Shown: positions 1 to 64,000 of the stretch, piece by piece
How positions within the stretch are numbered: position 1 is the stretch's first letter
Layout of the letters: the number at the start of each line of letters is the position of its first letter
Assembly: GCA_018699955.1 (NCBI GenBank)
Contig: JABISG010000147.1
Location: 1-64,000 of the forward strand
Direction of reading: 5' to 3'
Source of the DNA: Planctomycetaceae bacterium
GTDB taxonomy: Bacteria; Planctomycetota; Planctomycetia; Planctomycetales; Planctomycetaceae
Length of the DNA stretch: 64,000 nt
Translations under genes and position numbers: made by a program
Notes under the pieces: model-generated
The model's database searches: none
What the model saw: only the letters and a program-made list of their open reading frames with translations
Told to the model about the DNA's origin: nothing

Positions 1-23
1 CGCCGCACGCCATCCACTAATCA

Positions 24-1085
24 CTAATCACGTTCCATCAATTCCAGCATCGAGTGGCCCATCGACTTGCCGATGCGGTTGAACCAGATGGCACTGCCCA
101 TGTAGTGATACGCGAAGTCGCCGCCGGTCAGTTTCCATTCTTCGAAGCGTTTGCGCCACATGGGGTACAACTCTTCGGCTGCCTTATCGACCAGCACGTC
201 GGTGCGGATCGCTTTGACGTTTCCTTTGAACTCCGGCACGTCGTTCATTGCCAGTTGCGCCTGCTGAATCGTCAGCATCGCACCCTTGGCCGGCTTCGAT
301 CCGTTCTGTCCCATTAGGCCAATCACGAACGGCATCTTCGGCGCGTTCAGATCTTTGCGGACGTCTTTGATGAAATGCTCCATGTTCGACGCGTACTCAT
401 CCTGCGCGCCGTATTGATCGTTCCAACCTTGAAACCAAACGAAGCCCGCCATCTCCAGCTTCTTTCCCTTGAGCGACGGGAACATCGTCTCGTAGTTCTG
501 GTAGGTTTCCTTCACCTCGGCCAGCATGTTGCGGTACGACGAACCGTAAGGTTCCTTGATGTCGGCGAGCGTCGGCAGCGGATCGTTTCTCTTTTTCTTC
601 TCGTTTTTATTCTTCACCCGCTTTTGTGCCTTCTCCAATTCCTCCTGCAGTTTTTCATCGCTCGGCATTCCCGCTGAGGGTGATCGGAACAGCTTGAACA
701 ATGAGTGCCCACCATAAGCTGCTTTAATCAACAGAACCGGTTCATCAAACTTGTCGGCCATCACCGTGCCGAATTCCAGCTCCACGCCGGTGCGCTTGGG
801 TGAGCCGTAACCGATGGTCAGCCCGCCGTTGCGTTTGAGGTACTTGATGAACGCGTCGTCGCGGACGATCCACTTGTCGTCTTTCCGCAGGTGTGCGAAG
901 AGTGCTTTGGTTTTCGGGTCGGTTGCTTGATGATCGAGCAGCGCGTTGGGCGCTTTGCCTTCCATGTTCGACTGCCCCGCCAGCACAAACACCTTAACGG
1001 TCTTCGCCTCCTCGGCCGACAGCCCGGAGGAGAATGAGGCTGTGATGACAACTGCCAACGCGAAGAGTCTCACGATTTGATTCAT
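24..1085 (-). CDS. secreted sialate O-acetylesterase-like (SASA/DUF303) hydrolase
   Basis: Predicted exported SGNH-type carbohydrate esterase of 353 residues. Residues 1-24 form a signal peptide ending near GLSA. The block I nucleophile motif GQSNMEG places Ser at residue 39. A later WFQGWND block and a C-terminal HYMGSA..FNRIG block match the conserved ends of the SASA family. I chose the ATG at 1085 because it starts the signal peptide and follows a purine-rich stretch; the open frame extends 41 codons further upstream without one. A charged Lys/Arg/Glu-rich insert lies in the middle. Family members remove acetyl groups from sialic acids or other sugars; the substrate here is unknown. It appears monocistronic. 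Confidence 0.85.
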   Translation of the reverse strand: MNQIVRLFALAVVITASFSSGLSAEEAKTVKVFVLAGQSNMEGKAPNALLDHQATDPKTKALFAHLRKDDKWIVRDDAFIKYLKRNGGLTIGYGSPKRTGVELEFGTVMADKFDEPVLLIKAAYGGHSLFKLFRSPSAGMPSDEKLQEELEKAQKRVKNKNEKKKRNDPLPTLADIKEPYGSSYRNMLAEVKETYQNYETMFPSLKGKKLEMAGFVWFQGWNDQYGAQDEYASNMEHFIKDVRKDLNAPKMPFVIGLMGQNGSKPAKGAMLTIQQAQLAMNDVPEFKGNVKAIRTDVLVDKAAEELYPMWRKRFEEWKLTGGDFAYHYMGSAIWFNRIGKSMGHSMLELMERD

Positions 1086-1347
1086 GGTTCGTTTCTCATT
1101 CAAAACCAAAGGAAAGAGGGAGCGTGTTTTTGTTCTATCGACAGTGCAGGAATTGCCGAGTTGAATTGTGTCCTGATTGTAAGCCGTTAGTACACAAAAC
1201 ACACGCACGAGGCAGCGGAACGCGTTGTTGCATCACTGCGGAAAAGGCTGTTAACAATGCGGTGGCTGTTGGCGAGTCCGTGACGTACAATCTATTGAGA
1301 GAGGCTGTTCGTGACCGTTTCCCGTTCAAGATAAAGAGAGAGTCATC

Positions 1348-1815
1348 ATGCGTCGATTTGCCGTTTCCGCCGTTGCGCTCGCCACCCTCACGGCCGGCTT
1401 GGCCACCCTTCCGGCCGTTTTACAGCGGGCCAATGGGCAGGACGCGCCCAATGCGGATGCGGCGAAGAACAACGACCTCGATTTGCTGCAGGCCACGTGG
1501 AAGTTCTCCTACTACGAAGAGAAGGGCGAGCAGCAGCGCCCCGGAACACGCGAGTTCGTCATTTCCGACAAGAAACTGACGTACCGCAGCGGTGGGCAGG
1601 ACCGAATCGAGACGACGATTGAGATCGACGCTACGAAGAGCCCGAAACATCTCACGCAGACGTTTCCCAACGGCGATGTCTATCGAAGCATTTACGTGCT
1701 AGCCGACGACTACGTCATTCTGTGCGGCAGTCGTAACAAGGAAAAACGCCCCAGCAAATTCTCTTGCGCGACCGAGAACGGCGGTGAGTTTCTGATCTTC
1801 CTGAAGCGCGAGTAG
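1348..1815 (+). CDS. TIGR03067 (lipocalin-like) small secreted protein
   Basis: A 155-residue protein with a signal peptide (about residues 1-32, cleavage near ANGQ). The mature part has the planctomycete TIGR03067 layout: an LLQATWKF opening like LxGxW, an FVISDKKLTY strand, then an IEIDATKSPKHL strand like IDPxxxPkxi, and a short C-terminal strand. Function of the family is unknown; a small beta-barrel fold is presumed. A GAGAGAG stretch about 9 bases before the ATG serves as ribosome binding site. No operon partner is seen. Confidence 0.7.
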   Translation: MRRFAVSAVALATLTAGLATLPAVLQRANGQDAPNADAAKNNDLDLLQATWKFSYYEEKGEQQRPGTREFVISDKKLTYRSGGQDRIETTIEIDATKSPKHLTQTFPNGDVYRSIYVLADDYVILCGSRNKEKRPSKFSCATENGGEFLIFLKRE

Positions 1816-1861
1816 CCGTTGGACGGAATGGAATTCCATTTATTTGAGATGCAGCTGCCGC

Positions 1862-1890
1862 GGGTGCCACTGGCGTGTCGCCAGTGCATT
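1862..1890. repeat. palindromic repeat, GGTGCCACTGGCG family (copy 1)
   Basis: Perfect 8-bp hairpin CACTGGCG/CGCCAGTG with loop TGT at 1868-1886, preceded by GGTGC. Related copies lie near 37880, 51766-51786, 54908-54961 and, shortened, 61235. All are intergenic. It sits between the convergent genes ending at 1815 and 1913, so it may also end transcription. Confidence 0.7.
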
Positions 1891-1912
1891 GCAAGGTGGG
1901 ATCGCAATCACT

Positions 1913-2092
1913 TCACTCGTTGCGGTCGGCCAGTGCGGCGGCGATGCCGAGCAGACCCACAGAGGCAGCGAATCCGCCGGCAGCGCCAGCAGAGGCCGGG
2001 CTCCTGGCGAAAAAACCGTCATTGAGAATCATTAACGAAATGACGCCGCACACGGCGGCGGCAATCAGGTAAAATGCCGGTTTGAACTTCAT
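1913..2092 (-). CDS. 59-residue two-helix membrane protein, unknown function
   Basis: A complete small reading frame: ATG at 2092, TGA at 1913-1915. An AGGA ribosome binding sequence lies about 7 bases before the start. The protein has two hydrophobic segments (about residues 6-23 and 36-54) around a short polar loop with LNDGFFARSP, and ends ADRNE. The GG/AA-rich second helix suggests close helix packing. It lies 59 bases downstream of the DUF4173-like gene on the same strand and may be cotranscribed. I do not recognise a family. The start signal, operon position and clean membrane topology argue that it is real. Confidence 0.6.
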   Translation of the reverse strand: MKFKPAFYLIAAAVCGVISLMILNDGFFARSPASAGAAGGFAASVGLLGIAAALADRNE

Positions 2093-2151
2093 TGCAGATC
2101 CTGTTGTCTCTCGTTTCGTTTAGCGGCAGGGCAACGCCCGACGAGTCGCCA

Positions 2152-3876
2152 TCAATACCATTGATACGCGTACTCGTGAAACCGGTCGAGTGCATGCTGC
2201 CGCCGATCAACCTCAGTGTATCGCCCCCAACGACCGCTGTCCCGGCGGAGTCCCTTCAACGCGGCCTGATCGGCGAATTGGTACGCCGTCCATCCGAGTG
2301 TCGCATCGTCGGTTGCCTTCGATTCGATCTCGAGTTGCTGTTCGGCCATTAACGCGCGAACTCCTTCGCGAATGATCTCGTCGTCACATTCGAGCAGAGG
2401 TGCAAGCAAAAGTACGCCTTCGGAGTTGATCGGATGCACGCTGATTTGGACCGACGGTGCCGGATCGCCGGCGAGAATTCGGCGGACGTTGTAGCCGACG
2501 ACAATCGTATCCATCGGCGTTAACGCCAACAGATAAATCGCAATCGCCAGCGTCCACAAATGACGCCGTACGAGCCACAAGAACTGGCGGTTGTGAACGA
2601 TCTTCCACACGACCAGCAGGAAACCAACAGCGACGGCCGCCATTCCATACAGGCCCACAATCCGCATCCGCGACATGCCGTTGAAACCAATGTAGATGAA
2701 CAACCGGTTGAAAACGGCGGCCGCCAGAATCATATTCTCAATCGACCACAACCACGCCAACCGCCGTAGCGAGCCAATACGTGGATCGCGGAGAATACTG
2801 CCGCGAAACACCAGTGACAACAACACCGTTGCCAACGCCAACGCAGCCGTCAACCAGGCAGCGCCCTCGTGTGCATACCCGGAGTAATAAAACCCCGGCT
2901 CGAATCGTCGGAACCATAACGTCTTGAATTCAAACACCAGGTAAATCGCGAACAATGCGATCACGGTCACCAACGTATTGCGAAAGGCCGCATACAGGAA
3001 CGCATCGGTCGCGGGCGCGTTAACTTTCTGTTGCGATCCATTCGATGACGAAGTGGCAAACGCATGATCGATGGTAGGCCGCACCAGCCCGCCGACGACC
3101 CACACCACGACCAACCAGAATCCCATCTCTAACGGATCGGGTGAAAAATCGACGACCCAGTTCTGCAGCGCATCGAAAAATCGCCCAATCCCTTCACCAA
3201 ACCAGTTCGACAAATCGGGGTTGGCTAGAATGAAAATCCAACCGAACACGAGAAATGCCAGCACCGGCAACACGACACTGATCCACGACGACTTCGGCAT
3301 GACAGGGCCAAGGCTGTTGACGCGTCGCCCATAATCGACGATGGCCACATACCCGGAGTACAAAGTCCGCGATGCAAAGAAGAATGCTTCCAGCACATAC
3401 GGACGATACCCGGCGATCGCCATCGAAAACGCGATAACGAGCGCGAACCCAATCAGCACCAACGGCACCGACCCACACCAAGCCAACTTACACGCCAAAG
3501 CCGCCAGCATCGCCGAGACAAACCAGAACGTCGGCCCGCCGCAGCGCCGATGTGAACTCATCCACAACATCATCGGCCCCGCCGAGAACAACAACGCATA
3601 CCCGGCAAACCCGCCGCCGCGATAGATCGTCAGATCGCAGAGCACGACCAGGCTGAACACGCCAAGCAACTCAACCCATCGCAACGGCATCTGCGGCCGC
3701 TCTTCGGTCTCATCCACGTCGCTGACCGCCGCATGCAGCGCATCGAGATGCCGCGACGCTCGTGCTGCCGGGTCGTCTTCGACAAACGTCTCAATCTCGG
3801 TCGCTTCATCCGAGTCGGTGAGCTGATACTCATCGAATTCATCTGCCGCGTCGCCCGGTTGCCGTTCGTCCGCCAT
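2152..3876 (-). CDS. DUF4173-like polytopic membrane protein
   Basis: A 574-residue inner-membrane protein. The first 70 residues are acidic and cytoplasmic, then about twelve hydrophobic segments follow, then a soluble C-terminal tail of about 90 residues rich in charged residues. The order of segments and the motif region FYYSGYAHEGAAW resemble DUF4173 proteins, whose role is unknown. The ATG at 3876 has GGAG seven bases upstream; an in-frame codon nine residues earlier lacks this. It diverges from the GIY-YIG-like gene at 4047, with which it shares a 170-base promoter gap. Confidence 0.65.
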   Translation of the reverse strand: MADERQPGDAADEFDEYQLTDSDEATEIETFVEDDPAARASRHLDALHAAVSDVDETEERPQMPLRWVELLGVFSLVVLCDLTIYRGGGFAGYALLFSAGPMMLWMSSHRRCGGPTFWFVSAMLAALACKLAWCGSVPLVLIGFALVIAFSMAIAGYRPYVLEAFFFASRTLYSGYVAIVDYGRRVNSLGPVMPKSSWISVVLPVLAFLVFGWIFILANPDLSNWFGEGIGRFFDALQNWVVDFSPDPLEMGFWLVVVWVVGGLVRPTIDHAFATSSSNGSQQKVNAPATDAFLYAAFRNTLVTVIALFAIYLVFEFKTLWFRRFEPGFYYSGYAHEGAAWLTAALALATVLLSLVFRGSILRDPRIGSLRRLAWLWSIENMILAAAVFNRLFIYIGFNGMSRMRIVGLYGMAAVAVGFLLVVWKIVHNRQFLWLVRRHLWTLAIAIYLLALTPMDTIVVGYNVRRILAGDPAPSVQISVHPINSEGVLLLAPLLECDDEIIREGVRALMAEQQLEIESKATDDATLGWTAYQFADQAALKGLRRDSGRWGRYTEVDRRQHALDRFHEYAYQWY

Positions 3877-4046
3877 GCCGAAGCTCCGGTGGTGTGTGTA
3901 CAAAGGGAGATGAAATCGTAGCCCGCCACAAGAATCGCCGCAAGACGTTCCTTGGCAGCGAGATTTGCACTATACGGTTGTGTTGTCTGTTCGTGCGTAG
4001 TAAATGTCATGTATCTGCACAGAGGTGGACTCCTGAGATAAAGGTG

Positions 4047-5498
4047 ATGGGCGTGAAATTTTGGAATGATGAGCTACGGGTTTGCCAAAAGTGTAAGAAA
4101 ACTGTGGAGATCAATGCAGAGGGAAAAGTGAGATGCCCCCACTGTCAATCGAACGTTTGGTTCTACGACTACCGGCCGATCAGTGATCCGCCGGAAATAC
4201 CAACAGCCCGCCCTGTTGACCTCCTGAAGAACCCAAGCACGACCCTGTTGCTTGCTGCAGTCGCAGTTTTTGGTCTCGTGGCGCTCGTTGCCATCTTCAA
4301 CTCTTACATCGTCGCCACCGTCTGCAGTCTTGCTGCAATCGGGTTCGCTGCGTTCGGTTTCGTCCGCCACGCCGAAGCTCGCCAAATTGAAGCCAGTTTG
4401 GAGTACATGAACCGTATGAAACAATACGGTGAGGTCATGCGTGATCGTGTGTCGGAATCGATTTTCCGATACAACCATCTGCTGCGAACGGGCGACACTC
4501 GGATCGAACACTATTACAACGACATCTACTTACGCGCCGAAAAGGAAAGGAAGGATGCCGAGGCAATGCGAGGTGCCGCCCAGCGCGACCGACGCGCTGT
4601 CAAACACGTTGAAGATCGAATTTTCCAGATGGCTGCGCGGTTCATACAGGATCATTTGAAGTGGGTTTCCCAAAAACTACGGCCCGACCCGGAGAACTAT
4701 CAGCGCAACAAGCTGCAACTCATAAAGGCTTTCGATTTCATTGACGGTGTTGGGTACGATGTTCCGCGCAATTTGCGCAAGGATTCAATGAAGGACTTGA
4801 AGTCCAGCTATCGCGTAAAGGTTCGCGAGCAGACTCTCAAAGATGAGCAGCGCCGAATCAAACAGCAAATGCGTGAAGAGGAGAAAGCGAGGAAAGAAAG
4901 GGAGCAGGCGTTGCAGGAAGCCGAACAACGCGAGAACGACATCCAGAAACGACTGGATGAGGCCCTCCGAGAACACGCCGACGAACATGGCGCCGAGATT
5001 GAAGAATTGAAACGCCAATTGGCTGAGGCCCATGCCAATTCCGAACGGGCGCTATCGATGGCACAGCAAACAAAAGTAGGACACGTTTACATTCTGTCTA
5101 ACATCGGCTCGTTTGGGGAGGGCATTTTCAAAGTCGGCATGACGCGCCGAGTGGAGCCGCAGCTTCGAGTGAAGGAACTCGGCGATGCAAGTGTTCCATT
5201 TCCGTTCGACGTGCATGCGATGATAACATGCGATGACGCGCCCAAACTGGAGAAGACATTACATCACGAATTGACGCGATATCGCGTCAATCGAGTGAAC
5301 TTACGCAAAGAGTATTTCGCCGTGCAGCTTGACACGATACTTGCTGCGGTGAGAACGCATCACGGGAAAGTCGAATACGTTGCTGAGCCGGAAGCACTGG
5401 AGTATCGCGAAACTCAGGAGATTAGTCCTGACGAACTTGTCGAAGTCGAATCTGAGTTGGTGGAAATCGGCGCCGACTTTGAAGACTTCGACGAGTAG
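4047..5498 (+). CDS. zinc-ribbon, membrane, coiled-coil, T5orf172/GIY-YIG-like protein (DUF4041 type)
   Basis: A 483-residue protein in four parts. Residues 13-33 hold a CxxC..CxxC zinc ribbon (Cys13, 16, 30, 33). Residues about 62-105 form two hydrophobic helices. Residues about 240-342 form a long charged coiled coil. Residues 344-440 are a T5orf172/Mug113-type GIY-YIG-like domain, with HVYIL for the first motif, FKVGM for the second and RKEYF near the end. The coil plus final domain is the arrangement of DUF4041 proteins, common in phages and accessory regions. Family members are presumed nucleic-acid-binding or nuclease proteins. The ribbon plus two membrane helices in front is unusual. 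An acidic tail follows. Start chosen at 4047 because upstream sequence is not protein-like. Confidence 0.75.
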   Translation: MGVKFWNDELRVCQKCKKTVEINAEGKVRCPHCQSNVWFYDYRPISDPPEIPTARPVDLLKNPSTTLLLAAVAVFGLVALVAIFNSYIVATVCSLAAIGFAAFGFVRHAEARQIEASLEYMNRMKQYGEVMRDRVSESIFRYNHLLRTGDTRIEHYYNDIYLRAEKERKDAEAMRGAAQRDRRAVKHVEDRIFQMAARFIQDHLKWVSQKLRPDPENYQRNKLQLIKAFDFIDGVGYDVPRNLRKDSMKDLKSSYRVKVREQTLKDEQRRIKQQMREEEKARKEREQALQEAEQRENDIQKRLDEALREHADEHGAEIEELKRQLAEAHANSERALSMAQQTKVGHVYILSNIGSFGEGIFKVGMTRRVEPQLRVKELGDASVPFPFDVHAMITCDDAPKLEKTLHHELTRYRVNRVNLRKEYFAVQLDTILAAVRTHHGKVEYVAEPEALEYRETQEISPDELVEVESELVEIGADFEDFDE

Positions 5499-5556
5499 AA
5501 CGGAGGGTCTCAACAGTGCACTTGTCGGCACAGCAACACCATCTGCAACCCCACCG

Positions 5557-5573
5557 GCCGGCATAAAGCCGGC
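5557..5573. terminator. GC-rich hairpin between convergent genes
   Basis: GCCGGC/GCCGGC 6-bp stem with loop ATAAA, in the gap between the convergent genes ending at 5498 and 5621. There is no T-run, so a terminator role is inferred from position only. The sequence may also be a dispersed repeat. Confidence 0.4.
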
Positions 5574-5620
5574 GGCTCGCGTTTGGGTATCCACTACCTA
5601 CCGACCACTATTCTCGCGAC

Positions 5621-7051
5621 CTACGCCAACACGCCTTTGACCACTTCCCCGGCGATGTCCGTCAGGCGGAAGTCGCGGCCTTGGAAGCGGAAGGTCATGC
5701 GTTTGTGGTTGATGCCTAAGAGGTGCAGGATGGTGGCGTGCAGGTCGTTGACGTGGACGATGTCTTCGACCGATTCGTAACCCAACTCGTCCGTCGCGCC
5801 GTGGGTGACGCCGCCTTTGATGCCGCCGCCGGCCAGCATCATTGAGAAGCCGCGGATGTGGTGGTCGCGGCCGCTGCCCTGGGCCATCGGTGTGCGGCCG
5901 AACTCGCCGCCCCAGACAATCAGCGTGTCGTCGAACATGTCGCGCTGCTTCAAATCTTTGATGAGCGCTGCCGTCGCGCGATCGACTTCGCCCGCCGTTC
6001 CTTTGACGGTGTTCTTGATGTTGCCGTGATGATCCCACGCACGGTGATAAAGTTGCACGAACCGCACGCCGCGTTCGGCCAAGCGACGCGCCATCAAGCA
6101 GTTGGCCGCAAACGTGCCGTCGGCTCCTTTGGTGCCGTACAAATCGAGCACATGTTTCGGCTCGTCGGCGAAGTTGGTCAGTTCGGGAATGCTCCGCTGC
6201 ATCTGGAAGGCTTTTTCGTACGCCTGCACGCGGGTGGCGATTTCCGGATTATCGACCAATCCGTTCCGCAGGCCGTTCAGTTCGGCCACCGTATCAACGA
6301 CGTCCTTCTGCCGTGCGCGATCAACGCCTTTGGGGTTTCCGACGTACAACACCGGGTTGCCTTTGGCGTGAAACTGCACGCCCTGCAGTCGTCCGGGCAG
6401 AAACCCGTTGTGCCATTGCCGGGCGGCTATTGGCTGCGACTGCCCAAAGCGGCCAATTGATGCCAGCACGACGAAACCGGGCAGGTTGTCGGCTTCGCTG
6501 CCCAGCCCGTAGTTGAGCCAGCAGCCCATTGCCGGCCGGCCGGAAATGGTGGTGCCGGTGTTCATCAGCGTGTGGGCCGGGTCGTGGTTGATGGCGTCGG
6601 TCACCATCGAGCGGACGATGCAGATGTCGTCGGCCACCGTTCCCAGTTGCGGAAAGATCTCCGCCAATTCCTGGCCCGACTCGCCGAACTTTTTGAAGGG
6701 ATGCTGCGGCGCGAGGCAGGTGAGCTTGCGCCCTTGAAGCTGCGCAATGGGTTTGCCCTTAGTGTACGACTCGGGCATCGGCTTGCCGTTCATTTCGGCC
6801 AGCTTCGGCTTGTGGTCCAACGTTTCCAAATGTGAAGGCCCGCCCGCCATACACAAATAGATGACGCGTTTCGCCTTCGCCGCATGATGCAGCGGATTGA
6901 CGACACCTTCCCAACGCCCACTGGATGAGGACTCCTGCCCCTCGGAATGCGCCAGCATCGAAGCAAGCACAGCCGAGCCGATACCGGCGGTGGTGCCGTT
7001 GAGGAATGCGCGGCGGTTGATTGATGTTGTGAAGCTTTCAAAACTGGTCAT
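5621..7051 (-). CDS. DUF1501 family protein with Tat-type signal
   Basis: A 476-residue sulfatase-fold DUF1501 protein. Near the N-terminus INRRAFLNGTTAG is a twin-arginine signal. Family landmarks follow: YLCMAGGPSHLETLDHKP near the start of the mature part, FVQLYHRAWDHHGN, the WGGEFGRTPMAQG motif and a C-terminal LLGINHKRMTFRFQGRDFRL. DUF1501 proteins resemble alkaline phosphatase/sulfatase proteins; their reaction is unproven. The ATG at 7051 has GAGG upstream; the open frame runs 20 codons further without a start signal. It is the downstream gene of a two-gene operon with the cytochrome/DUF1549/DUF1553 gene (102-base gap containing a hairpin). Confidence 0.9.
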   Translation of the reverse strand: MTSFESFTTSINRRAFLNGTTAGIGSAVLASMLAHSEGQESSSSGRWEGVVNPLHHAAKAKRVIYLCMAGGPSHLETLDHKPKLAEMNGKPMPESYTKGKPIAQLQGRKLTCLAPQHPFKKFGESGQELAEIFPQLGTVADDICIVRSMVTDAINHDPAHTLMNTGTTISGRPAMGCWLNYGLGSEADNLPGFVVLASIGRFGQSQPIAARQWHNGFLPGRLQGVQFHAKGNPVLYVGNPKGVDRARQKDVVDTVAELNGLRNGLVDNPEIATRVQAYEKAFQMQRSIPELTNFADEPKHVLDLYGTKGADGTFAANCLMARRLAERGVRFVQLYHRAWDHHGNIKNTVKGTAGEVDRATAALIKDLKQRDMFDDTLIVWGGEFGRTPMAQGSGRDHHIRGFSMMLAGGGIKGGVTHGATDELGYESVEDIVHVNDLHATILHLLGINHKRMTFRFQGRDFRLTDIAGEVVKGVLA

Positions 7052-7101
7052 TGAGCAATCCTCGTGTGCAATGTCGCTGCGGTGCAATACACCGCCGTGT
7101 C

Positions 7102-7120
7102 TGCGAGCCATTGGCTCGCA
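7102..7120. repeat. intra-operon hairpin TGCGAGCCA/TGGCTCGCA
   Basis: Perfect 9-bp arms around a single T, in the 102-base gap between the DUF1549/DUF1553 gene and the DUF1501 gene. It could stabilise or attenuate the operon message, or be a small dispersed palindrome. No T-run follows on either strand. Confidence 0.5.
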
Positions 7121-7153
7121 GCTATTGAATGCTATGTGTTTTCAAGTTGGTCA

Positions 7154-9703
7154 TCACCGTCTCACAATTGTCTCGTGCAGATTCAACAACACGCGTGTCA
7201 CGCTGGTCCACGCGGCGAGTTCTGCCTTGTTCATTCCGTCTGGTGTTTGCCGTTGTCCGACACTGAGCAACTCGGCGGCCGCTTTTTCGTCGGCGGTGTA
7301 TTGTGCTTTGTGTTTGTTGAGAAGTGCGGTGAGCAATCTGGCTTCTGCCGGATGCACGTCGCGCGACAGGCAGACTCGATACGCAAACTGCAACCGTTCG
7401 GCGTCGCTCTTGCCGCCTTCTCGTACCACACGTTCGGCGAAGACACGCGCGGCTTCGACATAGGTGGGGTCATTCAGCAGCACCAACGCTTGCAGCGGGT
7501 TGTTCGAGCGCGAACGATTGGCCGTGCATTCTTCGCGGCTGGTGGCATCGAAGGCGAGCAGGCTGGGGTGCGGGAATGTGCGTTGGATGTAGGTATATAA
7601 GCCGCGGCGATATTGGTTCTCGCCCGTATCGGCCACCCATTTGCGTTTGGGGAAGTTCAGATGCATCCAGTAGCCGGCCGGTTGATACGGTTTGACGCTG
7701 CGTCCGCCAATTGTGTCAGCCAGCAACCCACTGACTGCCAATGCGTTGTCACGAACTGTTTCGGCCGGTAGGCGAAAACGGTTTTGCCGCGCCAGCCACT
7801 TGTTGTACGGATCGCGTTGCCGCAGTTCGGCACTCACAGCGGACGACTGCCGGTAGGTTCCCGACATCACCATCAGTTTCAGCATGTGCTTGACATTCCA
7901 GCCACTCTCGACAAATTCGACCGCCAACCAGTCGAGTAACTCGGGATGCGACGGCACCTCGCCCTGAACACCGAAGTCGTCCAGAGTGCGGACGAGTCCT
8001 TCGCCAAAGGCGGTTTTCCACAAGCGATTGACGTACACGCGGGCCGTCAGCGGGTTTTCCTGCGAGACGAGCCAACGTGCGAAATCGAGTCGTGTTGCTC
8101 GTTCGCCGGTCAGTTTCATGTTCGGCAGAAACTCCGGCGCCGCCGGTGACATGATGGGGCCGGAACTGTCCAGCCAATTGCCACGCGGCAGGAGGCGGAT
8201 CGCACGCTTGTTGCCTGTTGTTGAAACCAACGTCGTGGGAATGGTTGTCTGGTGTGCCTTCTTTTCGTTCTCTTTAACAGCGAGCTTCTGCCGCGTGGAT
8301 GCCAACTCCGGCGCGATGGTGCGATACCAGGCCGCCAGTTTCGCGAGTTGCGGTTTGCTGCGCTTTCCAACCTCGATGGCAAGAATCGGCAACACGTCCT
8401 TCGGCGGTTGCGGCGTCTTTGCTTTGCTGTCTTTTTTCGGCTGCTTTCCCGGTTCCGGTGCGACCACCACATCTCGCGATGCTTCCCATCGCTGCTGTGA
8501 CTTGTCGAGTTCCGGCGTCTGCTTGTTCATGATCGCTCGCAGTGGGGCAATCTCGCGATCGATTTTCTGAGACTTGGCCAATTGCTCTTTCGTCGGCACC
8601 GCCGTCTGTGCTTGCCTGCCAACCGGTCGCTCCTGGATGTCGCCGAACATTGCAGCGAGACTATAAAAGTCCTTCATCGTGTACGGATCGAATTTGTGGT
8701 TGTGGCACTCGCAGCAACCCATCGTCGAGGCCAACCAGACTTCTGCGATGTTCCGCACTCGGTCGGCGTCGTACTTTGCCTGATATTCTTTCCCCTGCGC
8801 ACCACCTTCTTCGGTTGTCTTGATCAGTCGGTTGTAGCCCGAGGCGATCCGTTGCCACCGTGTTGAGTTCGGAATCAGGTCGCCTGCCAACTGTTCGATG
8901 GTGAATTGGTCGTAGGGCAGGTTCTGGTTGAACGAATTGATGACGTACTCGCGATACAGCCAGACGTCGCGATGGTTGTCGCTGTGATAGCCGGCCGTGT
9001 CGGCGAATCGCACCTGATCCAGCCAGTACAACGCCATCCGCTCGCCGAAATGCGGCGACCGCAACAGCCGATCGACGAGTGTTTCGTACGCGCCGTCGCT
9101 CTTGTCGGCCAGAAAGTCTGTTACCTCTGTTGATGTTGGTGGCAGCCCGGTCAGGTCGAAACTCAACCGGCGAATCAACGTCACCCGATCGGCTTCCTTT
9201 GCCGGCGAAACCCGCTTGCGGTTGAGCGAACCCAAAACAAAGCGATCAATTTCATTCCGCACAAAGCCAGCCCGCTTTACTTTGGCAACGGCGGGCCGTT
9301 CGACCGAAGTGTAAGCCCAGTGTCCCTTCCACTCGGCTCCCTGTTCGATCCATTTGCGGATGATTTCAATCTGTTTTTTTGTCAGCGTCTTGCCTGAATC
9401 GGGCGGCGGCATGATGACGAACTCATCGTCCGAAACGATCCGCTTGAAGAGTTCACTTTCACCCGGCTTGCCGGCAACAACCGTGAAATGATCGTCGCGT
9501 TTGGCGAACAGTTGCTCGCGCGTGTCGAGCCGCAGATCTTCCTTGCGGTCTTTGTCATCGGGACCGTGACACTTGAAGCAATTGTCCGAAATGATTCCTT
9601 TCACGTCCCGGTCGAAATCGACCTTCTCTTCGTCGGCACCAAATGCAGCGCTGTTGGCGGCAAACATTCCGGCCAGAACCGCTGTGGTCAGGACACGTCT
9701 CAT
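7154..9703 (-). CDS. planctomycete cytochrome C / DUF1549 / DUF1553 protein
   Basis: An 849-residue exported protein. A signal peptide covers residues 1-23. The PSCyt1 domain has a class I heme motif CFKCH (Cys42, Cys45, His46) and an [11 protein letters not shown] axial-Met region. DUF1549 follows, with [12 protein letters not shown] and [15 protein letters not shown], and contains a second CECH motif. A Lys/Pro-rich linker leads to DUF1553 ([18 protein letters not shown], then [20 protein letters not shown]). Such proteins are expanded in planctomycetes and are thought to act in the periplasm on polysaccharide-related oxidation; the reaction is not established. The start has GGAG 8 bases upstream. 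It heads an operon with the DUF1501 gene. Confidence 0.92.
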
Positions 9704-9875
9704 CGTATTGCTCCATCGTCCGTCAACAAGAAAAACACGTAGTTGCAGTCAATGCCTCTATGATAATCGAAACGACAACCGACGGCCATTCAGTCGGGTT
9801 GAGAGGGCGGTTTGTCTGGCTCCCAAGACCGAGCTTGTGAACGTGTGGAAATCATCGCGCATGAGTCTGTCGGAT

Positions 9876-9933
9876 GTAGCTGGATTCGCAAGAATTCAGA
9901 TCGTTGTGTCTGAATTCTTGCGAATCCAGCTAC
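9876..9933. repeat. perfect 25-bp inverted repeat
   Basis: Arms 9876-9900 and 9909-9933 are exact reverse complements, separated by the 8 bases TCGTTGTG. The arms begin GTAGCTGGATTCGC. It lies between the start of the cytochrome gene (9703) and the end of the ABC permease (9979), both on the minus strand. No T-run follows. It may be a dispersed element or a very stable transcript hairpin; no second copy was seen in the window. Confidence 0.85.
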
Positions 9934-9978
9934 CCGTTGACTAGCGGAGATTAGCGTTCCAGTCGGTCGGGTTTTTCG

Positions 9979-10767
9979 TTATTCGTTATTCGTGCCGGAC
10001 CAGCGTGCCAGAATCGTGACGCCGGCCATGTTCACGGCGCCGAAAATGCCAATCCCCAGCGCCGTCGAGGCGATGACTGCCGCGAACAATTCGGCTGTCT
10101 TCAATTGGTCCGATGTTTGACGCACGAGGTAACCCAACCCAAACCGTTCCGCTCCGTAGCCCGCGAAAAACTCGCCCACAATTGCACCGATGACCGCCAG
10201 CCCGCTCGCCGTCTTTGCGCCGGTCACCAGGTAGGGAACGGCATTCGGCAGACGCAGCTTCCATAACATTTGCCACCGCGATGCATTGTGAAGGCGAAAC
10301 AAATCGACGAGATCGTTATCGACCAAAATCAATCCCGCTGTCACGTTGGCGATGATTGGAAACAGGCTGATGATGAACGCGACCACCACCACGCTTTGAA
10401 ATCCGTAGTCGAACCAGATGATGATCAGCGGCGCGATGGCGACGATGGGAACGGTCTGCAGGAAAATCGCATACGGATAGCAACTGCTCCGCACCAACCG
10501 TGATTGCGAGAACGCGAACGCAATCAGTGTGCCGACGATCAAACTCGCCACAAAACCACACGCTGCGGCGGCAGCGGTCAACGCCATCGCCGAAATCAAC
10601 TGTCCGGCGTTCTCGCGAGCCGCCTCGGCGACTGCGACGGGTGAGGGCAACAGGTACGCCTTCGGTTGAAAAACAACTGTCGCCAGTTGCCACGACAACA
10701 GGACGAGCAGGAACAAACCGACCGGAGGAAGAATGTCGTGCGTCAGTCGCCGCCGCAAACCATTCAT
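9979..10767 (-). CDS. ABC transporter permease, NitT/TauT (SsuC-like) family
   Basis: A 262-residue inner-membrane permease with about six helices. The cytoplasmic EAA loop is visible around RLHNASRWQMLWKLRLPNA, which contacts the ATPase. It matches SsuC/TauC/ThiX-like importers of small organic anions, nitrate or pyrimidine precursors. Its ATG overlaps the stop of the upstream ATPase gene by four bases, so the two are translationally coupled. No periplasmic binding protein lies in the window next to them, so the substrate cannot be assigned. Confidence 0.9.
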   Translation of the reverse strand: MNGLRRRLTHDILPPVGLFLLVLLSWQLATVVFQPKAYLLPSPVAVAEAARENAGQLISAMALTAAAAACGFVASLIVGTLIAFAFSQSRLVRSSCYPYAIFLQTVPIVAIAPLIIIWFDYGFQSVVVVAFIISLFPIIANVTAGLILVDNDLVDLFRLHNASRWQMLWKLRLPNAVPYLVTGAKTASGLAVIGAIVGEFFAGYGAERFGLGYLVRQTSDQLKTAELFAAVIASTALGIGIFGAVNMAGVTILARWSGTNNE

Positions 10768-11567
10768 AACGACGCCTCCCGCAGCCGGGCGCTGACTTCA
10801 CCGGTCAGTCGGGCGAAGTCGGCTTCCGCTCGCAAAGCTGGCGAACGCGGATAGGCAAACGGCACGGCAACGTCGGCAATAATTCGCCCCGGTGCAGTAC
10901 CCATCACCAGAATTCGTTGGCTCAGAAAGACTGCCTCGGCTACGTTGTGGGTCACAAACAGAGCCGTCCATTTCTTCTCTGCCCAGATTCGCAACAAATC
11001 CTCGTTCAATCGCTGCCGCGTCATTTCATCCAGCGCGCCAAACGGTTCATCCAGCATTAACAAGGCCGGATCCGTCACCAGCGCCCGCGCCAACGAGACC
11101 CGCATCCGCATTCCGCCGGAAAGCATTCGGGGATACTTCGCCGCATCGGTCTCCGACAGCCCGATCAGCTTCAGACTCTCCGGCACGATTGAACGGTTGG
11201 CAGAAAGATCGGTTCGTTCCAGTTCCAACGGCAATTGAATGTTGTCGATGACGTTTCGCCACGGAAGCAGTGTCGCATCCTGAAATACAAACGCCATCGG
11301 GTGCCATGCCCGCCGCGCTTCCGCCGGTAACAACCCGCCCACGGTTAATGTTCCCGCTGTTGGTTCAGCCAGGCCGGCAATCAACCGCAGCAGCGTCGAT
11401 TTCCCGCAACCCGACGGACCAATGATCGAGACAAACTCTCCGCCTTCAATTGACAGTGATACGTTGTCCAATGCGTGGTGCGCGCCGTCAAATGTCATCC
11501 CCACATCGTCTGCTGCGACGATGACGTTTGCTGTTTCCGTATTTGTTTGATTCACCGCGTCATTCAC
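10764..11567 (-). CDS. ABC transporter ATP-binding protein, NitT/TauT (SsuB-like) family
   Basis: A 267-residue ATPase. Walker A is GPSGCGKST (residues 50-58), the signature is LSGGM, Walker B is LLMLDEP and the switch His is in FVTHN. The Q-loop lies in AFVFQDATLLPW. It is close to SsuB/TauB ATPases. The start is GTG at 11567 with GGA about nine bases upstream. It is the first gene of a two-gene operon with the permease. A C-terminal extension after IADVAVPF is short, as usual for this group. Confidence 0.92.
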   Translation of the reverse strand: MNDAVNQTNTETANVIVAADDVGMTFDGAHHALDNVSLSIEGGEFVSIIGPSGCGKSTLLRLIAGLAEPTAGTLTVGGLLPAEARRAWHPMAFVFQDATLLPWRNVIDNIQLPLELERTDLSANRSIVPESLKLIGLSETDAAKYPRMLSGGMRMRVSLARALVTDPALLMLDEPFGALDEMTRQRLNEDLLRIWAEKKWTALFVTHNVAEAVFLSQRILVMGTAPGRIIADVAVPFAYPRSPALRAEADFARLTGEVSARLREASL

Positions 11568-11600
11568 GTGAATTGTTCCGGACGGAGCTCAACATCGTTC

Positions 11601-11634
11601 GATCCCCCGGGCCGCAACCCGGGGCTTTGAGATG
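11601..11634 (+). repeat. hairpin repeat with conserved GGGCTTTGAGATG tail (copy 1)
   Basis: GC-rich hairpin CCCCGGG/CCCGGGG region followed by GGGCTTTGAGATG. The same tail, reversed, follows a different hairpin at 23320-23355, and a near copy with GGGCTTTGTGA is at 21761-21800. Stem bases differ between copies but pairing is kept. It lies in the divergent gap between the ABC operon and the DUF1499 gene. Confidence 0.7.
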
Positions 11635-11776
11635 CAATGGCGACGATTGGTGCTTGTTGATGTGGTTTATTGCAATTCATCTGTCGCATCATGCCATTTT
11701 GTGATCACAATTGACATCTCGGCAGTCATCACGCCAGACTCAATTTTTATCGCGTTCAACAGCAGGACGATTCACC

Positions 11777-12241
11777 ATGACCCGTACCGCCATCATCGTG
11801 AGTGTTGTCGCCGTGCTGCTATTGCCAATTGTTGCGTTGGCGCTGATGAGCCTGTTCGAGCGCCGTCCCCAGTTACTCGGTCGTACGGAATTTGAACTCG
11901 CTGCAGCCTGTCCTGCCACGCCCAATTGTGTTTGCTCGCATGAAACCGACAGCGTCCATCGGATCGAACCGCTCAGAATAACCGGCAGCACTGCCGAGGC
12001 AAAACAGCAGTTGGAAACCATCATCGCTACCATTCCCCGCGCGAAGGTCGTCGATGAAATGGATGACTATCTGCACGCCGAGTTCACATCGGCCTTCTTT
12101 CGTTTCACCGACGACGTCGAATTTCTCATCGACGAATCGGCCGGCATCATCCATGTCCGCTCCGCCTCGCGCACGGGGTATTCCGATCTCGGCGCGAATC
12201 GCGAGCGGGTTGAGGCCATTCGGGCAAAGCTTGATAAATGA
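11777..12241 (+). CDS. DUF1499 family protein
   Basis: A 154-residue protein with one N-terminal membrane helix or uncleaved signal (about residues 4-26). The rest matches DUF1499: CPATPNCVCSHE near the start, an IIATIPRAKVVDEMDDYLHAEF core, FRFTDDVEFLID, and the closing RSASRTGYSDLGANRERVE. The family is widespread and of unknown function; members are often membrane-attached. The ATG at 11777 has AGGA about ten bases upstream. Confidence 0.88.
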   Translation: MTRTAIIVSVVAVLLLPIVALALMSLFERRPQLLGRTEFELAAACPATPNCVCSHETDSVHRIEPLRITGSTAEAKQQLETIIATIPRAKVVDEMDDYLHAEFTSAFFRFTDDVEFLIDESAGIIHVRSASRTGYSDLGANRERVEAIRAKLDK

Positions 12242-12801
12242 TGGGTGCATGGTTTTTATCTGACCTCAACGTGCCGCACATCGCTCTGTTGCTCAGTCTC
12301 TGTTTCGGGTTTATTCCGATTGTGCTTGCTTTGCAGTTGCCGGTCTTAAGAAGAATGGCAGCCGCGACGATGGTGACGGCAATGCCGTTCGTCACGCAAC
12401 TGCCGTACCCAACTCTTGTGCCAGCGCCACCACGTAGCGCGAACGAAACGAGGATTCCACCCCAACCACGGTCGTTCCAGCCAACGGCATATTGTGCCGA
12501 TCTCAAGTAGTGGTCAATCGCGCCGTTCTGGCGTATCAAACGACACAGCACATCATCAACCGGTAGAGACATTTATTGCCGCAACGGCAAGCCGCCTTGT
12601 GGCAGAATTCCATCCTCTCAGTCTCTCCACTCGTCTTCTTTCCTCATCTTTACGATTCGTCACACCGGGGCCTGACTCAGTCAGGGACTGTCGGCGGTGC
12701 GCTCGACTGACCAACAAAACAGACAGAGATTTCGCACAGGAAACCATTGGAGTGACACGCGAATTCTCGATGGAGTGACCTTCACAGGGAGAACAGAACC
12801 G
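12242..12801. other. 560-base gap, no convincing gene
   Basis: Two overlapping open frames exist on opposite strands (about 12238-12510 plus, 12147-12572 minus), but neither has family features throughout. A minus-strand stretch near 12395-12493 could encode a short peptide with VVGVESSFRSRYVVALA and might be a gene remnant. A small palindrome CCTGACT/AGTCAGG lies at 12669-12683. The promoter of the barrel protein gene is expected in the last 150 bases. Confidence 0.4.
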
Positions 12802-14247
12802 ATGCGTAACATGCATTTGGCCGTACTTGTAGTGGCCGGCGTCGCCACAGCAGGCTTCGCCACGACAGCGAAGGCCCAGGACGAGGCCGTTAACCGCGAA
12901 GTCCTGAGAGCGCTGAATCAATTACGCCACGAAGTGTCGATCTTGAAAGAGCAAAACCGGCATCTCAAAGGCGAATTCATCAAACTAAAAGAGACGAACG
13001 GGCCAACCCTCGACGTCAGTACGGCGGTCCCGTTGAAAGAAGTTTCCGAGCAGCGAAAATTGATCAATCAGCAGGCAAGTCGCATTGACGGTCTCGAAGC
13101 CAGAAACACCAGCTTGCAGGAATCGGTCGATGCGGTGCTGAACCAGCCGCCACCACCGCCGGTCGAAGCCGTCGAGATTATTGATTATGTGGCGCCTGGC
13201 TGGCTCGCCGGGAGGGGCTACAGCGGCCAAACGGGTTGGGTTGCCGATGTTCGGGCGATCTACATTTTTCAATCGGAAATTGGCCACGCTCCTGCGTTCG
13301 GCCAACTGACCGGCCCAACCATTGATCGGTCCGCAGGGAATGCGCCGCCGGCGGGCGTACAGGGTTCTTCCCACAATCTGTCAGCCGAACCTGTTTCGCT
13401 AAACGGCCCCGGATTCCGGTTCTCACTGCTAAACCAGAACAGCGATGGCTGGTTTCGTGGGGTAGTTTATGAGGGCATCTTCATTAATGGAAAAACTCGT
13501 GCAGGGGGTGCCACCGATATCGACAACATTCATGCGAATCTTCACAGTCGAACGCTGGCAGATAACAATGCCCTGAACGACGATTTCGATAGCGGTCTGG
13601 TTGATTTTGCCAGCGACGATGTCACGCTGGATCAGCAGATTGTGGATATCATATTCGGTAAAAAGTCGCAGGTTTCAGATCGAACAACGACATTCTGGAA
13701 TGTTGGCGTCCGCGTTGCCTCCTCGGATATGAAACGCGAAGTGTTGTATAGAAATGTTGAGGATTTGGTCCTGCCCGGACCAATTGTCGTGCCTGACGCT
13801 GACACGGATACTGCCAATGTCGATTTCAATTCGGAGATGTTGGGGCTGGGGCCAGTCCTTGGAGCCGGCGGCACGTGGAAGTTTGGGCGATCGCTGGCAC
13901 TCTCAGGGGATGTCTCGCTTGCGGCCGTCTATTCCAATTTCGACCTGAGAAGGAACGAACGGAACTTCAACCAAAGCCTTTCCAGAACTGCCTTCAGTGA
14001 TATTACAATGGAGTCGTCCGGTGTTGTTCCGATGATGCAATGCTCGTTTGAGTTGTCCTACCAAATGGCCAGCGATTGGAATTGTGCCATTGGTTATAAC
14101 GCGTCCCTGTTGGTTGGCGGTGCACGCTCAATCGCCATTCCAGGATGGGACGATGTCGATGATGAAACCTCGCCATATGTCGTTGAAGAAAACGATATCT
14201 TCAGTCACGGTGTCTATCTTCGTGTCAGCTATTTCCTGGGTTCGTAA
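12802..14247 (+). CDS. outer-membrane beta-barrel protein with N-terminal coiled coil
   Basis: A 481-residue exported protein. The signal peptide ends near residue 25 (TAKAQ). Residues about 30-110 form a coiled coil, followed by a PPPPP linker at about 115. The remainder alternates polar and hydrophobic residues as in a porin-like barrel and ends in VYLRVSYFLGS, with aromatic residues near the C-terminus. This resembles Lpg1974-type barrel proteins seen in planctomycetes. The coil may anchor it in the periplasm. AGGGAG lies upstream of the chosen ATG; the open frame extends 35 codons earlier without signal features. Confidence 0.65.
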   Translation: MRNMHLAVLVVAGVATAGFATTAKAQDEAVNREVLRALNQLRHEVSILKEQNRHLKGEFIKLKETNGPTLDVSTAVPLKEVSEQRKLINQQASRIDGLEARNTSLQESVDAVLNQPPPPPVEAVEIIDYVAPGWLAGRGYSGQTGWVADVRAIYIFQSEIGHAPAFGQLTGPTIDRSAGNAPPAGVQGSSHNLSAEPVSLNGPGFRFSLLNQNSDGWFRGVVYEGIFINGKTRAGGATDIDNIHANLHSRTLADNNALNDDFDSGLVDFASDDVTLDQQIVDIIFGKKSQVSDRTTTFWNVGVRVASSDMKREVLYRNVEDLVLPGPIVVPDADTDTANVDFNSEMLGLGPVLGAGGTWKFGRSLALSGDVSLAAVYSNFDLRRNERNFNQSLSRTAFSDITMESSGVVPMMQCSFELSYQMASDWNCAIGYNASLLVGGARSIAIPGWDDVDDETSPYVVEENDIFSHGVYLRVSYFLGS

Positions 14248-14552
14248 TGTTGCGAACGAGTTCCGGACGCATGCCGGTGGCCTCGTGATTCCGAATGAAC
14301 GCCGACGGGTGCCGCTTCAATTTTGAATTCGAGACAAAGTTTCACCCCACACGATTCTCATTGCCGCGTCCATTAACTACAATTCAGCCGAATTGATTTC
14401 GGTTCGCATGGTGGCGAGCCGGTCCAACCCAACGGATTCTGGAGCGCGGGATTCCCCTCAGCCCGGTCCCGCGAATTTGGCATATGGTCGGTCGATCCGA
14501 CTCGTTCCGGTTGTTCGTTCACGGTATTCAACGCCTGGTGGAGCGAATTGAC
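14248..14552. other. 305-base gap before citrate synthase
   Basis: No coding sequence is supported. It should hold the end signal of the barrel protein gene and the promoter and leader of the citrate synthase gene. No clear consensus promoter or hairpin was found by eye. Confidence 0.4.
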
Positions 14553-15674
14553 ATGAGCGACGAACCCTATTATCCCGGTCTCGAAGGTGTCATCGCCGGC
14601 GAGACCGCCATCTGCACCATCGCCGGCGGTCTCTCGTATCGCGGCTATTCCATCGAGGAACTCGCCCGCGATGCCCGCTTCATCGAGGTGGCGTATCTGC
14701 TGCTCGAAGGCGAGTTGCCCAACCAGGAGCAACTGGCCGACTTCCAGTCGATCCTCGTCGAGTCTGGCGAATTGCCCCCCTCGGTGACCGATCTGATTGC
14801 ATCGATCCCGCTGCATGTGAGCGCGATGGATGTGTTGCGGACCGGCATCAGTGCGATCTCGCATTTCGATCCGCAACTCGACGACAACAGCCGCGAGGCC
14901 AATGTCGCCAAAACGCTCAGGCTGCTGGCGCAAATTCCGCAGCTCATCGCCGCCCGCTATCGGCTCAGTCAGGGTGAAACGCCGCTGAAACCGAACGACG
15001 AACTCAGCTTTTCGGCCAACCTGTTGTACATGTTGACCGGCAAGGAGCCGCCGGCCTCGCATGAGCGAGCGACGGAAGTCTCGCTGATTCTGTATGCCGA
15101 ACACGAATTCAACGCGTCCACCTTCACCGCCCGCGTGGTCACCTCGACCATGTCCGATTTGTACTCGTCCATTGCGGCCGCCGTCGGTGCGCTCAAAGGC
15201 CCACTTCACGGCGGAGCCAACGAGCGGGTGATGGAAGTTCTGGAAGAAGTCGGCACCGCCGGCCGCGCCGAATCGTGGGTTCGCGATGCGTTGGCCAACA
15301 AAGAGCGTATTATGGGTTTCGGTCACCGCGTCTACAAAACCGGCGACCCACGTGCCGTCATCCTCAAGCAGTATTGCGCGGAACTCGCAGAAGAAACCGG
15401 CCAGACCGAACTGGAAGAAATCGCCAACACCATCGAGAACATCGTCGTCGCCGAGAAGGGCCTGCCCCCCAATCTCGACTGGCCCAGCGCGCGGTTGTAC
15501 CACTACATGGGCCTGGAAGTGGAACTCTACACGCCGCTGTTCGTCGTCAGCCGAGTCCTCGGCTGGGCCGCCCACGTCATCGAGCAAACCGAAAACAACC
15601 GTTTGATTCGCCCCCGCTCGAAATACAAAGGCCCGAAAAGACGTGAGTTCACCCCGCTGGTGGAACGTGGCTAA
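14553..15674 (+). CDS. gltA: citrate synthase family protein
   Basis: A 373-residue citrate synthase of the short bacterial type. Substrate and catalytic regions are visible: PLHGGANERVMEVL with its His, MGFGHRVYKTGDPRA with its His, and NLDWPSARLYHYMGL with the catalytic Asp. The tail ENNRLIRPRSKYKGP matches the CoA-site end of the family. It condenses acetyl-CoA with oxaloacetate in the TCA cycle; 2-methylcitrate synthase is an alternative that sequence alone does not exclude. The ATG at 14553 has GGAG about ten bases upstream. A 450-codon open frame on the opposite strand is a compositional shadow. Confidence 0.92.
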   Translation: MSDEPYYPGLEGVIAGETAICTIAGGLSYRGYSIEELARDARFIEVAYLLLEGELPNQEQLADFQSILVESGELPPSVTDLIASIPLHVSAMDVLRTGISAISHFDPQLDDNSREANVAKTLRLLAQIPQLIAARYRLSQGETPLKPNDELSFSANLLYMLTGKEPPASHERATEVSLILYAEHEFNASTFTARVVTSTMSDLYSSIAAAVGALKGPLHGGANERVMEVLEEVGTAGRAESWVRDALANKERIMGFGHRVYKTGDPRAVILKQYCAELAEETGQTELEEIANTIENIVVAEKGLPPNLDWPSARLYHYMGLEVELYTPLFVVSRVLGWAAHVIEQTENNRLIRPRSKYKGPKRREFTPLVERG

Positions 15675-15677
15675 CAG

Positions 15678-15699
15678 CTGCGATGCGGACGCATCGCAG
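15678..15699. terminator. hairpin between citrate synthase and tcmP
   Basis: Perfect 9-bp stem CTGCGATGC/GCATCGCAG with loop GGAC, immediately after the citrate synthase stop and before the convergent tcmP stop. No strong T-run follows, so the terminator call rests on stem and position. Confidence 0.55.
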
Positions 15700-15721
15700 A
15701 CGGATACGGCGATGGAATACT

Positions 15722-16582
15722 TCAAAAGAGTCTGTCGCTTCCGCGTTGCTTCTTCGTACTCTCATTCCAGAACTTCAAACCCAACGGGTTTCTTGATGCG
15801 AACAGGATGCGGTACAGGGGGACGCCACGGTCAAGGTAGAGTACTTCGTCGCCGAAATGCTCGTATCCAAGATGTTCTCGAAGTTGGTTCTGATAGAGTT
15901 GCACAAAAAGTCTGCTGACTTTTGCGGCACTATGGTCGGCAAGTGAATGCCATTCGCTTCTCCAATCGCAATCAGGGCCAAGGACTTGATCTAAGTTCGA
16001 TTGAGACTGCTGCGCGTAAGTCGCGACATTGCGGATGATATCCATGAAATCGGCGAACAGGATCAGCAAATCGACAGAGCGGTTTTCCGTCAGGGTCGCG
16101 AGCGTTTCAAATGACGCGTGCAACCCTGTCGGGTCTATAAAAGCAAGCGTAAGCGCATTCGCAGGGATTGAGTTGCAGATCAATCCGATCTGTTCGTTGC
16201 AATCGCCCTCGAAAACTCGAATCGATTGGGTTGTCGCAAGCGATTGAGCGCGTTTTTTGCACGCCAAAGCCCGCGAATGGTTCTTCTCACACAATAGGAC
16301 TTTGGTGAACGGCTTCGCGGCTCGCATAGCCAATAGCGGAGATCCTGGAATTCGTTCTCCACTCTCGAACTCTAGGATTCCCGGCCCTGCAAAGAGATCG
16401 ACGTAAACCAAATCGTGTGGCCACTTGTTGCGACCAACAAGTGCAGCAGTCGTGATATCGATGTATTTATTCCACCACCACAGTTTGTCTTCAGTCCATA
16501 CCTGAGCCTTGCGCACTTCCAGGCCGTCGTTGATCTCGACGGACTTACGCAACTGCAACCAACGATCTGTTTTCTTTGCCAT
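15722..16582 (-). CDS. tcmP: three-Cys-motif partner protein TcmP
   Basis: A 286-residue protein of the TcmP family, named for occurring beside three-Cys-motif proteins. Features seen: an N-terminal [14 protein letters not shown] region, a Rossmann-like [10 protein letters not shown] loop (residues 60-69), a second motif [16 protein letters not shown], and [13 protein letters not shown]. The loops resemble those of S-adenosylmethionine methyltransferases, but the function is not established. Its start has GAGGA about six bases upstream and lies 38 bases inside the upstream DUF5131 gene, so translation is coupled. The pair sits between citrate synthase and a membrane protein gene, with no other accessory gene. 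By eye it looks less GC-rich than its neighbours. Confidence 0.88.
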
Positions 16583-17303
16583 TCTGGTCCTCTTTGCGAT
16601 TTGGCATGCCGTCCCAAGTCTGCCCCTCCAGCAACCGCCCCGTCTTCTTCTTGTTCACACCACCCCATTGCTTGAAGAAGAACGGCACATCTTTGTCCGC
16701 GCACAGGTCGCGGATTTCCGTTACCCATTCTTCCTGCATCGGCCGTGCGCCGGGGCCGGACTCGCCGCCGACGATGACCCAGTCGACTTCGCTTACTGGC
16801 AGATTGGGAATCGGTCCCAGCAGCGGTTCGACCGACAGGAATTTGATGTGGGCGTCGGTCTTTGCCAACTCGTGGACGCGCCAGGTATAGTCGGCGGTTT
16901 CTACGCTCGTTCCCATCCACACGTTTTCCGGCCACGGCAATTTGTCGGTCAACTCCGCAGTTCGTTCCGGGCGCTTAGTCAACACTTGGAACTTGTGATG
17001 GGATGCCTTTTTCATGACGTCGAAAACACTACGAATAAACTTCGTCGGCACGTCCTCGTGAAAAAGATCGCTCATTGAGTTGACGAAAATCGTTCGCGGC
17101 TTCTTCCATTTCAGTGGAAGTTCCACTACGTCATCCTGCAGTGTCAGTTTGAAACCGTCACGGTATCGTTCTTGTCCCATCGCCTTGAGCCGTTTGGCCA
17201 TTCGCTCGGCGTAACAGAACTTGCAGCCGGGGCTGATCTTTGTGCAGCCGGTGACTGGGTTCCACGTTGCCTCAGTCCATTCGATCGATGAATTCTGTGC
17301 CAT
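16545..17303 (-). CDS. three-Cys-motif DUF5131 / phage Gp37-Gp68 family protein
   Basis: A 252-residue protein of the DUF5131 (Gp37/Gp68) family. The defining cysteines are Cys20, Cys27 and Cys30 (CX6CX2C) in [15 protein letters not shown], resembling a radical SAM cluster site with altered spacing. Other landmarks are [53 protein letters not shown] and PFFFKQWGG, consistent with a TIM-barrel radical SAM-like fold. A strong GGAGG lies eight bases before the ATG at 17303. It is the first gene of the two-gene cassette with tcmP. The family is common on phages and mobile regions; its reaction is unknown. Confidence 0.92.
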
Positions 17304-17583
17304 TGACCTGTCCTCCAATTTACAGTTTATTCATGCGTACACATGTTGGCAAGTCTGCTTTCGTCGGAAGGCTGGAGAATACCCTTCTGGCCGAATGTCA
17401 CCAACAGGGAATTGGTCGTGTAATTTCCACATTGGCGTCACGTCCAGTATTCTGATTCAAATATTCGGCGACTCAGAAGTTTTGAATCTGACTCGCTAAT
17501 TGTTTGGTCAGTTGAGCGAATCGGTAGAGGACATCGATTCCAAGACTCCATTCACCGCCCCTCACCCTGCGAAAGCAAAACCA

Positions 17584-18324
17584 ATGAGCAACGACAGTCC
17601 CCTCAAAACTCGGCTGGTTCAGATTTGTGCGGTGGCGGGGGTGATTGCGTTTTGTGCGGTGACGTATCTTGCCATCTCGGTCTCGAACAAAGTGGCCGCG
17701 CTGCCGATTGATAAATTCAAGGAGACGGCCGAGAACTCGAAAGCGGTCTCCGAGCAGGCGAAGACGCTGGTTGAAAACAACTCCGGCAAGATTGATCAAA
17801 TTGTCGATAAGGCGAATACGTCGCTGAAGTTGATGACGCGGCAATTGGAACGGATCGAGAAACTGAACCGTTTTCGCGGGGCGACGCCCGAGGTGAATGA
17901 TGACAGTTATCTTGACTTCGGCGTGCGGATTCGGGAACTGCTCGACGAGAACTTCAGTGGCAAGGGATACCGCGTGTCGCTGCAGCGCAAGCTATCCAGA
18001 AAGCCGCAGAAGAAACCGGACGAGTACGAATCGTACGAAATCTGGATCGCCAAACGCACCGGCGGAATTACGAGCGCGCAGATGGCGGCGGGCATCATCA
18101 ATGACTCGAAAACAGTGCTGAAAAAACTGACCGTTTTCGGATTCCCACGGCCCGGGTTTGATAATCGCTACGTCATCTGGCGTCCCGATGACGCGGACAA
18201 AGCGATTGTCAAAATCGACGAAGGGCAGACCGCAGCGGACGGACCGATCTTTGTTCTCGACTGGTTGGCTCTTCACGACGAACAGGCGAAGCTGTACGCG
18301 GATGAGATCGACAAGGAACAGTGA
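17584..18324 (+). CDS. single-pass membrane protein of unknown function
   Basis: A 246-residue protein. Residues about 10-34 form a membrane helix; residues about 40-100 are predicted coiled coil (KFKETAENSKAVSEQAK and onward), and the rest is a charged soluble domain. I do not recognise a family. The start at 17584 is a choice: the open frame begins 28 codons earlier but that stretch is Pro/Thr-rich and lacks a start signal. The 280-base gap upstream is shared with the divergent three-Cys cassette. A strong hairpin follows the stop. Confidence 0.55.
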   Translation: MSNDSPLKTRLVQICAVAGVIAFCAVTYLAISVSNKVAALPIDKFKETAENSKAVSEQAKTLVENNSGKIDQIVDKANTSLKLMTRQLERIEKLNRFRGATPEVNDDSYLDFGVRIRELLDENFSGKGYRVSLQRKLSRKPQKKPDEYESYEIWIAKRTGGITSAQMAAGIINDSKTVLKKLTVFGFPRPGFDNRYVIWRPDDADKAIVKIDEGQTAADGPIFVLDWLALHDEQAKLYADEIDKEQ

Positions 18325-18327
18325 ATC

Positions 18328-18360
18328 AGAAACCCGGTTTCTTTGAGAAACCGGGTTTCT
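18328..18360. terminator. bidirectional hairpin terminator
   Basis: Perfect 14-bp stem AGAAACCCGGTTTC/GAAACCGGGTTTCT with loop TTTGA, starting three bases after the stop at 18324 and before the convergent stop at 18391. It shares the CCCGGTTTC core with the terminator at 59082. Confidence 0.75.
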
Positions 18361-18390
18361 CGACGGTCAAATCCCGTGTCTTTGTCTCGT

Positions 18391-19371
18391 TCACCGTTTC
18401 CGAAACGAGATCACGTCGCGTGTGAATTCCGGTTCGATGTCAATGCGGGCGAGTTCCGTCACAGTTTGGTTTTCGCCGAAGCCGCATTGGACTTTCAGGA
18501 CCACGCGGCCTGATTGGCATTGCTTGCAGTGTTCCAGTGAGACGGCCAGGCGGCTGGTCTGTTTGTTGATCGCCTTCTTGTTGTCCGCATGCTCGCTTAA
18601 CAGGTCAACAAATTGTTGCGGGTCCTTTTCGTTCACACTTTCCAGCAGCGTTTCCATTCGCTTTTGGCCCGACTCCATCGCCTGCTTCAATTCCTCTTCG
18701 TAGGCCTGTTGTCCTTCGGTGTCTTTCTTCTTAATTTTGCGCGGGGCGATGCCGGCGGGTAGCAGGCCCAGTTCGGTCGATTTCATATAGACCTGGCACG
18801 CTTCGCAGTACGGCACAGCAAACAGAATGGCCGGGGCGATCATGGCGCAGAGCGAAAAGCCGGCCATTTCCAGGGCAAGCATCCCGTAACCCCATATTCC
18901 GAATGGTTCACCCGGTTGGCCATCGTTGTTCCAGGCAAATGCTCGGGTCTCGCGGTCGAAGAATTCCCAAAACGAAAATGGCACGTTGTCAAATGGGGCC
19001 GTGATTACGAGAAAATGAACGTACTGGGAAAACATATAGACGAGAAGTTGCAGCAGGACAATTTGAATCAACAACCCTTTGCCGATCTTCGCACCGGTGA
19101 GCCACGACGCAATTCCGTATCCGCTGCCAGCCACCAGACCGACAAGCATTGCTCCAATCGGGATGACGCCATTCGCGTACCATCCCATCACATACAGGTC
19201 GGGCGAGACGATGTTGAGTACGTACAGCAATGCCAGCGTTGCCACCGATGTTCCGACGCCTGCCATCAGCACCAGCAGGCCGGGACGTTTCACGCGGTGT
19301 TCGGAAAAGTCGTCTGCGAAATCTTCGTTGAACGTGTCGTCGTAGTTTTCCACAGCCGACTCCTGTCGCAT
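18391..19371 (-). CDS. four-helix membrane protein with C-terminal CxxC domain
   Basis: A 326-residue protein. An acidic N-terminal tail (residues 1-27) is followed by four hydrophobic segments between about 29 and 190. Two CxxC pairs are seen: CEAC just after the fourth segment and CKQC in the soluble tail. Between them a charged helical stretch is rich in Gln, Glu and Lys. This could be a metal- or redox-linked membrane protein, but no family is recognised. No Shine-Dalgarno is evident before the ATG at 19371. Confidence 0.55.
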   Translation of the reverse strand: MRQESAVENYDDTFNEDFADDFSEHRVKRPGLLVLMAGVGTSVATLALLYVLNIVSPDLYVMGWYANGVIPIGAMLVGLVAGSGYGIASWLTGAKIGKGLLIQIVLLQLLVYMFSQYVHFLVITAPFDNVPFSFWEFFDRETRAFAWNNDGQPGEPFGIWGYGMLALEMAGFSLCAMIAPAILFAVPYCEACQVYMKSTELGLLPAGIAPRKIKKKDTEGQQAYEEELKQAMESGQKRMETLLESVNEKDPQQFVDLLSEHADNKKAINKQTSRLAVSLEHCKQCQSGRVVLKVQCGFGENQTVTELARIDIEPEFTRDVISFRKR

Positions 19372-19489
19372 TGCGGGGGATCATCATTCAGCGACCGAAT
19401 TGTTGGTTGACTGGGAGATTGTACCGGTTCCCGCTTATCATGTCATGTAGATTCCATCGAATGATTGACCACTATGAAAGAACACTCGC

Positions 19490-20458
19490 ATGATGAATCC
19501 ATCTGTCGCCTTGCTTGTTCTTGTCGCTGTTTCACTGACTCCTATCACCGTCATCGCGCAAGCCCCGACGACGCTCAAGGGCAATCCGTTGTTTGGGGCG
19601 ATTGACTTTCACGTGCATTCGGGGCCGGACAGTTTTACGCGGTCGATTACCGATTTGGAAATCGCTCGAATCGCCCGGCAGCGGAAGATGGGCGCGCTGG
19701 TGATGAAGAATCACTTCACGATGACGGCCGACAGGGCCTGGTTGGCCGAACGTGCGACCGGGCAGCGCTGTTACGGCGGCATTGTACTCAACCGTGCTGT
19801 TGGTGGGTTGAATGTTGAAGCGGTCGCGCGCATGGTGACGTTCACCGGCGAGCGGGGCAAGGTGGTTTGGCTGCCGACGTTCGATGCGGAGAATCACGTC
19901 CGCCATTTCAAAGACGATCGCCCGTCGGTGCCGGTTGTTCGCAACGGAAAACCGGTGGCGGAGTTGGCCGACATCTTGCAACTCATCGCCAAACACGATC
20001 TCGTGTTGCAGACGGGCCACTCCTCGGCAACCGAATGCCTGATCCTGATTCGAGCCGCCCGGAAAGCGGGCGTGAAGAAGATCGTCGTCACCCATGCAAT
20101 GGCCGATCCGATTGGTATGACCGTCGCGCAGATGAAGACGGCCGCCAAACTTGGCGCAAAAATGGAATGCGTGTGGATGACGAATCTCGCCGGCCCGAAA
20201 GCACATCTGCCCAGTATGCGGCATTGGCGAAAAGTGACGGTCGAGGATTACGCGAAAGCGATGCGAGCGGTCGGCCCGGAGCATTTTGTACTCGGTTCCG
20301 ATCTGGGCCAGTTCCTGAATCCCATTCCCACCGACGGCATGCGCGCGTTCTTAGTTCAACTTCGCGAAGCCGGCTTCAGCGATGCGGAAATCTCGCTAAT
20401 GGCCCGCAAGACCCCCGCTGCCTTGTTGGGAATGCAGCAGGATAAGAAACCGAAATAG
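19490..20458 (+). CDS. DUF6282 family amidohydrolase-like protein
   Basis: A 322-residue exported protein. The signal peptide ends near residue 24 (VIAQA). The DFHVHSGPD motif (His41, His43) is the metal-binding opening of a PHP/amidohydrolase-like barrel, and later LQTGHSS, IVVTHAM and LGSDLGQ supply further His and Asp ligands. This matches DUF6282 proteins, predicted metal-dependent hydrolases of unknown substrate. A second ATG lies three bases after the first. It ends 15 bases before the convergent gene at 20474. Confidence 0.82.
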   Translation: MMNPSVALLVLVAVSLTPITVIAQAPTTLKGNPLFGAIDFHVHSGPDSFTRSITDLEIARIARQRKMGALVMKNHFTMTADRAWLAERATGQRCYGGIVLNRAVGGLNVEAVARMVTFTGERGKVVWLPTFDAENHVRHFKDDRPSVPVVRNGKPVAELADILQLIAKHDLVLQTGHSSATECLILIRAARKAGVKKIVVTHAMADPIGMTVAQMKTAAKLGAKMECVWMTNLAGPKAHLPSMRHWRKVTVEDYAKAMRAVGPEHFVLGSDLGQFLNPIPTDGMRAFLVQLREAGFSDAEISLMARKTPAALLGMQQDKKPK

Positions 20459-20473
20459 TCCAGCGCTGGTTGG

Positions 20474-21637
20474 TTACTCGACCGTCATTGCGTCTTGCAA
20501 CAGTCGAACCACTGACGCGAATCGCTGCTCGGGGGCGTCGGCCCGTTTCGGGTCGGGCTTGGGGACAGCGGCTCCGGCTTGCAGGATAAGTGCACACTGA
20601 GTCTTGCCGAATGTCACAGTAAAGACGTGCGGATTCGCGCCGATGGGTTTGCCCAACCGTCTTGGAATCGTCAGCAGGTTGTGCTTGCTGAAGCCGCTTG
20701 CCAATTCCTGGAGTTGCTTCTTCGTGAGTTGTCCCTTCTGCTCGACGTCACGCACGTTCTTATTGAGAAACGGTTGTTTGGTCCACGCGCCGTTTGGCTC
20801 GATGACGAAAATGTGACCGCTTTCACCGGCGAATCCCGACTGCGAGTCACGCAGCACGACTGCGTGCTTGAACATGCCCTCGGAATTTAAGTACGCGTTC
20901 TTTCCACCTGACTTCTTTGTTCCCGCATGGCCGGCCGCATTCAGCGATGTCACATCGACGATCCACCGTTGACGGATTTCGATGCCGCGCCTCACGTTCA
21001 GTCGGCCGGTGACAATGACGTTCTGGTCGCTCAATTTGTCGGTCAGTTTGCGAAGATCGGCGCGCTTACCGAAATCGAGTTCCCAGGTGACGCCGCGAGC
21101 GGTGATGGTGGTGCCGGTCGTCTCGCCACCAATTGCGAGGATTCCGGTTTTCAGCAAACCTTTGACCTCGACCTGAATGTATTGTTCGGCTGATCGGATC
21201 GGTCCCGCCCCTTTGCCGCGACCGGTTCGCGACTTCACATTTGACCGCAACGCGAAAATGTAGACGTGTGGTCGCAGGTCTTTGGTGCGTCCGCGTGTGT
21301 AGTTGAAAATGATTTGTTCTGGGTAGGATTCGAGAACTTCGTACGTCAACTTGTCCTGCCCGGAGCCGCGCCATGCAAACACGAGAGCCGTCTGATGCGT
21401 GAAATCGACCTGCTTCGACAGCAGTACCACATCGGCGGCCGCGAAATACTTGGCTGCATCCTTCTCGTTGCGAATGACCAACGGTTTATTGTGGCTGGAA
21501 TTCTTATACACGTTGGCCTTTGGGCGCACGTTGGTGATGCGCTTGATTGCAGGGAATTCCAAAATCGGATTGGCGGACGCGATGGCAGTCGGCAAAAGCA
21601 ACCCAACCAGCAAACCTGCGATACAGCGTCTTAACAT
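20474..21637 (-). CDS. secreted protein of unknown function
   Basis: A 387-residue exported protein with a signal peptide (residues 1-22, cleavage near IASA). GGAGAAG lies before the ATG. The central part repeats beta-strand-like segments; one stretch (KLSDQNVIVTGRLNVRRGIE) resembles an OB-fold strand pair. No catalytic motif or named family was recognised. It is transcribed alone and convergent with the DUF6282 gene. Confidence 0.6.
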   Translation of the reverse strand: MLRRCIAGLLVGLLLPTAIASANPILEFPAIKRITNVRPKANVYKNSSHNKPLVIRNEKDAAKYFAAADVVLLSKQVDFTHQTALVFAWRGSGQDKLTYEVLESYPEQIIFNYTRGRTKDLRPHVYIFALRSNVKSRTGRGKGAGPIRSAEQYIQVEVKGLLKTGILAIGGETTGTTITARGVTWELDFGKRADLRKLTDKLSDQNVIVTGRLNVRRGIEIRQRWIVDVTSLNAAGHAGTKKSGGKNAYLNSEGMFKHAVVLRDSQSGFAGESGHIFVIEPNGAWTKQPFLNKNVRDVEQKGQLTKKQLQELASGFSKHNLLTIPRRLGKPIGANPHVFTVTFGKTQCALILQAGAAVPKPDPKRADAPEQRFASVVRLLQDAMTVE

Positions 21638-21760
21638 CGTTCTTCTCCGTTTGTTGTGGGCAAACTAACGACGGTTAGACGCAGATGCAGCGAGAAAGTT
21701 CCGGCGGTTTCGCAAGATAAATTCTGTGCGAATTGGCTTGAGGAAGTGGCAAATATTGCC

Positions 21761-21800
21761 GCTGGGTCCCGCGGGACCCAGCCCGCGGGCTTTGTGACGC
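21761..21800 (+). repeat. hairpin repeat with GGGCTTTGTGA tail (copy 2)
   Basis: Contains a palindrome GCTGGGTCCC/GGGACCCAGC-type stem and a second CCCGCGGG/CCCGCGGG pairing, followed by GGGCTTTGTGACGC. The tail is one base off the GGGCTTTGAGATG tail of copies at 11601 and 23320. It lies just downstream of the tctA stop. Confidence 0.6.
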
Positions 21801-21812
21801 GGCATTAGAGCG

Positions 21813-23300
21813 TTAAGAAACGGCGCGTGATCGCCATCGCTTCCAGAGTGGCCAGACGAGTAATACGACCGCGATGAAAAAGAAGACGTACGGTAGCCAT
21901 TCACCTTCGGTGATCGACGGCAAGCGGCCGCCGTGTGTCATCAGTCCTTTCGCCAGATTGTATTCCGCCTGCGATTCGAGCACGAAACCGATGACGAACG
22001 GTGCTAACGGGATGCGCCCTTTCTCCATCGCGAAGCCGACCAGACCGAACGCCAGCATGACCCAGACGTCGAACATCCGATTCGACAACGCATACGAGCC
22101 GACGACGCAGAACACCAGGATAATCGGTATGAGGTAGGTTCGCGGCACATCGACCAACCGTGCCAATTGACCGACGCCGGCCACCATGAACAGAAACATG
22201 AAACAGTTGGCGACGAAGAACGTGGCCATGATGGTGTAGACGATGTGTGGATCGTTCTGGAACAGCAGCGGCCCTGGTTGCAACCCGTGAATGACCAGCG
22301 CACCGAGCAGAATCGCGTCGATCACGCTACCGGGAATTCCCAAGGCAATCAGTGGAATGAGCGCCCCGCCAATGGTTGCGTTGTTGGCTGCTTCGGAACT
22401 GACCACACCCTCTTCAGCGCCGTGGCCAAACTTCTCCGGATGGGCCGAGAAGTTCTTTGCCGCCGAATACGCCATTGCCGATCCGATGTTGGCACCAATT
22501 CCCGGCAGGATACCGACCCACGTGCCAATGAGCGAGGACCGCAACAGGTTGACGGCTTGCCGTTTCCAGTCGGCGAGACTCATTAGCATTCCGCGGCGCG
22601 ACATGCGAACGACCGTTCCTTCCTGTTCGATCTCAATGATGTCGCGAATGATCTGATTGACGGCGAACATGCCGATCAGCACGGGAAGCAGTTTGAAACC
22701 GTCACTCAGTTCGGTGAAACCAAATGTGAGCCGCAGTTCGCCCGTCGATGGTGAAAGCCCCGGCATCGCCAGCAGAATTCCCAGAAACCCGGAGAACATG
22801 CCCTTCGTAATCGATCGTCCGGAAACCGAGGCCATCAGCACCATCGCCATCAGGATCAGCGAGAAGTACTCGTACGGTCCCAGCAGTTCAATAGACCACC
22901 TCGCAATTGGCCGCGACAGTCCCACCAGAAAGAACCACGAGATCAGGCCGCCCACAAACGACGCGCAAATCCCCAATCCCAATGCACGACCGGGACGGCC
23001 TTGTTGTGCCAGCGGATAGCCGTCAAGCGTCGTCATGATGGAGGCGGGCGTGCCGGGAATTCGCAACAGGGTCGCCGTAATCAGTCCACCGCTGATCGAG
23101 CCGACATACATCGAAACCAGCAACACCATCGCATCGCTGCCGCCCATCGCGAACGTCAACGGCAAGGTGACGGCGATCAGCATCGCGCCGGTCAAGCCGG
23201 GAATCGCCCCCACCGTAATGCCCAGCGCAGTGCCAAGCATCATCAGACAGAACGGTCTGACGGAAAACAGCGATTCAAAAGCAGAGAGCAGTCCGTCCAT
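21813..23300 (-). CDS. tctA: tripartite tricarboxylate transporter large permease TctA
   Basis: A 495-residue inner-membrane permease with about eleven or twelve helices. The two hallmark repeats of TctA are present: GAIPGLTGAMLIAVTLPLTF with RIPGTPASIMTT in the first half, and GILPGIGANIGSAMAYSAAK with GGALIPLIALGIPGS in the second. It imports carboxylates such as citrate with a binding protein and a small membrane subunit. The gene lies 64 bases downstream of the fused binding protein/TctB gene, with a repeat hairpin in the gap, and should be cotranscribed with it. Confidence 0.93.
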   Translation of the reverse strand: MDGLLSAFESLFSVRPFCLMMLGTALGITVGAIPGLTGAMLIAVTLPLTFAMGGSDAMVLLVSMYVGSISGGLITATLLRIPGTPASIMTTLDGYPLAQQGRPGRALGLGICASFVGGLISWFFLVGLSRPIARWSIELLGPYEYFSLILMAMVLMASVSGRSITKGMFSGFLGILLAMPGLSPSTGELRLTFGFTELSDGFKLLPVLIGMFAVNQIIRDIIEIEQEGTVVRMSRRGMLMSLADWKRQAVNLLRSSLIGTWVGILPGIGANIGSAMAYSAAKNFSAHPEKFGHGAEEGVVSSEAANNATIGGALIPLIALGIPGSVIDAILLGALVIHGLQPGPLLFQNDPHIVYTIMATFFVANCFMFLFMVAGVGQLARLVDVPRTYLIPIILVFCVVGSYALSNRMFDVWVMLAFGLVGFAMEKGRIPLAPFVIGFVLESQAEYNLAKGLMTHGGRLPSITEGEWLPYVFFFIAVVLLVWPLWKRWRSRAVS

Positions 23301-23319
23301 CGAAATCCACTGTTAACAA

Positions 23320-23355
23320 CATCTCAAAGCCCACGGGCCGCGCCCCGTGGGATGC
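23320..23355 (-). repeat. hairpin repeat with conserved GGGCTTTGAGATG tail (copy 3)
   Basis: On the minus strand: hairpin CCCACGGG/CCCGTGGG around GCGCGG, then GGGCTTTGAGATG. The tail is identical to the copy at 11601-11634 while the stem sequence differs with pairing kept. It sits between the two transporter genes. Confidence 0.75.
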
Positions 23356-23364
23356 AAAAACACT

Positions 23365-24735
23365 TCACGGAAGATCAATCTCAAACAGCCGCGTCATCAC
23401 AAAATGCAATCCGAACGCCATCGACTGCGCGACAGCCAACACCCATGGCAGCCCGCGCGGCTTGAATCGCATCAGCGTCGCGCCGACGGCCAATACATAC
23501 ACAATCGTGGCAATGCGAAAGTCGATCGCGGCGGCGCTCATCGCCAACACATATAAGAATGTCAGTCCCAAACAAATGCCCGCCAGACCGTTGCGGGGTG
23601 TCGTTTTCTTTGATTGTAGCGACATCGATGCCGCGCCGGTGTTTTGCATGCGAACCCGCCAATCCTGCAGCAGGACCAATCCCCCCAGCAGCGCGACCGC
23701 CGTGATGATGACGGCTACAAAATTGGGTAGCTTAACCGGCGGCGGTGGCGTGATGTCGGCATAGCGGGCCGACGATTCTTCCAGGTGTCGCCTCAGCGCC
23801 TCGCCACGCAGAAAGATCGGCTCACATTGAATCTCCGCCATCTTCCGTTGAACGTATTCGGTCTGCATCGCTTTCTCGAAGACGTCGGACAGCAACGCGA
23901 CGCGTTCCGGCGGAGTTCCTTTCGGAAACCACCAGTAGAAAACATTCTTGCCGATGATCGGCTTTCCCGCCGCCGTGCGTGCGGCGGGAACATCGGGTGC
24001 CCCCGGGTGCGGTTCTTTCCCAAGAAACGCCAGCCCGCGGAGGTCGCCGAACTCCCCATATCGGAAGCGGGAGAATTCCTCGATGGAGAATCCGGTGACG
24101 TCGATATGGCCGCCTTGAAGATCGCCGTATCGATCCGCACCACCTCCCACCTGCGAGAATTGAAACTCTGCGCCCGGCCAACCGTCTTGCAGTTGCAAGC
24201 CGGCATAGTGAGTCAACGCGCCGAGGTTCGCGCCGAAATTGATCTCATTTGGTTTCTCGCGTGCCGCCCGCATCAGTTCTTCGAGCGTTTTGTACGGCGA
24301 GTCTTCTCGGACGGCAATCACCAGACCGACTTCACCGGTTCCGGCAATCGGCTCAAACGCCTGTGGGCCGTACTCAACCGTTCCGGAGAGTTGGGCCGTG
24401 AAAATCGCATCGTGCAGCACCAGCATCGTGTAACCATCGGGCCGGGCGTTCTTCACCCGCCGACTGCCGATAGTCGCCCCGGCACCGCCGACATTGATGA
24501 TCGCCAACGGTTGCTTCAGCAACCCCTCGTCGGCAATTGCCTGCTTCATAATCCGGGCGAACGTATCGGTGCCGCCGCCCGCACCGAACGGCACGACCAG
24601 CTTGATCGGCCGATTGGGATACGCCGTTCCCGCCCCGGAATCGGAAAGCGTCAGCAACAGCCCAAGTGGCAGCAGGACCGCGTTCAACAAAATGGCTAAC
24701 GTCAGGCGGAGGATACCGTCGTCCTTTGGAAGCAA
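23365..24735 (-). CDS. fused TctC-like binding protein and TctB-like membrane subunit
   Basis: A 456-residue fusion. Residues about 10-33 are a signal or anchor helix. Residues about 40-335 are a Bug/TctC-type periplasmic binding protein with YPNRPIKLVVPFGAGGGTD at the start and NVGGAGATIGSRRV, ARPDGYTMLV and the KGTPPERVALL region. Residues 337-456 add four hydrophobic segments like TctB. Separate TctB and TctC genes are the usual form, so this joins the two partners of TctA. No ATG suits: the start is TTG at 24735, with an in-frame stop upstream. Substrate is probably a carboxylate. Confidence 0.8.
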   Translation of the reverse strand: MLPKDDGILRLTLAILLNAVLLPLGLLLTLSDSGAGTAYPNRPIKLVVPFGAGGGTDTFARIMKQAIADEGLLKQPLAIINVGGAGATIGSRRVKNARPDGYTMLVLHDAIFTAQLSGTVEYGPQAFEPIAGTGEVGLVIAVREDSPYKTLEELMRAAREKPNEINFGANLGALTHYAGLQLQDGWPGAEFQFSQVGGGADRYGDLQGGHIDVTGFSIEEFSRFRYGEFGDLRGLAFLGKEPHPGAPDVPAARTAAGKPIIGKNVFYWWFPKGTPPERVALLSDVFEKAMQTEYVQRKMAEIQCEPIFLRGEALRRHLEESSARYADITPPPPVKLPNFVAVIITAVALLGGLVLLQDWRVRMQNTGAASMSLQSKKTTPRNGLAGICLGLTFLYVLAMSAAAIDFRIATIVYVLAVGATLMRFKPRGLPWVLAVAQSMAFGLHFVMTRLFEIDLP

Positions 24736-24920
24736 AACACCGCGTGCGAATTGAGGGCGTTTACTCTATCCGAACCGTTGGAGCGATGCAAAACCACGGA
24801 GCGACCGTTGGAGTGCAGCACGTCATTTTTTGAGTTCCGGTTTGTATCCCGGTGAATCGCTCGGTATCTTTACGGGCGTCTGCTCAGGCTCGTTTCGTAA
24901 CCGACGACGAGGAAACTGCG

Positions 24921-26159
24921 ATGCCGATTTTTCTCCATTCCAAGTGTCGTTTTCTTCATGCGAGTTTCGCTGCGGCGCTGTTTGTGGTTGCGCTGATTTC
25001 GGGTTGCGGCAACGACCCGACCGCCGAAGGGCAAGCAGTTAACAACAGCGCCGATTCATCAACTGCGCTCACGCCGGAGCCGACTGGAAACGATCTTGTT
25101 CCGCAGACTTCCGAAGACCCGCCGATCCCGCCGCAGGACGGTACGCGGTTGGGGACCACCGAATCGCAGCAGGCCGTCGCGGAGACTGTAACGCCAGGAC
25201 CCGTTGAGCCGAAAACAACTGAACCGGCAGTAAACGACGTTCGGCCGACGGCCGACACACCTGCCACCAAAAGTCCGATTGTGGGCGCATCGGAGGAAGT
25301 CGAAGATCCGCCGAAGGTATCGCGTCCGGTAACGCCGAAAGACGAAGTCTACACTGCCATCGACGATGCGATTCGCCGACTGCAGGTGAAAGACTACCCC
25401 GGATTCATCAAGTACTACCTGCAGGTAGATGTGATCCGCGAACTTCGGAGCAAGAGTGCGATGAGCGGATTTCTGTCTCGAATCAAGCAAGATCCCGCAT
25501 CGTTCAATCGGGTGACCGAGTTGCTCAAAAGGGCGCGCAAGGCAACTCCGGAATTCAATGACACATTTACCGAGGTGACATTACGAATTATCGAAAAACC
25601 AGTCGATGGCAAACCGGCTGCCGTGGCGAGCGAGGGGACGGCACCGAAAACAACCAATGTCAAACTGGCGGGGTTTGGATCGGATTTGGACGTCGCCATT
25701 GGCAAGGCGGTGGCCGCGTTGGAAAAAGGCGACGTCGAGTTGTTTGTGACCAACATGTTTCCCGCCGGCGAACTGCGGCATCCAGATGCGAAGAAACGCC
25801 GGGCTTTAGTTGTCGGCCGCATGAAAGCAAACCCGGCTCCGGTGCAGCAGATGATTGCTGATCTGAAGGCGATCAAAGGGAAGACTCCAACAATGGAAGC
25901 CAAGGGCAGCGTCGCCTCGTTTCAGTTGGAAGGAGGGATGATTGTCAACGGCCAGTATAAAGTGAAGCTCCCGACGCGGACGTTCAAATTGCAGAAGGCG
26001 GAAAACTCGTGGCGGCTGTACGACCGCACCACGGCAATCCGTAAGGAAGTGGCAATGCAGGTGACGCTTCCCTTGCCAAAGTTCACGCCGCAAGGTGGCA
26101 AATTCGTCAAGCTCGAAAAAATTGGAGACAGTTGGCGAATACTGATGCTGAATTTTTGA
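24921..26159 (+). CDS. lipoprotein with two repeated helical domains
   Basis: A 412-residue lipoprotein. The lipobox LISGC puts the lipidated Cys at residue 29. Residues about 30-130 are a Pro/Thr/Glu-rich linker. Two related domains follow, each with a DxAIxxA/LxxxD helix, a phenylalanine-rich segment and a run of the type R..MKANPA..QQMIADLKAIKGKTP; the first is near 148-240, the second near 275-400. The duplication is seen by eye. No family name is known to me. GAGGA precedes the ATG. The DUF1559 gene begins 72 bases after the stop. Confidence 0.65.
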   Translation: MPIFLHSKCRFLHASFAAALFVVALISGCGNDPTAEGQAVNNSADSSTALTPEPTGNDLVPQTSEDPPIPPQDGTRLGTTESQQAVAETVTPGPVEPKTTEPAVNDVRPTADTPATKSPIVGASEEVEDPPKVSRPVTPKDEVYTAIDDAIRRLQVKDYPGFIKYYLQVDVIRELRSKSAMSGFLSRIKQDPASFNRVTELLKRARKATPEFNDTFTEVTLRIIEKPVDGKPAAVASEGTAPKTTNVKLAGFGSDLDVAIGKAVAALEKGDVELFVTNMFPAGELRHPDAKKRRALVVGRMKANPAPVQQMIADLKAIKGKTPTMEAKGSVASFQLEGGMIVNGQYKVKLPTRTFKLQKAENSWRLYDRTTAIRKEVAMQVTLPLPKFTPQGGKFVKLEKIGDSWRILMLNF

Positions 26160-26231
26160 GAAGCGTTAATTGGCTGATGGCGGCGATTAATATTGCTATC
26201 TTTCGCACAGACGATTCATTTGGAGTCCGTA

Positions 26232-27119
26232 ATGAGCAGAATCAAACGGCAAACGACACGCGGCTTCACGTTGCTTGAACTGCTGGTCGTCATATCGATA
26301 ATTGCCATTGTGATGGCGATCGCGCTTCCCTCGGTCCAACAGGCGCGGCAGGACGCGCGAGCGACGGGCTGCAAGAACAACCTGAAGCGGATGGCCATTG
26401 CGATGCACAACTACCACGACGTGCACAACACTTTTCCTCCCGCTTGGACGAATCACCACGCCAAAGCGGGCGCGGAAGTTCGCTTTGGTTGGACGGCATT
26501 TGTGCTCCCCTACTTGGATCAGGGGCCACTCTACAACCGGTTGGATTTCCAGGCGCAGAATCCACCGGTCAATAAGTTATTCCAGACAAGACTCACGGCG
26601 TATCGCTGCCCGGCCGATACGACGCCTCACATCAACGCGCTGCGCGGCAACTATGGCACGTCGAACTATTCCGCCAACTATGGACCGGTTGCCCCGCCGC
26701 GCTGGCTGCCGGGACGCATGAGCGCAGGCTGGCCCGGTCAAGCCGATACGCCGGTCAAGACCGATGGCGTCATGTGTCTGAACAGCCGCATCAGCATCCG
26801 CTACTTCACCGATGGGACGTCGAATACGTTTATGGTCGGCGAGCGATCGGTCACCAGCGGAGCTGGCATTTGGGTTGGAGTGGGCGGCAATGAATTCGAG
26901 AACGACCAGGTGACCGACTGCAGCGCCGGCAACGAAATCAATTCCGGGTTCGCCGCCTTCTCCAGTCGGCACTTCGGCGGCGCCAATTTCGCGATTGCGG
27001 ACGGGTCGGTACGCTTCATCAGCGAGAAGATCGACTCTCGCGCCGGCATGGGTGGAAAAATGGGCACGTATCAGAAACTCAGCAACCGCTCCGACGGGCA
27101 GGTGTTCGGCGGATTCTGA
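26232..27119 (+). CDS. DUF1559 pilin-like protein (prepilin N-terminus)
   Basis: A 295-residue protein of the planctomycete DUF1559 group. A type IV prepilin leader is followed by GFTLLELLVVISIIAIV (Glu16 at the fifth position after the Gly), then GCKNNLKRMAIAMHNYHD. The C-terminal half has the usual FSSRHFGGANFAIADGSVRFI ending. These proteins are highly amplified in planctomycetes and may be assembled by a type II secretion/type IV pilus-like system. Start chosen at 26232 with GGAG upstream, matching the leader peptide. Confidence 0.92.
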   Translation: MSRIKRQTTRGFTLLELLVVISIIAIVMAIALPSVQQARQDARATGCKNNLKRMAIAMHNYHDVHNTFPPAWTNHHAKAGAEVRFGWTAFVLPYLDQGPLYNRLDFQAQNPPVNKLFQTRLTAYRCPADTTPHINALRGNYGTSNYSANYGPVAPPRWLPGRMSAGWPGQADTPVKTDGVMCLNSRISIRYFTDGTSNTFMVGERSVTSGAGIWVGVGGNEFENDQVTDCSAGNEINSGFAAFSSRHFGGANFAIADGSVRFISEKIDSRAGMGGKMGTYQKLSNRSDGQVFGGF

Positions 27120-27126
27120 ATCTGGT

Positions 27127-27816
27127 CTATTTCTGCCTTCGGCACAACTGCCACGATTTCGCGGCAATTGGGACGGCTGCAGCGAGGGCGCCCCACAGGG
27201 TGATCGGTGGCAGTCCCCAATGCCACTTCTCTGGCGTCATCCAACCTTTCAGCCCGAATGCGACCATGTGTGCAATGACAAGGCCGAGACACAAATATCC
27301 GACGCGTTGTGTCCTCTTCCAACGAATCCCGCCAAGGGCCTTGGGCATCGTCGGCAATGTTGTGATGGCCGGAACGACCAGCGCCCACAACGCGACCACT
27401 CCAACCGCCAACCCCAAACCGCCGGTGAAGTTCAGCCGCCCATCCGGTCCGTAGAATTTGGCATAATAGGCTGGGGTGAGCAGACACATCGAGCAGAGGG
27501 CATGGATTGCTGCCAATGACAAACCCATCAGACCACAGAACTTAATCACCACCAGTTTCGTCTGCGGGTCTTCGTTGTGCCAGCGAATGACACGCCCGAC
27601 GAGATAAGAACACGCCACGAAGGCAACAGCAGCCAACGACATGGCTTTATTCAGAATGAAGAGCGGGAATTGAGTCCACGAAACATCCCCTGCAATATGA
27701 TATCGCAAAATCGCATAGGCCAGCGCGGTTCCAAAGATGACCCCAAACCACTTTGTTGTGACCGATCGCCACAGTCGCCCCTCTGGCGACTGAGATGTAT
27801 CGTCTTCAAGGTTCAT
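27127..27816 (-). CDS. ferric reductase-like transmembrane protein (heme b type)
   Basis: A 229-residue inner-membrane protein with about six helices. The WTQFPLFILNKAMSL, SLAAIHALCSM and RTQRVGYLCLGLVIAHMV segments carry the His residues expected for heme b in the ferric reductase/MsrQ-like family. A soluble flavin domain is absent, so an electron partner would be needed. It ends seven bases from the DUF1559 stop on the other strand, with no hairpin between. Confidence 0.7.
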   Translation of the reverse strand: MNLEDDTSQSPEGRLWRSVTTKWFGVIFGTALAYAILRYHIAGDVSWTQFPLFILNKAMSLAAVAFVACSYLVGRVIRWHNEDPQTKLVVIKFCGLMGLSLAAIHALCSMCLLTPAYYAKFYGPDGRLNFTGGLGLAVGVVALWALVVPAITTLPTMPKALGGIRWKRTQRVGYLCLGLVIAHMVAFGLKGWMTPEKWHWGLPPITLWGALAAAVPIAAKSWQLCRRQK

Positions 27817-28077
27817 CTATTTCAAGTTCCGGAGAAGGGGCAATTGGGAGCCGTTAAAGGGCAGGCAAAACACCGAGCAAGAGCGAGATCATTGAACTTC
27901 CTTCGGCGTTATCGTCTCATGGAGTGATAGTACCGCGATGATCATGGCATCGCAAAGAAGACGCCTCGGTTGTGAGTGCGGTCGGATTGCGTGTCGCTTT
28001 GCCGTTCGTCCCTCCCGCACTCAAGTGTTACGGACTCCGACCAGCACCATCACCAATTTGATAACTGGATTTCAAGA

Positions 28078-29067
28078 ATGCCGACGCAGCGAAGCAAACA
28101 GGAATCATGGTCCTTCCTTCACGTCAACGACAGTCACATGGGAACGGCGCGTTCGTATCGGTTTCGGCCGGCGGTTAATAAACGCTGGGCGGCGATCAAA
28201 CAGCAGATGGCGGCAACCGATGCCGAGTTCCTCCTTCACGGCGGCGATTTGACGCGCGATGGGGAAACACACGAGTTCGAGTATCTGCAGGCGCGCGAGG
28301 ACCTCGACACGCTGCCGTTTCCCTCGTTTGTCATTCCCGGCAACATGGACGTCGGCAACAAACACGCCGCCCAAAACGGTGCCAAACCGAAGTGGGACGA
28401 GCAGGGTTGGGGTTGGGATGATACCGACTGGAACATGTCCGAACGCCGCCTGAATCTGTTTGCATCGTACTTCGGGCCGACGCATTGGACGTTCAAGTAC
28501 CGCGATATTCGTTTCACCGGGTTTTACGCGGCCGTCGCCGGTTCGGGTCTGTCGCATGAAGAGCGATTGTGGCGGATGCTGGAACTTCTGCCGAAGTTAC
28601 CGCCCGCCAAACATCACGTCGCCATGATGCATTACTGGCCGTTCATCGAGCAGCCCGATGAACCCGCTTGGGATCTGACAATCGCCGAAGAGTACGACAA
28701 CTGGTATTTCTCCATCGACGCGCCGCATCGGCAACGGTTGTGGCAACTGTTACAGGATGCCGGTGTTGAGATCTTATTCTGCGGACACGTTCACACCGGC
28801 CGACCGATGCAGTTGATCGACGGCATTCGCCTGTATCGAACACCCGCCGCCGGCAACACGGCGCAAATGACGGATCGCTGGCCCGAAATCGAAACCCGGT
28901 TCGGATTCCACCGCTGTGAGGTGACCGATTCAGGAATCGATGTGCAGTTCGTTCTCGGTGACGATCAATGCGAAGAGTTCGACACCTTCGGCCCTTGGGG
29001 GCATCCGACGATTGCTGAACGGGACTACTCAGCCGCGCGCGAGAAACCGCCACTTGTACCAGAGTGA
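28078..29067 (+). CDS. cytoplasmic metallophosphoesterase
   Basis: A 329-residue calcineurin-like phosphoesterase without a signal peptide. Metal-binding blocks are NDSHMG (DxH), GGDLTRDG (GDxx), PGNMD, MHYWPF and GHVHTG. The third block is GNMD where the family usually has GNHD/E, so a metal-ligand or phosphate-contacting His is Met. Start chosen at 28078; upstream frame sequence is not protein-like. Substrate unknown. Confidence 0.78.
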   Translation: MPTQRSKQESWSFLHVNDSHMGTARSYRFRPAVNKRWAAIKQQMAATDAEFLLHGGDLTRDGETHEFEYLQAREDLDTLPFPSFVIPGNMDVGNKHAAQNGAKPKWDEQGWGWDDTDWNMSERRLNLFASYFGPTHWTFKYRDIRFTGFYAAVAGSGLSHEERLWRMLELLPKLPPAKHHVAMMHYWPFIEQPDEPAWDLTIAEEYDNWYFSIDAPHRQRLWQLLQDAGVEILFCGHVHTGRPMQLIDGIRLYRTPAAGNTAQMTDRWPEIETRFGFHRCEVTDSGIDVQFVLGDDQCEEFDTFGPWGHPTIAERDYSAAREKPPLVPE

Positions 29068-29133
29068 CGCGATGCTTCTCGCCCGCCTCGATCGTTTAGC
29101 CGCGACCCGCAGGGGAGCGCGACGCGTTAACCA

Positions 29134-30027
29134 CTACTCCGCGCGATTCAACAGGCCGCGGGCTTTCATCCATTCGCCCAATCGCAGATGCCAGGTTGAG
29201 ATCGGATTCGACGACGGGCGAATTCCGTATCCGTGTCCGCCGGTCGAGTAGATGTGTGCCTCGGCCGGTACGCCGGCTTGCTTGAACTGCGCCAACAGCA
29301 TTCCCGCCTGGACACCGCGGAACGTGTCGTCGAGAGTGACCGCCATAAACGTCGGCGGCGTCTCTTTGGTGATTCTCACCAGCGATCCGATTTCCGCCCG
29401 GTTGTCTTTGTAATCGTTGCCCAGGTAAGCGGCATAGATGGGACACATGAAGTCGGGACGAGCGCTGAGTTCGTCCGCCTCATCGACACGGTCGTAGGTT
29501 TTGTCGTTGTAGTGCGTGCCGGCCATGACGGTCAAATGTCCGCCAGCGGAGAATCCGAGAATCCCGATGCGATTGGAATCGACTCCCCAGTCGGCGGCAT
29601 TTCTTCGCATGATGCGGATGGCACGCTGTGCATCTTGTAGCGGTTCCCAGTGCGGCCGTTTTGGGTCGCGGCGGGGAACCCGGTACTTCAGAACGACGGC
29701 AGTCACTCCAATGGAGTTGAACCACTCGGCGACTTCCAGGCCTTCCTTCGGCCAGGCGAGAATGTTGTATCCGCCGCCGGGACAGATCACGATGCCACAA
29801 CCATTGGCCGTCTTGGCCGGCGCGCGATACAGCGTCAGCGTCGGTGAATCGACGTACGTGATTCGCTCGGCTGTCTGTTTGGCCAACAGACTCCTGGCAT
29901 GTGCCGCATCGATCGGCCGGGCATCCTTGGGAAGTCCGTTTGGCCAGAGCGTGACGACCGGCTTCTCTGCCGCGAGAGCCGACGTAGACATCGCCACAAT
30001 TAACGCGACGCAGGTGGTTTTCATCAT
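29134..30027 (-). CDS. secreted alpha/beta hydrolase (esterase/BD-FAE type)
   Basis: A 297-residue exported serine hydrolase. Signal peptide residues 1-19 (ALAA). The oxyanion region ICPGGGYN, the nucleophile elbow GFSAGG, and late Asp (LDDTF) and His (GGHGYG) complete a catalytic triad. The layout matches acetyl-xylan/feruloyl-type esterases that planctomycetes use on polysaccharides. Two ATGs stand together; GAGGA six bases before the first supports 30027. Confidence 0.85.
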   Translation of the reverse strand: MMKTTCVALIVAMSTSALAAEKPVVTLWPNGLPKDARPIDAAHARSLLAKQTAERITYVDSPTLTLYRAPAKTANGCGIVICPGGGYNILAWPKEGLEVAEWFNSIGVTAVVLKYRVPRRDPKRPHWEPLQDAQRAIRIMRRNAADWGVDSNRIGILGFSAGGHLTVMAGTHYNDKTYDRVDEADELSARPDFMCPIYAAYLGNDYKDNRAEIGSLVRITKETPPTFMAVTLDDTFRGVQAGMLLAQFKQAGVPAEAHIYSTGGHGYGIRPSSNPISTWHLRLGEWMKARGLLNRAE

Positions 30028-30310
30028 TTCAATTCCTCGCGCATTGGAACGCATAGTTGATGGATCGGTTTACAGTTTTTTCGCTGTTGTTGTCGCCAGG
30101 CAGACGGATCACCCGTTGCAATTGAGGCGATGCCAACGGCCGTCAGCAGAGTTCAACAGACTGATGAATCGATATTACCCTATTGTTGGCCCCGTTGCGA
30201 TAATGCACGAACGCAGAGGATAGGCTGTTCTTCTCTGCGGCGCAACTGGTTTGATGTTAACGTGTTGCGGGAAATCTGTTGGCAGCTGAAGCGGGTTGGA
30301 CGCGCACATG

Positions 30311-30338
30311 TTGGCAAATTCTGATGGATTGCTATAAT
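30311..30338 (+). promoter_or_regulatory. sigma-70-like promoter of the DUF6655 gene
   Basis: TTGGCA at 30311-30316, a 16-base spacer, and TATAAT at 30333-30338, close to the vegetative consensus. The start of transcription would be about 30345, giving an 86-base leader to the ATG at 30431. The rest of the 403-base gap between 30027 and 30431 shows no gene. Confidence 0.7.
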
Positions 30339-30430
30339 CTCCCGCTCGTTACTCACCTCTCACACTTCAATTCCCATTCCATTTCGATTCCTGCCAACTT
30401 CCGAGTTTCGGCTGCTCGGGCGTCTGCGCA

Positions 30431-31474
30431 ATGAATCGGCGAGGCACTCCGTTGATTGTTTTCTCGCGGCTCAATTTTCGATTGATCCCCTTGCTCGGGT
30501 TACTGTTGTTTCCGGTTTTCTGCTGCGGTTGCGGTACGATGATCAGCCAGTCGGCCACCGAACATCTGCTGCTCTCCGACGCGGTCGATCGGTCGATCGA
30601 GGAGATCGACTTCGGCACTCTGTCGGGAGAGAAAGTCTTTTTCGACACAAAATACATTCGCGCGGTGAAAGGAATCGGGTTTGTGAACTCCGATTATTTT
30701 ATCAGCTCACTACGGCAGCAGATGGTCGCCGCAAACTGCCGGTTGCAAGACAAGATGGAAGAGGCCGACTTCGTCATCGAAGCGCGAATCGGAGTGTTGG
30801 GGTCGAATTCGCACGATGTCACATACGGTTTACCTCAGAATACTTCTGTAACGAGTGCGCTCAACACTGCGGCAGCCGTCATGCCGACCATGCCAGCGAT
30901 TCCGCCGCTTCCGGAACTGTCGCTGGCCAAGAAACATAGCCAGATGTCGGCGGCCAAAGTGGCGTTGTTTGCGTACAACGTAAAAACCCGGCAGCCGGTT
31001 TGGCAGTCGGGCAATTCGGCAGCTTCGAGTAGAGCAAGTAACACCTGGGTTCTCGGTGCCGGCCCCTTTCAACGTGGAAACATCTACAAAGATCGCACGT
31101 TCAGGGCCTCCAAAGTCCGACTCTACTGGCCTTGGAGAAAGAAGCCGACGCCATCGACAATTCCTGTCAATTACACTGATAAGCACGTCTTCTTGCGCAC
31201 AGATAAAAAGCCGAAACCTGTTCAACCGGAAAAGTTGCCGACAAAGAAAGACGAACCCAAAGCAGGGAAGTCGGTTGCGGCCAAGCCGAAGGAAAAAGAA
31301 CAAGAGCCGAAGAAAGAAGAACAGAAGGATGACAAGAAGGGGCAAACGGCTTCTAAACCCAAACTGTCACCCTCAGTTCCCAATGATCAGAAGTTGCTTT
31401 GGCAAGGGCCTGAACTGATGATTGAGCGAGAAGCGGCAGCGAAGAAAGCCGAGGCTGAGACGCCAAAGAAGTGA
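30431..31474 (+). CDS. DUF6655 family secreted/lipoprotein-like protein
   Basis: A 347-residue protein with an N-terminal hydrophobic stretch (residues 15-31) followed by CCGCG, which may be a lipoprotein cysteine (Cys34). The middle, with FFDTKYIRAVKGIGFVNSDYFISSL and ADFVIEARIGVLG, matches a planctomycete family called DUF6655, of unknown role. After about residue 240 the chain is a Lys/Pro/Glu-rich low-complexity tail. A near-consensus promoter lies 93 bases upstream. Confidence 0.7.
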   Translation: MNRRGTPLIVFSRLNFRLIPLLGLLLFPVFCCGCGTMISQSATEHLLLSDAVDRSIEEIDFGTLSGEKVFFDTKYIRAVKGIGFVNSDYFISSLRQQMVAANCRLQDKMEEADFVIEARIGVLGSNSHDVTYGLPQNTSVTSALNTAAAVMPTMPAIPPLPELSLAKKHSQMSAAKVALFAYNVKTRQPVWQSGNSAASSRASNTWVLGAGPFQRGNIYKDRTFRASKVRLYWPWRKKPTPSTIPVNYTDKHVFLRTDKKPKPVQPEKLPTKKDEPKAGKSVAAKPKEKEQEPKKEEQKDDKKGQTASKPKLSPSVPNDQKLLWQGPELMIEREAAAKKAEAETPKK

Positions 31475-31655
31475 GCGATCGCGCAGACTGAAGATACTTT
31501 CGTTTGCAGAGAGTATTGTGAAGTCGTACAGTGGCGTACTGCTGAAGGTATTCCAGCAAAGAGTGGTTTCGACCTGCCGTCGAAGGCCGAGCTGGAATCA
31601 AAACGCAGTTTGAGTACGCAATCGTTTCACAACCTGAATCTGGCGGACCCCGAAT

Positions 31656-32537
31656 ATGAATTCCCGCTTCCCGTTCTTCTTGACTTTTACCATTTTCTTC
31701 TCTTTCGCCACTGTGGGTCAGGCCGAGAAGGTCAAACGCAATATCCCCTACGCCGAGCCTGCGCACGAACGGCACGTGCTCGACATCTACACGCCCGAAA
31801 AATCCACAGAGAAATCCCTGCCTGTGGTCTTCTGGATTCATGGCGGCGGATGGCAGACGGGAGACAAGTCGAGCGTGCAAATCAAGCCGCGCGTGTTCAC
31901 TGAGCGCGGCTTTGTGTTTGTCTCAACAAACTACCGGCTGCTTCCTGACGTGGAAATGGGCGTACTGACTCGCGACGTCGCTAAGTCGCTGGGGTGGGTC
32001 CACAAGAATATCGCCGAATACGGAGGTGACCCGAAGCGGATCTTCGTCATGGGACATTCGGCCGGCGCCCAGCTTGCGGCCCTGCTTTGCACCGACGATC
32101 GCTACCTGGAAGCGGAAGGCGTCCCGTTCGACGTTCTTAGGGGATGCGTCCCCGTGGATGGAGACACGTTCGATTTGCCGGCGATCATCATGACGGCCGA
32201 GTTTCGCCAGACGGTTCACGGCCTGCCGCTCCCCAAGTTTGGCCACCGTGTCAAGTTCGGCAACGATCCGAAAAAGCACATTGATTTTTCAGCTGTCACA
32301 CACGTTGCCAAAGGGAAGGGCATCCCGCCATTTCTCATTCTCCATGTGGCCGGCCATCCCAACACCGCCGCACAAGCCCGACGCCTCGGCATGGTCCTGA
32401 AGGATTCCGAGATTCCAACCACGGTGTACGGAGCGCGGGAAACAACCCACAACAAACTCAACAACGACCTCGGCCTGCCCGACGACCCCGCCACCAAGCT
32501 GTTGTTTGATTTCGTCGACAAATGGCGGAAGAAGTGA
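31656..32537 (+). CDS. secreted alpha/beta hydrolase (carboxylesterase type)
   Basis: A 293-residue exported esterase. The signal peptide ends near residue 22 (GQAE). Oxyanion motif HGGGW, nucleophile elbow GHSAG, and a late ARETTHNK segment supply the expected family blocks. It belongs to the BD-FAE/alpha-beta hydrolase 3 group. A 181-base gap separates it from the DUF6655 gene on the same strand; it is 42 bases upstream of the next gene. Confidence 0.87.
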
Positions 32538-32578
32538 TCGAGCTTTGATAGTTAGAACCACCGTTGGGCGAACCAACA

Positions 32579-33241
32579 ATGTCGAACATTCCGTCCAGAC
32601 GGGGGAGCGTCGGCGCATTGACAGCGTCAGGAGCCGCTCTCGTGCTGGCCGCATTCGTGTTCACTTCACCTCCTACAGCGATGCTGGATGAGGATGTCAT
32701 CACATCAGACGACAAGTTGATCATTGAAAGCTCTGTTCTCCTGCTGCTCGCCGATGAACGTCAAAGTTCCGGATGGAGACACAAGTTCGATGCTCTGCTT
32801 GATTTCAATACATCGACTGACATTGGTTGGGTATGGTCCACCGGCATCGACTATGATCGTAAAACAGGTTCGATCAATGGCTATCGCATTCCAGATGAAA
32901 TCGAACGTCATCTGAAGCGTCGCAATCAAAGGTCATGTCGTCTCCGATTTCGGCCTCGTGATAATCGAATCCGTCTTTGCGATCTTGAATCTGAGTTGTT
33001 CAACCCACCCGGCCCGCGCACGCGGTTCCCGCGTATGCCGATCACTGAAATGGTCGAGCGTTTCCCCGGTTGCCGACATTGGGTTCAGGTCAGTCTGCCG
33101 GGATATTCGTCCGATGGGACGCAGGCCATAGTGCAACTCCACTTCGGCCCCGACATGCATGGGGCGTTTGCACGGTATTGGTTTCATCGTGTGAATGGTC
33201 AATGGCGACTCAAGGCTCAGCAGTGCGTCCATATGAATTAG
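32579..33241 (+). CDS. hypothetical protein, possibly exported
   Basis: A 220-residue protein. Residues about 12-33 are hydrophobic and could be a signal or anchor. The rest is a mixed alpha/beta sequence with an Arg-rich middle (HLKRRNQRSCRLRFRPR) and a closing WHRVNGQWRL-like strand pattern. No family recognised. It follows the hydrolase gene by 42 bases and may be cotranscribed. The tRNA-Ser gene lies 230 bases downstream. Confidence 0.5.
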   Translation: MSNIPSRRGSVGALTASGAALVLAAFVFTSPPTAMLDEDVITSDDKLIIESSVLLLLADERQSSGWRHKFDALLDFNTSTDIGWVWSTGIDYDRKTGSINGYRIPDEIERHLKRRNQRSCRLRFRPRDNRIRLCDLESELFNPPGPRTRFPRMPITEMVERFPGCRHWVQVSLPGYSSDGTQAIVQLHFGPDMHGAFARYWFHRVNGQWRLKAQQCVHMN

Positions 33242-33471
33242 GCTGCTCGTTCGACAGGCCACAAAGCTGCAGCGTTCGGCATCCCGGCCGAATCCGTTGG
33301 AAAACATTGTTGCGCTTCTGAGGCTTGCTCGCGCGGCGTGATTTGGTAGACTTCACCCTCGCCACCGCCTTTCCGGTCAAACGGGGAGGTGGTGACGCGA
33401 CACCGGACGGGTTTCAGTGGAGCCTGAACGGACATGAAGACACAGTGAAGTGAGGCAGTAAAACACGATCC

Positions 33472-33560
33472 GGAGAGATGGCAGAGTGGCCGAATGCGCA
33501 GCATTGCTAATGCTGTGTTCGGGTCAAACCGGACCGCGGGTTCGAATCCCGCTCTCTCCG
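33472..33560 (+). tRNA. tRNA-Ser (anticodon GCU)
   Basis: The acceptor GGAGAGA pairs with TCTCTCC, and G is the discriminator at 33560. The anticodon arm is CAGCA-TTGCTAA-TGCTG, anticodon GCT. A long variable arm (GTTCGGG..CCGGAC) marks a class II tRNA. The T arm is GCGGG-TTCGAATC-CCGC. CCA is not encoded. A rho-independent terminator follows ten bases later. Confidence 0.96.
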
Positions 33561-33569
33561 CTCGAATTA

Positions 33570-33602
33570 GGACTTACGGCGATTTGCCGTGAGTCCTTTT
33601 TC
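33570..33602 (+). terminator. rho-independent terminator of tRNA-Ser
   Basis: An 11-bp stem GGACTTACGGC/GCCGTGAGTCC (one G.T pair), loop GATTT, followed by TTTTT. Its position nine bases after the tRNA fits the end of the transcript. Confidence 0.9.
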
Positions 33603-33653
33603 AATGGGAGTCAATTCATCGCGACAGTTTTTCCGCTCCGGTGTATCCGTTTG

Positions 33654-34235
33654 TTATGTTGCGTCTTCCGTGTACTCTCTTCCCGGGGACATTTTGAGGA
33701 ATCCTTCCAACCAATAGGTGCTTCTTGAGGATATAAGCGCACCCGGGAAAATTGAACCATCGGCAGTCTTACAAGGGAAAATACCAACGTATGAATCAGC
33801 GTCCTCTGGTATCGGTGGAAGCGTCCTTTGTGCGTTGTTTTGTATGTATGCGATATCGCCACTCACGATTTCACAAAGTGCGATTCCATGCTTTTTCGCA
33901 TATTCTTCAGCTCCAGATTGGAATGAGGCTGTTGCGATTACGAATCCTTTTTGTGCGCCGACCGATTCCTTTTTGGATTTAAGCGTTTGAATCACGTCCC
34001 TCTTGATTGGGTTCTTGTGTTTCTTGCATTCACAGACCACGAGGAATTTCGCACCACCAAACGCGGTGAAGCGAATCGTTACGTCAAATTTGAATTCGCC
34101 ATCCATTCCCTCGACAGAATCAAGGTGTTCAGCCGAGAATTCATCAAGTCTTTCAGCGAACGATTCAAACCATGCCTTCACAGTCAGCTCGAACTCCTCA
34201 GGTGTGATTTCGTCGCGACTGGGGAAGTGTTTCAT
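33654..34235 (-). CDS. Mrr-like type IV restriction endonuclease domain protein
   Basis: A 193-residue protein with a restriction endonuclease fold. Catalytic residues fit the D..ExK pattern: Asp51 in EFKFDVTIRF and Glu69-Cys70-Lys71 in VVCECKKHKN, followed by KRDVIQTLKSKKESVGAQKG and VIATASFQSGAEEYAKKHGI, as in Mrr_cat domains that cut methylated DNA. The Mrr N-terminal winged helix is absent. It stands alone with no methylase next to it, 94 bases past tRNA-Ser on the opposite strand. By eye it is less GC-rich than its surroundings. Confidence 0.82.
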   Translation of the reverse strand: MKHFPSRDEITPEEFELTVKAWFESFAERLDEFSAEHLDSVEGMDGEFKFDVTIRFTAFGGAKFLVVCECKKHKNPIKRDVIQTLKSKKESVGAQKGFVIATASFQSGAEEYAKKHGIALCEIVSGDIAYIQNNAQRTLPPIPEDADSYVGIFPCKTADGSIFPGALISSRSTYWLEGFLKMSPGREYTEDAT

Positions 34236-34272
34236 CGATCAAGCAAAAAAACTAACTGTGTATCAGCACCAA

Positions 34273-34302
34273 TTCCGAATAACGTGCGGACGTTATTCGG
34301 AA
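34273..34302. terminator. 13-bp perfect inverted repeat
   Basis: TTCCGAATAACGT/ACGTTATTCGGAA with loop GCGG, in the gap between the Mrr-like gene start (34235) and the STAS gene stop (34432). It could end STAS transcription, or be an operator-like dyad of the nuclease gene, as it lies 38 bases before its start. Confidence 0.55.
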
Positions 34303-34431
34303 ACGAATTCGTCGAAATCCGCCGGAGAACGGATGCCTCATCCGCGCCGACCGAGAACGTAAGTATAGATCGTCGCCGGTCGAATGTCACCGAGGCCGAG
34401 CTGCCCCAGGCCGAAGTGCAAGCCACCAGCG

Positions 34432-34764
34432 TTACTCGATGTGGTCGAGGCCTTCTCGTACGTCGAGCAATGCGTCGAGGTGCGTTGTCTTCAGGACACC
34501 CTGCATGTCGTCGGCCGCGTGGTAGATGTGGACCTCGATGCCTTGCTGTTGCACCGATGCCAGGATTCCGAGTACCCAACTGGAGACGACTCCGACTTCC
34601 GCCAGATCGACAACCAGCAGCTGGCAAACGTCCGAGCCGACCAACGCGAGCAGTCGGTCCAAGCATTCATCGACGGAACGCGGTTCCGACAAGTGCTTTC
34701 CCTGAAAGCCGACAATTGTCAGCGGGCCGGTTTTATAAACGTGGAAGAATTCTGGGTTTGCCAT
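34432..34764 (-). CDS. STAS-domain protein (anti-sigma factor antagonist-like)
   Basis: A 110-residue single-domain protein. The fold follows STAS: strand FHVYKTGPLTIVGF, LLVVDLAEVGVVSSWVLGIL with the VD..v..s.s..lg pattern around the phosphorylatable Ser pair, and an HIYHAADDMQGVL segment. Such proteins bind anti-sigma factors or act in stressosome-like switches. The ATG at 34764 follows AGGTG; a TTG five codons earlier is less likely. No sigma or kinase partner is adjacent. Confidence 0.75.
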   Translation of the reverse strand: MANPEFFHVYKTGPLTIVGFQGKHLSEPRSVDECLDRLLALVGSDVCQLLVVDLAEVGVVSSWVLGILASVQQQGIEVHIYHAADDMQGVLKTTHLDALLDVREGLDHIE

Positions 34765-35207
34765 TTTATCACCTGTCAAACTCGAACCGGTGAGTCATTC
34801 GATTGACGATTTTTCTCAGCGCCCTCATCGTCCCGCCTTCGGACGACGATCATTCGTATGGTCTTGAGGCGTGTCGCAGACGAAAATGTATCGCCTGAGT
34901 CGAGACAGTGGCCCTCACATTTCAGAAAGACGGCCTTGTAAATCACGCTTGATCAACAGGAGACGATCGCAAGCAAGGCAGCGCGCGCGAACCCCATTCG
35001 GTAACCGATGGGCAGCCAGCAACTCGGCGTGCGAAAGTCCAGCGTGGAGACGTCGAGTGCTTATTGGTATAACGCAGCTTAGTCCGATTGGATCACTGAT
35101 ACCACCGTTTCGTGGTCGGATTTGCGTCAATTCTGTATCCGGCGGTATTTTCTGCTCCCGTCTCTAAAATGACTTGAAACCCGACTAGCCTGCTAACACG
35201 ATCGTCC
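34765..35207. other. 443-base gap between STAS gene and uvrA
   Basis: Divergent gap that must hold the promoters of the STAS gene and uvrA. A minus-strand frame of about 70 codons (34915-35130) has a CLAC pair but no supporting family features or start signal. No perfect LexA-like box was identified by eye. Confidence 0.4.
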
Positions 35208-37850
35208 ATGCCGGATTTGAGAAACTCCACCCCAGCGCCGGTTCTTCCCATCAATGCCGACGAAGCGATCCTCGTCCGCGGAGTGCGGGTGAACAACCTG
35301 AAGAATATCGATGTTGATATCCCGCACAATCAACTCGTCGTGCTGAGTGGAGTCAGCGGCAGCGGAAAGAGTTCATTGGCGTTCGACACGCTGTTTGCCG
35401 AAGGACAGCGGCGGTACCTTGAGAGTCTATCGACGTACACGCGGCAGTTTCTCGATCAATTGGAGCGGCCCGACGTCGATACGATCAGTGGTCTTCCCCC
35501 GACCATCAGTATCGATCAAAAAACCGGTTCGGTCCGTCCCCGCAGCACGCTGGCCACCACCACTCAAATTTATGATTACCTTCGATTGCTGTATGCACGG
35601 GCCGGTCAGGCACATTGCCCGCAGTGCGGAGTCGCCGTCTCGCGGCAAACCTCACAGCAAATCGTCGATCGCATTCTCGAACTCGAAGAGCGGCGGAAAG
35701 TGATGATTCTCGCGCCAATGGTGCGCGGACGCAAAGGGCAACACAGGGGAGTGTTCGAGAAAATCAGCCGCGAAGGTTTCGTTCGCGCACGTGTGAACAG
35801 CGAAGTCATCGATGCCGCCGATCCACCCGAATTGAGTCGCGGCAAGACACACCATATCGAAGCGGTTGTCGACCGGATAATTATCAAGGAAGGCATTCGT
35901 CCGCGATTGCAGGAGTCGGTCGATCTGGCTCTCTCGCACGGGCAGGGGGCGTGCCTGGTGAGTTTTCGCGACGGAGAAACGTGGCATGATCGACTTTATA
36001 GCGAGCGATTTGTCTGCGTCGAGTGTGGGGAAAGTTTTGCCGAATTGGAGCCGCGCACATTCAGCTTCAACAGCCCTTACGGTGCATGTCCGGAGTGCGA
36101 AGGGCTGGGCAAGGTGCAGGCAGATGACGCCGACGGGAAAACGAGTGGCGACATCGACGAGCAACAGGTTTGCAAGGAATGCAACGGCAGCCGACTGAAC
36201 CCGTTTGCGCGGTCCGTCACATTCGGTGGTGTGCGACTGCACGAATTAACGGCGTTATCGGTCGCCGAGGCAAGCGTAGTGATTGGCAGGATACAGAAAG
36301 AGTTGCACGCAAATGCCGAGTACGGTTCACTCACTCCGGAAGGCAGGTTGGCGGCCGAAAGAACGTTACCGGAAATCGCTTCGAGACTTGGTTTCTTAGA
36401 GAAGGTCGGGCTGGAATATCTTTCGCTCGACCGCACGACGCAGACACTTTCGGGCGGTGAATTTCAACGGGCGCGGCTTGCGGCCGGGCTTGGCTCCGGT
36501 TTAACCGGCGTCTGTTACATTCTGGATGAACCGACCGTCGGCCTGCATGCCCGCGACAGCGAGCGGCTGATTCTCGTGTTGGAGGAACTGCGCGAGCAGG
36601 GGAGCAGCCTCATCGTCGTCGAACACGACGAAGAACTGATGCGGCGGGCCGACTATCTCATCGACATCGGACCCGGTGCTGGAACGGATGGCGGAGAAGT
36701 CGTCGCGGCCGGGACGCCGGACGAAGTCGCCGCACAAGCAGATTCGGCGACGGCTCGATTCCTGCGCGATGGTTCGCCGGTGGCTACGGAGGATCGGCGA
36801 GCCATTGATCACGAACATGCGTTGTCGATTTACGGTGCGCGGCTGCACAATCTTCGCGATGTCGACGTAGAGATTCCACTGGGCGCATTGGTCTGCGTTA
36901 CGGGCGTCAGCGGATCGGGGAAGAGTTCGCTATTCACGCAAACGCTTGTTCCCGCTCTGAAATTGGCAGTCGCCGGTAAGCCGATCAGCGGACCGTTTGA
37001 GCGTCTGGAAGGCGTCGAGAACTTCACGCGAATTGTGGAGATCGATCAGAAGCCGATCGGTCGTTCCGGGCGATCAAACGCGGCAACCTACACGGGCCTT
37101 TGGAACGAAATCCGCAAGTTGTACGCGCGGACTCGCGATGCCCGGCTGCGGGGTTACAAGGCCCGTCGATTCAGCTTCAATGCACGCGAGGGGCGTTGTG
37201 ATCACTGCAAAGGAACGGGAGCCGACCGCATCGAAATGCAGTTCCTGCCCGATTTGTTCGTCACTTGCCCGGTTTGCAAAGGAGATCGGTTCAACCGACA
37301 AACACTTTCCATTCGTTTCGCCGGCATGAATCTGGCCGACGTGCTGCGGCTGAAAGTCAGCGATGCGTTGCAGCGATTTGAAAACGTACCGAAATTGCAT
37401 TCGTTGCTTCAAACCCTCGACGATGTGGGCTTGGGATATCTCGAACTGGGGCAGTCATCGTTGACACTTTCCGGCGGTGAGGCGCAGCGCATCAAACTGG
37501 CCGGCGAACTGACGCTGACGGCCCACACGCCCACGCTCGTCTTGCTCGATGAACCAACCACCGGGCTGCATCCCGTCGAGACGGCACGGCTGATCGCGAC
37601 GCTGCAACGGCTCGTCGAGCAGGGCAGCAGCGTCGTGGTGATCGAGCATCAGCTTGATGTCATCGCCGCCGCCGACTGGGTGATCGACATGGGACCCGAA
37701 GGCGGAGCCGGCGGCGGCCAATTGGTGGCCGCCGGGACGCCAGAAGAGATCGCAGCCATCACGGAAGGCCACACCGGAACCGCACTGCGTCGGCATCTTG
37801 CGCGGGACGACAAAATTCCGCCGACTAAAACCACATCACCGACGTCGTGA
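35208..37850 (+). CDS. uvrA: excinuclease ABC subunit A (UvrA)
   Basis: An 880-residue DNA damage recognition ATPase of nucleotide excision repair. Two ABC modules are complete: Walker A GVSGSGKSS near residues 48-56 and again near 566-574, signature LSGGE near 414 and 754, and Walker B (ILDEPTVGLH, LLDEPTTGLH). Zinc sites include CPQC at 137, CVEC/CPEC in the middle and CDHC/CPVC near the end. The UvrB-binding region (ILAPMVRGRKG and onward) is present. It is slightly shorter than the usual 940 residues. Its stop faces that of an alkyltransferase-like gene 93 bases away. Confidence 0.93.
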   Translation: MPDLRNSTPAPVLPINADEAILVRGVRVNNLKNIDVDIPHNQLVVLSGVSGSGKSSLAFDTLFAEGQRRYLESLSTYTRQFLDQLERPDVDTISGLPPTISIDQKTGSVRPRSTLATTTQIYDYLRLLYARAGQAHCPQCGVAVSRQTSQQIVDRILELEERRKVMILAPMVRGRKGQHRGVFEKISREGFVRARVNSEVIDAADPPELSRGKTHHIEAVVDRIIIKEGIRPRLQESVDLALSHGQGACLVSFRDGETWHDRLYSERFVCVECGESFAELEPRTFSFNSPYGACPECEGLGKVQADDADGKTSGDIDEQQVCKECNGSRLNPFARSVTFGGVRLHELTALSVAEASVVIGRIQKELHANAEYGSLTPEGRLAAERTLPEIASRLGFLEKVGLEYLSLDRTTQTLSGGEFQRARLAAGLGSGLTGVCYILDEPTVGLHARDSERLILVLEELREQGSSLIVVEHDEELMRRADYLIDIGPGAGTDGGEVVAAGTPDEVAAQADSATARFLRDGSPVATEDRRAIDHEHALSIYGARLHNLRDVDVEIPLGALVCVTGVSGSGKSSLFTQTLVPALKLAVAGKPISGPFERLEGVENFTRIVEIDQKPIGRSGRSNAATYTGLWNEIRKLYARTRDARLRGYKARRFSFNAREGRCDHCKGTGADRIEMQFLPDLFVTCPVCKGDRFNRQTLSIRFAGMNLADVLRLKVSDALQRFENVPKLHSLLQTLDDVGLGYLELGQSSLTLSGGEAQRIKLAGELTLTAHTPTLVLLDEPTTGLHPVETARLIATLQRLVEQGSSVVVIEHQLDVIAAADWVIDMGPEGGAGGGQLVAAGTPEEIAAITEGHTGTALRRHLARDDKIPPTKTTSPTS

Positions 37851-37878
37851 TTCGATCAGGAAATCGCCCCTCAGTTAA

Positions 37879-37898
37879 CGGGTGCCACTGGCCTGTCG
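37879..37898. repeat. GGTGCCACTGGCG family repeat, degenerate (copy 2)
   Basis: CGGGTGCCACTGGCCTGTCG resembles the copy at 1862 with one changed stem base. It lies in the convergent gap between uvrA and the alkyltransferase-like gene. Confidence 0.6.
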
Positions 37899-37943
37899 AG
37901 AATCGACTGGGTGCTCTCGGGATCCACGAACTGGTGACCGGCT

Positions 37944-38312
37944 CTATTCTGCGGCTTCCTCACCGTCCGCTGCGGGTTCCGGTTCTTTCCAGTCCATCAG
38001 GTGATCATCCGGTTCCGTCAACGACATGTGGTCGTCTTTGCCATCGGCGGCGGAAAGTTCGATGCCCGATTCGGAGAGCATGGTGGCGTGTTCGGAATCG
38101 CCTTCGATCAAGCCGTCGTCGTTAATGGCACGCCACCACTGCAGGTGGGGCCAATCGCGGCGAACGGTTTTCAGGCAGGTCATCATCGTGCGGCCTTTGG
38201 TTCCAGCACTAAAGCCGGCACGTCCTGCGATGTCGCTAAATTTCGCCACTTTGTCGGCTCGTTTCAGTTCCCACAGGACTTCCGCCACTTCTTGTGCTCG
38301 CGTGGACACCAT
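37944..38312 (-). CDS. alkyltransferase-like (ATL/MGMT DNA-binding domain) protein
   Basis: A 122-residue protein whose first 75 residues match the DNA-binding domain of O6-alkylguanine methyltransferases: VLWELKRADKVAKFSDIAGRA, KGRTMMTCL, then PHLQWWRAINDDGLI. The alkyl-accepting PCHR motif is QWWR (residues 58-61); in alkyltransferase-like proteins this Cys is replaced, often by Trp. Such proteins bind O6-alkylguanine without repair and pass it to excision repair. A short acidic tail follows. GAGG precedes the ATG. Lying beside uvrA supports this role, though the fit is domain-level only. Confidence 0.72.
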   Translation of the reverse strand: MVSTRAQEVAEVLWELKRADKVAKFSDIAGRAGFSAGTKGRTMMTCLKTVRRDWPHLQWWRAINDDGLIEGDSEHATMLSESGIELSAADGKDDHMSLTEPDDHLMDWKEPEPAADGEEAAE

Positions 38313-38689
38313 AGCCGATACCTCTTTCTCTTCTTGTGAAAAACAATTTCGAGTCGCCCGTTAAAACCTTCGTCGCCGACGAATCGTGATCCGATTCAGA
38401 TCAGTCGTCGCGTAGCCGGTTCACGGCAGATGGCTCTCTGAGGATGCAAAAAGTCCCCGTATCAAGCCAAGACGGTCTTCCCGGACAGACAATCAACTTC
38501 CCTGTTTCAAAGCCTGAGCATATGGTCGGCGACTCGAAGGGAGTGCCGGAATTGACATCAACAACTAGTTCAGTTTGCATACCAGTTCAATACCTATAGA
38601 TTACACCATCGGTGGGGCTGTCACAAGTCCGCGCGCGACCGCTGGGGCGGTTGAAAAAGTGGATAATTCTCGATTCAAACGGTCTTTTC
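38313..38689. other. 377-base gap, no gene seen
   Basis: Divergent gap holding the starts of the alkyltransferase-like gene and the 38690 gene. No promoter of good consensus, hairpin or coding feature was found. A weak TTTGCA..TATAGA pair near 38575-38600 has only 15 bases between. Confidence 0.35.
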
Positions 38690-39142
38690 ATGGTAGATGA
38701 ATTTGCTGGAAACGGTGTGCGATTTCGGTACCCGGAATTGTGGGAATTGACCGAACAGCAGAACGAAGACGGGGTTGCGATGACCGTTTCCGGTCCCGGG
38801 ACCAGTTTCTGGACGCTGCAGTTGTTTTTCGATGCTCCCGCGCCGGAACACGTGATTTCGCAAGCCGTCGAAGCGTTTCGCGGCGAGTACGACGAATTCG
38901 ACTTTTACCCCGTCAGTGGCGAACTTTGCGGCCGGCCGGCCTCCGGAGGCGACGTCGAATTCGTCTGTCTGGAATTGATCAACAGCGCATTCCTGCGAGC
39001 GTTTCAGACTGAGCGTTTCACGGCATTGGTCCTGTTTCAGGGAACCGACACCGAGCTGGAAGAAACCCGCAAGACTCTCGATGCAATCACAGCCAGTCTG
39101 CACTGCGACAGTGACGATGGCGGACAATTAGAGGGTTCGTAG
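38690..39142 (+). CDS. conserved-looking hypothetical protein
   Basis: A 150-residue soluble protein of alternating strands and helices with two Cys (CGRP and CLEL regions). It has no signal or membrane segment. The pattern FRYPELWELTEQ.. followed by a long amphipathic helix (ETRKTLDAITASL) suggests a compact alpha/beta domain, somewhat like planctomycete proteins fed by a PsbP/DUF1795-type fold, but this is weak. The upstream part of the frame is not protein-like, so ATG 38690 is used. Its stop is within a small palindromic repeat. Confidence 0.45.
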   Translation: MVDEFAGNGVRFRYPELWELTEQQNEDGVAMTVSGPGTSFWTLQLFFDAPAPEHVISQAVEAFRGEYDEFDFYPVSGELCGRPASGGDVEFVCLELINSAFLRAFQTERFTALVLFQGTDTELEETRKTLDAITASLHCDSDDGGQLEGS

Positions 39143-39170
39143 TGACCGCATTCACGCGGTTTCCGTGCAT

Positions 39171-39899
39171 TTATCGACCTGCCCGCAATTGCATTAATTG
39201 AAATCGGCCGACGTGAGGTTCCAGCATGCGGTTTCCGTACTCGTCGTGCAATTCGACATCGAAATTACGGCGGCGAGCGAGTTCGATGAAGGAGGCTGCT
39301 GTCTGCCGGCCGGCATCGCCAATCCAGCAGCAACCGCGCTCTTCGAGCATGACTGCCAACAGATCCAGCAATGGCAGGTGATCGCTGACATCGTATACGA
39401 CGTCGCACGCCAGAATCACGGGGAAACGCTCCGAAATCGGTTCTCGCCAATCGAGAACGAGAGCACCGGCTTTGTCGAATCCGTTGGCATGGGCGTTGTG
39501 GTGTGCCAGTTGGACGGCGTGCGGCTCGTAATCGCTGAACGTCACATCCAACCCGCTGGCTAACCCCGCCAGGCCAACCAGTCCCACGCCGCATCCTAAT
39601 TCCAGAGTGCGCGTTGCATCGGTCCAATTGGCCGATGCAATCGCCTCGGCCATCGGTCGAGCAGATGTCCAAAGGTGGGGCCAGTAGGGCGCGTAGTCGT
39701 CGTCATCTGGTCGAGAGGCGAGGGTCTCGGGGTCGCTTAGAAACTCGTTGGGGTCGGCCGGTAGCGCTAGGGAAAATGTCTGCGAACCGATCACAACCTC
39801 GCGGCTCATCCAGCCTCCCGGAATTACCGGAAGTCCACCGGCATTCGGGCCGAAGCCCGAATCCGGCAAACGCGAGATATAATCATCCGATCCAGACAC
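39171..39899 (-). CDS. class I SAM-dependent methyltransferase (METTL/Methyltransf_16-like)
   Basis: A 242-residue methyltransferase. Motif I is LELGCGVGLVGLAGLASG, followed by the acidic FSDYEP, then LVLDWRE and ILACDVVYDVSDHLPLLDLL, as in lysine/small-protein methyltransferases of the METTL21-like group. The substrate is unknown. The start is GTG at 39899 with GGGAG nine bases upstream. The LURP-one-like gene ends 51 bases before it on the same strand. Confidence 0.82.
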   Translation of the reverse strand: MSGSDDYISRLPDSGFGPNAGGLPVIPGGWMSREVVIGSQTFSLALPADPNEFLSDPETLASRPDDDDYAPYWPHLWTSARPMAEAIASANWTDATRTLELGCGVGLVGLAGLASGLDVTFSDYEPHAVQLAHHNAHANGFDKAGALVLDWREPISERFPVILACDVVYDVSDHLPLLDLLAVMLEERGCCWIGDAGRQTAASFIELARRRNFDVELHDEYGNRMLEPHVGRFQLMQLRAGR

Positions 39900-39950
39900 G
39901 ATCGAAACTCCCGGTCGCGGCTGGCTTTCACGACTGCACCGCGATCGGCG

Positions 39951-40532
39951 TTATTGATTACGGCCCTCAATGGCAACCAACAAGAGTCCGCCCGCGAGAA
40001 TCAAATAGGGGCTGATGGTCGATTCCGGATAAACCGTGACAGTCATGCGATGGACGAACAGATTGAAGTGCGTGCGGAACAGCGCCAATTCATTTCCGTC
40101 GGCGTCACGCAGCATGAATTTCTGCGGGATCAACTTGCCCAATGGGAGAAAGCGACGAACCAACGCCATGCCGGTGCTGTCCTCTTTGATGGTTCCGATT
40201 TCACCATCGTTTCCATCCAGCACGATCCACTCGTCCCGAAGAATGGACTTCAAACCTTTGCGCTGTAGTGCCCCGATCTTCTTGTCTTTCTTGCTGTCAA
40301 CCACATCGTAGGCGGCGCTGAAGTCAATCACCTTGCGGGCCTGGATGATCAACCGCTCCTCGTCCATCGACTCGTCGGTGTAGAGTCGAATGTCCTCCTT
40401 CAGCTTGAATGCCTTCTGCTTGCTGAAGCCGATCAGTTTGTCGTTGGAATCGTAAATGTGAAATTTCGCACCAAGAAACGAGAGGACTTTTCGTCGGATT
40501 GTGAACTCAGTGCCGGTTGATCCCGTTGACAT
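39951..40532 (-). CDS. LURP-one-related/scramblase-like protein
   Basis: A 193-residue protein resembling LURP-one/phospholipid scramblase proteins: FTIRRKVLSFLGAKFHIYD at the start, then DESMDEERLIIQARKVIDF and repeated strands as in a 12-stranded barrel, closing with a hydrophobic helix ISPYLILAGGLLLVAI (about 174-189) that may insert into the membrane. Role in bacteria is unclear. It precedes the methyltransferase gene and likely shares its transcript. Confidence 0.72.
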   Translation of the reverse strand: MSTGSTGTEFTIRRKVLSFLGAKFHIYDSNDKLIGFSKQKAFKLKEDIRLYTDESMDEERLIIQARKVIDFSAAYDVVDSKKDKKIGALQRKGLKSILRDEWIVLDGNDGEIGTIKEDSTGMALVRRFLPLGKLIPQKFMLRDADGNELALFRTHFNLFVHRMTVTVYPESTISPYLILAGGLLLVAIEGRNQ

Positions 40533-40689
40533 CGATCAGGTCTCCTCGGGGAAGTGTATGAGGGCGTAGGGGAATCGTTTGTTCTCCCGAAGAGGAGAGG
40601 ATGATGTTACAGTAGCCAATTATCAAGTGAACCGTTCGGTTAAATTCCGCCGTGGCCGTCGATTGTCATCTTTGAATTGATTGCCAGAA

Positions 40690-41247
40690 ATGTCTTCAGA
40701 AGTGATTTACTGGATTTGGGCGGCACTGTTGGTGCTGTGCGCTGTGGCGGCTTGGTTCGCAACGCTGTTCTCGTTGCCTGGAAATTGGGTGATGGTGGGG
40801 TTGATCATCATCTTCGCGCTCTTCTACCCCGAGGGCGAAGGCCGCGGAGTTGGTTGGATTGGGGTGGCGGTCGTTGCGGGGCTGGCTGTCGTGGGAGAAG
40901 TCATCGAGTTTGCTGCCGGTGCCGCCGGCGCAGCCAAAGAAGGCGGCAGCCGACGCGGCATGCTGCTGGCCATTCTGGGAACAGTTGTCGGCAGTATCGC
41001 GGGCGCAATCATCGGCGTGCCAATTCCCGTTGTCGGCTCCATCATTGCGGCAGTTGGCGGCGGTGCGCTCGGCGCGTTTTGCGGTGCCTACCTGGGTGAA
41101 ACCTGGAAGGGCAAGACATCGGCGGAAAGCCTAGCCGTCAGCAAGGCCGCTCTCATCGGACGACTGTTAGGGACGATGGCGAAACTGATCGTCGGTGCAG
41201 TGATGGTTGTCGTTATTGCGCTGGCGGTGTTCGTCGGTTGGCTGTAG
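40690..41247 (+). CDS. DUF456-like membrane protein
   Basis: A 185-residue inner-membrane protein with about four or five helices. Between helices are Gly-rich motifs typical of DUF456 (SLPGNWVMVG, GLAVVGEVIEF, GTVVGSIAGAIIGVPIPVVGSIIAAVGGGALGAFCGAYLGE in pieces). The family has no proven role. Start chosen at ATG 40690; a TTG three codons earlier is possible. Confidence 0.78.
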   Translation: MSSEVIYWIWAALLVLCAVAAWFATLFSLPGNWVMVGLIIIFALFYPEGEGRGVGWIGVAVVAGLAVVGEVIEFAAGAAGAAKEGGSRRGMLLAILGTVVGSIAGAIIGVPIPVVGSIIAAVGGGALGAFCGAYLGETWKGKTSAESLAVSKAALIGRLLGTMAKLIVGAVMVVVIALAVFVGWL

Positions 41248-41286
41248 CACACTGTCAATACACGATTTAACGTAATACGACTGGCT

Positions 41287-41459
41287 CGCCCAAGCTCAAG
41301 CGTCAGTCAGAATTGGGAGGCGAAGCTCCGGCTAAGCCGCGTGTGGGATGGCTCTATCGCGCGCATGTTGAATGACGCGATCGACGAATGCGAAAAATGA
41401 ATTTGTGGCGTCGCTTGGGCGTAGTGTATGCGGCTCGGCCGGAGCCTCGCCCTCCCAAG
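41287..41459. repeat. MITE-like inverted repeat element
   Basis: Imperfect 28-bp arms: 41313-41340 (TTGGGAGGCGAAGCTCCGGC...) and 41430-41459 (GCGGCTCGGCCGGAGCC..CTCCCAA), 89 bases apart. A second pair, CGCCCAAGC at 41287 and GCTTGGGCG at 41413, interleaves with the first. No gene lies within. It fills most of the 242-base gap between DUF456-like and GNAT genes. Confidence 0.65.
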
Positions 41460-41489
41460 TTTACGATCTGCCTACTTAGGCAAGGCTGA

Positions 41490-42110
41490 CTACTTCGTGT
41501 ATTCAATCAACACGCCGTGACTGCAGGCAGCGCTGTCGTCTGGGCGAAAGTCGCGGTGCAGTGACACGATTCGCGCACCCGCGTCGATGTGAAATGCCAG
41601 CACGGGGTCGATCAGGTTTCCATCGGAGTCGCGTGCCTGAATGTAGTCGTCGATGGGAGTTGTCGCGTGTAGCGAATAGGCAGCCGGTCGCGTGAAGCCG
41701 ACGATTCGACGGACGCCGGCAAGGCTGCGGGCCAACTCAATCTGACGATCAACCAACAATCGTCCCAGTCGATGACCGCGAACTTCCGGCAGCACACCCA
41801 CGCCAACAAGTTGGTAAATCTCGCCGTCGCCGGTGTGCGAGCGCGTGAAGCGATTCCCGTCGGTGATTGAATCGTAACTGTGGGATTGGGCAGCCAGGAA
41901 CTCTGTCGTAATTCGCTGGGCCGAGGCCGTGCCGACAATTCGTCCCGCGGCAATCGCCACGAGTTGGCCATCCGCATAGGCGGCGATCCGCGCGGCGAAC
42001 TCGTCGGCGGTTGTCGCCAGCGGCGCGGGCCAGCTTTGCCGATCGACATCGGCCATGGCTGCGGCATCGTCGGCGGTTGCCGGGCGCACGGTTATTTCTC
42101 GGTCAACCAT
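41490..42110 (-). CDS. GNAT family N-acetyltransferase
   Basis: A 206-residue acetyltransferase. The acetyl-CoA site is VGVLPEVRGHRLGRLLVD (the Q/RxxGxG/A turn as RGHRLG), with TVRPATADDAAAMADVD at the start. Its ATG lies 19 bases inside the end of the CaiB/BaiF gene, so the two are coupled. Substrate unknown; the partner suggests a small-molecule or CoA-related role, which is only inference. Confidence 0.82.
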   Translation of the reverse strand: MVDREITVRPATADDAAAMADVDRQSWPAPLATTADEFAARIAAYADGQLVAIAAGRIVGTASAQRITTEFLAAQSHSYDSITDGNRFTRSHTGDGEIYQLVGVGVLPEVRGHRLGRLLVDRQIELARSLAGVRRIVGFTRPAAYSLHATTPIDDYIQARDSDGNLIDPVLAFHIDAGARIVSLHRDFRPDDSAACSHGVLIEYTK

Positions 42111-43267
42111 TCATCCAACACCGAGTTGTTGTGTTCGCCAAGCTGGGGGGCATGCGGCGAAAGTGGGGGAGCGTGGCCGTTCATTCGCAGCGGCGATCCA
42201 GCCGCCAGAAACCGTTCACCCGCAGGGCTCTCCATCTCGCGGAGCATGTCGCGCGACTGCAGTTGCGGATCGGCAACCACTTCGGCAACATTCCGAATGG
42301 GAGCCGCCGGCACACCGGCCGCTGTGAGCAATTCCAGCCAATGCGCTTGCGGGTGTTCTTGCAACCGTGCCGCGAGTGTCTCATTGAGAAAGTCGGAATT
42401 GTCTGTCCGCGAGGCATTATCGGCGAGGCGGGGATCGTCGGCCAATTCCGGCTGGCCGATCACTTCACACAGTTTACGCCAAAGGGCATCGTTGCCTGCC
42501 GCGATGACAATCGAACCGTCGGCGGTGGGAAACGCCTGGAATGGCGTGATCGACGGGTGACGTGTCCCCAGTGGGACCGGCACATCACCGGTGACCGCAT
42601 GCCGGGCGATGGCGTTCTCAAGCGCCGCGACCGCGCAATCGAGCATCGCGACGTCGGCAACGCAGCCTTCACCCGTCTGGTCGCGATGCCTTAGCGCCGA
42701 GATGACGGCGATCGCGCCGAACATGCCGGTCAAAATGTCGCTGATCGACGTGCCGACGCGCACCGAGTGTCCCTCACTTTCGCCGGTAATGCTCATCAGC
42801 CCACTCATCGCCTGAATAATCACATCGTAGGCGGGCCGATTGATGTTGCCGGTATGACCGTAACCCGACAGCGATGCGTAGACGAGTCGCGGGTTCACCT
42901 TTTTGAGATCGGCCGCCGAGAGTCCCCAGTCGGACATCGTGCCAGGCCGGAAATTCTCGACCAGCACGTCGGCCTGCTGGGCGAGTCGAAGGAACGTCGC
43001 GCAATCGGCTTCCTGCTTGAGATCCAGCGTAATGCTCTTCTTGCCGCGGTTGATGCTGGCAAAATACGCGCTCAATCCCGACGGCAGGAACGGGCCGAAC
43101 TGACGCGAATCGTCACCGCTATCGGGCCGCTCAATCTTGACGACTTCGGCCCCGAGGTCGGCGAGAATCATCGTGCAATACGGGCCGGCGAGGACGCGTG
43201 TGATATCGAGCACGCGCACGCCGGACAGCGGTTGCGGGTGCGTGGTCGTGTTTGTCGCTTCACTCAT
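42092..43267 (-). CDS. CaiB/BaiF family CoA-transferase
   Basis: A 391-residue class III CoA-transferase. The opening GVRVLDITRVLAGPYCTMIL, ADLGAEVVKIERPD, the SITLDLK segment, VLVENFRPG, and SISDILTGMFGAIAV with its Asp are family marks; PFQAFPTADGSIVIAAGN follows. It moves CoA between carboxylic acids. Start chosen at 43267, since the extra 27 upstream codons contain no signal. It lies 92 bases downstream of an SDR gene and overlaps the GNAT gene. Confidence 0.9.
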   Translation of the reverse strand: MSEATNTTTHPQPLSGVRVLDITRVLAGPYCTMILADLGAEVVKIERPDSGDDSRQFGPFLPSGLSAYFASINRGKKSITLDLKQEADCATFLRLAQQADVLVENFRPGTMSDWGLSAADLKKVNPRLVYASLSGYGHTGNINRPAYDVIIQAMSGLMSITGESEGHSVRVGTSISDILTGMFGAIAVISALRHRDQTGEGCVADVAMLDCAVAALENAIARHAVTGDVPVPLGTRHPSITPFQAFPTADGSIVIAAGNDALWRKLCEVIGQPELADDPRLADNASRTDNSDFLNETLAARLQEHPQAHWLELLTAAGVPAAPIRNVAEVVADPQLQSRDMLREMESPAGERFLAAGSPLRMNGHAPPLSPHAPQLGEHNNSVLDEWLTEK

Positions 43268-43359
43268 TTGTTTTGGTTCAATCCCGGCCAACCATGTTGT
43301 ACTTAGTCGTCGCGTTATGGCACGACGGAACCGCATGAATGCGGTCACTACAAACCTGC

Positions 43360-44106
43360 TTATCCGGCCGCATTGCCGCCGTCAACCACAATCTCCTGTC
43401 CGGTAACGTGTCCGGCCGATTCAGACGCGAGAAAGAGCGCGACTTCCGCGACATCCTGTGGCGTGCCGAGTTGTGCGGTCTTGAGCGGGCCAGTCAGTTT
43501 CGCCAGTAGCTGTTCGGTCTGTTTTGGTGACACGCCGATCTTCCGCCACATCAGTGTGTCCGTCGGTCCGGGCGCAATGCAGTTAACACGAATGCGGCGC
43601 GGTGCCAATTCCACTGCCAGCGAACGAGCCGTCGCAGCAACGGCTGCTTTTGTTGCATTGAATGCGCCGAGTCCACAGCCCTCTCGCATTCGGCCGGAAA
43701 GACAAATCACAGCGGCATTGGAATTGAGATGCGGCACGAATGTGCGAACGGTGTTGAGGGTCCCCAGGAAGTTGACCTGCAACTGCAAGTCGATCTCTGA
43801 TGCATTGGCATGGACAAGTGGGGCAAGACGGGCGATGCCGGCCGCTGGGACGAGAATATCAGTTTGGCCGAACCGCCGTGATGTCGCCGTCGCCAGTCGT
43901 GCGAGGTCTTCGCCAACGGTCACATCGCCGGTCACTGTCAGCACACGCGCCGGTGCCAGCGCAGCGACTTCTTCCAACGGAGCGGCGCTCCGGGCAAAGA
44001 GAACGACTTTGGCCCCCTCGCTGAGGAAAAGCTCAGCTGTCGCACGGCCGATTCCGCTACCGCCCCCGGTAATGACGGCCACTTTGTTCAACAGAGTTTG
44101 CGGCAT
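43360..44106 (-). CDS. SDR family protein lacking the catalytic tyrosine
   Basis: A 248-residue classical short-chain dehydrogenase fold. Coenzyme motif TGGGSGIG (residues 13-20) and the acidic GDVT are present, as is a C-terminal GQEIVVDGG. The active-site Ser137 and Lys153 are in place, but the Tyr of YxxxK is Phe149 (FNATK). The NAG motif is PAAG. Oxidoreductase activity is therefore doubtful; a binding or dehydratase-like role is possible. It heads the SDR-CaiB-GNAT run. Confidence 0.85.
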   Translation of the reverse strand: MPQTLLNKVAVITGGGSGIGRATAELFLSEGAKVVLFARSAAPLEEVAALAPARVLTVTGDVTVGEDLARLATATSRRFGQTDILVPAAGIARLAPLVHANASEIDLQLQVNFLGTLNTVRTFVPHLNSNAAVICLSGRMREGCGLGAFNATKAAVAATARSLAVELAPRRIRVNCIAPGPTDTLMWRKIGVSPKQTEQLLAKLTGPLKTAQLGTPQDVAEVALFLASESAGHVTGQEIVVDGGNAAG

Positions 44107-44130
44107 GGGGACACGCGACCGACACCCGGC

Positions 44131-45774
44131 CTATTTCTTTTTCGGTGCCGGCTTGAGGACAGTGAGCCAGAGGTCGGAAGTCTTTGATGTCAGGCCGGCA
44201 ATTGGTGCGGTCGCTTTGCGGACGCGTTTGTCATCGTCGCCTTTGGGAGTCCCGACAATCTGAAAACCACTATCGACAATGATATCTTCCGCTGCCGTCA
44301 GCACCAACTCGACCTTCTTTGCCGTCGCCTTGTCTTTAGCAACTGAGGCGACCGCTGTGACGGCAACACCTTCCGGCAAACCGGTCGCGGTGATTTCGAT
44401 GTCGCCAGCGAATCCTCGCTCGCGCGTGACTGTCACCGGAAGTTTCAACGGTGTCCCGGCGGTCAGTTTGAATGTGTTGGCCGCTGCGCCCAGTTGGAAG
44501 TTGGGCGTCTGCAATTCTGCGGTGAGACGATATGCGTACCGCAATCCTCCGTGACCGAAGAGGTCGGAGACCGAGAGAACATATTGACCATCTTTGGGAA
44601 CCGTATAGTCCAGCGCGGGGTCGAATTCGCCGCGTTTGGGGTCATCGACACGCTTCAAAACCTTACCGGCTGCATCCTTCAACTCAATCACCGCATCCAA
44701 TTCCTGCCCGAGCGAGCGGGAGTCGATGCGGAGGGCGAGCCGTTCTCCCTTCTTCGCGGTAAATGCAAATCCGTCTTCATCTCCTGCCGACGAAATACAA
44801 CCGGTAATTGTTGCTGGCAGGGTGAACTCAATCGACTTGTCTGCGACGTCTGGCTCCGGCTCGGAAATTGATGCGTGCTCATCGACTCGTACTTCGAGCG
44901 TGTTGGCTAGTTGGGCATGATGCACCCGCACCGTCTCGGCATCGCCGGTCTCGGGGATCGAGAACGTCTGAAGCGAATCATTGAGGTTCCATCCACGCAA
45001 TTGCACCGAGCGGCCTGCGCCGCGCGTCACCGAGAACGGAATCGTGTGATCGACAAACGGCCCGTTTGTCAGTGTCAGCCGGTAAATGTAGGTCGCTGCT
45101 CCAGCCAGCCGAATCGAACTGTTTGGCTTCGACGGGAAGGCAAACACGCGCACGAAATGCGTACCTGTCGTTGTTGCCGTGAATGCGAATTGCGGGTCGA
45201 AACCGCGGGCGTCGTCGTTCTGCTGAAGCACGAAACCCGCCGGCGAGACCACCTGCAACAAACCGTCCATGGGAGAACCCAACAGGCCGTTCGCTTCGAG
45301 CGAGGCAACCAGCGTTTCGCCCGCTTTCAAGGGTACGGCAAAGACATCAACATCGCCGGCCTTCGCCAGCGCACCGTGAACGACGACCTGTGTGGAAGAA
45401 AGTTGTTGTGCTTTTTTCAGTTCGTTATTCGGTTCCTTGTCGAGCGTTTCGGTGAGAGTGCCGACGACGAATGGACGCAGAGCCGATGCACCTTCGGCAT
45501 TTGTGAGGCGAATCCAACAGAGGCCGGGTTGCGAATCGGCGGGTACTGCGACGGTGAATTTCGAGCCTTTCTCAGGAACGGTAATCGTCACGTCGTCACG
45601 GCTGCACCATCCGCGCACGGGCGGAGTTCCCAAGCTACCGGAAATCGTTACCTCAACCGTCTTTCCGCGCTGCGCACCGGCGGGCAACAGCGATTTCAAT
45701 TCCGGCGCTGCGGCAAACGCGGAGTTAGTAACCAGCACAGTGAGCGCGAAGGCAATTGCGATGCGTAGATTCAC
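44131..45774 (-). CDS. exported PPC-domain (pre-peptidase C-terminal) protein
   Basis: A 547-residue periplasmic protein. Signal peptide residues 1-22. It starts with an Ig/IPT-like domain (LLPAGAQRGKTVEVTISGS), followed by two pre-peptidase C-terminal-like beta domains (DKEPNNELKKAQ then DVDVFAVPLKAGETL; later ISSAGDEDGFAFTAKKGERLAL). The start is GTG at 45774. This is the last gene of the DUF1549/DUF1553-DUF1501-PPC operon and should act with these exported proteins. Confidence 0.82.
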   Translation of the reverse strand: MNLRIAIAFALTVLVTNSAFAAAPELKSLLPAGAQRGKTVEVTISGSLGTPPVRGWCSRDDVTITVPEKGSKFTVAVPADSQPGLCWIRLTNAEGASALRPFVVGTLTETLDKEPNNELKKAQQLSSTQVVVHGALAKAGDVDVFAVPLKAGETLVASLEANGLLGSPMDGLLQVVSPAGFVLQQNDDARGFDPQFAFTATTTGTHFVRVFAFPSKPNSSIRLAGAATYIYRLTLTNGPFVDHTIPFSVTRGAGRSVQLRGWNLNDSLQTFSIPETGDAETVRVHHAQLANTLEVRVDEHASISEPEPDVADKSIEFTLPATITGCISSAGDEDGFAFTAKKGERLALRIDSRSLGQELDAVIELKDAAGKVLKRVDDPKRGEFDPALDYTVPKDGQYVLSVSDLFGHGGLRYAYRLTAELQTPNFQLGAAANTFKLTAGTPLKLPVTVTRERGFAGDIEITATGLPEGVAVTAVASVAKDKATAKKVELVLTAAEDIIVDSGFQIVGTPKGDDDKRVRKATAPIAGLTSKTSDLWLTVLKPAPKKK

Positions 45775-45801
45775 GATTGTAGCTCTTTGGTGTATGAATT
45801 T

Positions 45802-45854
45802 CGCTTGCGGTTTAGCGAGCCTGAGAACATCAATCGACCGCGAAACCGCAAGCG
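45802..45854. repeat. 12-bp inverted repeat CGCTTGCGGTTT
   Basis: CGCTTGCGGTTT at 45802-45813 and AAACCGCAAGCG at 45843-45854, perfect arms 29 bases apart, in the gap between the DUF1501 and PPC genes of one operon. It may form an intra-operon hairpin or be a dispersed element. Confidence 0.65.
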
Positions 45855-45876
45855 GGATCGTTCATCAAGAAAAATA

Positions 45877-47205
45877 TCAACCCATCACTTCAACAATGGG
45901 TGTGGGGTCGGAAACCAAATGTGCCGGGCGGCCCTGCGGGGTGTACAGCAGCTTGTCGGGATTGACGCCCAATTTGCGGTAAATGGTCGAGGCGAAGTTC
46001 TCGGGCGATTTGACGTTATCGACGGCCGAATAACCGGCGCGGTCGGTTGCACCGACGACTGTTCCGCCCGGCGTTCCGCCGCCGGCCATTAACACCGACA
46101 TGGCATTGGACCAATGATCGCGTCCGCCACGGGAGTTCACTTTGGGCGTCCGCCCGAACTCGCCCAGCATGACAACGAGCGTCGAATCCAGCATGCCGCG
46201 ATCGTCCAAATCGTCGATGAGCGCCGCAACCGATTGATCGAGGCCCGGCATGCGTGAGTTGAACCGCGAGAAGATGTCGCCGTGATGATCCCAACCCCCT
46301 TCGTACAGCGTGATGAACGGCACGCCGGATTCGACCAACCGTCGCGCCAACAGCGCCCGTTGCCCGAATGCATCACGGCCGTATTTGTCGCGGAGGGAGT
46401 CCGATTCGGAGGCGATGTCAAATGCCTTCTGAGCCTCGGGCGAGGTGACCAGATCCATGCCCTGTTGATAATAGGTGTCGAGTCCTGCGACGGGGTCGGC
46501 TGCCACCGGTTGTTCGATTCGCGGCAGATGATCGACCAACTTTCGCAAATCGGCACGATGGGTGAAGCGGTCGTTGGAAAGTCCTTCGGGCAATGCGACA
46601 TCGCGAACGCGAAAATTTGCGCTCGATGGGTTGTCTGAAACGACAAACGGGGCATACTTCGCACCCAGAAAATTCGGGCCGCCCGAACGCGACATTCGCG
46701 GCATCGAAAAGTACGCCGGCAGGCTGGCAGCCGACTGTCGCTCGTATGCCGTCACCGAACCGAGGCTGGGATGAAAGCTCACAAACGCGCCGCAGCCAAC
46801 GGGAATACGCGGCGGAGAACCGGTCATCATGTAGTGGTTGCCCGCGCCGTGATTTCCCTGGTTGTGCCGGATTGAGCGAATGATGGCGTAGCGATCAAGT
46901 CGCTCGGCAAGCTTGCGGCAGTGTTTCGAAAACTGAACACCGGGCAACTTGGTTGAGATGGCTTCGAAGTCGCCGCGGATCTCCGCAGGCGCTGCCGGTT
47001 TGGGATCGAATGTTTCGTAATGTGAAGGGCCGCCGTCCAGCCAGATGAGAATGCAGCTTTTGGCCTTTGCGGTCGGCTTATTCCCCTCGGCAGCGTTGCT
47101 GCGCAGTCGCAGCGCGTTGGCCAACCCGCCGCCCAGCAGCGAACCCAACCCGAGTTGCAGGCAGTTGCGTCGCGAGAATCCTTCACAATTCCGATGTCCC
47201 ACCAT
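45877..47205 (-). CDS. DUF1501 family protein (second)
   Basis: A 442-residue DUF1501 protein. SRRNCLQLGLGSLLGGGL is a Tat-like signal. Landmarks: CILIWLDGGPSHYETFDPKP, ITLYEGGWDHHGD, MLGEFGRTPKVNSRGGRDHW and GVNPDKLLYTPQGRP. It differs from the 5621 copy in length and ends but keeps the same core. AAGGA precedes the ATG. It is the middle gene of a three-gene operon. Confidence 0.92.
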   Translation of the reverse strand: MVGHRNCEGFSRRNCLQLGLGSLLGGGLANALRLRSNAAEGNKPTAKAKSCILIWLDGGPSHYETFDPKPAAPAEIRGDFEAISTKLPGVQFSKHCRKLAERLDRYAIIRSIRHNQGNHGAGNHYMMTGSPPRIPVGCGAFVSFHPSLGSVTAYERQSAASLPAYFSMPRMSRSGGPNFLGAKYAPFVVSDNPSSANFRVRDVALPEGLSNDRFTHRADLRKLVDHLPRIEQPVAADPVAGLDTYYQQGMDLVTSPEAQKAFDIASESDSLRDKYGRDAFGQRALLARRLVESGVPFITLYEGGWDHHGDIFSRFNSRMPGLDQSVAALIDDLDDRGMLDSTLVVMLGEFGRTPKVNSRGGRDHWSNAMSVLMAGGGTPGGTVVGATDRAGYSAVDNVKSPENFASTIYRKLGVNPDKLLYTPQGRPAHLVSDPTPIVEVMG

Positions 47206-47268
47206 GAATTCATCCTTATTTGGTTGAAGCGAACGTTTGGAGCGCTCCGCTTTCGCGTCGCGGCTGAC

Positions 47269-49764
47269 CTAGTTTTTGAACACAAACTCTGGCGTATTCA
47301 GCAGCGCCCAGAGTAGATCTTCGGTCGCGATGCGGCGGTTTGTCCCCTCTTTGTCGAAAAGACCGGTGCCGATTCTCAACTCTTCGGTGTCGGGAAACCG
47401 CGAGTAAACGAGCAAATACAATTCCTCGACAATCTTGGCCGGTGTCTGTTTGGCGTCGGCAAGTTTTGCGGCGCGGCCTTTATCACTGGTTGCTTTGCTA
47501 TACAGGTTTCGCGCATTCATCAGATGCAAAGCCTGGACGATCGTCGTGTCGCCGGTTCGTTCGCAGGGCGGATCCTGGTTCGGATCGGGGCGGCCGAACG
47601 CGTCCAGAAAGATCGACTCGATGCGGTGTGTCCACAATTCCTTCGCCAGAGAACCGGCCGGCATGGCTGCGAAAGTTTCCGGAACGTCGGTGATGGCGGT
47701 GATGGCGTCGAGCAGAACTTCCGCCCGCAATCGCTGCCGGTAATATCGTGAGTAGTTTCGCGTATCGACCACGTTCCGCTCGTTGGGAAGGGAACCCAAT
47801 CCATACACGTGAGAGTTGGCAATGCGGCGGATGAGTTTTTTTAAGTCGAACTTCTGTGCGCGAAAGTCGGCGGCAAGCGCGTCGAGCAGCGGACCATTGG
47901 ACGGCGGGTTCGTTCCCCGCAAATCATCGACCGGATCGACAATTCCGCGACCCATCATGTCGGCCCACACACGGTTCACCATCACCTTGGCAAAGTACGG
48001 GTTCTCCTCTGAAGTAATCCACGCCGCCAGTGCAGCGCGGGGATCTTCGCCTTCGGCAATTGGTGGTGCATTTCCGATCAACGGTCGCGGTTGCATGACT
48101 GCGCCGGTGAGCGGGTGTTTGACGCTGCCGGTTGATCGGTTGAAGATGAACTCCTCCGAACCCGAAATTGGGGCGGAGATTCCGGTTCCCTTGCGGCCCA
48201 CTTGTGCAAAGTAAGCGGCGAAGCTGTAGAAGTCGTTCTGCCCCCACACCTCAAACGGATGATGATGGCAACGGGCACATTCCAACCGGACGCCCAGAAA
48301 TAACTGGCTGACGATGGTCGTCAGGTCTTCGGGCGAACGACGATCGCGAAACATGGTCACAGCGCCGTTGCGAAACGAACTGCCCTTGGCTGAAATCAGC
48401 TCACGCGTGAATTGATCGAGCGGCTTGTTCTTGCGAAACGAGTCGCGAATCCAGTAGTCGTAGTTCAGCGTCGCCTTGATGCCGACGTGATACGGATTCG
48501 GCCGCAGCAAATCGGCCCACTTGTTGGCCCAGTGCTCGGCAAATTCTGGCTCGGCCAGCAAGCGATCGACAAGTTGCTCGCGTTTTTTCGGCGAGCCATC
48601 TTTGAGGAAGGCCCGCGTCTCTGCTGGAGTTGGCAGGCGGCCGATGATGTCGATGGTGGCCCGTCGCAGAAAGCGTTGATCCGCCGCCGGCTCCGAGGGG
48701 TACAGTCTCAACCGTTCCAGTTTCTGCCAGACGTGTTTGTCGATAAAATTCTTCTGCGGCAGTTTCTTGTAATATTCCGGAGAGACATCGCCGGCCAACG
48801 GGACTGCGATGTTGCAGACGGTGATCTGATCCAGGAAGCGGGCCATCACCGCGGCGTCGCCGGTAATTGTACCGGCGGAAATCAATCCGTCGGCGTTCAC
48901 GCTGGCGATGGCCGACTCGTTCGATTGATACATGCTCAATCGCGTCACGTCGCGCTGGGAGCCGTCCGAATACCATGCCGTCACCAGCAACTGCTGTTGT
49001 TCTTTGTTTTCGAGAACGCGGTCGCCCGGTTCGATTGTCACGCGTTCGAGAGTTGGCGTCCCCTCCACGCGGCGAACCGCTCCGCCGTCAATCCATCGCA
49101 ACATGGTCTGGTAGTGTTCACCCTCGAATTCGAGCCGCTTTCCTCCACCGTGTGGAGCGACCGACGTTGCTTTTTTTAGCAACAAACTTGCTTCGGGGTC
49201 GCCGAGAAACAGCCGCCGGCCGCGTGCTTCTTTGGTGAGCGCATCGTGATCGAAGTTTGGATCGAAACCGAGCAACGATAGTTGAAACCCATTCTGTCCG
49301 CGTGCTTTCCCGTGGCACGCTCCTTGATTGCAACCCTGCCGCACAAGGATCGGCTGGATGTCGCGCTCGAAATCGACCGGCAAGATGCCGGTGGCCTCAG
49401 TCACTTTCACGCTGACTTCTGCTTGCTGTCCGCCCGCCTGTACAAGAATCCGCCCTTCGCCATCACCTGTCGGCATGACGATTCCACGTTCGTTAACCTG
49501 CGCGATATTCGGTGTCAGCGACTGATATGTCGCGGCACGTGTGAGATCGAACAGTCGGCCGGACGCATCGCTGCCGGTTACCAGGATCTGCTGTTTTGCC
49601 GCATGTCCCCGCAGGCTGAACGCAGCGGGCAAAAGCTGCAGCTTCGCGACGGAGTTGTTGTCTGCCGAAACGTCAGCAGCGCCGGCACGATTTTGTCCGA
49701 CGAATGCCAGCAGCAGCAGCACGGCACTCGTTCGCCAAATGCACATGTCTCGTTGGTTCTTCAT
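47269..49764 (-). CDS. BIG2 / cytochrome-like / DUF1549 / DUF1553 protein
   Basis: An 831-residue exported protein. Residues 1-30 are a signal peptide. Two bacterial Ig-like (BIG2) domains, at about 35-120 and again before DUF1549, flank a cytochrome-like region whose cysteines are CNQGACH. DUF1549 (RATIDIIGRLPTP, ADLLRPNPYHVG) carries a CARCHHHP motif, and DUF1553 (NPYFAKVMVNRVWADMMGRG, ILD-type ending) completes it. Start at 49764 rather than 49800 because it gives a normal signal peptide. It heads an operon with DUF1501 and PPC genes. Confidence 0.9.
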   Translation of the reverse strand: MKNQRDMCIWRTSAVLLLLAFVGQNRAGAADVSADNNSVAKLQLLPAAFSLRGHAAKQQILVTGSDASGRLFDLTRAATYQSLTPNIAQVNERGIVMPTGDGEGRILVQAGGQQAEVSVKVTEATGILPVDFERDIQPILVRQGCNQGACHGKARGQNGFQLSLLGFDPNFDHDALTKEARGRRLFLGDPEASLLLKKATSVAPHGGGKRLEFEGEHYQTMLRWIDGGAVRRVEGTPTLERVTIEPGDRVLENKEQQQLLVTAWYSDGSQRDVTRLSMYQSNESAIASVNADGLISAGTITGDAAVMARFLDQITVCNIAVPLAGDVSPEYYKKLPQKNFIDKHVWQKLERLRLYPSEPAADQRFLRRATIDIIGRLPTPAETRAFLKDGSPKKREQLVDRLLAEPEFAEHWANKWADLLRPNPYHVGIKATLNYDYWIRDSFRKNKPLDQFTRELISAKGSSFRNGAVTMFRDRRSPEDLTTIVSQLFLGVRLECARCHHHPFEVWGQNDFYSFAAYFAQVGRKGTGISAPISGSEEFIFNRSTGSVKHPLTGAVMQPRPLIGNAPPIAEGEDPRAALAAWITSEENPYFAKVMVNRVWADMMGRGIVDPVDDLRGTNPPSNGPLLDALAADFRAQKFDLKKLIRRIANSHVYGLGSLPNERNVVDTRNYSRYYRQRLRAEVLLDAITAITDVPETFAAMPAGSLAKELWTHRIESIFLDAFGRPDPNQDPPCERTGDTTIVQALHLMNARNLYSKATSDKGRAAKLADAKQTPAKIVEELYLLVYSRFPDTEELRIGTGLFDKEGTNRRIATEDLLWALLNTPEFVFKN

Positions 49765-50068
49765 ATCGCCCGGCGGGAGAAGAGGTAAGCGGTGGGTCAT
49801 GGGCAGGACGGCAGTACACGCCGAGAGCGTAGACTGCTGTTGCTCCAGTATAACGCCCGAGCAGAGTCTCTCTCAATAGCAACGGCCCACAAACTCCCGT
49901 AACCGCAGGGGTTACCATTGCCGTTTCACCGGGCTTTTCCGGCGGCATGTCGTGACCCGTGTCATCGCCCCTTTCATGATCGAACGCCCTTTGATGATCG
50001 AACAAGGTCAGCGCGGCAGGAAGCAATCGGACCGCATGAATCCGGCCGGAGCGAATCAGTGGTTCCAC
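49765..50068. other. 304-base gap with no gene
   Basis: Holds the promoter of the BIG2/DUF1549 operon and the end of the TIMP-like gene. Near 50031-50047 a sequence ACCGCATGAATCCGG resembles the palindromic repeat at 43330. No coding feature seen. Confidence 0.35.
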
Positions 50069-50494
50069 CTACTCGCTTTTGGGCGTCTTGCCTTCACCTA
50101 GCACTTTGATGTCGGCTGCGGCCAAAGCGAGGGGCTTGGTTCGCGAACAGATGATGGTGTAGAGGGGGATCGGCTTGATTTCGTCTTCCTTGGGCCGGTA
50201 GCTGTATAGCAGGTACGATTTTCCCTTCTTGAATGTGTAGCCACAGCCGGCACCGCTGTTCGGCGTCAACACGGTCTCTGTCTTGCCATTCGTCCCCTTC
50301 CAGGTGCGGGCAATTTCAAACGTGACCTTGAAGTAATACTTCTTGAAGGGTTCGATCTTAGTGACTTTGCCGCTGAAGACCGCGGTGGAGTGTTTCAGCG
50401 ACTCTTTCGTCGTCGGCACCCGACCACACGAACAAGCTTGGGCAATTGACGCGCTCATCAGAATCAATGAAAAGACCGCAAGCTGCAATCGCAT
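50069..50494 (-). CDS. TIMP/NTR-like secreted protein
   Basis: A 141-residue exported protein. Signal peptide residues 1-18, so the mature chain would begin CSCGRVPTTKE, as in tissue inhibitor of metalloproteinase-type NTR domains. Following strands (AVFSGKVTKIE, FKVTFEIARTWKG) and CGYTFKKGKSYLLYSY fit the OB-like NTR fold, and further Cys (C in TIICSR) could make a disulfide. The second of two ATGs is chosen because GGAG is seven bases before it. Bacterial members may inhibit peptidases, not tested. Confidence 0.65.
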   Translation of the reverse strand: MRLQLAVFSLILMSASIAQACSCGRVPTTKESLKHSTAVFSGKVTKIEPFKKYYFKVTFEIARTWKGTNGKTETVLTPNSGAGCGYTFKKGKSYLLYSYRPKEDEIKPIPLYTIICSRTKPLALAAADIKVLGEGKTPKSE

Positions 50495-50625
50495 AGCCAT
50501 GCTCCAGGGATGAATGGGGTTGGTTGCCACTGTGACGGTTCCGGGGCGGAGATCGTTCCACAAAAACCAAATGGCAACGTGGAGTTCAGCAACAAACCCT
50601 TGCTTGCGCGGCGGGCCGGTTTTGT

Positions 50626-51696
50626 TTACTTCATCGAATACGTTTCGTATTCGCGGTCGCAGGGTGTGCCGCGGGTGATGTGCATGCGGCATTCTTGCGG
50701 TTCGATAATGACCGAGAACACCGTTTGCCAGAAGCCGGTGTTCTCGTCGTCATTCTGGTGACGGCAAATGGAACGGGGGTGATTGTCGTGATCGCGGAGG
50801 GCCGCCTTGACAGCATCCACCGTCGAGCCGCCATCGCCGGTCGATGTGAGTAGTGAATCAATACGCGACTTGCGGGGGTGCGACTCGATCAACTCGGGGA
50901 AGTCGTCGTTGATGCCGACCAGGTCCGGATGCAGACAATGATTGGTGTGCGTGACGCAGCCCGGTCCTTCATCGGTGAGGACGTGGACATTCTCCATCGT
51001 CACTTCCAGATCGGCCGGACCTTCTGGAGTGGAGAGCATGATGTTGGCCGGTATCGCGCGTTCGGCACGGCTGACCGCTTCGACCACGCCATCGAGCGAT
51101 GACGATTCGTAGATACCACGGACGGTGAAGTAATGCGGCACGCCGCGCGTTCTTGCGGGAGCGGGAAGTGTATTCAGACAGAGGCCGACACCGGCATCGT
51201 TGAAGCCGATATATGAAATCAGTCCGGCTTGCGTGACGGTTGTAAGCGCCGGTTTGCCGGTCGGCCGTCGTGTCAACACAACGGTGAATGGATCGAGCGC
51301 GACATCGTTATCCCAGTTCTGGGCAACAATGCTGCCGGCCCGCGCCGTGGGAGACAACGCCAGCGATGTGCAGCCCGCTTCCGGTTCGGCCTGCAGTTGA
51401 TTGCGAATTTGCAGCAGCATCAGGTCTTCCAGTGAAACGCGAGCCGCTTCGGCCATGCCACGAAGTTCGTTCACCGAATCGGCACTGTAGTCTTCCGCCA
51501 GTTGCATCGACTCCGCCACAACGGCCATCGCTGCGTTCTGTGAGACCCGCATCGTTCGATTGACGCGAGCGAGTGCGATCTCGCAGAAGCCGCGAATCTC
51601 TTCACCGGCCGCTTCGCCAATTTGCCGGCCCAAGTCACGCGGCGAACCGCTGACTTCAATCTCGCGGTAACGTGACGGGGCAGTGGGTGCTGGCAT
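50626..51696 (-). CDS. C45 family autoproteolytic acyltransferase/hydrolase
   Basis: A 356-residue Ntn-hydrolase related to acyl-CoA:6-APA acyltransferase. The expected autocatalytic site is Gly108-Cys109 in EPEAGCTSL, followed by AGSIVAQNWDND and FTVVLTRRPTGKPALTTVTQAGLISYIGFN in pieces, family marks. Cleavage would free Cys109 as nucleophile. GGAG lies seven bases before ATG 51696. The substrate is unknown. Same strand as the TIMP-like gene, 131 bases apart. Confidence 0.85.
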   Translation of the reverse strand: MPAPTAPSRYREIEVSGSPRDLGRQIGEAAGEEIRGFCEIALARVNRTMRVSQNAAMAVVAESMQLAEDYSADSVNELRGMAEAARVSLEDLMLLQIRNQLQAEPEAGCTSLALSPTARAGSIVAQNWDNDVALDPFTVVLTRRPTGKPALTTVTQAGLISYIGFNDAGVGLCLNTLPAPARTRGVPHYFTVRGIYESSSLDGVVEAVSRAERAIPANIMLSTPEGPADLEVTMENVHVLTDEGPGCVTHTNHCLHPDLVGINDDFPELIESHPRKSRIDSLLTSTGDGGSTVDAVKAALRDHDNHPRSICRHQNDDENTGFWQTVFSVIIEPQECRMHITRGTPCDREYETYSMK

Positions 51697-51765
51697 GAGG
51701 TGGCTCCAGTGGTGATTCAACGTTGATGATTGCAGTTGCGATGCCAAATTGTGATAGGTGGGTTG

Positions 51766-51786
51766 GGCGACACGCCAGTGGCACCC
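51766..51786. repeat. GGTGCCACTGGCG family repeat (copy 3)
   Basis: Reverse-strand copy AGGGTGCCACTGGCGTGTCG just upstream of the C45 gene and downstream of the phosphoesterase gene. The second half of the palindrome is missing. Confidence 0.6.
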
Positions 51787-51803
51787 TTTTCAAGTTAACT
51801 GCT

Positions 51804-52718
51804 TTACGTTAACTGGGGCAACTCACATTTCTTCTCGGCGGTTTCTTTACTGCCGACCGGTTGGTAGGTGAGTTTCATTTCGCCGCCGTCGATTGTCACC
51901 TTGGTGAAACCGGGGCGAAACTCCGGCAGGTTGTAACCGGGGGCCTTTTGCTGTTCCAGCTTGCGGTCGAGGTTATACAGCACGGAGGGAAAGAGGATTT
52001 CGTGGACCGGGGCGTGATCGTTCCAGCCGCGAATTCCGTTATGAAAGTGTCCGTGCATCAGCGCGAGAATACGATCTTGGTGGCGTTCGATTGTTTCGTA
52101 AAGCGTGGTTTGCCCGTGGTCCGGCTTGACGTACCAACCGCGATCCGGATGGCGATTCTTGTGTACCGGCACATGCATGCAGATTGCGACAAACATGTCG
52201 CGCTTGGCAGCGTCGCGACACTGTTGGTCGATCCACTCGATTTGTTCTGCTTCCAAAAAGCCGTCGTGCGAGTCGGTGTGCGCGTTGCCCAATAGCAGGA
52301 AACGCAGCCACTTGAGATCGACCGTGGTATCGACCGTCTTGCGGATGTACTTTTGGAATAGCGGCTGCGGATCGTGATTGCCGGGGATTTCGTGTACCGG
52401 TTTGCCGATGGACTCGCGCGTCTTCAAATAGATGGGATACTGATCCTCGCGTCCGCCATCGACGACGTCGCCCAGGTGCAGCACCAGATCGCCTTTTGAT
52501 TTTGCGACTTCGGCGGCGGTTTTCTCCCACTGTTTTGCGGCGGACGTTTTGTTGCGATAACCCAAGTGCGTATCGCTGACAACGATGAACGAAAGCGGTG
52601 GCCGTGTTTTTTCAGCGGCCTGCAAACAGCGCGGTGTCAGAATAATCGAGCCGGCACCAACGGCGGCCGTTGAAAGAAATGACCGCCGAGAGATCGCGTG
52701 CGAGTGAGCAGTTGGCAT
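51804..52718 (-). CDS. Tat-exported metallophosphoesterase
   Basis: A 304-residue calcineurin-like phosphoesterase with a Tat signal (SRRSFLSTAAVGAG). Metal motifs are VVSDTHLG, HLGDVVDGG, IPGNHD, ICMHVPVH and HGHFHNG, complete. Unlike the 28078 protein, GNHD is intact. Substrate unknown, exported to the periplasm. The VWA gene ends 94 bases upstream on the same strand. Confidence 0.87.
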   Translation of the reverse strand: MPTAHSHAISRRSFLSTAAVGAGSIILTPRCLQAAEKTRPPLSFIVVSDTHLGYRNKTSAAKQWEKTAAEVAKSKGDLVLHLGDVVDGGREDQYPIYLKTRESIGKPVHEIPGNHDPQPLFQKYIRKTVDTTVDLKWLRFLLLGNAHTDSHDGFLEAEQIEWIDQQCRDAAKRDMFVAICMHVPVHKNRHPDRGWYVKPDHGQTTLYETIERHQDRILALMHGHFHNGIRGWNDHAPVHEILFPSVLYNLDRKLEQQKAPGYNLPEFRPGFTKVTIDGGEMKLTYQPVGSKETAEKKCELPQLT

Positions 52719-52811
52719 CGAAGTTGGTTCCAGTTTGAATGTCGCAAGAGGTTCAACGAATCAGGGGGCTGACGCCCCCCGCTCGCCTGTTGATAATTCA
52801 GCTGGTTGGGG

Positions 52812-53777
52812 TCAGGGTATGTAGTGGTAGATGCCGCGGTTTCGATCTGCCAGTCCGCGCAGTATGGGTTCGCCTTCCCGATTTCCGAGAGCGAAGGTGT
52901 GGATGGAGACTCGTTGTTGCGCGAGTTTGTTCAATTCTTTCTTGGTGCGAAACTCGAAGCTGCCGTCGGTGAGGAAATAAATGACGTCGGGTTGGAACTT
53001 CATCGCCAAACGAATGGCATCGCGGGGATCGGTGTCGCCGTCGGCGCGAATTTTCGTCACCCACTTCAAGAAACGCTGTTTCGTCTCCGGCAGCGCCCGC
53101 TGCATGCTTCGAGCGGGCATCGGCACCACCTGCTGGTTGAAGAAGATAATGAAGAACTCCTGCGATTCATTCAACGCGGCGATCGATTTAACCAGCTCCA
53201 ATTTCAGCCGTTTGAACCGAGTTTTCGACGGACTGGCGTGCGGATGGTTCATGCTCAGCGAGCAATCGACGACGTAGACAAATCGTTTGCCCTGCGCGCC
53301 GATGCCAAAGAAACCGTCTCCCTGACCGTCGCCTTCGCCCGCTCCTGATCCCGTGGAATCACCGGTGCTGGCAGTCAACAGAATGCCGACGTCGTCTGCC
53401 AGTGCGCCGGACATCAGTACCTGATCCACGCTTCCGTCGATCGACGTTTCGTTCGATGAGGGTGATGTGACCTGCAAGCGACGTGGAGGCAAGGTGGACG
53501 CTGCCGCCGCTCGGCTACCGCCGGCAGCGAGCGTTGTCGGCGTGGTGGATGTCGAAAGCAGTTCGGCCGTCTGCGTCAACTGTTGGTCTGCATCATCGGC
53601 GGTCCAACGCGTATCGACGGATGCTTCCTGCTGGCGAAGCCCGCTGGATGCGAATCCGGACAGAAGCAGAATGACGCTGACATGCGCCAGCGTCGAAACG
53701 CCCAACGCGTGATACCAGGGCCGCCCCACGCTGGCCGGCGTTTGCTGTGAAAGAATGTTTCCAACGTCGATCGGCAA
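52812..53777 (-). CDS. VWA domain membrane protein
   Basis: A 321-residue protein with one membrane helix (about 30-48), a low-complexity Thr/Ser/Gly linker (50-160) and a C-terminal von Willebrand factor A domain. The MIDAS motif is DCSLS (Asp171, Ser173, Ser175), with DGDTDPRDAI and IYFLTDGSFEF completing the site. AGGAG lies eight bases before TTG 53777, which supports this non-ATG start. It may bind a ligand or partner at the cell surface. Confidence 0.82.
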   Translation of the reverse strand: MPIDVGNILSQQTPASVGRPWYHALGVSTLAHVSVILLLSGFASSGLRQQEASVDTRWTADDADQQLTQTAELLSTSTTPTTLAAGGSRAAAASTLPPRRLQVTSPSSNETSIDGSVDQVLMSGALADDVGILLTASTGDSTGSGAGEGDGQGDGFFGIGAQGKRFVYVVDCSLSMNHPHASPSKTRFKRLKLELVKSIAALNESQEFFIIFFNQQVVPMPARSMQRALPETKQRFLKWVTKIRADGDTDPRDAIRLAMKFQPDVIYFLTDGSFEFRTKKELNKLAQQRVSIHTFALGNREGEPILRGLADRNRGIYHYIP

Positions 53778-53934
53778 CCGTCCGTCTCCTGCGGATGCAA
53801 TGTTGTTGACACTGCAGACCGATTACAATTCGTGTGCAAGTAGACTAACATTTTTCTGCCGCATTGGCAAAACGTTCTCTCGCTTTGGTTCCGCAACCGA
53901 TGCGAGATTCCATTCACTGTTTCATCGGTTCAGC

Positions 53935-54906
53935 ATGACATCGCAGGTTGAAATTACCACCGGAGCGCGACTGCACTTCGGAATTCTCTCGCATGTGCCG
54001 TCCGGTGGCCGTGAGTTCGGCGGGGCCGGGTTGATGATTAACTCGCCGGGATTTCACCTCGTCGTTCAGCCAGATGACCGCGACAACATTGAAGCCGACG
54101 AGCCGTATCGCAGTCGCATCAGCCAGATTCTGGGACGTATCCGCGCGAGTACGCCAGATCGTGTGATTCCGCAGTGTCGCATTCGGGTTTCGCGTTCCAT
54201 CCCCCCACATTCCGGATTCGGGTCGGGAACTCAGTTGGGCATGGCGGTTTCGCGGGCATTGTCAATTCTGACTGGCGAGGACGAAGCGGACGGCATCACG
54301 CTGGCGCGGCGTGTTGGCCGGGGCGCGCGTTCGGCCATTGGAATCCACGGTTTCGCGCAGGGCGGATTTCTGCTCGATGCGGGAAAAGCTGACCGGGGGG
54401 AAATCGCTCCGTTGGAAGGGCGTGTGGAATTCCCATCCGACTGGCGGATAGTACTCGCCGCGCCGCGCGATGGCGCCGGCTTGTTTGGTGCCGACGAGGA
54501 GAAAGCATTCGCCCGCCTGCCGGGAATGTCGGCCACGACGACGCAGCATCTGCGGGACATCGCGACCAAGCAATTGTTGCCGACGGTCGCTGCGGCCGAC
54601 TTCGCAAACTTCAGCGAGGCACTCTATGAATTTGGCCAGATCGTCGGTAGTTACTTCGCCCCGGCGCAGGGGGGCGTTTTCGCCAACCCGTTGATGTGCA
54701 ACCTTGCGGAAGTGCTGCGTGCGCGGGGCATCCGCGGTGTCGGGCAGAGTTCGTGGGGGCCGACACTGTTCGCACTGGTCGCAGACGCCGACTCAGCCGA
54801 CAAGTTGGCCGCAGAACTTGCGGCCGACGCCACATGGCAGGCATGCCATTTTCACGTGGCCGCCGCGATGAACCACGGAGCAACCGCGCAAGTTACGGAC
54901 AGTTGA
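53935..54906 (+). CDS. beta-ribofuranosylaminobenzene 5'-phosphate synthase (GHMP-like)
   Basis: A 323-residue GHMP-superfamily enzyme. Its opening EITTGARLHFGIL, the PPHSGFGSGTQLGMAVSRAL nucleotide-loop, ARRVGRGARSAIGIHGFAQGG (in pieces) and GVGQSSWGPTLFAL match beta-RFAP synthase. That enzyme makes the first step of tetrahydromethanopterin synthesis from p-aminobenzoate and PRPP. Planctomycetes have such one-carbon genes. The frame extends 60 codons upstream but only this ATG begins the family sequence. Confidence 0.85.
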   Translation: MTSQVEITTGARLHFGILSHVPSGGREFGGAGLMINSPGFHLVVQPDDRDNIEADEPYRSRISQILGRIRASTPDRVIPQCRIRVSRSIPPHSGFGSGTQLGMAVSRALSILTGEDEADGITLARRVGRGARSAIGIHGFAQGGFLLDAGKADRGEIAPLEGRVEFPSDWRIVLAAPRDGAGLFGADEEKAFARLPGMSATTTQHLRDIATKQLLPTVAAADFANFSEALYEFGQIVGSYFAPAQGGVFANPLMCNLAEVLRARGIRGVGQSSWGPTLFALVADADSADKLAAELAADATWQACHFHVAAAMNHGATAQVTDS

Positions 54907-54913
54907 CGGGTGC

Positions 54914-54961
54914 CACTGGCGTATCGCCAGTGCCGATCATGGCGCACTGGCGATACGCCAG
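54914..54961. repeat. paired GGTGCCACTGGCG family hairpins (copies 4 and 5)
   Basis: Hairpins at 54914-54932 and 54945-54961 that are also reverse complements of each other: 16-bp arms 54917-54932 and 54945-54960, spacer 12. It lies between the beta-RFAP synthase stop (54906) and the DUF6800 stop (54996), so it could end both transcripts. Confidence 0.75.
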
Positions 54962-54995
54962 CAGCGCCCAATGTACGAGCGACAACGCAATTGGA

Positions 54996-55172
54996 TTATT
55001 TGGACGGCGCGTCTTCAAGCACGGCGAACGGGCTGATCTTCCGCGCTTTTTCCAGAATCTCGGCCTTGTCCGTCTCGTTGCTGGCCTTGGCAAACTCAGC
55101 GCGATATCTCTTCAACTTCGCTCGGCGCTTGCGTTTGCGTGCCAATTCACGACCGCGTTCCACTCGTCCCAT
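54996..55172 (-). CDS. DUF6800 basic mini-protein
   Basis: A 58-residue protein: [19 protein letters not shown]-type basic start, a KYRAEFAKA helix and [10 protein letters not shown] end, matching the planctomycete DUF6800 family. It is strongly positive, with no signal. It may bind RNA or the ribosome, which is only an inference from charge. The open frame extends 72 codons upstream but that part is not family-like; ATG 55172 is used. Confidence 0.7.
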
Positions 55173-55390
55173 GGGTGACTCAATTCCTAAATCTTGCGCC
55201 AGCCAGCCTTCAATCGCTGAAATGGCCGGCCGTAACGGTAACTGGCGGCAGTTCGCCTCTGCGTTTGTTGTAACAATCCGCCCGCAGACGGTCAACCGGG
55301 CGAGCAACAGGTTATCGCGGAGAGAGTCGATGTATATGATGGAGGGTGATCGATGTCTGCTGCCAAAATCCGCAGAGAAACAGCGCACGA

Positions 55391-57037
55391 ATGACTACAC
55401 CGTACGAAGAAATCGTCCAATCGCTTCGGCAGGCGTTTCCCAAGCCGGTCTCCGACCGGATGCACGATGCGTATTTCGTGTTCTCGTTCATGCGTGCTTT
55501 GGATCGCGTCGATGCGATGAAGTCGGCCAGCCCGATTCTGGGGGAGCCGGAAGATCCCGATTTCGATGCCGCCCGCCTCGCGCGGATGGCCGACGATCCA
55601 CAGACGCTGGAAGAGGTGTCGGCACAGCTTGTCGATCGGCTTTTGGGCATGTTTATCTGGGGGCATCCGCGGTCGCAAATCAACGTTGTCCCGTCGCCCA
55701 CCATTCCCAGCATCATCGGCGGCATGCTGCCTTCCATCTACAATCCCAATCTCTGCAGCGACGAATCGTCGCGTGGCGTGGCGGCTACCGAAATTGAAGC
55801 GACCGCCATGACCGCCGATCTCGTTGGCTACGACGCCGCGAGCGCCGGTGGCGTATTCACCTTTGGCGGCACCGGCACGCTGATGTACGCAACGCGAATT
55901 GGACTCGAAAAGGCCTGTCCCAATACGGGGGAAACCGGGCTGCGCGAACCGGCGGTCATTGTCTGTTCCGATCAGGCGCATTACGCCTGCCGCACGATTG
56001 CCGCCTGGATGGGGCTGGGCGAACAGAATGTGATCGCCGTGCCAACGACCGACGAAAACGAAATTCGCCCCTGCCTGCTCGAATCGTTTCTGCGCGATGT
56101 GTTGAAAGAGGGCCGGAGGATTGCCTGTATCGTTGCCACTATGGGGACCACCGATGCGTTTGGGTTGGACGATTTGCAGGCGATCCGCGAGATTCGCGAT
56201 ACCCTCGTTGATGAATTCGATCTCGATTACGTGCCACATCTTCACGCCGACGCTGTGATTGGCTGGGCCTGGAGCGTATTCAACGATTACGATTTTGAAG
56301 AGAACCCGCTCGGATTCCAGCATCGCACGGTCCGTTCGTTGGCGGGGACAGCGCGGCGGATTCAGCATCTTTCATTGGCCGACTCGATTGGCGTCGATTT
56401 TCACAAAACAGGATTCACGCCCTACGTGTCGAGTTTGTTCATAGCAAAGGATGCGGCCGATCTCAGTCGGATTGCCCGTGCCGATGAATCGATGCCCTAT
56501 CTGTTTCAGTCGGGACATTACCACCCCGGCAAGTTCACGCTGGAGACAACTCGCAGTGGATCGGGGCCGATGGCGGCGTTGGCGAACCTGTTGTTGTTCG
56601 GCCGGCAGGGATTGCAGGCGTTGTTGGGACATTTGGTGACAATGGCCGAGGTGCTTCGCGAACACCTGGAAGGTCATTCCGCCACGCATGTGTTGAACGG
56701 CGCGAACTTCGGACCGGTGACGCTGTTTCGCGTTTATCCCGATGGGGTTGATACGTTTAGTGTGCCGAACCGTGAAATGAACGACATTGGCTACCGCGAC
56801 CAACTGTTGGCCCACAACGATTACAACCGACGAATCTTTGAGATCATCAACCGCGAAGCACTGAAGGGCAGGGGAGTGGTCATCTCGCTGACCGACTGCT
56901 ACCGCGAGACATCCTACGGTGAGCCAGTTGTTGGTTTGAAGTCCTACATCATGAGCCCGTTTTCCGAGGAGAAGTACGTCGATTACGTCCTCGATTCCAT
57001 CGCACAAGCTCGCGACGAGGAGCGGGAGGCGAAGTGA
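55391..57037 (+). CDS. PLP-dependent group II decarboxylase-like protein
   Basis: A 548-residue pyridoxal-phosphate enzyme of the glutamate/aromatic decarboxylase group. [20 protein letters not shown] binds cofactor phosphate, [18 protein letters not shown] stacks the ring (His), [12 protein letters not shown] holds the Asp, and Lys339 in [10 protein letters not shown] forms the Schiff base. The C-terminal domain is longer than in small decarboxylases. Substrate is not clear. The ATG 55391 is used; the frame starts 15 codons earlier. Confidence 0.85.
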
Positions 57038-57051
57038 TGCACGACGATTCC

Positions 57052-57081
57052 AATTCCAGCGGGCCGCGTCCCGCGGGAATT
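57052..57081. repeat. palindromic hairpin after the PLP gene
   Basis: AATTCC-A-GCGGG, loop CCGCGT, CCCGC-G-GGAATT with 11 pairs and one opposed mismatch. It lies 14 bases after the PLP stop and before proA. Its core GCGGGCCGCGTCCCGC resembles the GC-rich hairpins at 11601 and 23320 but lacks their tail. Confidence 0.6.
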
Positions 57082-57222
57082 CCCTGCCGTGATCGCACGT
57101 TGACACATAATTCGACATTGCGGATACTTCACCATGTGGGGGTTTCGCGTCTGAAATGATGTGTTCCCCATGAAACACCCCAGTTTTCGCACGTTTTTCC
57201 TGTTCCGTGACCGGTTCTCGTA

Positions 57223-58482
57223 ATGGCTGACTTGGAAGAATACACAAAAGAGGTTGCTTTGCGCGCCCGCGATGCGTCGCGTGAATTGGCGACCGCGACC
57301 GGAAATCAGAAGATCGATTGGCTCCGGCGGTCGGCTGCGTTGATCCGATCGCGCACTGCCGAACTGCAGCGGGCCAACGCTCAGGACATTGAAAAGGCTC
57401 CGGAATACGATCTCAGTCCGGCCGCCATCGATCGCCTGCGGCTCACCGATGATCGACTCGAAGCGATTGCCGCAGCGCTGGAAGAGATCGTGATGCTGCC
57501 CGATCCGATCGGCGAGATCATCGACAGCAGCGTCCGACCGAACGGCCTGTTTGTAACGCGTGTCCGTGTGCCGCTGGGTGTCGTTTTCTTCATTTATGAA
57601 TCACGGCCGAACGTTACCGTCGATGCGGCCGCGTTGTGTGTGAAGAGCGGCAATGCGGTGATTCTGCGTGGCGGCAAAGAGGCGTTTCACAGCAACCGGG
57701 CGTTACACGCTTTGCTCAGCGAAGCGCTGGTCGATGCCGGCCTACCGGCTCATGCCGTCCAGTTGGTGGAAACGACCGACCGCGAGGCTGTGGGGCATTT
57801 CCTGAAACTCAACGACTATATCGACGTCACAATTCCGCGGGGCGGCAAGTCGCTCATTGAACGCGTTGCTGCCGAAGCGACGATGCCGGTCATCAAACAT
57901 TTCGACGGCGTTTGTCACGTGTATGTCGATGGTGGTGCCGATGCGAAAATGGCCCGCGAGATTACCGTGAACAGCAAATGCCAGCGAACCGGCGTTTGCA
58001 ATACGGCGGAATCGCTGCTGGTTGACGCGGCAATTGCCGATTCGTTTCTTCCCGAGGTCGCCGCCGCACTCGAAGAGCAGGGCGTGGAACTGCGCTGCTG
58101 CGAACGGTCTCGCGCAATTCTTCCGAATTCAAAACCGGCGACTGAAGAAGACTTCCGCACCGAGTATCTTGATTTGATTCTCTCAATTGCTGTCGTCGAT
58201 GATATCGAAGCGGCAATCGCACACATCAACGAATACGGTTCACATCACACCGATGCGATCGTCACCAACGATTTGGCGGCGTCGCAGAGGTTCACCGCTG
58301 CGGTCGATTCGGCTGCCGTTCACGTCAACGTGAGTACGCGATTTAACGATGGCGGCGAGTATGGTCTCGGCGCAGAAATTGGAATTAGTACCGACAAGTT
58401 TCACGCCCGTGGTCCCTGTGGGCTGCGGGAACTCACCAGCTACAAATACATCGTCCACGGCAGCGGTCAGATTCGAGGATGA
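57223..58482 (+). CDS. proA: glutamate-5-semialdehyde dehydrogenase (ProA)
   Basis: A 419-residue cytosolic enzyme of proline biosynthesis reducing gamma-glutamyl phosphate with NADPH. The catalytic Cys259 lies in [14 protein letters not shown], with [22 protein letters not shown] and the C-terminal [17 protein letters not shown](R/x)ELTSYKYI region, split here, all typical. proB is not in the window. Convincing length and full motif set. Confidence 0.95.
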
Positions 58483-58525
58483 ACGGCTGACCGGCGTTTG
58501 CGATTTTCCCCTCTAAAAGTCATGG

Positions 58526-59068
58526 ATGACTTCGATGACGGATCAACATGCCAGCCGCCGCATGCGGGCAATTTGCCTGTTTGTGATTCTCGCCAGTTGC
58601 ATTGGTTGCGACCGCGCGTCCAAGGAGTTGGCGACGTCCCGCTTGAAGGGTCAGGCAGGGCATTCGTATCTCAGCGACTGTGTTCGCGTTCAGTATGCCG
58701 AGAACCCCGGTGCGTTTCTGGGCGTCGGCGGTTCTCTTTCGCCGCAGATCCGGTTCTGGTTGCTGGTGGTTGTCAACGTACTCTTTCTGTCGGTCGTCGC
58801 CTATCTACTTGTCGCAAAGTGGGATATGCCTGCGGCGCGGTTTGCGGCGCTTGCGTTTCTGTTGGCCGGCGGGATCGGCAATCTCATTGATCGCGTTGGC
58901 CACGACGGTTTGGTCATCGACTTCTTGAATCTGGGCATCGGCCCAGTTCGCACGGGCATTTTCAATGTGGCCGACGTTGCCATCACTGTCGGCGCGATTG
59001 CGTTGTTTTTTCTCTATCCACGGGCGAATGAGCAGCAAGAAGCCGCTGTTTCTGGCAGGACTCCGTAA
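58526..59068 (+). CDS. lspA: lipoprotein signal peptidase (LspA, signal peptidase II)
   Basis: A 180-residue inner-membrane aspartyl peptidase with four helices that cleaves lipoprotein signal peptides. Motifs: DRASK at 29-33, ENPGAFLGVGGSL, GGIGNLIDR with the catalytic Asp, and FNVADVAITVG with the second catalytic Asp. Several ATGs stand together at 58522-58535, so the start is uncertain by a few codons. It follows proA by 43 bases and precedes a terminator. Confidence 0.93.
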   Translation: MTSMTDQHASRRMRAICLFVILASCIGCDRASKELATSRLKGQAGHSYLSDCVRVQYAENPGAFLGVGGSLSPQIRFWLLVVVNVLFLSVVAYLLVAKWDMPAARFAALAFLLAGGIGNLIDRVGHDGLVIDFLNLGIGPVRTGIFNVADVAITVGAIALFFLYPRANEQQEAAVSGRTP

Positions 59069-59081
59069 GACACAAAACAGA

Positions 59082-59116
59082 AGCCCGGTTTCGTGAAGGA
59101 ATCGGGTTTTTTGTCA
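59082..59116 (+). terminator. rho-independent terminator after lspA
   Basis: Stem GCCCGGTTT/GAATCGGGT with G.T pairs, loop about CGTGAAG, followed by TTTTTT. It lies between lspA and fliM, and shares the CCCGGTTTC core with the hairpin at 18328. Confidence 0.8.
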
Positions 59117-59135
59117 CCTCGTTGGGAGGTTCTTC

Positions 59136-60227
59136 ATGGCCGATGTTTTAAGCCAATCTGAAGTGGAAACCCTGTTGGCTGCGCTCGATCCGGCAGCCTC
59201 CGAAGGCCAGTCGTCGGGAGGCGGTCGGCCACGCGAGGACATGATCGATGCGCAAGTCAGCCTCTACGATTTCAAACGGCCCGAACGCGTCAGCAAAGAG
59301 CAAATGCGGGCCTTTCAGGCGCTGCACGACGGTTTCAGCCGTGAGTTCGGGGCAACGTTGTCCGGCATGCTGCGGACGATTGTCGAAGTCAAACTGATTA
59401 GTGTCGATCAGCTAACGTATAGCGAATTTGTTTTCAGTCTGGAAAACCCCACCTGCTTCAATCTGTTGTGGTCGGCAGGACTCGAAGGCAGCATCATCCT
59501 CGATTTGAACCCGTCGATTATCTTTCCAATTTTTGACCGGTTGCTCGGCGGTGGAAGAGCGCAGCACACACATTACCCCAGTCGCCCGCTGACAGGGATT
59601 GAACTGAAACTGCTCACGCGCATTACCGATCAGGCCATCAACGGTCTGGAAAAATCCTGGAGCAATCTGTGCCAGCTCGACCTCAAGGTGACGCAGGTTG
59701 AAAGTAACCCGCAGCTCATTCAGATTGTGCCTCCGAACGAAGTGATTGTGCTGATCAGTTTCGAGGTCATCATGGGAGAGATGCGGGGCATTATGAATCT
59801 CTGCATGCCGTTTAACACCATCGAGCCGTTGTCCGGAAAGCTCTCGTCCGACACGTGGTCGTCGTACACAAAACGCGCAGTCGATCCAACGCAAAAACTG
59901 AACCTGGAATCCGGTGTCAAACAGGCGAAGGTCGAGATGGTTGTGCAGTTGGCGTCAACGAAACTTTCGACGGCGGAATTTCGTGGCCTCGGGGTCGGCG
60001 ACGTCATTATGACCGAACAGCCCTCCGAAGGGGGACTGTCGGTCTCAGTCGAGGGACGCCCCATGTTTTCGGGAGCCGCCGGAGCATACAAAGGTCACAA
60101 GGCCGTCCAAATCGGCCAGCCCATTGCGCGGCTGGAAGATGAAGTTGGACGGCAATTGCAGGAGATGCTGGCAAATAATGCAGGAACTTCGGAACAGGAT
60201 ACCGCTGTCAGTCCGGTGGTTGCTTAG
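59136..60227 (+). CDS. fliM: flagellar motor switch protein FliM
   Basis: A 363-residue C-ring protein of the flagellar rotor. The N-terminus [13 protein letters not shown] is the CheY-binding region; then [28 protein letters not shown] (in pieces), [22 protein letters not shown], and a C-terminal SpoA-like domain ([21 protein letters not shown]). GGGAGG lies six bases before the ATG. No other flagellar gene is adjacent, so fliM stands alone here after the lspA terminator. Confidence 0.94.
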
Positions 60228-60254
60228 AGCCGGAAGTCGGATGGAGACTCTTGA

Positions 60255-61007
60255 CTACTTGATGGTCCCCCAGATCTTCTGCATCAGCACAAACATCGTG
60301 GGGTCGTGCTCTTTCAATTCGGCACGGACGAAGGGGTAGAAATCGTTCACGCCGAAATAGGCCTCGGTCGATTCGGCAAAGTACTCTTTGTGGTTCGTCA
60401 GCGCGTAATGTCTGACCTTTGCGCCGGTGAAGAGCAGCACCTTGTCGTAGATCCCTTTTCCTTTGGCGTCGTCATACGCCGCGACGATTGCTGGTTGGTC
60501 GAAGCTCAAGACCTGATCGTGATATGAGTGCGCCAACTCGTGCAGGACGACATAGGGATGCTTGGCCCACATTCTGCGGTCGAATAATTGTTTCGCGCGC
60601 GGAATGTGAACGTGATTCACCAGCCGGGGATCGTGTCCGTGGGCAACCAACCAACCACGGCCGGGATGATACTGCATGTTGCCCAGTTTCGGGTTATCCA
60701 ACTCGACCCAGATCCGCAGCTTCTGCAACTGCTTCACGCGATCTTCTGCCACGATGTATTTGACGCGTTGCAGATGATTCGCCAACGCCTCGAATGCTTT
60801 CTTGCCGGTCGCTTCGTGTTCTTTCGTCAGCAACTGCGGATCGACGGCAATCGTCCATCCTTCGATTTGTTTTTCGATCGGGTCATAGAATTCCGGCTTA
60901 TCGGCGGCGGTCAGTTGGCCGCTGCAGCAAACGACCAGAAGGAACGCCAAACACTTCAGTTGGAGTTTGGATGCAAAAGCGGAATTGGTTCGTGCTGTAT
61001 GTTTCAT
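60255..61007 (-). CDS. secreted zinc-metallopeptidase-like protein (HELAH)
   Basis: A 250-residue exported protein. The signal ends near residue 34 (LTAA). The zinc motif HELAH is at residues 156-160, in PYVVLHELAHSYHDQ, with KEYFAESTEAYFG downstream supplying a likely third Glu ligand. That fits the gluzincin-like pattern of peptidases; planctomycete relatives are uncharacterised. The open frame extends far upstream (to 61598) but only the ATG at 61007 opens a signal peptide. It ends 27 bases from the fliM stop. Confidence 0.75.
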   Translation of the reverse strand: MKHTARTNSAFASKLQLKCLAFLLVVCCSGQLTAADKPEFYDPIEKQIEGWTIAVDPQLLTKEHEATGKKAFEALANHLQRVKYIVAEDRVKQLQKLRIWVELDNPKLGNMQYHPGRGWLVAHGHDPRLVNHVHIPRAKQLFDRRMWAKHPYVVLHELAHSYHDQVLSFDQPAIVAAYDDAKGKGIYDKVLLFTGAKVRHYALTNHKEYFAESTEAYFGVNDFYPFVRAELKEHDPTMFVLMQKIWGTIK

Positions 61008-61260
61008 AATTTCGTTTTCTCGCAAGCGGGGATCGAACGTTCGCGCGGTTGCATTCTGCGGCAATTCTCGGCACGCAACACAATGAACCAGTGTAGTCAC
61101 GACGGCAGGGTACGCACCAGCGTCGGATGATTGTAATTGCGACAGTCGAACGGTCCTCGGGCAGAGATGCGAGGAAGCGTGACTGTGGCCGCCCCCCGCA
61201 ATACAGAGCAGTGATGCGATATTATTCGGCCCTCGGGTGCCACTGAGAACCGCCGAGACG

Positions 61261-61830
61261 CTACTCGGTGCGGTGATACGCTTCCACAAACTCAACGAGC
61301 AATGCAAACGCTTCTTGTTCGGCGGGGCCGGCTGTCTTCTCGACGGGGACACGCAGTGCGGCGAATTGCGACTCGATTTCTTCGCGCGGCAACATATGCA
61401 CGCGGGTGGCGAGGACGGCCGCTTCGAGGACGGCGTGCTTGGCTCGATTGAACCCGAAGAAATCGCGCAGTCGCCCGCGGTGAACGACGACGGCATTAAG
61501 TTCAGCACGGTCGCTGCTGTCGTCAATCGATGCGACTTCGAACTCGTACCAGCGACAGGCGGAGCGGAGTACGGCGCCGTCGATAGTTTCGGCCGCAAAT
61601 GTCTCGGGCGTTTCGGTGAGTGCGCCGATGGCCGCCTTCGCGATCAACAACACGTCATCGACGACGTGTAACACGCCGGCCGGTCGTTCTTTCAGATTCG
61701 CAAATGTTCGCGACGTCTGAAACGGACGCAGCAGCAGTTTCGACATCGACTCGTCAACAATCGGCCCCATTGGAGCAACGTTGATTTCACCGTCGCGGTC
61801 GAGCGTTGTGACAATACCTTCGAGAATCAT
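61261..61830 (-). CDS. DUF447 family protein (FMN-binding split barrel-like)
   Basis: A 189-residue soluble protein. MILEGIVTTLDRDGEINVAPMGP begins the family in pieces; FQTSRTFANLKERPAGVLHVVDDVLL and HRGRLRDFFGFNRAKHAVLEAAVLATR are the later conserved blocks. DUF447 proteins are split-barrel flavin-binding-like proteins found in archaea and in bacteria with tetrahydromethanopterin-linked metabolism; a role there is suggested, not shown. ATG 61830 fits the family start better than the open frame beginning at 61884. Confidence 0.82.
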   Translation of the reverse strand: MILEGIVTTLDRDGEINVAPMGPIVDESMSKLLLRPFQTSRTFANLKERPAGVLHVVDDVLLIAKAAIGALTETPETFAAETIDGAVLRSACRWYEFEVASIDDSSDRAELNAVVVHRGRLRDFFGFNRAKHAVLEAAVLATRVHMLPREEIESQFAALRVPVEKTAGPAEQEAFALLVEFVEAYHRTE

Positions 61831-61909
61831 TTGGAGAGTCGAGAGACAAGAGTCGAGAAACAAGAGCTGCGTGGCTCTAGACACTAGACTCTAGTCACTC
61901 GTCTCTCGT

Positions 61910-64000
61910 CTAGCGAGTGATTCCGACATAGAAGCTGAAGATTCGCGTTTCGTCGCCGTCTTCGCGGATGAGGGGGACGGCCCAGTCGAAGGCCAGCGGA
62001 ACCGGACCCATTGCGGGGATGGTGATTCTCAGGCCGGCACCGGCGCTCAAACGGAAGGCATCGAAGCCGGTGTCCGGTTCGACCGTTCCGAAGTCGCTGA
62101 ACGTCACCAATTGAATCGTCTCGTTGGCCATCAGCGGGAACATGTACTCGACCGAGCCGATTGCCATCCAGTTACCACCGACGGCAACACCTTGTTGACG
62201 CGGGCCGAGGCCACGGAATTCAAAGCCGCGAAACGTCTGGAATCCGCCGGCAAAGAACCGCTCGAAAATTGGTGTCGTGTCTTCCGTCCAACCGATTTGT
62301 CCGCCAACGGCAATGATGTGGCGTCCACCGCCATCGGGACGGCAGCGAACCGTATAGTACTGTCGGGCTTCAGCCTCGAATCGCGGGTAGTCGAAATCAC
62401 CGAACGCTTGCTCGTAGCTCAGGTCGATCTTGTGACCTTCGCCGGGCAGAAATGCCGAGTCGCGGGTGTCGTGGGTCAATGTGGTGCGGATGGTTGAGAG
62501 GAAACTCTCGCCGACCGAGGCCGCCAATGCCGCAGGTGTGGGGATATCGGGATTGGTGATTTCTACGTTTTCCAATCTCAGTGCTCCGGTGACCGAAATC
62601 TCCGGTGTGAATTGACGGCCCAGGCTAACGCGGCCGCCGGCCCGCGATTCGTCCCAGTCGGGGAAGAAGCGGTCGTAGAAGAATCCACTCACACCCAAAC
62701 TGTAATTCGTATCAAGGAAGTAGGGATCGGTCCAACTGATGAGGTAACGGCTCACAACGTTGCCGGGAACGGCTTCGGCGCGAAATCGTTGTCCGCCGCC
62801 ACGCCAGGCACTGCCGTCGAGAATGTCGCGAAAGCTGGTCGGCGGTCGCAGAATGTTGAAGTTCTGTTCGCTCAGCACGATCGATCCGACGACGCCCGCA
62901 TCGCTGTTCACGCCGACGCCGAACATCAACCGTCCGGTTCGCGCTTCCGTTGCGCGGAAGATCAAATCGACTTCTTCTTCGCTCAGCGGTTCGTAGAGCG
63001 GATCGAGCAGCGGATCGCCCTGCGGGTTGTTGCCGAAGTACGGAAAGCCGGGACGCGCCAGCGGGCCGGGATCGTCGAAACTTTGCCCGCGAATCGTCGG
63101 TGCCATCCACCCTGTCATCGGGCGGATCTTCTTGTATGCGTCTGTGGTGGTCGTTGGTGTCGCTGTCTCAATCGGGACAGGAGCCTGCTGTCGTGGTGAT
63201 GAATCGGATGGATTGGTGGAAATGGCCTGTCCGTCGATGTCAAAACTCGTATGTCCCACTCCGAAGCGTGCCCGGTCCTCGTTCTGGCCACGGACGACGC
63301 CGTTTCGTGCCGGATCGTCGTTTTTGGTAACACGACGAATGTCGACGGTGACGCCGTTCTGCGGATCGCGTTGGAAAATGCCAATTCCGCCCACGCGGGT
63401 CTTGCTGCGTTCAATATCTTTCGGGTTCGCTAAATCGCCCGGATGGATTACCGAACTGTTGAGGACAACCGCACGCTTGGTGTGCGGATTGTCGCCGTTG
63501 ATGACAACATCGACGCGGCGAACGCGATAGACCTTGTCTTCGTCAATGCGGTAAACGAGGTCGGCCACGCCGGGTTCTTCAAGAAATCGCGGGACGGCAT
63601 CGACGCTGGCAAACAGCCGCCCCAACTTCCCGTAGCGGTCTTTGACGTTGGCGATGTCCTTGCTGAGGAAACGCATGTTGAAGGGTTCGCCTTCGGCCAG
63701 TTCCAGATCCTTGCCGAGTTCTTCGCCACTGAAGATGTTGTTGCCGAGAAACTCGACGTTGCGAACTTTGTAGCGGGGGCCTTCGGAGATAATGTACTCG
63801 AATGTGGCTCGCGAGCGGTCTTTATTGAATACGATGTCGTGATCAATCTCGATGTCGAAGTAGCCCAGGTTGTGGTAATACTGACGCAGGGCGGCAATGT
63901 CATCGGGGATTGTGTCCGGTTTGTACAGACCGCCGATGTACCAGAGAACGGCCGTTTTGGTACGGACTTTCGTCTTGAGAACAGGACCGCTGACTTCTTC
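61910..64000 (-). CDS. bamA: BamA-type outer-membrane assembly factor, partial
   Basis: The reading frame is open from 61910 to the window edge with no start seen: 697 codons are visible and the N-terminus lies outside. The visible part holds POTRA domains (RYKVRNVEFLGNNIFSGEEL, then YRVRRVDVVINGDNPHTKR), a Pro/Thr/Ser-rich planctomycete insert (about 63070-63330), and the C-terminal 16-strand barrel with FFAGGFQTFRGFEFRGLGP. A start at 63676 would cut through a POTRA domain and is rejected. It folds outer-membrane proteins such as the barrel protein at 12802. Confidence 0.92.
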   Translation of the reverse strand, partial: EEVSGPVLKTKVRTKTAVLWYIGGLYKPDTIPDDIAALRQYYHNLGYFDIEIDHDIVFNKDRSRATFEYIISEGPRYKVRNVEFLGNNIFSGEELGKDLELAEGEPFNMRFLSKDIANVKDRYGKLGRLFASVDAVPRFLEEPGVADLVYRIDEDKVYRVRRVDVVINGDNPHTKRAVVLNSSVIHPGDLANPKDIERSKTRVGGIGIFQRDPQNGVTVDIRRVTKNDDPARNGVVRGQNEDRARFGVGHTSFDIDGQAISTNPSDSSPRQQAPVPIETATPTTTTDAYKKIRPMTGWMAPTIRGQSFDDPGPLARPGFPYFGNNPQGDPLLDPLYEPLSEEEVDLIFRATEARTGRLMFGVGVNSDAGVVGSIVLSEQNFNILRPPTSFRDILDGSAWRGGGQRFRAEAVPGNVVSRYLISWTDPYFLDTNYSLGVSGFFYDRFFPDWDESRAGGRVSLGRQFTPEISVTGALRLENVEITNPDIPTPAALAASVGESFLSTIRTTLTHDTRDSAFLPGEGHKIDLSYEQAFGDFDYPRFEAEARQYYTVRCRPDGGGRHIIAVGGQIGWTEDTTPIFERFFAGGFQTFRGFEFRGLGPRQQGVAVGGNWMAIGSVEYMFPLMANETIQLVTFSDFGTVEPDTGFDAFRLSAGAGLRITIPAMGPVPLAFDWAVPLIREDGDETRIFSFYVGITR

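Follow-up and report, generated by a model that had tools for sequence, protein, structure and literature searches.

The gene at positions 4047 to 5498 of the window, the whole 64,000-nucleotide stretch of a Planctomycetaceae bacterium contig analyzed here, probably encodes a one-gene anti-phage nuclease of the SNIPE (PD-lambda-1) type that would act at the site of phage DNA injection, a reading drawn from its sequence and from analogy with a characterized relative. PD-lambda-1 has been renamed SNIPE, a membrane-bound E. coli nuclease that cleaves the DNA of phages while it is being injected (Nature 2026, PMC13190303). Defense by SNIPE needs both the DUF4041 domain and E414, with E414A abolishing defense; the protein binds the tape-measure protein and was crosslinked to it during infection, it is toxic when untethered, and its authors describe it as a previously unknown strategy that separates self from non-self by the location of DNA entry (PMC13190303). 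The initial annotation had guessed at a membrane-tethered nuclease acting against entering DNA, and since PD-lambda-1 is SNIPE this guess corresponds to the known mechanism of the closest characterized relative, in which it has been demonstrated and which supports it by analogy (PMC13190303).

Table 1. Positions of the gene and of the features of its product in the window.
Feature	Position	Strand	Basis or remark
Candidate SNIPE-like membrane nuclease gene	4047..5498	+	483 aa from ATG 4047; GTG 4053 likelier start
Zinc ribbon CxxC-x13-CxxC, residues 13-33	4083..4145	+	Cys conservation, model strands, weak RNA polymerase subunit P similarity
Membrane hairpin: TM1 about 63-84, 3-residue turn, TM2 about 88-106	4233..4364	+	Hydropathy, K/R, AlphaFold
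Continuous helical stalk, residues 107-186	4365..4604	+	AlphaFold helix 87-209
Compact three-helix middle module, residues about 187-262	4605..4832	+	hhalign; helix spacing as in L106; own HMM
Charged helical linker, residues 263-343	4833..5075	+	Homologous to SNIPE linker helix; AlphaFold
GIY-YIG nuclease domain (T5orf172/MUG113), residues 345-445	5079..5381	+	Pfam, AlphaFold, Foldseek
R374, presumed catalytic Arg	5166..5168	+	Invariant, 30 aligned members
E402, aligned with catalytic E414 of E. coli SNIPE	5250..5252	+	At least 90% conserved, 30 members

The open reading frame is as first reported, running for 483 codons from its ATG, and the true start is probably the GTG at 4053 rather than this ATG, since V3 lines up with the first Met of the homologs (MKFW) and an AAGG lies 8 nt upstream of the GTG. 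The gene is single-copy within its 7.1-Mb draft genome, and its close homologs are all from planctomycetes. A divergent gene for a DUF4153 membrane protein lies on one side and a convergent DUF1501 gene on the other, so it stands as a one-gene unit. No dense defense island was found around it within the window, where the sole candidate defense pair is PDC-M41A/B (PADLOC), at 15722-17318 on the minus strand and about 10 kb away. In this pair of adjacent genes, the PDC-M41A match is at 8.3e-21, the PDC-M41B match is presumed (1.8e-121, to one protein of the scanned set), and the second gene matches DUF5131 at 6.9e-103. PADLOC mad3/mad8, RtcR, and WYL matches in neighboring genes were ascribed to general domains and left unused.

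The zinc ribbon that the initial annotation placed at the N-terminus is well founded, since C13, C16, C30, and C33 are invariant across 12 aligned planctomycete homologs with identity down to about 32%, and AlphaFold builds the ribbon from 4 beta strands (10-12, 19-21, 26-29, and 36-39). The rest of the N-terminal region is mostly variable in the same 12 proteins. The ribbon is weakly similar to those of RNA polymerase subunit P. A search of 150 genomes for the ribbon and hairpin fused to other effectors gave no convincing case, the other matches having E-values of 5e-4 to 0.01. In some homologs a GYF_2-like domain precedes the ribbon (L065/L012 and L076/L014 with a sub-threshold Pfam score, L067 and L072 by eye), and L069 has an extra N-terminal region at this place that is TerB-like by eye.

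The two membrane helices proposed behind the ribbon appear both as hydropathy peaks, at 66-84 (2.83) and 88-106 (2.26) with the turn NSY between them, and as AlphaFold helices, at 63-83 and from 87 onward. The same succession of ribbon and two hydrophobic segments occurs in 14 members, with turns of 3-9 residues. These turns hold 0-1 K/R each and 3 K/R summed over the 14 members, while the 15-residue stretches after TM2 hold 1-5 per member, a charge distribution that, together with the hairpin itself, favors an N-in/C-in arrangement in which the nuclease side, the N-terminus, and hence the ribbon are all predicted to be cytoplasmic. AlphaFold, run on a 30-sequence alignment, gave a mean pLDDT of 79 and a pTM of 0.41, so the global arrangement of the model is uncertain while its local structure is mostly confident. 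From the N-terminus, it consists of the 4-stranded ribbon, helices at 63-83, 87-209, 215-235, 241-309, and 315-343, and an alpha/beta nuclease; the second of these helices bears out the long helical stalk.

What had been called a DUF4041 domain is a more complicated matter. Pfam DUF4041 (PF13250) does not match the window protein at E<=1, whereas the same profile matches E. coli SNIPE at 1.2e-19, and an HMM rebuilt from canonical DUF4041 members misses all 14 of 14 ribbon proteins. We therefore dropped the classical assignment and kept only a remote core. With hhalign, the region between about residue 200 and the beginning of the linker aligns with the C-terminal half of DUF4041 at a probability of 93.7 (E 1.8e-7), and after the conserved tail was trimmed the probability was 69, with a score of 38.5 against a maximum of 22.1 in 60 column shuffles. 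A canonical member, L106, that was modeled separately has helices at 150-177, 184-205, and 211-282, and their counterparts in the window protein, a helix ending at 209 followed by 215-235 and 241-309, are spaced in the same way; the pattern in both models is a helix, a short loop, a helix of about 21 residues, a loop, and a long helix. L106 also has an additional helix and strand segment that the window protein lacks. On this comparison of sequences and models, the middle module appears, with moderate confidence, to be a reduced and diverged DUF4041 core, a remote relative of the domain's C-terminal half. An HMM of the ribbon-type module itself finds matches in Planctomycetota, in Sumerlaeota, and in 2 viral contigs.

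The C-terminal assignment to a T5orf172/GIY-YIG domain needs no such revision (T5orf172 at 2.7e-17, MUG113 at 6.3e-17), and the nearest PDB structure in Foldseek is the GIY-YIG nuclease Slx1, with weak matches only. Y348, G364, R374, H390, and N415 are invariant in 30 members and E402 and N418 nearly so; the catalytic residues, Arg, His, Glu, and Asn, are conserved rather than missing. One ribbon-type member (L061:2008-3432, gene L006) carries Gly where the catalytic Glu would be expected (DLGKKLH). The PADLOC PD-Lambda-1 profile matches the window protein at 7.8e-85, over residues 247-463 only, whereas E. coli SNIPE matches it end to end. The E. coli SNIPE used for comparison, a phage-encoded protein annotated as PD-lambda-1 (P0002), shares 52% identity with the window protein across 194 aa of its linker and nuclease regions, from residue 271 of the window protein onward, and it carries the Glu at 414 of the SNIPE paper, to which E402 of the window protein aligns.

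In a tree built from linker and nuclease only, the 62 DUF4041-type rows are split from the 35 rows without detectable DUF4041 by a branch with an SH-aLRT of 99. The window protein falls on the latter side and not with the DUF4041-bearing SNIPE, together with the other ribbon proteins, with proteins from Planctomycetota and Sumerlaeota that have a single TM, and with a group of phage proteins; by this placement, it is a member of a sister branch, outside SNIPE in the narrow, DUF4041-bearing sense. Ribbon and membrane anchor before the stalk were seen only in Planctomycetota among 80 genome loci, and the ribbon was in 0 of 80 viral loci. Of the order of ribbon, membrane helices, and DUF4041 that the initial annotation proposed to look for in other genomes, then, the first two parts do recur within Planctomycetota, and both are present in all close full-length homologs, but DUF4041 is undetected in the ribbon proteins. 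L063, which is of the ribbon type, has 1 TM by a simple threshold and 2 by a pairwise scan. On a larger tree the ribbon proteins require 5 changes, but their grouping as one clade could not be rejected (AU p 0.10).

The window protein has in common with SNIPE/PD-lambda-1 (PMC13190303, PMC9519451) an N-terminal anchor, a helical middle, a long helical linker, a C-terminal GIY-YIG domain with an aligned catalytic Glu, and organization as a single gene. It differs from SNIPE in adding a zinc ribbon, in having 2 membrane helices rather than 1, and in the predicted cytoplasmic position of its N-terminus, which is periplasmic in E. coli SNIPE, where the nuclease is cytoplasmic (PMC13190303). What appears to remain of DUF4041 is a compact core unrecognized by the domain's own profile, and the protein lies on the other side of the tree. 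The E. coli topology is no requirement for the family, as SNIPE homologs have 0, 1, or 2 TMs, with 2 in 7% of 474, and an N-terminal DUF4428 is reported among those without a TM (PMC13190303), so that such homologs resemble the window protein in TM count or in having a small N-terminal globular domain. The combination of ribbon and hairpin is not described in the main text of that report, in which the word "zinc" is absent (PMC13190303).

If the gene is a defense gene of the SNIPE type, the tight hairpin would fix the protein to the cytoplasmic membrane from the inside, leaving both the zinc ribbon and the stalk in the cytoplasm, and the stalk would set the GIY-YIG nuclease close to where phage DNA enters. 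The middle module may, perhaps jointly with the ribbon, bind the entering DNA or a phage or host injection complex, and the nuclease would then cut the DNA while it is entering, with the tether keeping it away from the chromosome. That the planctomycete branch works as E. coli SNIPE does, that its topology is N-in, and what the ribbon binds are all inferred. The patchy presence of the family, found in 24 of 150 genomes of the order, and its frequent carriage by phages and viral contigs, with plasmids as further carriers, fit a defense gene. Counting against this reading are the undetectable DUF4041, a domain essential in E. coli SNIPE, the position of the branch outside the DUF4041-bearing side, the location of the homologs mostly outside dense islands, and the Gly at the catalytic Glu position in L006/L061. 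Our literature search found no experiment on any ribbon-type member.

The protein could also keep the SNIPE chassis but recognize invading DNA differently. In that case the ribbon and the compact module would have DNA or a planctomycete membrane complex as their target instead of phage tape-measure proteins. This is a sub-hypothesis of the SNIPE-type explanation and not an exclusive rival to it, and we consider it possible, at somewhat less than even chances. The unrecognizable DUF4041 with its missing N-terminal half, the extra ribbon, the inverted N-terminal topology that is predicted, and the deep split from DUF4041-bearing SNIPE all point toward it, but the three-helix core that has been kept corresponds to the part of SNIPE with E223, N250, and W257, the sites tied to tape-measure binding. 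More tentatively still, the ribbon-hairpin proteins and the sister branch lacking DUF4041 might together form a second lineage of nucleases that act at the site of injection and recognize incoming DNA differently, in which a cytoplasmic zinc ribbon and a compact module would replace DUF4041 and the tape-measure protein. Because different recognition is a variant within the SNIPE-type explanation, the probabilities of these readings overlap. If there is such a second lineage, the general principle would be tethering, with interchangeable sensors. A planctomycete branch in which nuclease and tether are retained, DUF4041 is unrecognizable, and a zinc ribbon predicted to be cytoplasmic sits on a hairpin anchor makes it testable whether specificity comes from location, tape-measure contact, or a DNA-binding head.

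The neighborhoods of the homologs bear on the remaining explanations. The initial annotation had proposed to check whether homologs sit in defense islands, and this was not what we found, as the ribbon-type homologs lie mostly among ordinary genes and not in dense islands, a weak island signal that is tempered by SNIPE itself being a single-gene system that is found also in phages. Close homologs beside ordinary genes speak for the alternative that the protein is a membrane-anchored nuclease for the cell's own DNA, with a membrane-based role in uptake, repair, or segregation, and does not act against phage. Synteny is conserved between two related genomes in which a LexA-like gene (L060:2157-2771 and L061:1100-1819) precedes the ribbon-type gene by about 190 bp; the LexA call is based on the gene start, with 1 S24 peptidase match in the scanned neighbor set. 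Two other homologs are directly beside a DEDDh exonuclease (L058:11458-12414 and L059:5617-6432, in differing orientations). Such neighbors could suit a housekeeping nuclease, but the exonuclease is of the PADLOC candidate defense class PDC-S48, and the patchy occurrence in the order, the presence of the family on phages and plasmids, and the defense function of the characterized relative all make a role on the cell's own DNA unlikely. A PDC-S48 exonuclease was sought in the window's genome, in a search run without a positive control, and was not found.

It is also quite unlikely that the gene is a superinfection-exclusion gene left behind by a decayed chromosomal prophage. Many relatives do occur in phages or on contigs that resemble prophages, the gene annotated as PD-lambda-1 belongs to a lambda-like phage where ren is its neighbor and rha is close by, and L065 is near an integrase, but no phage gene was recognized among the window neighbors examined, and close homologs (L058-L061 and L138) are also found among ordinary genes. 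Mobile endonucleases often contain T5orf172 domains (e.g., PMC10448857), but a homing or selfish protein with no defense role is very improbable here given the conserved membrane anchor and long stalk and a PD-lambda-1 similarity that spans the full linker and nuclease.

A GIY-YIG protein of a Citrobacter TSA-1 plasmid (P0003) and related phage proteins match PD-Lambda-1 with DUF4041 undetected; the Citrobacter protein has hydrophobic segments near its N-terminus and no ribbon, and its phage relatives also lack the ribbon and differ in their middle segment, to which the ribbon-type HMM has no match. The Citrobacter locus (L030:1269-2513) adjoins type VI secretion genes. This locus and viral ones, L141 and L215 among them, encode SNIPE relatives without detectable DUF4041 that have yet another middle segment. 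The PADLOC candidate PDC-S57 has a T5orf172-type nuclease in common with the window protein, the match being confined to the nuclease domain (profile length, 212-245 positions). One homolog, in genome G033, is split over two contig ends (L025 and L007), probably by an assembly break, and has an in-frame TAA in its nuclease part.
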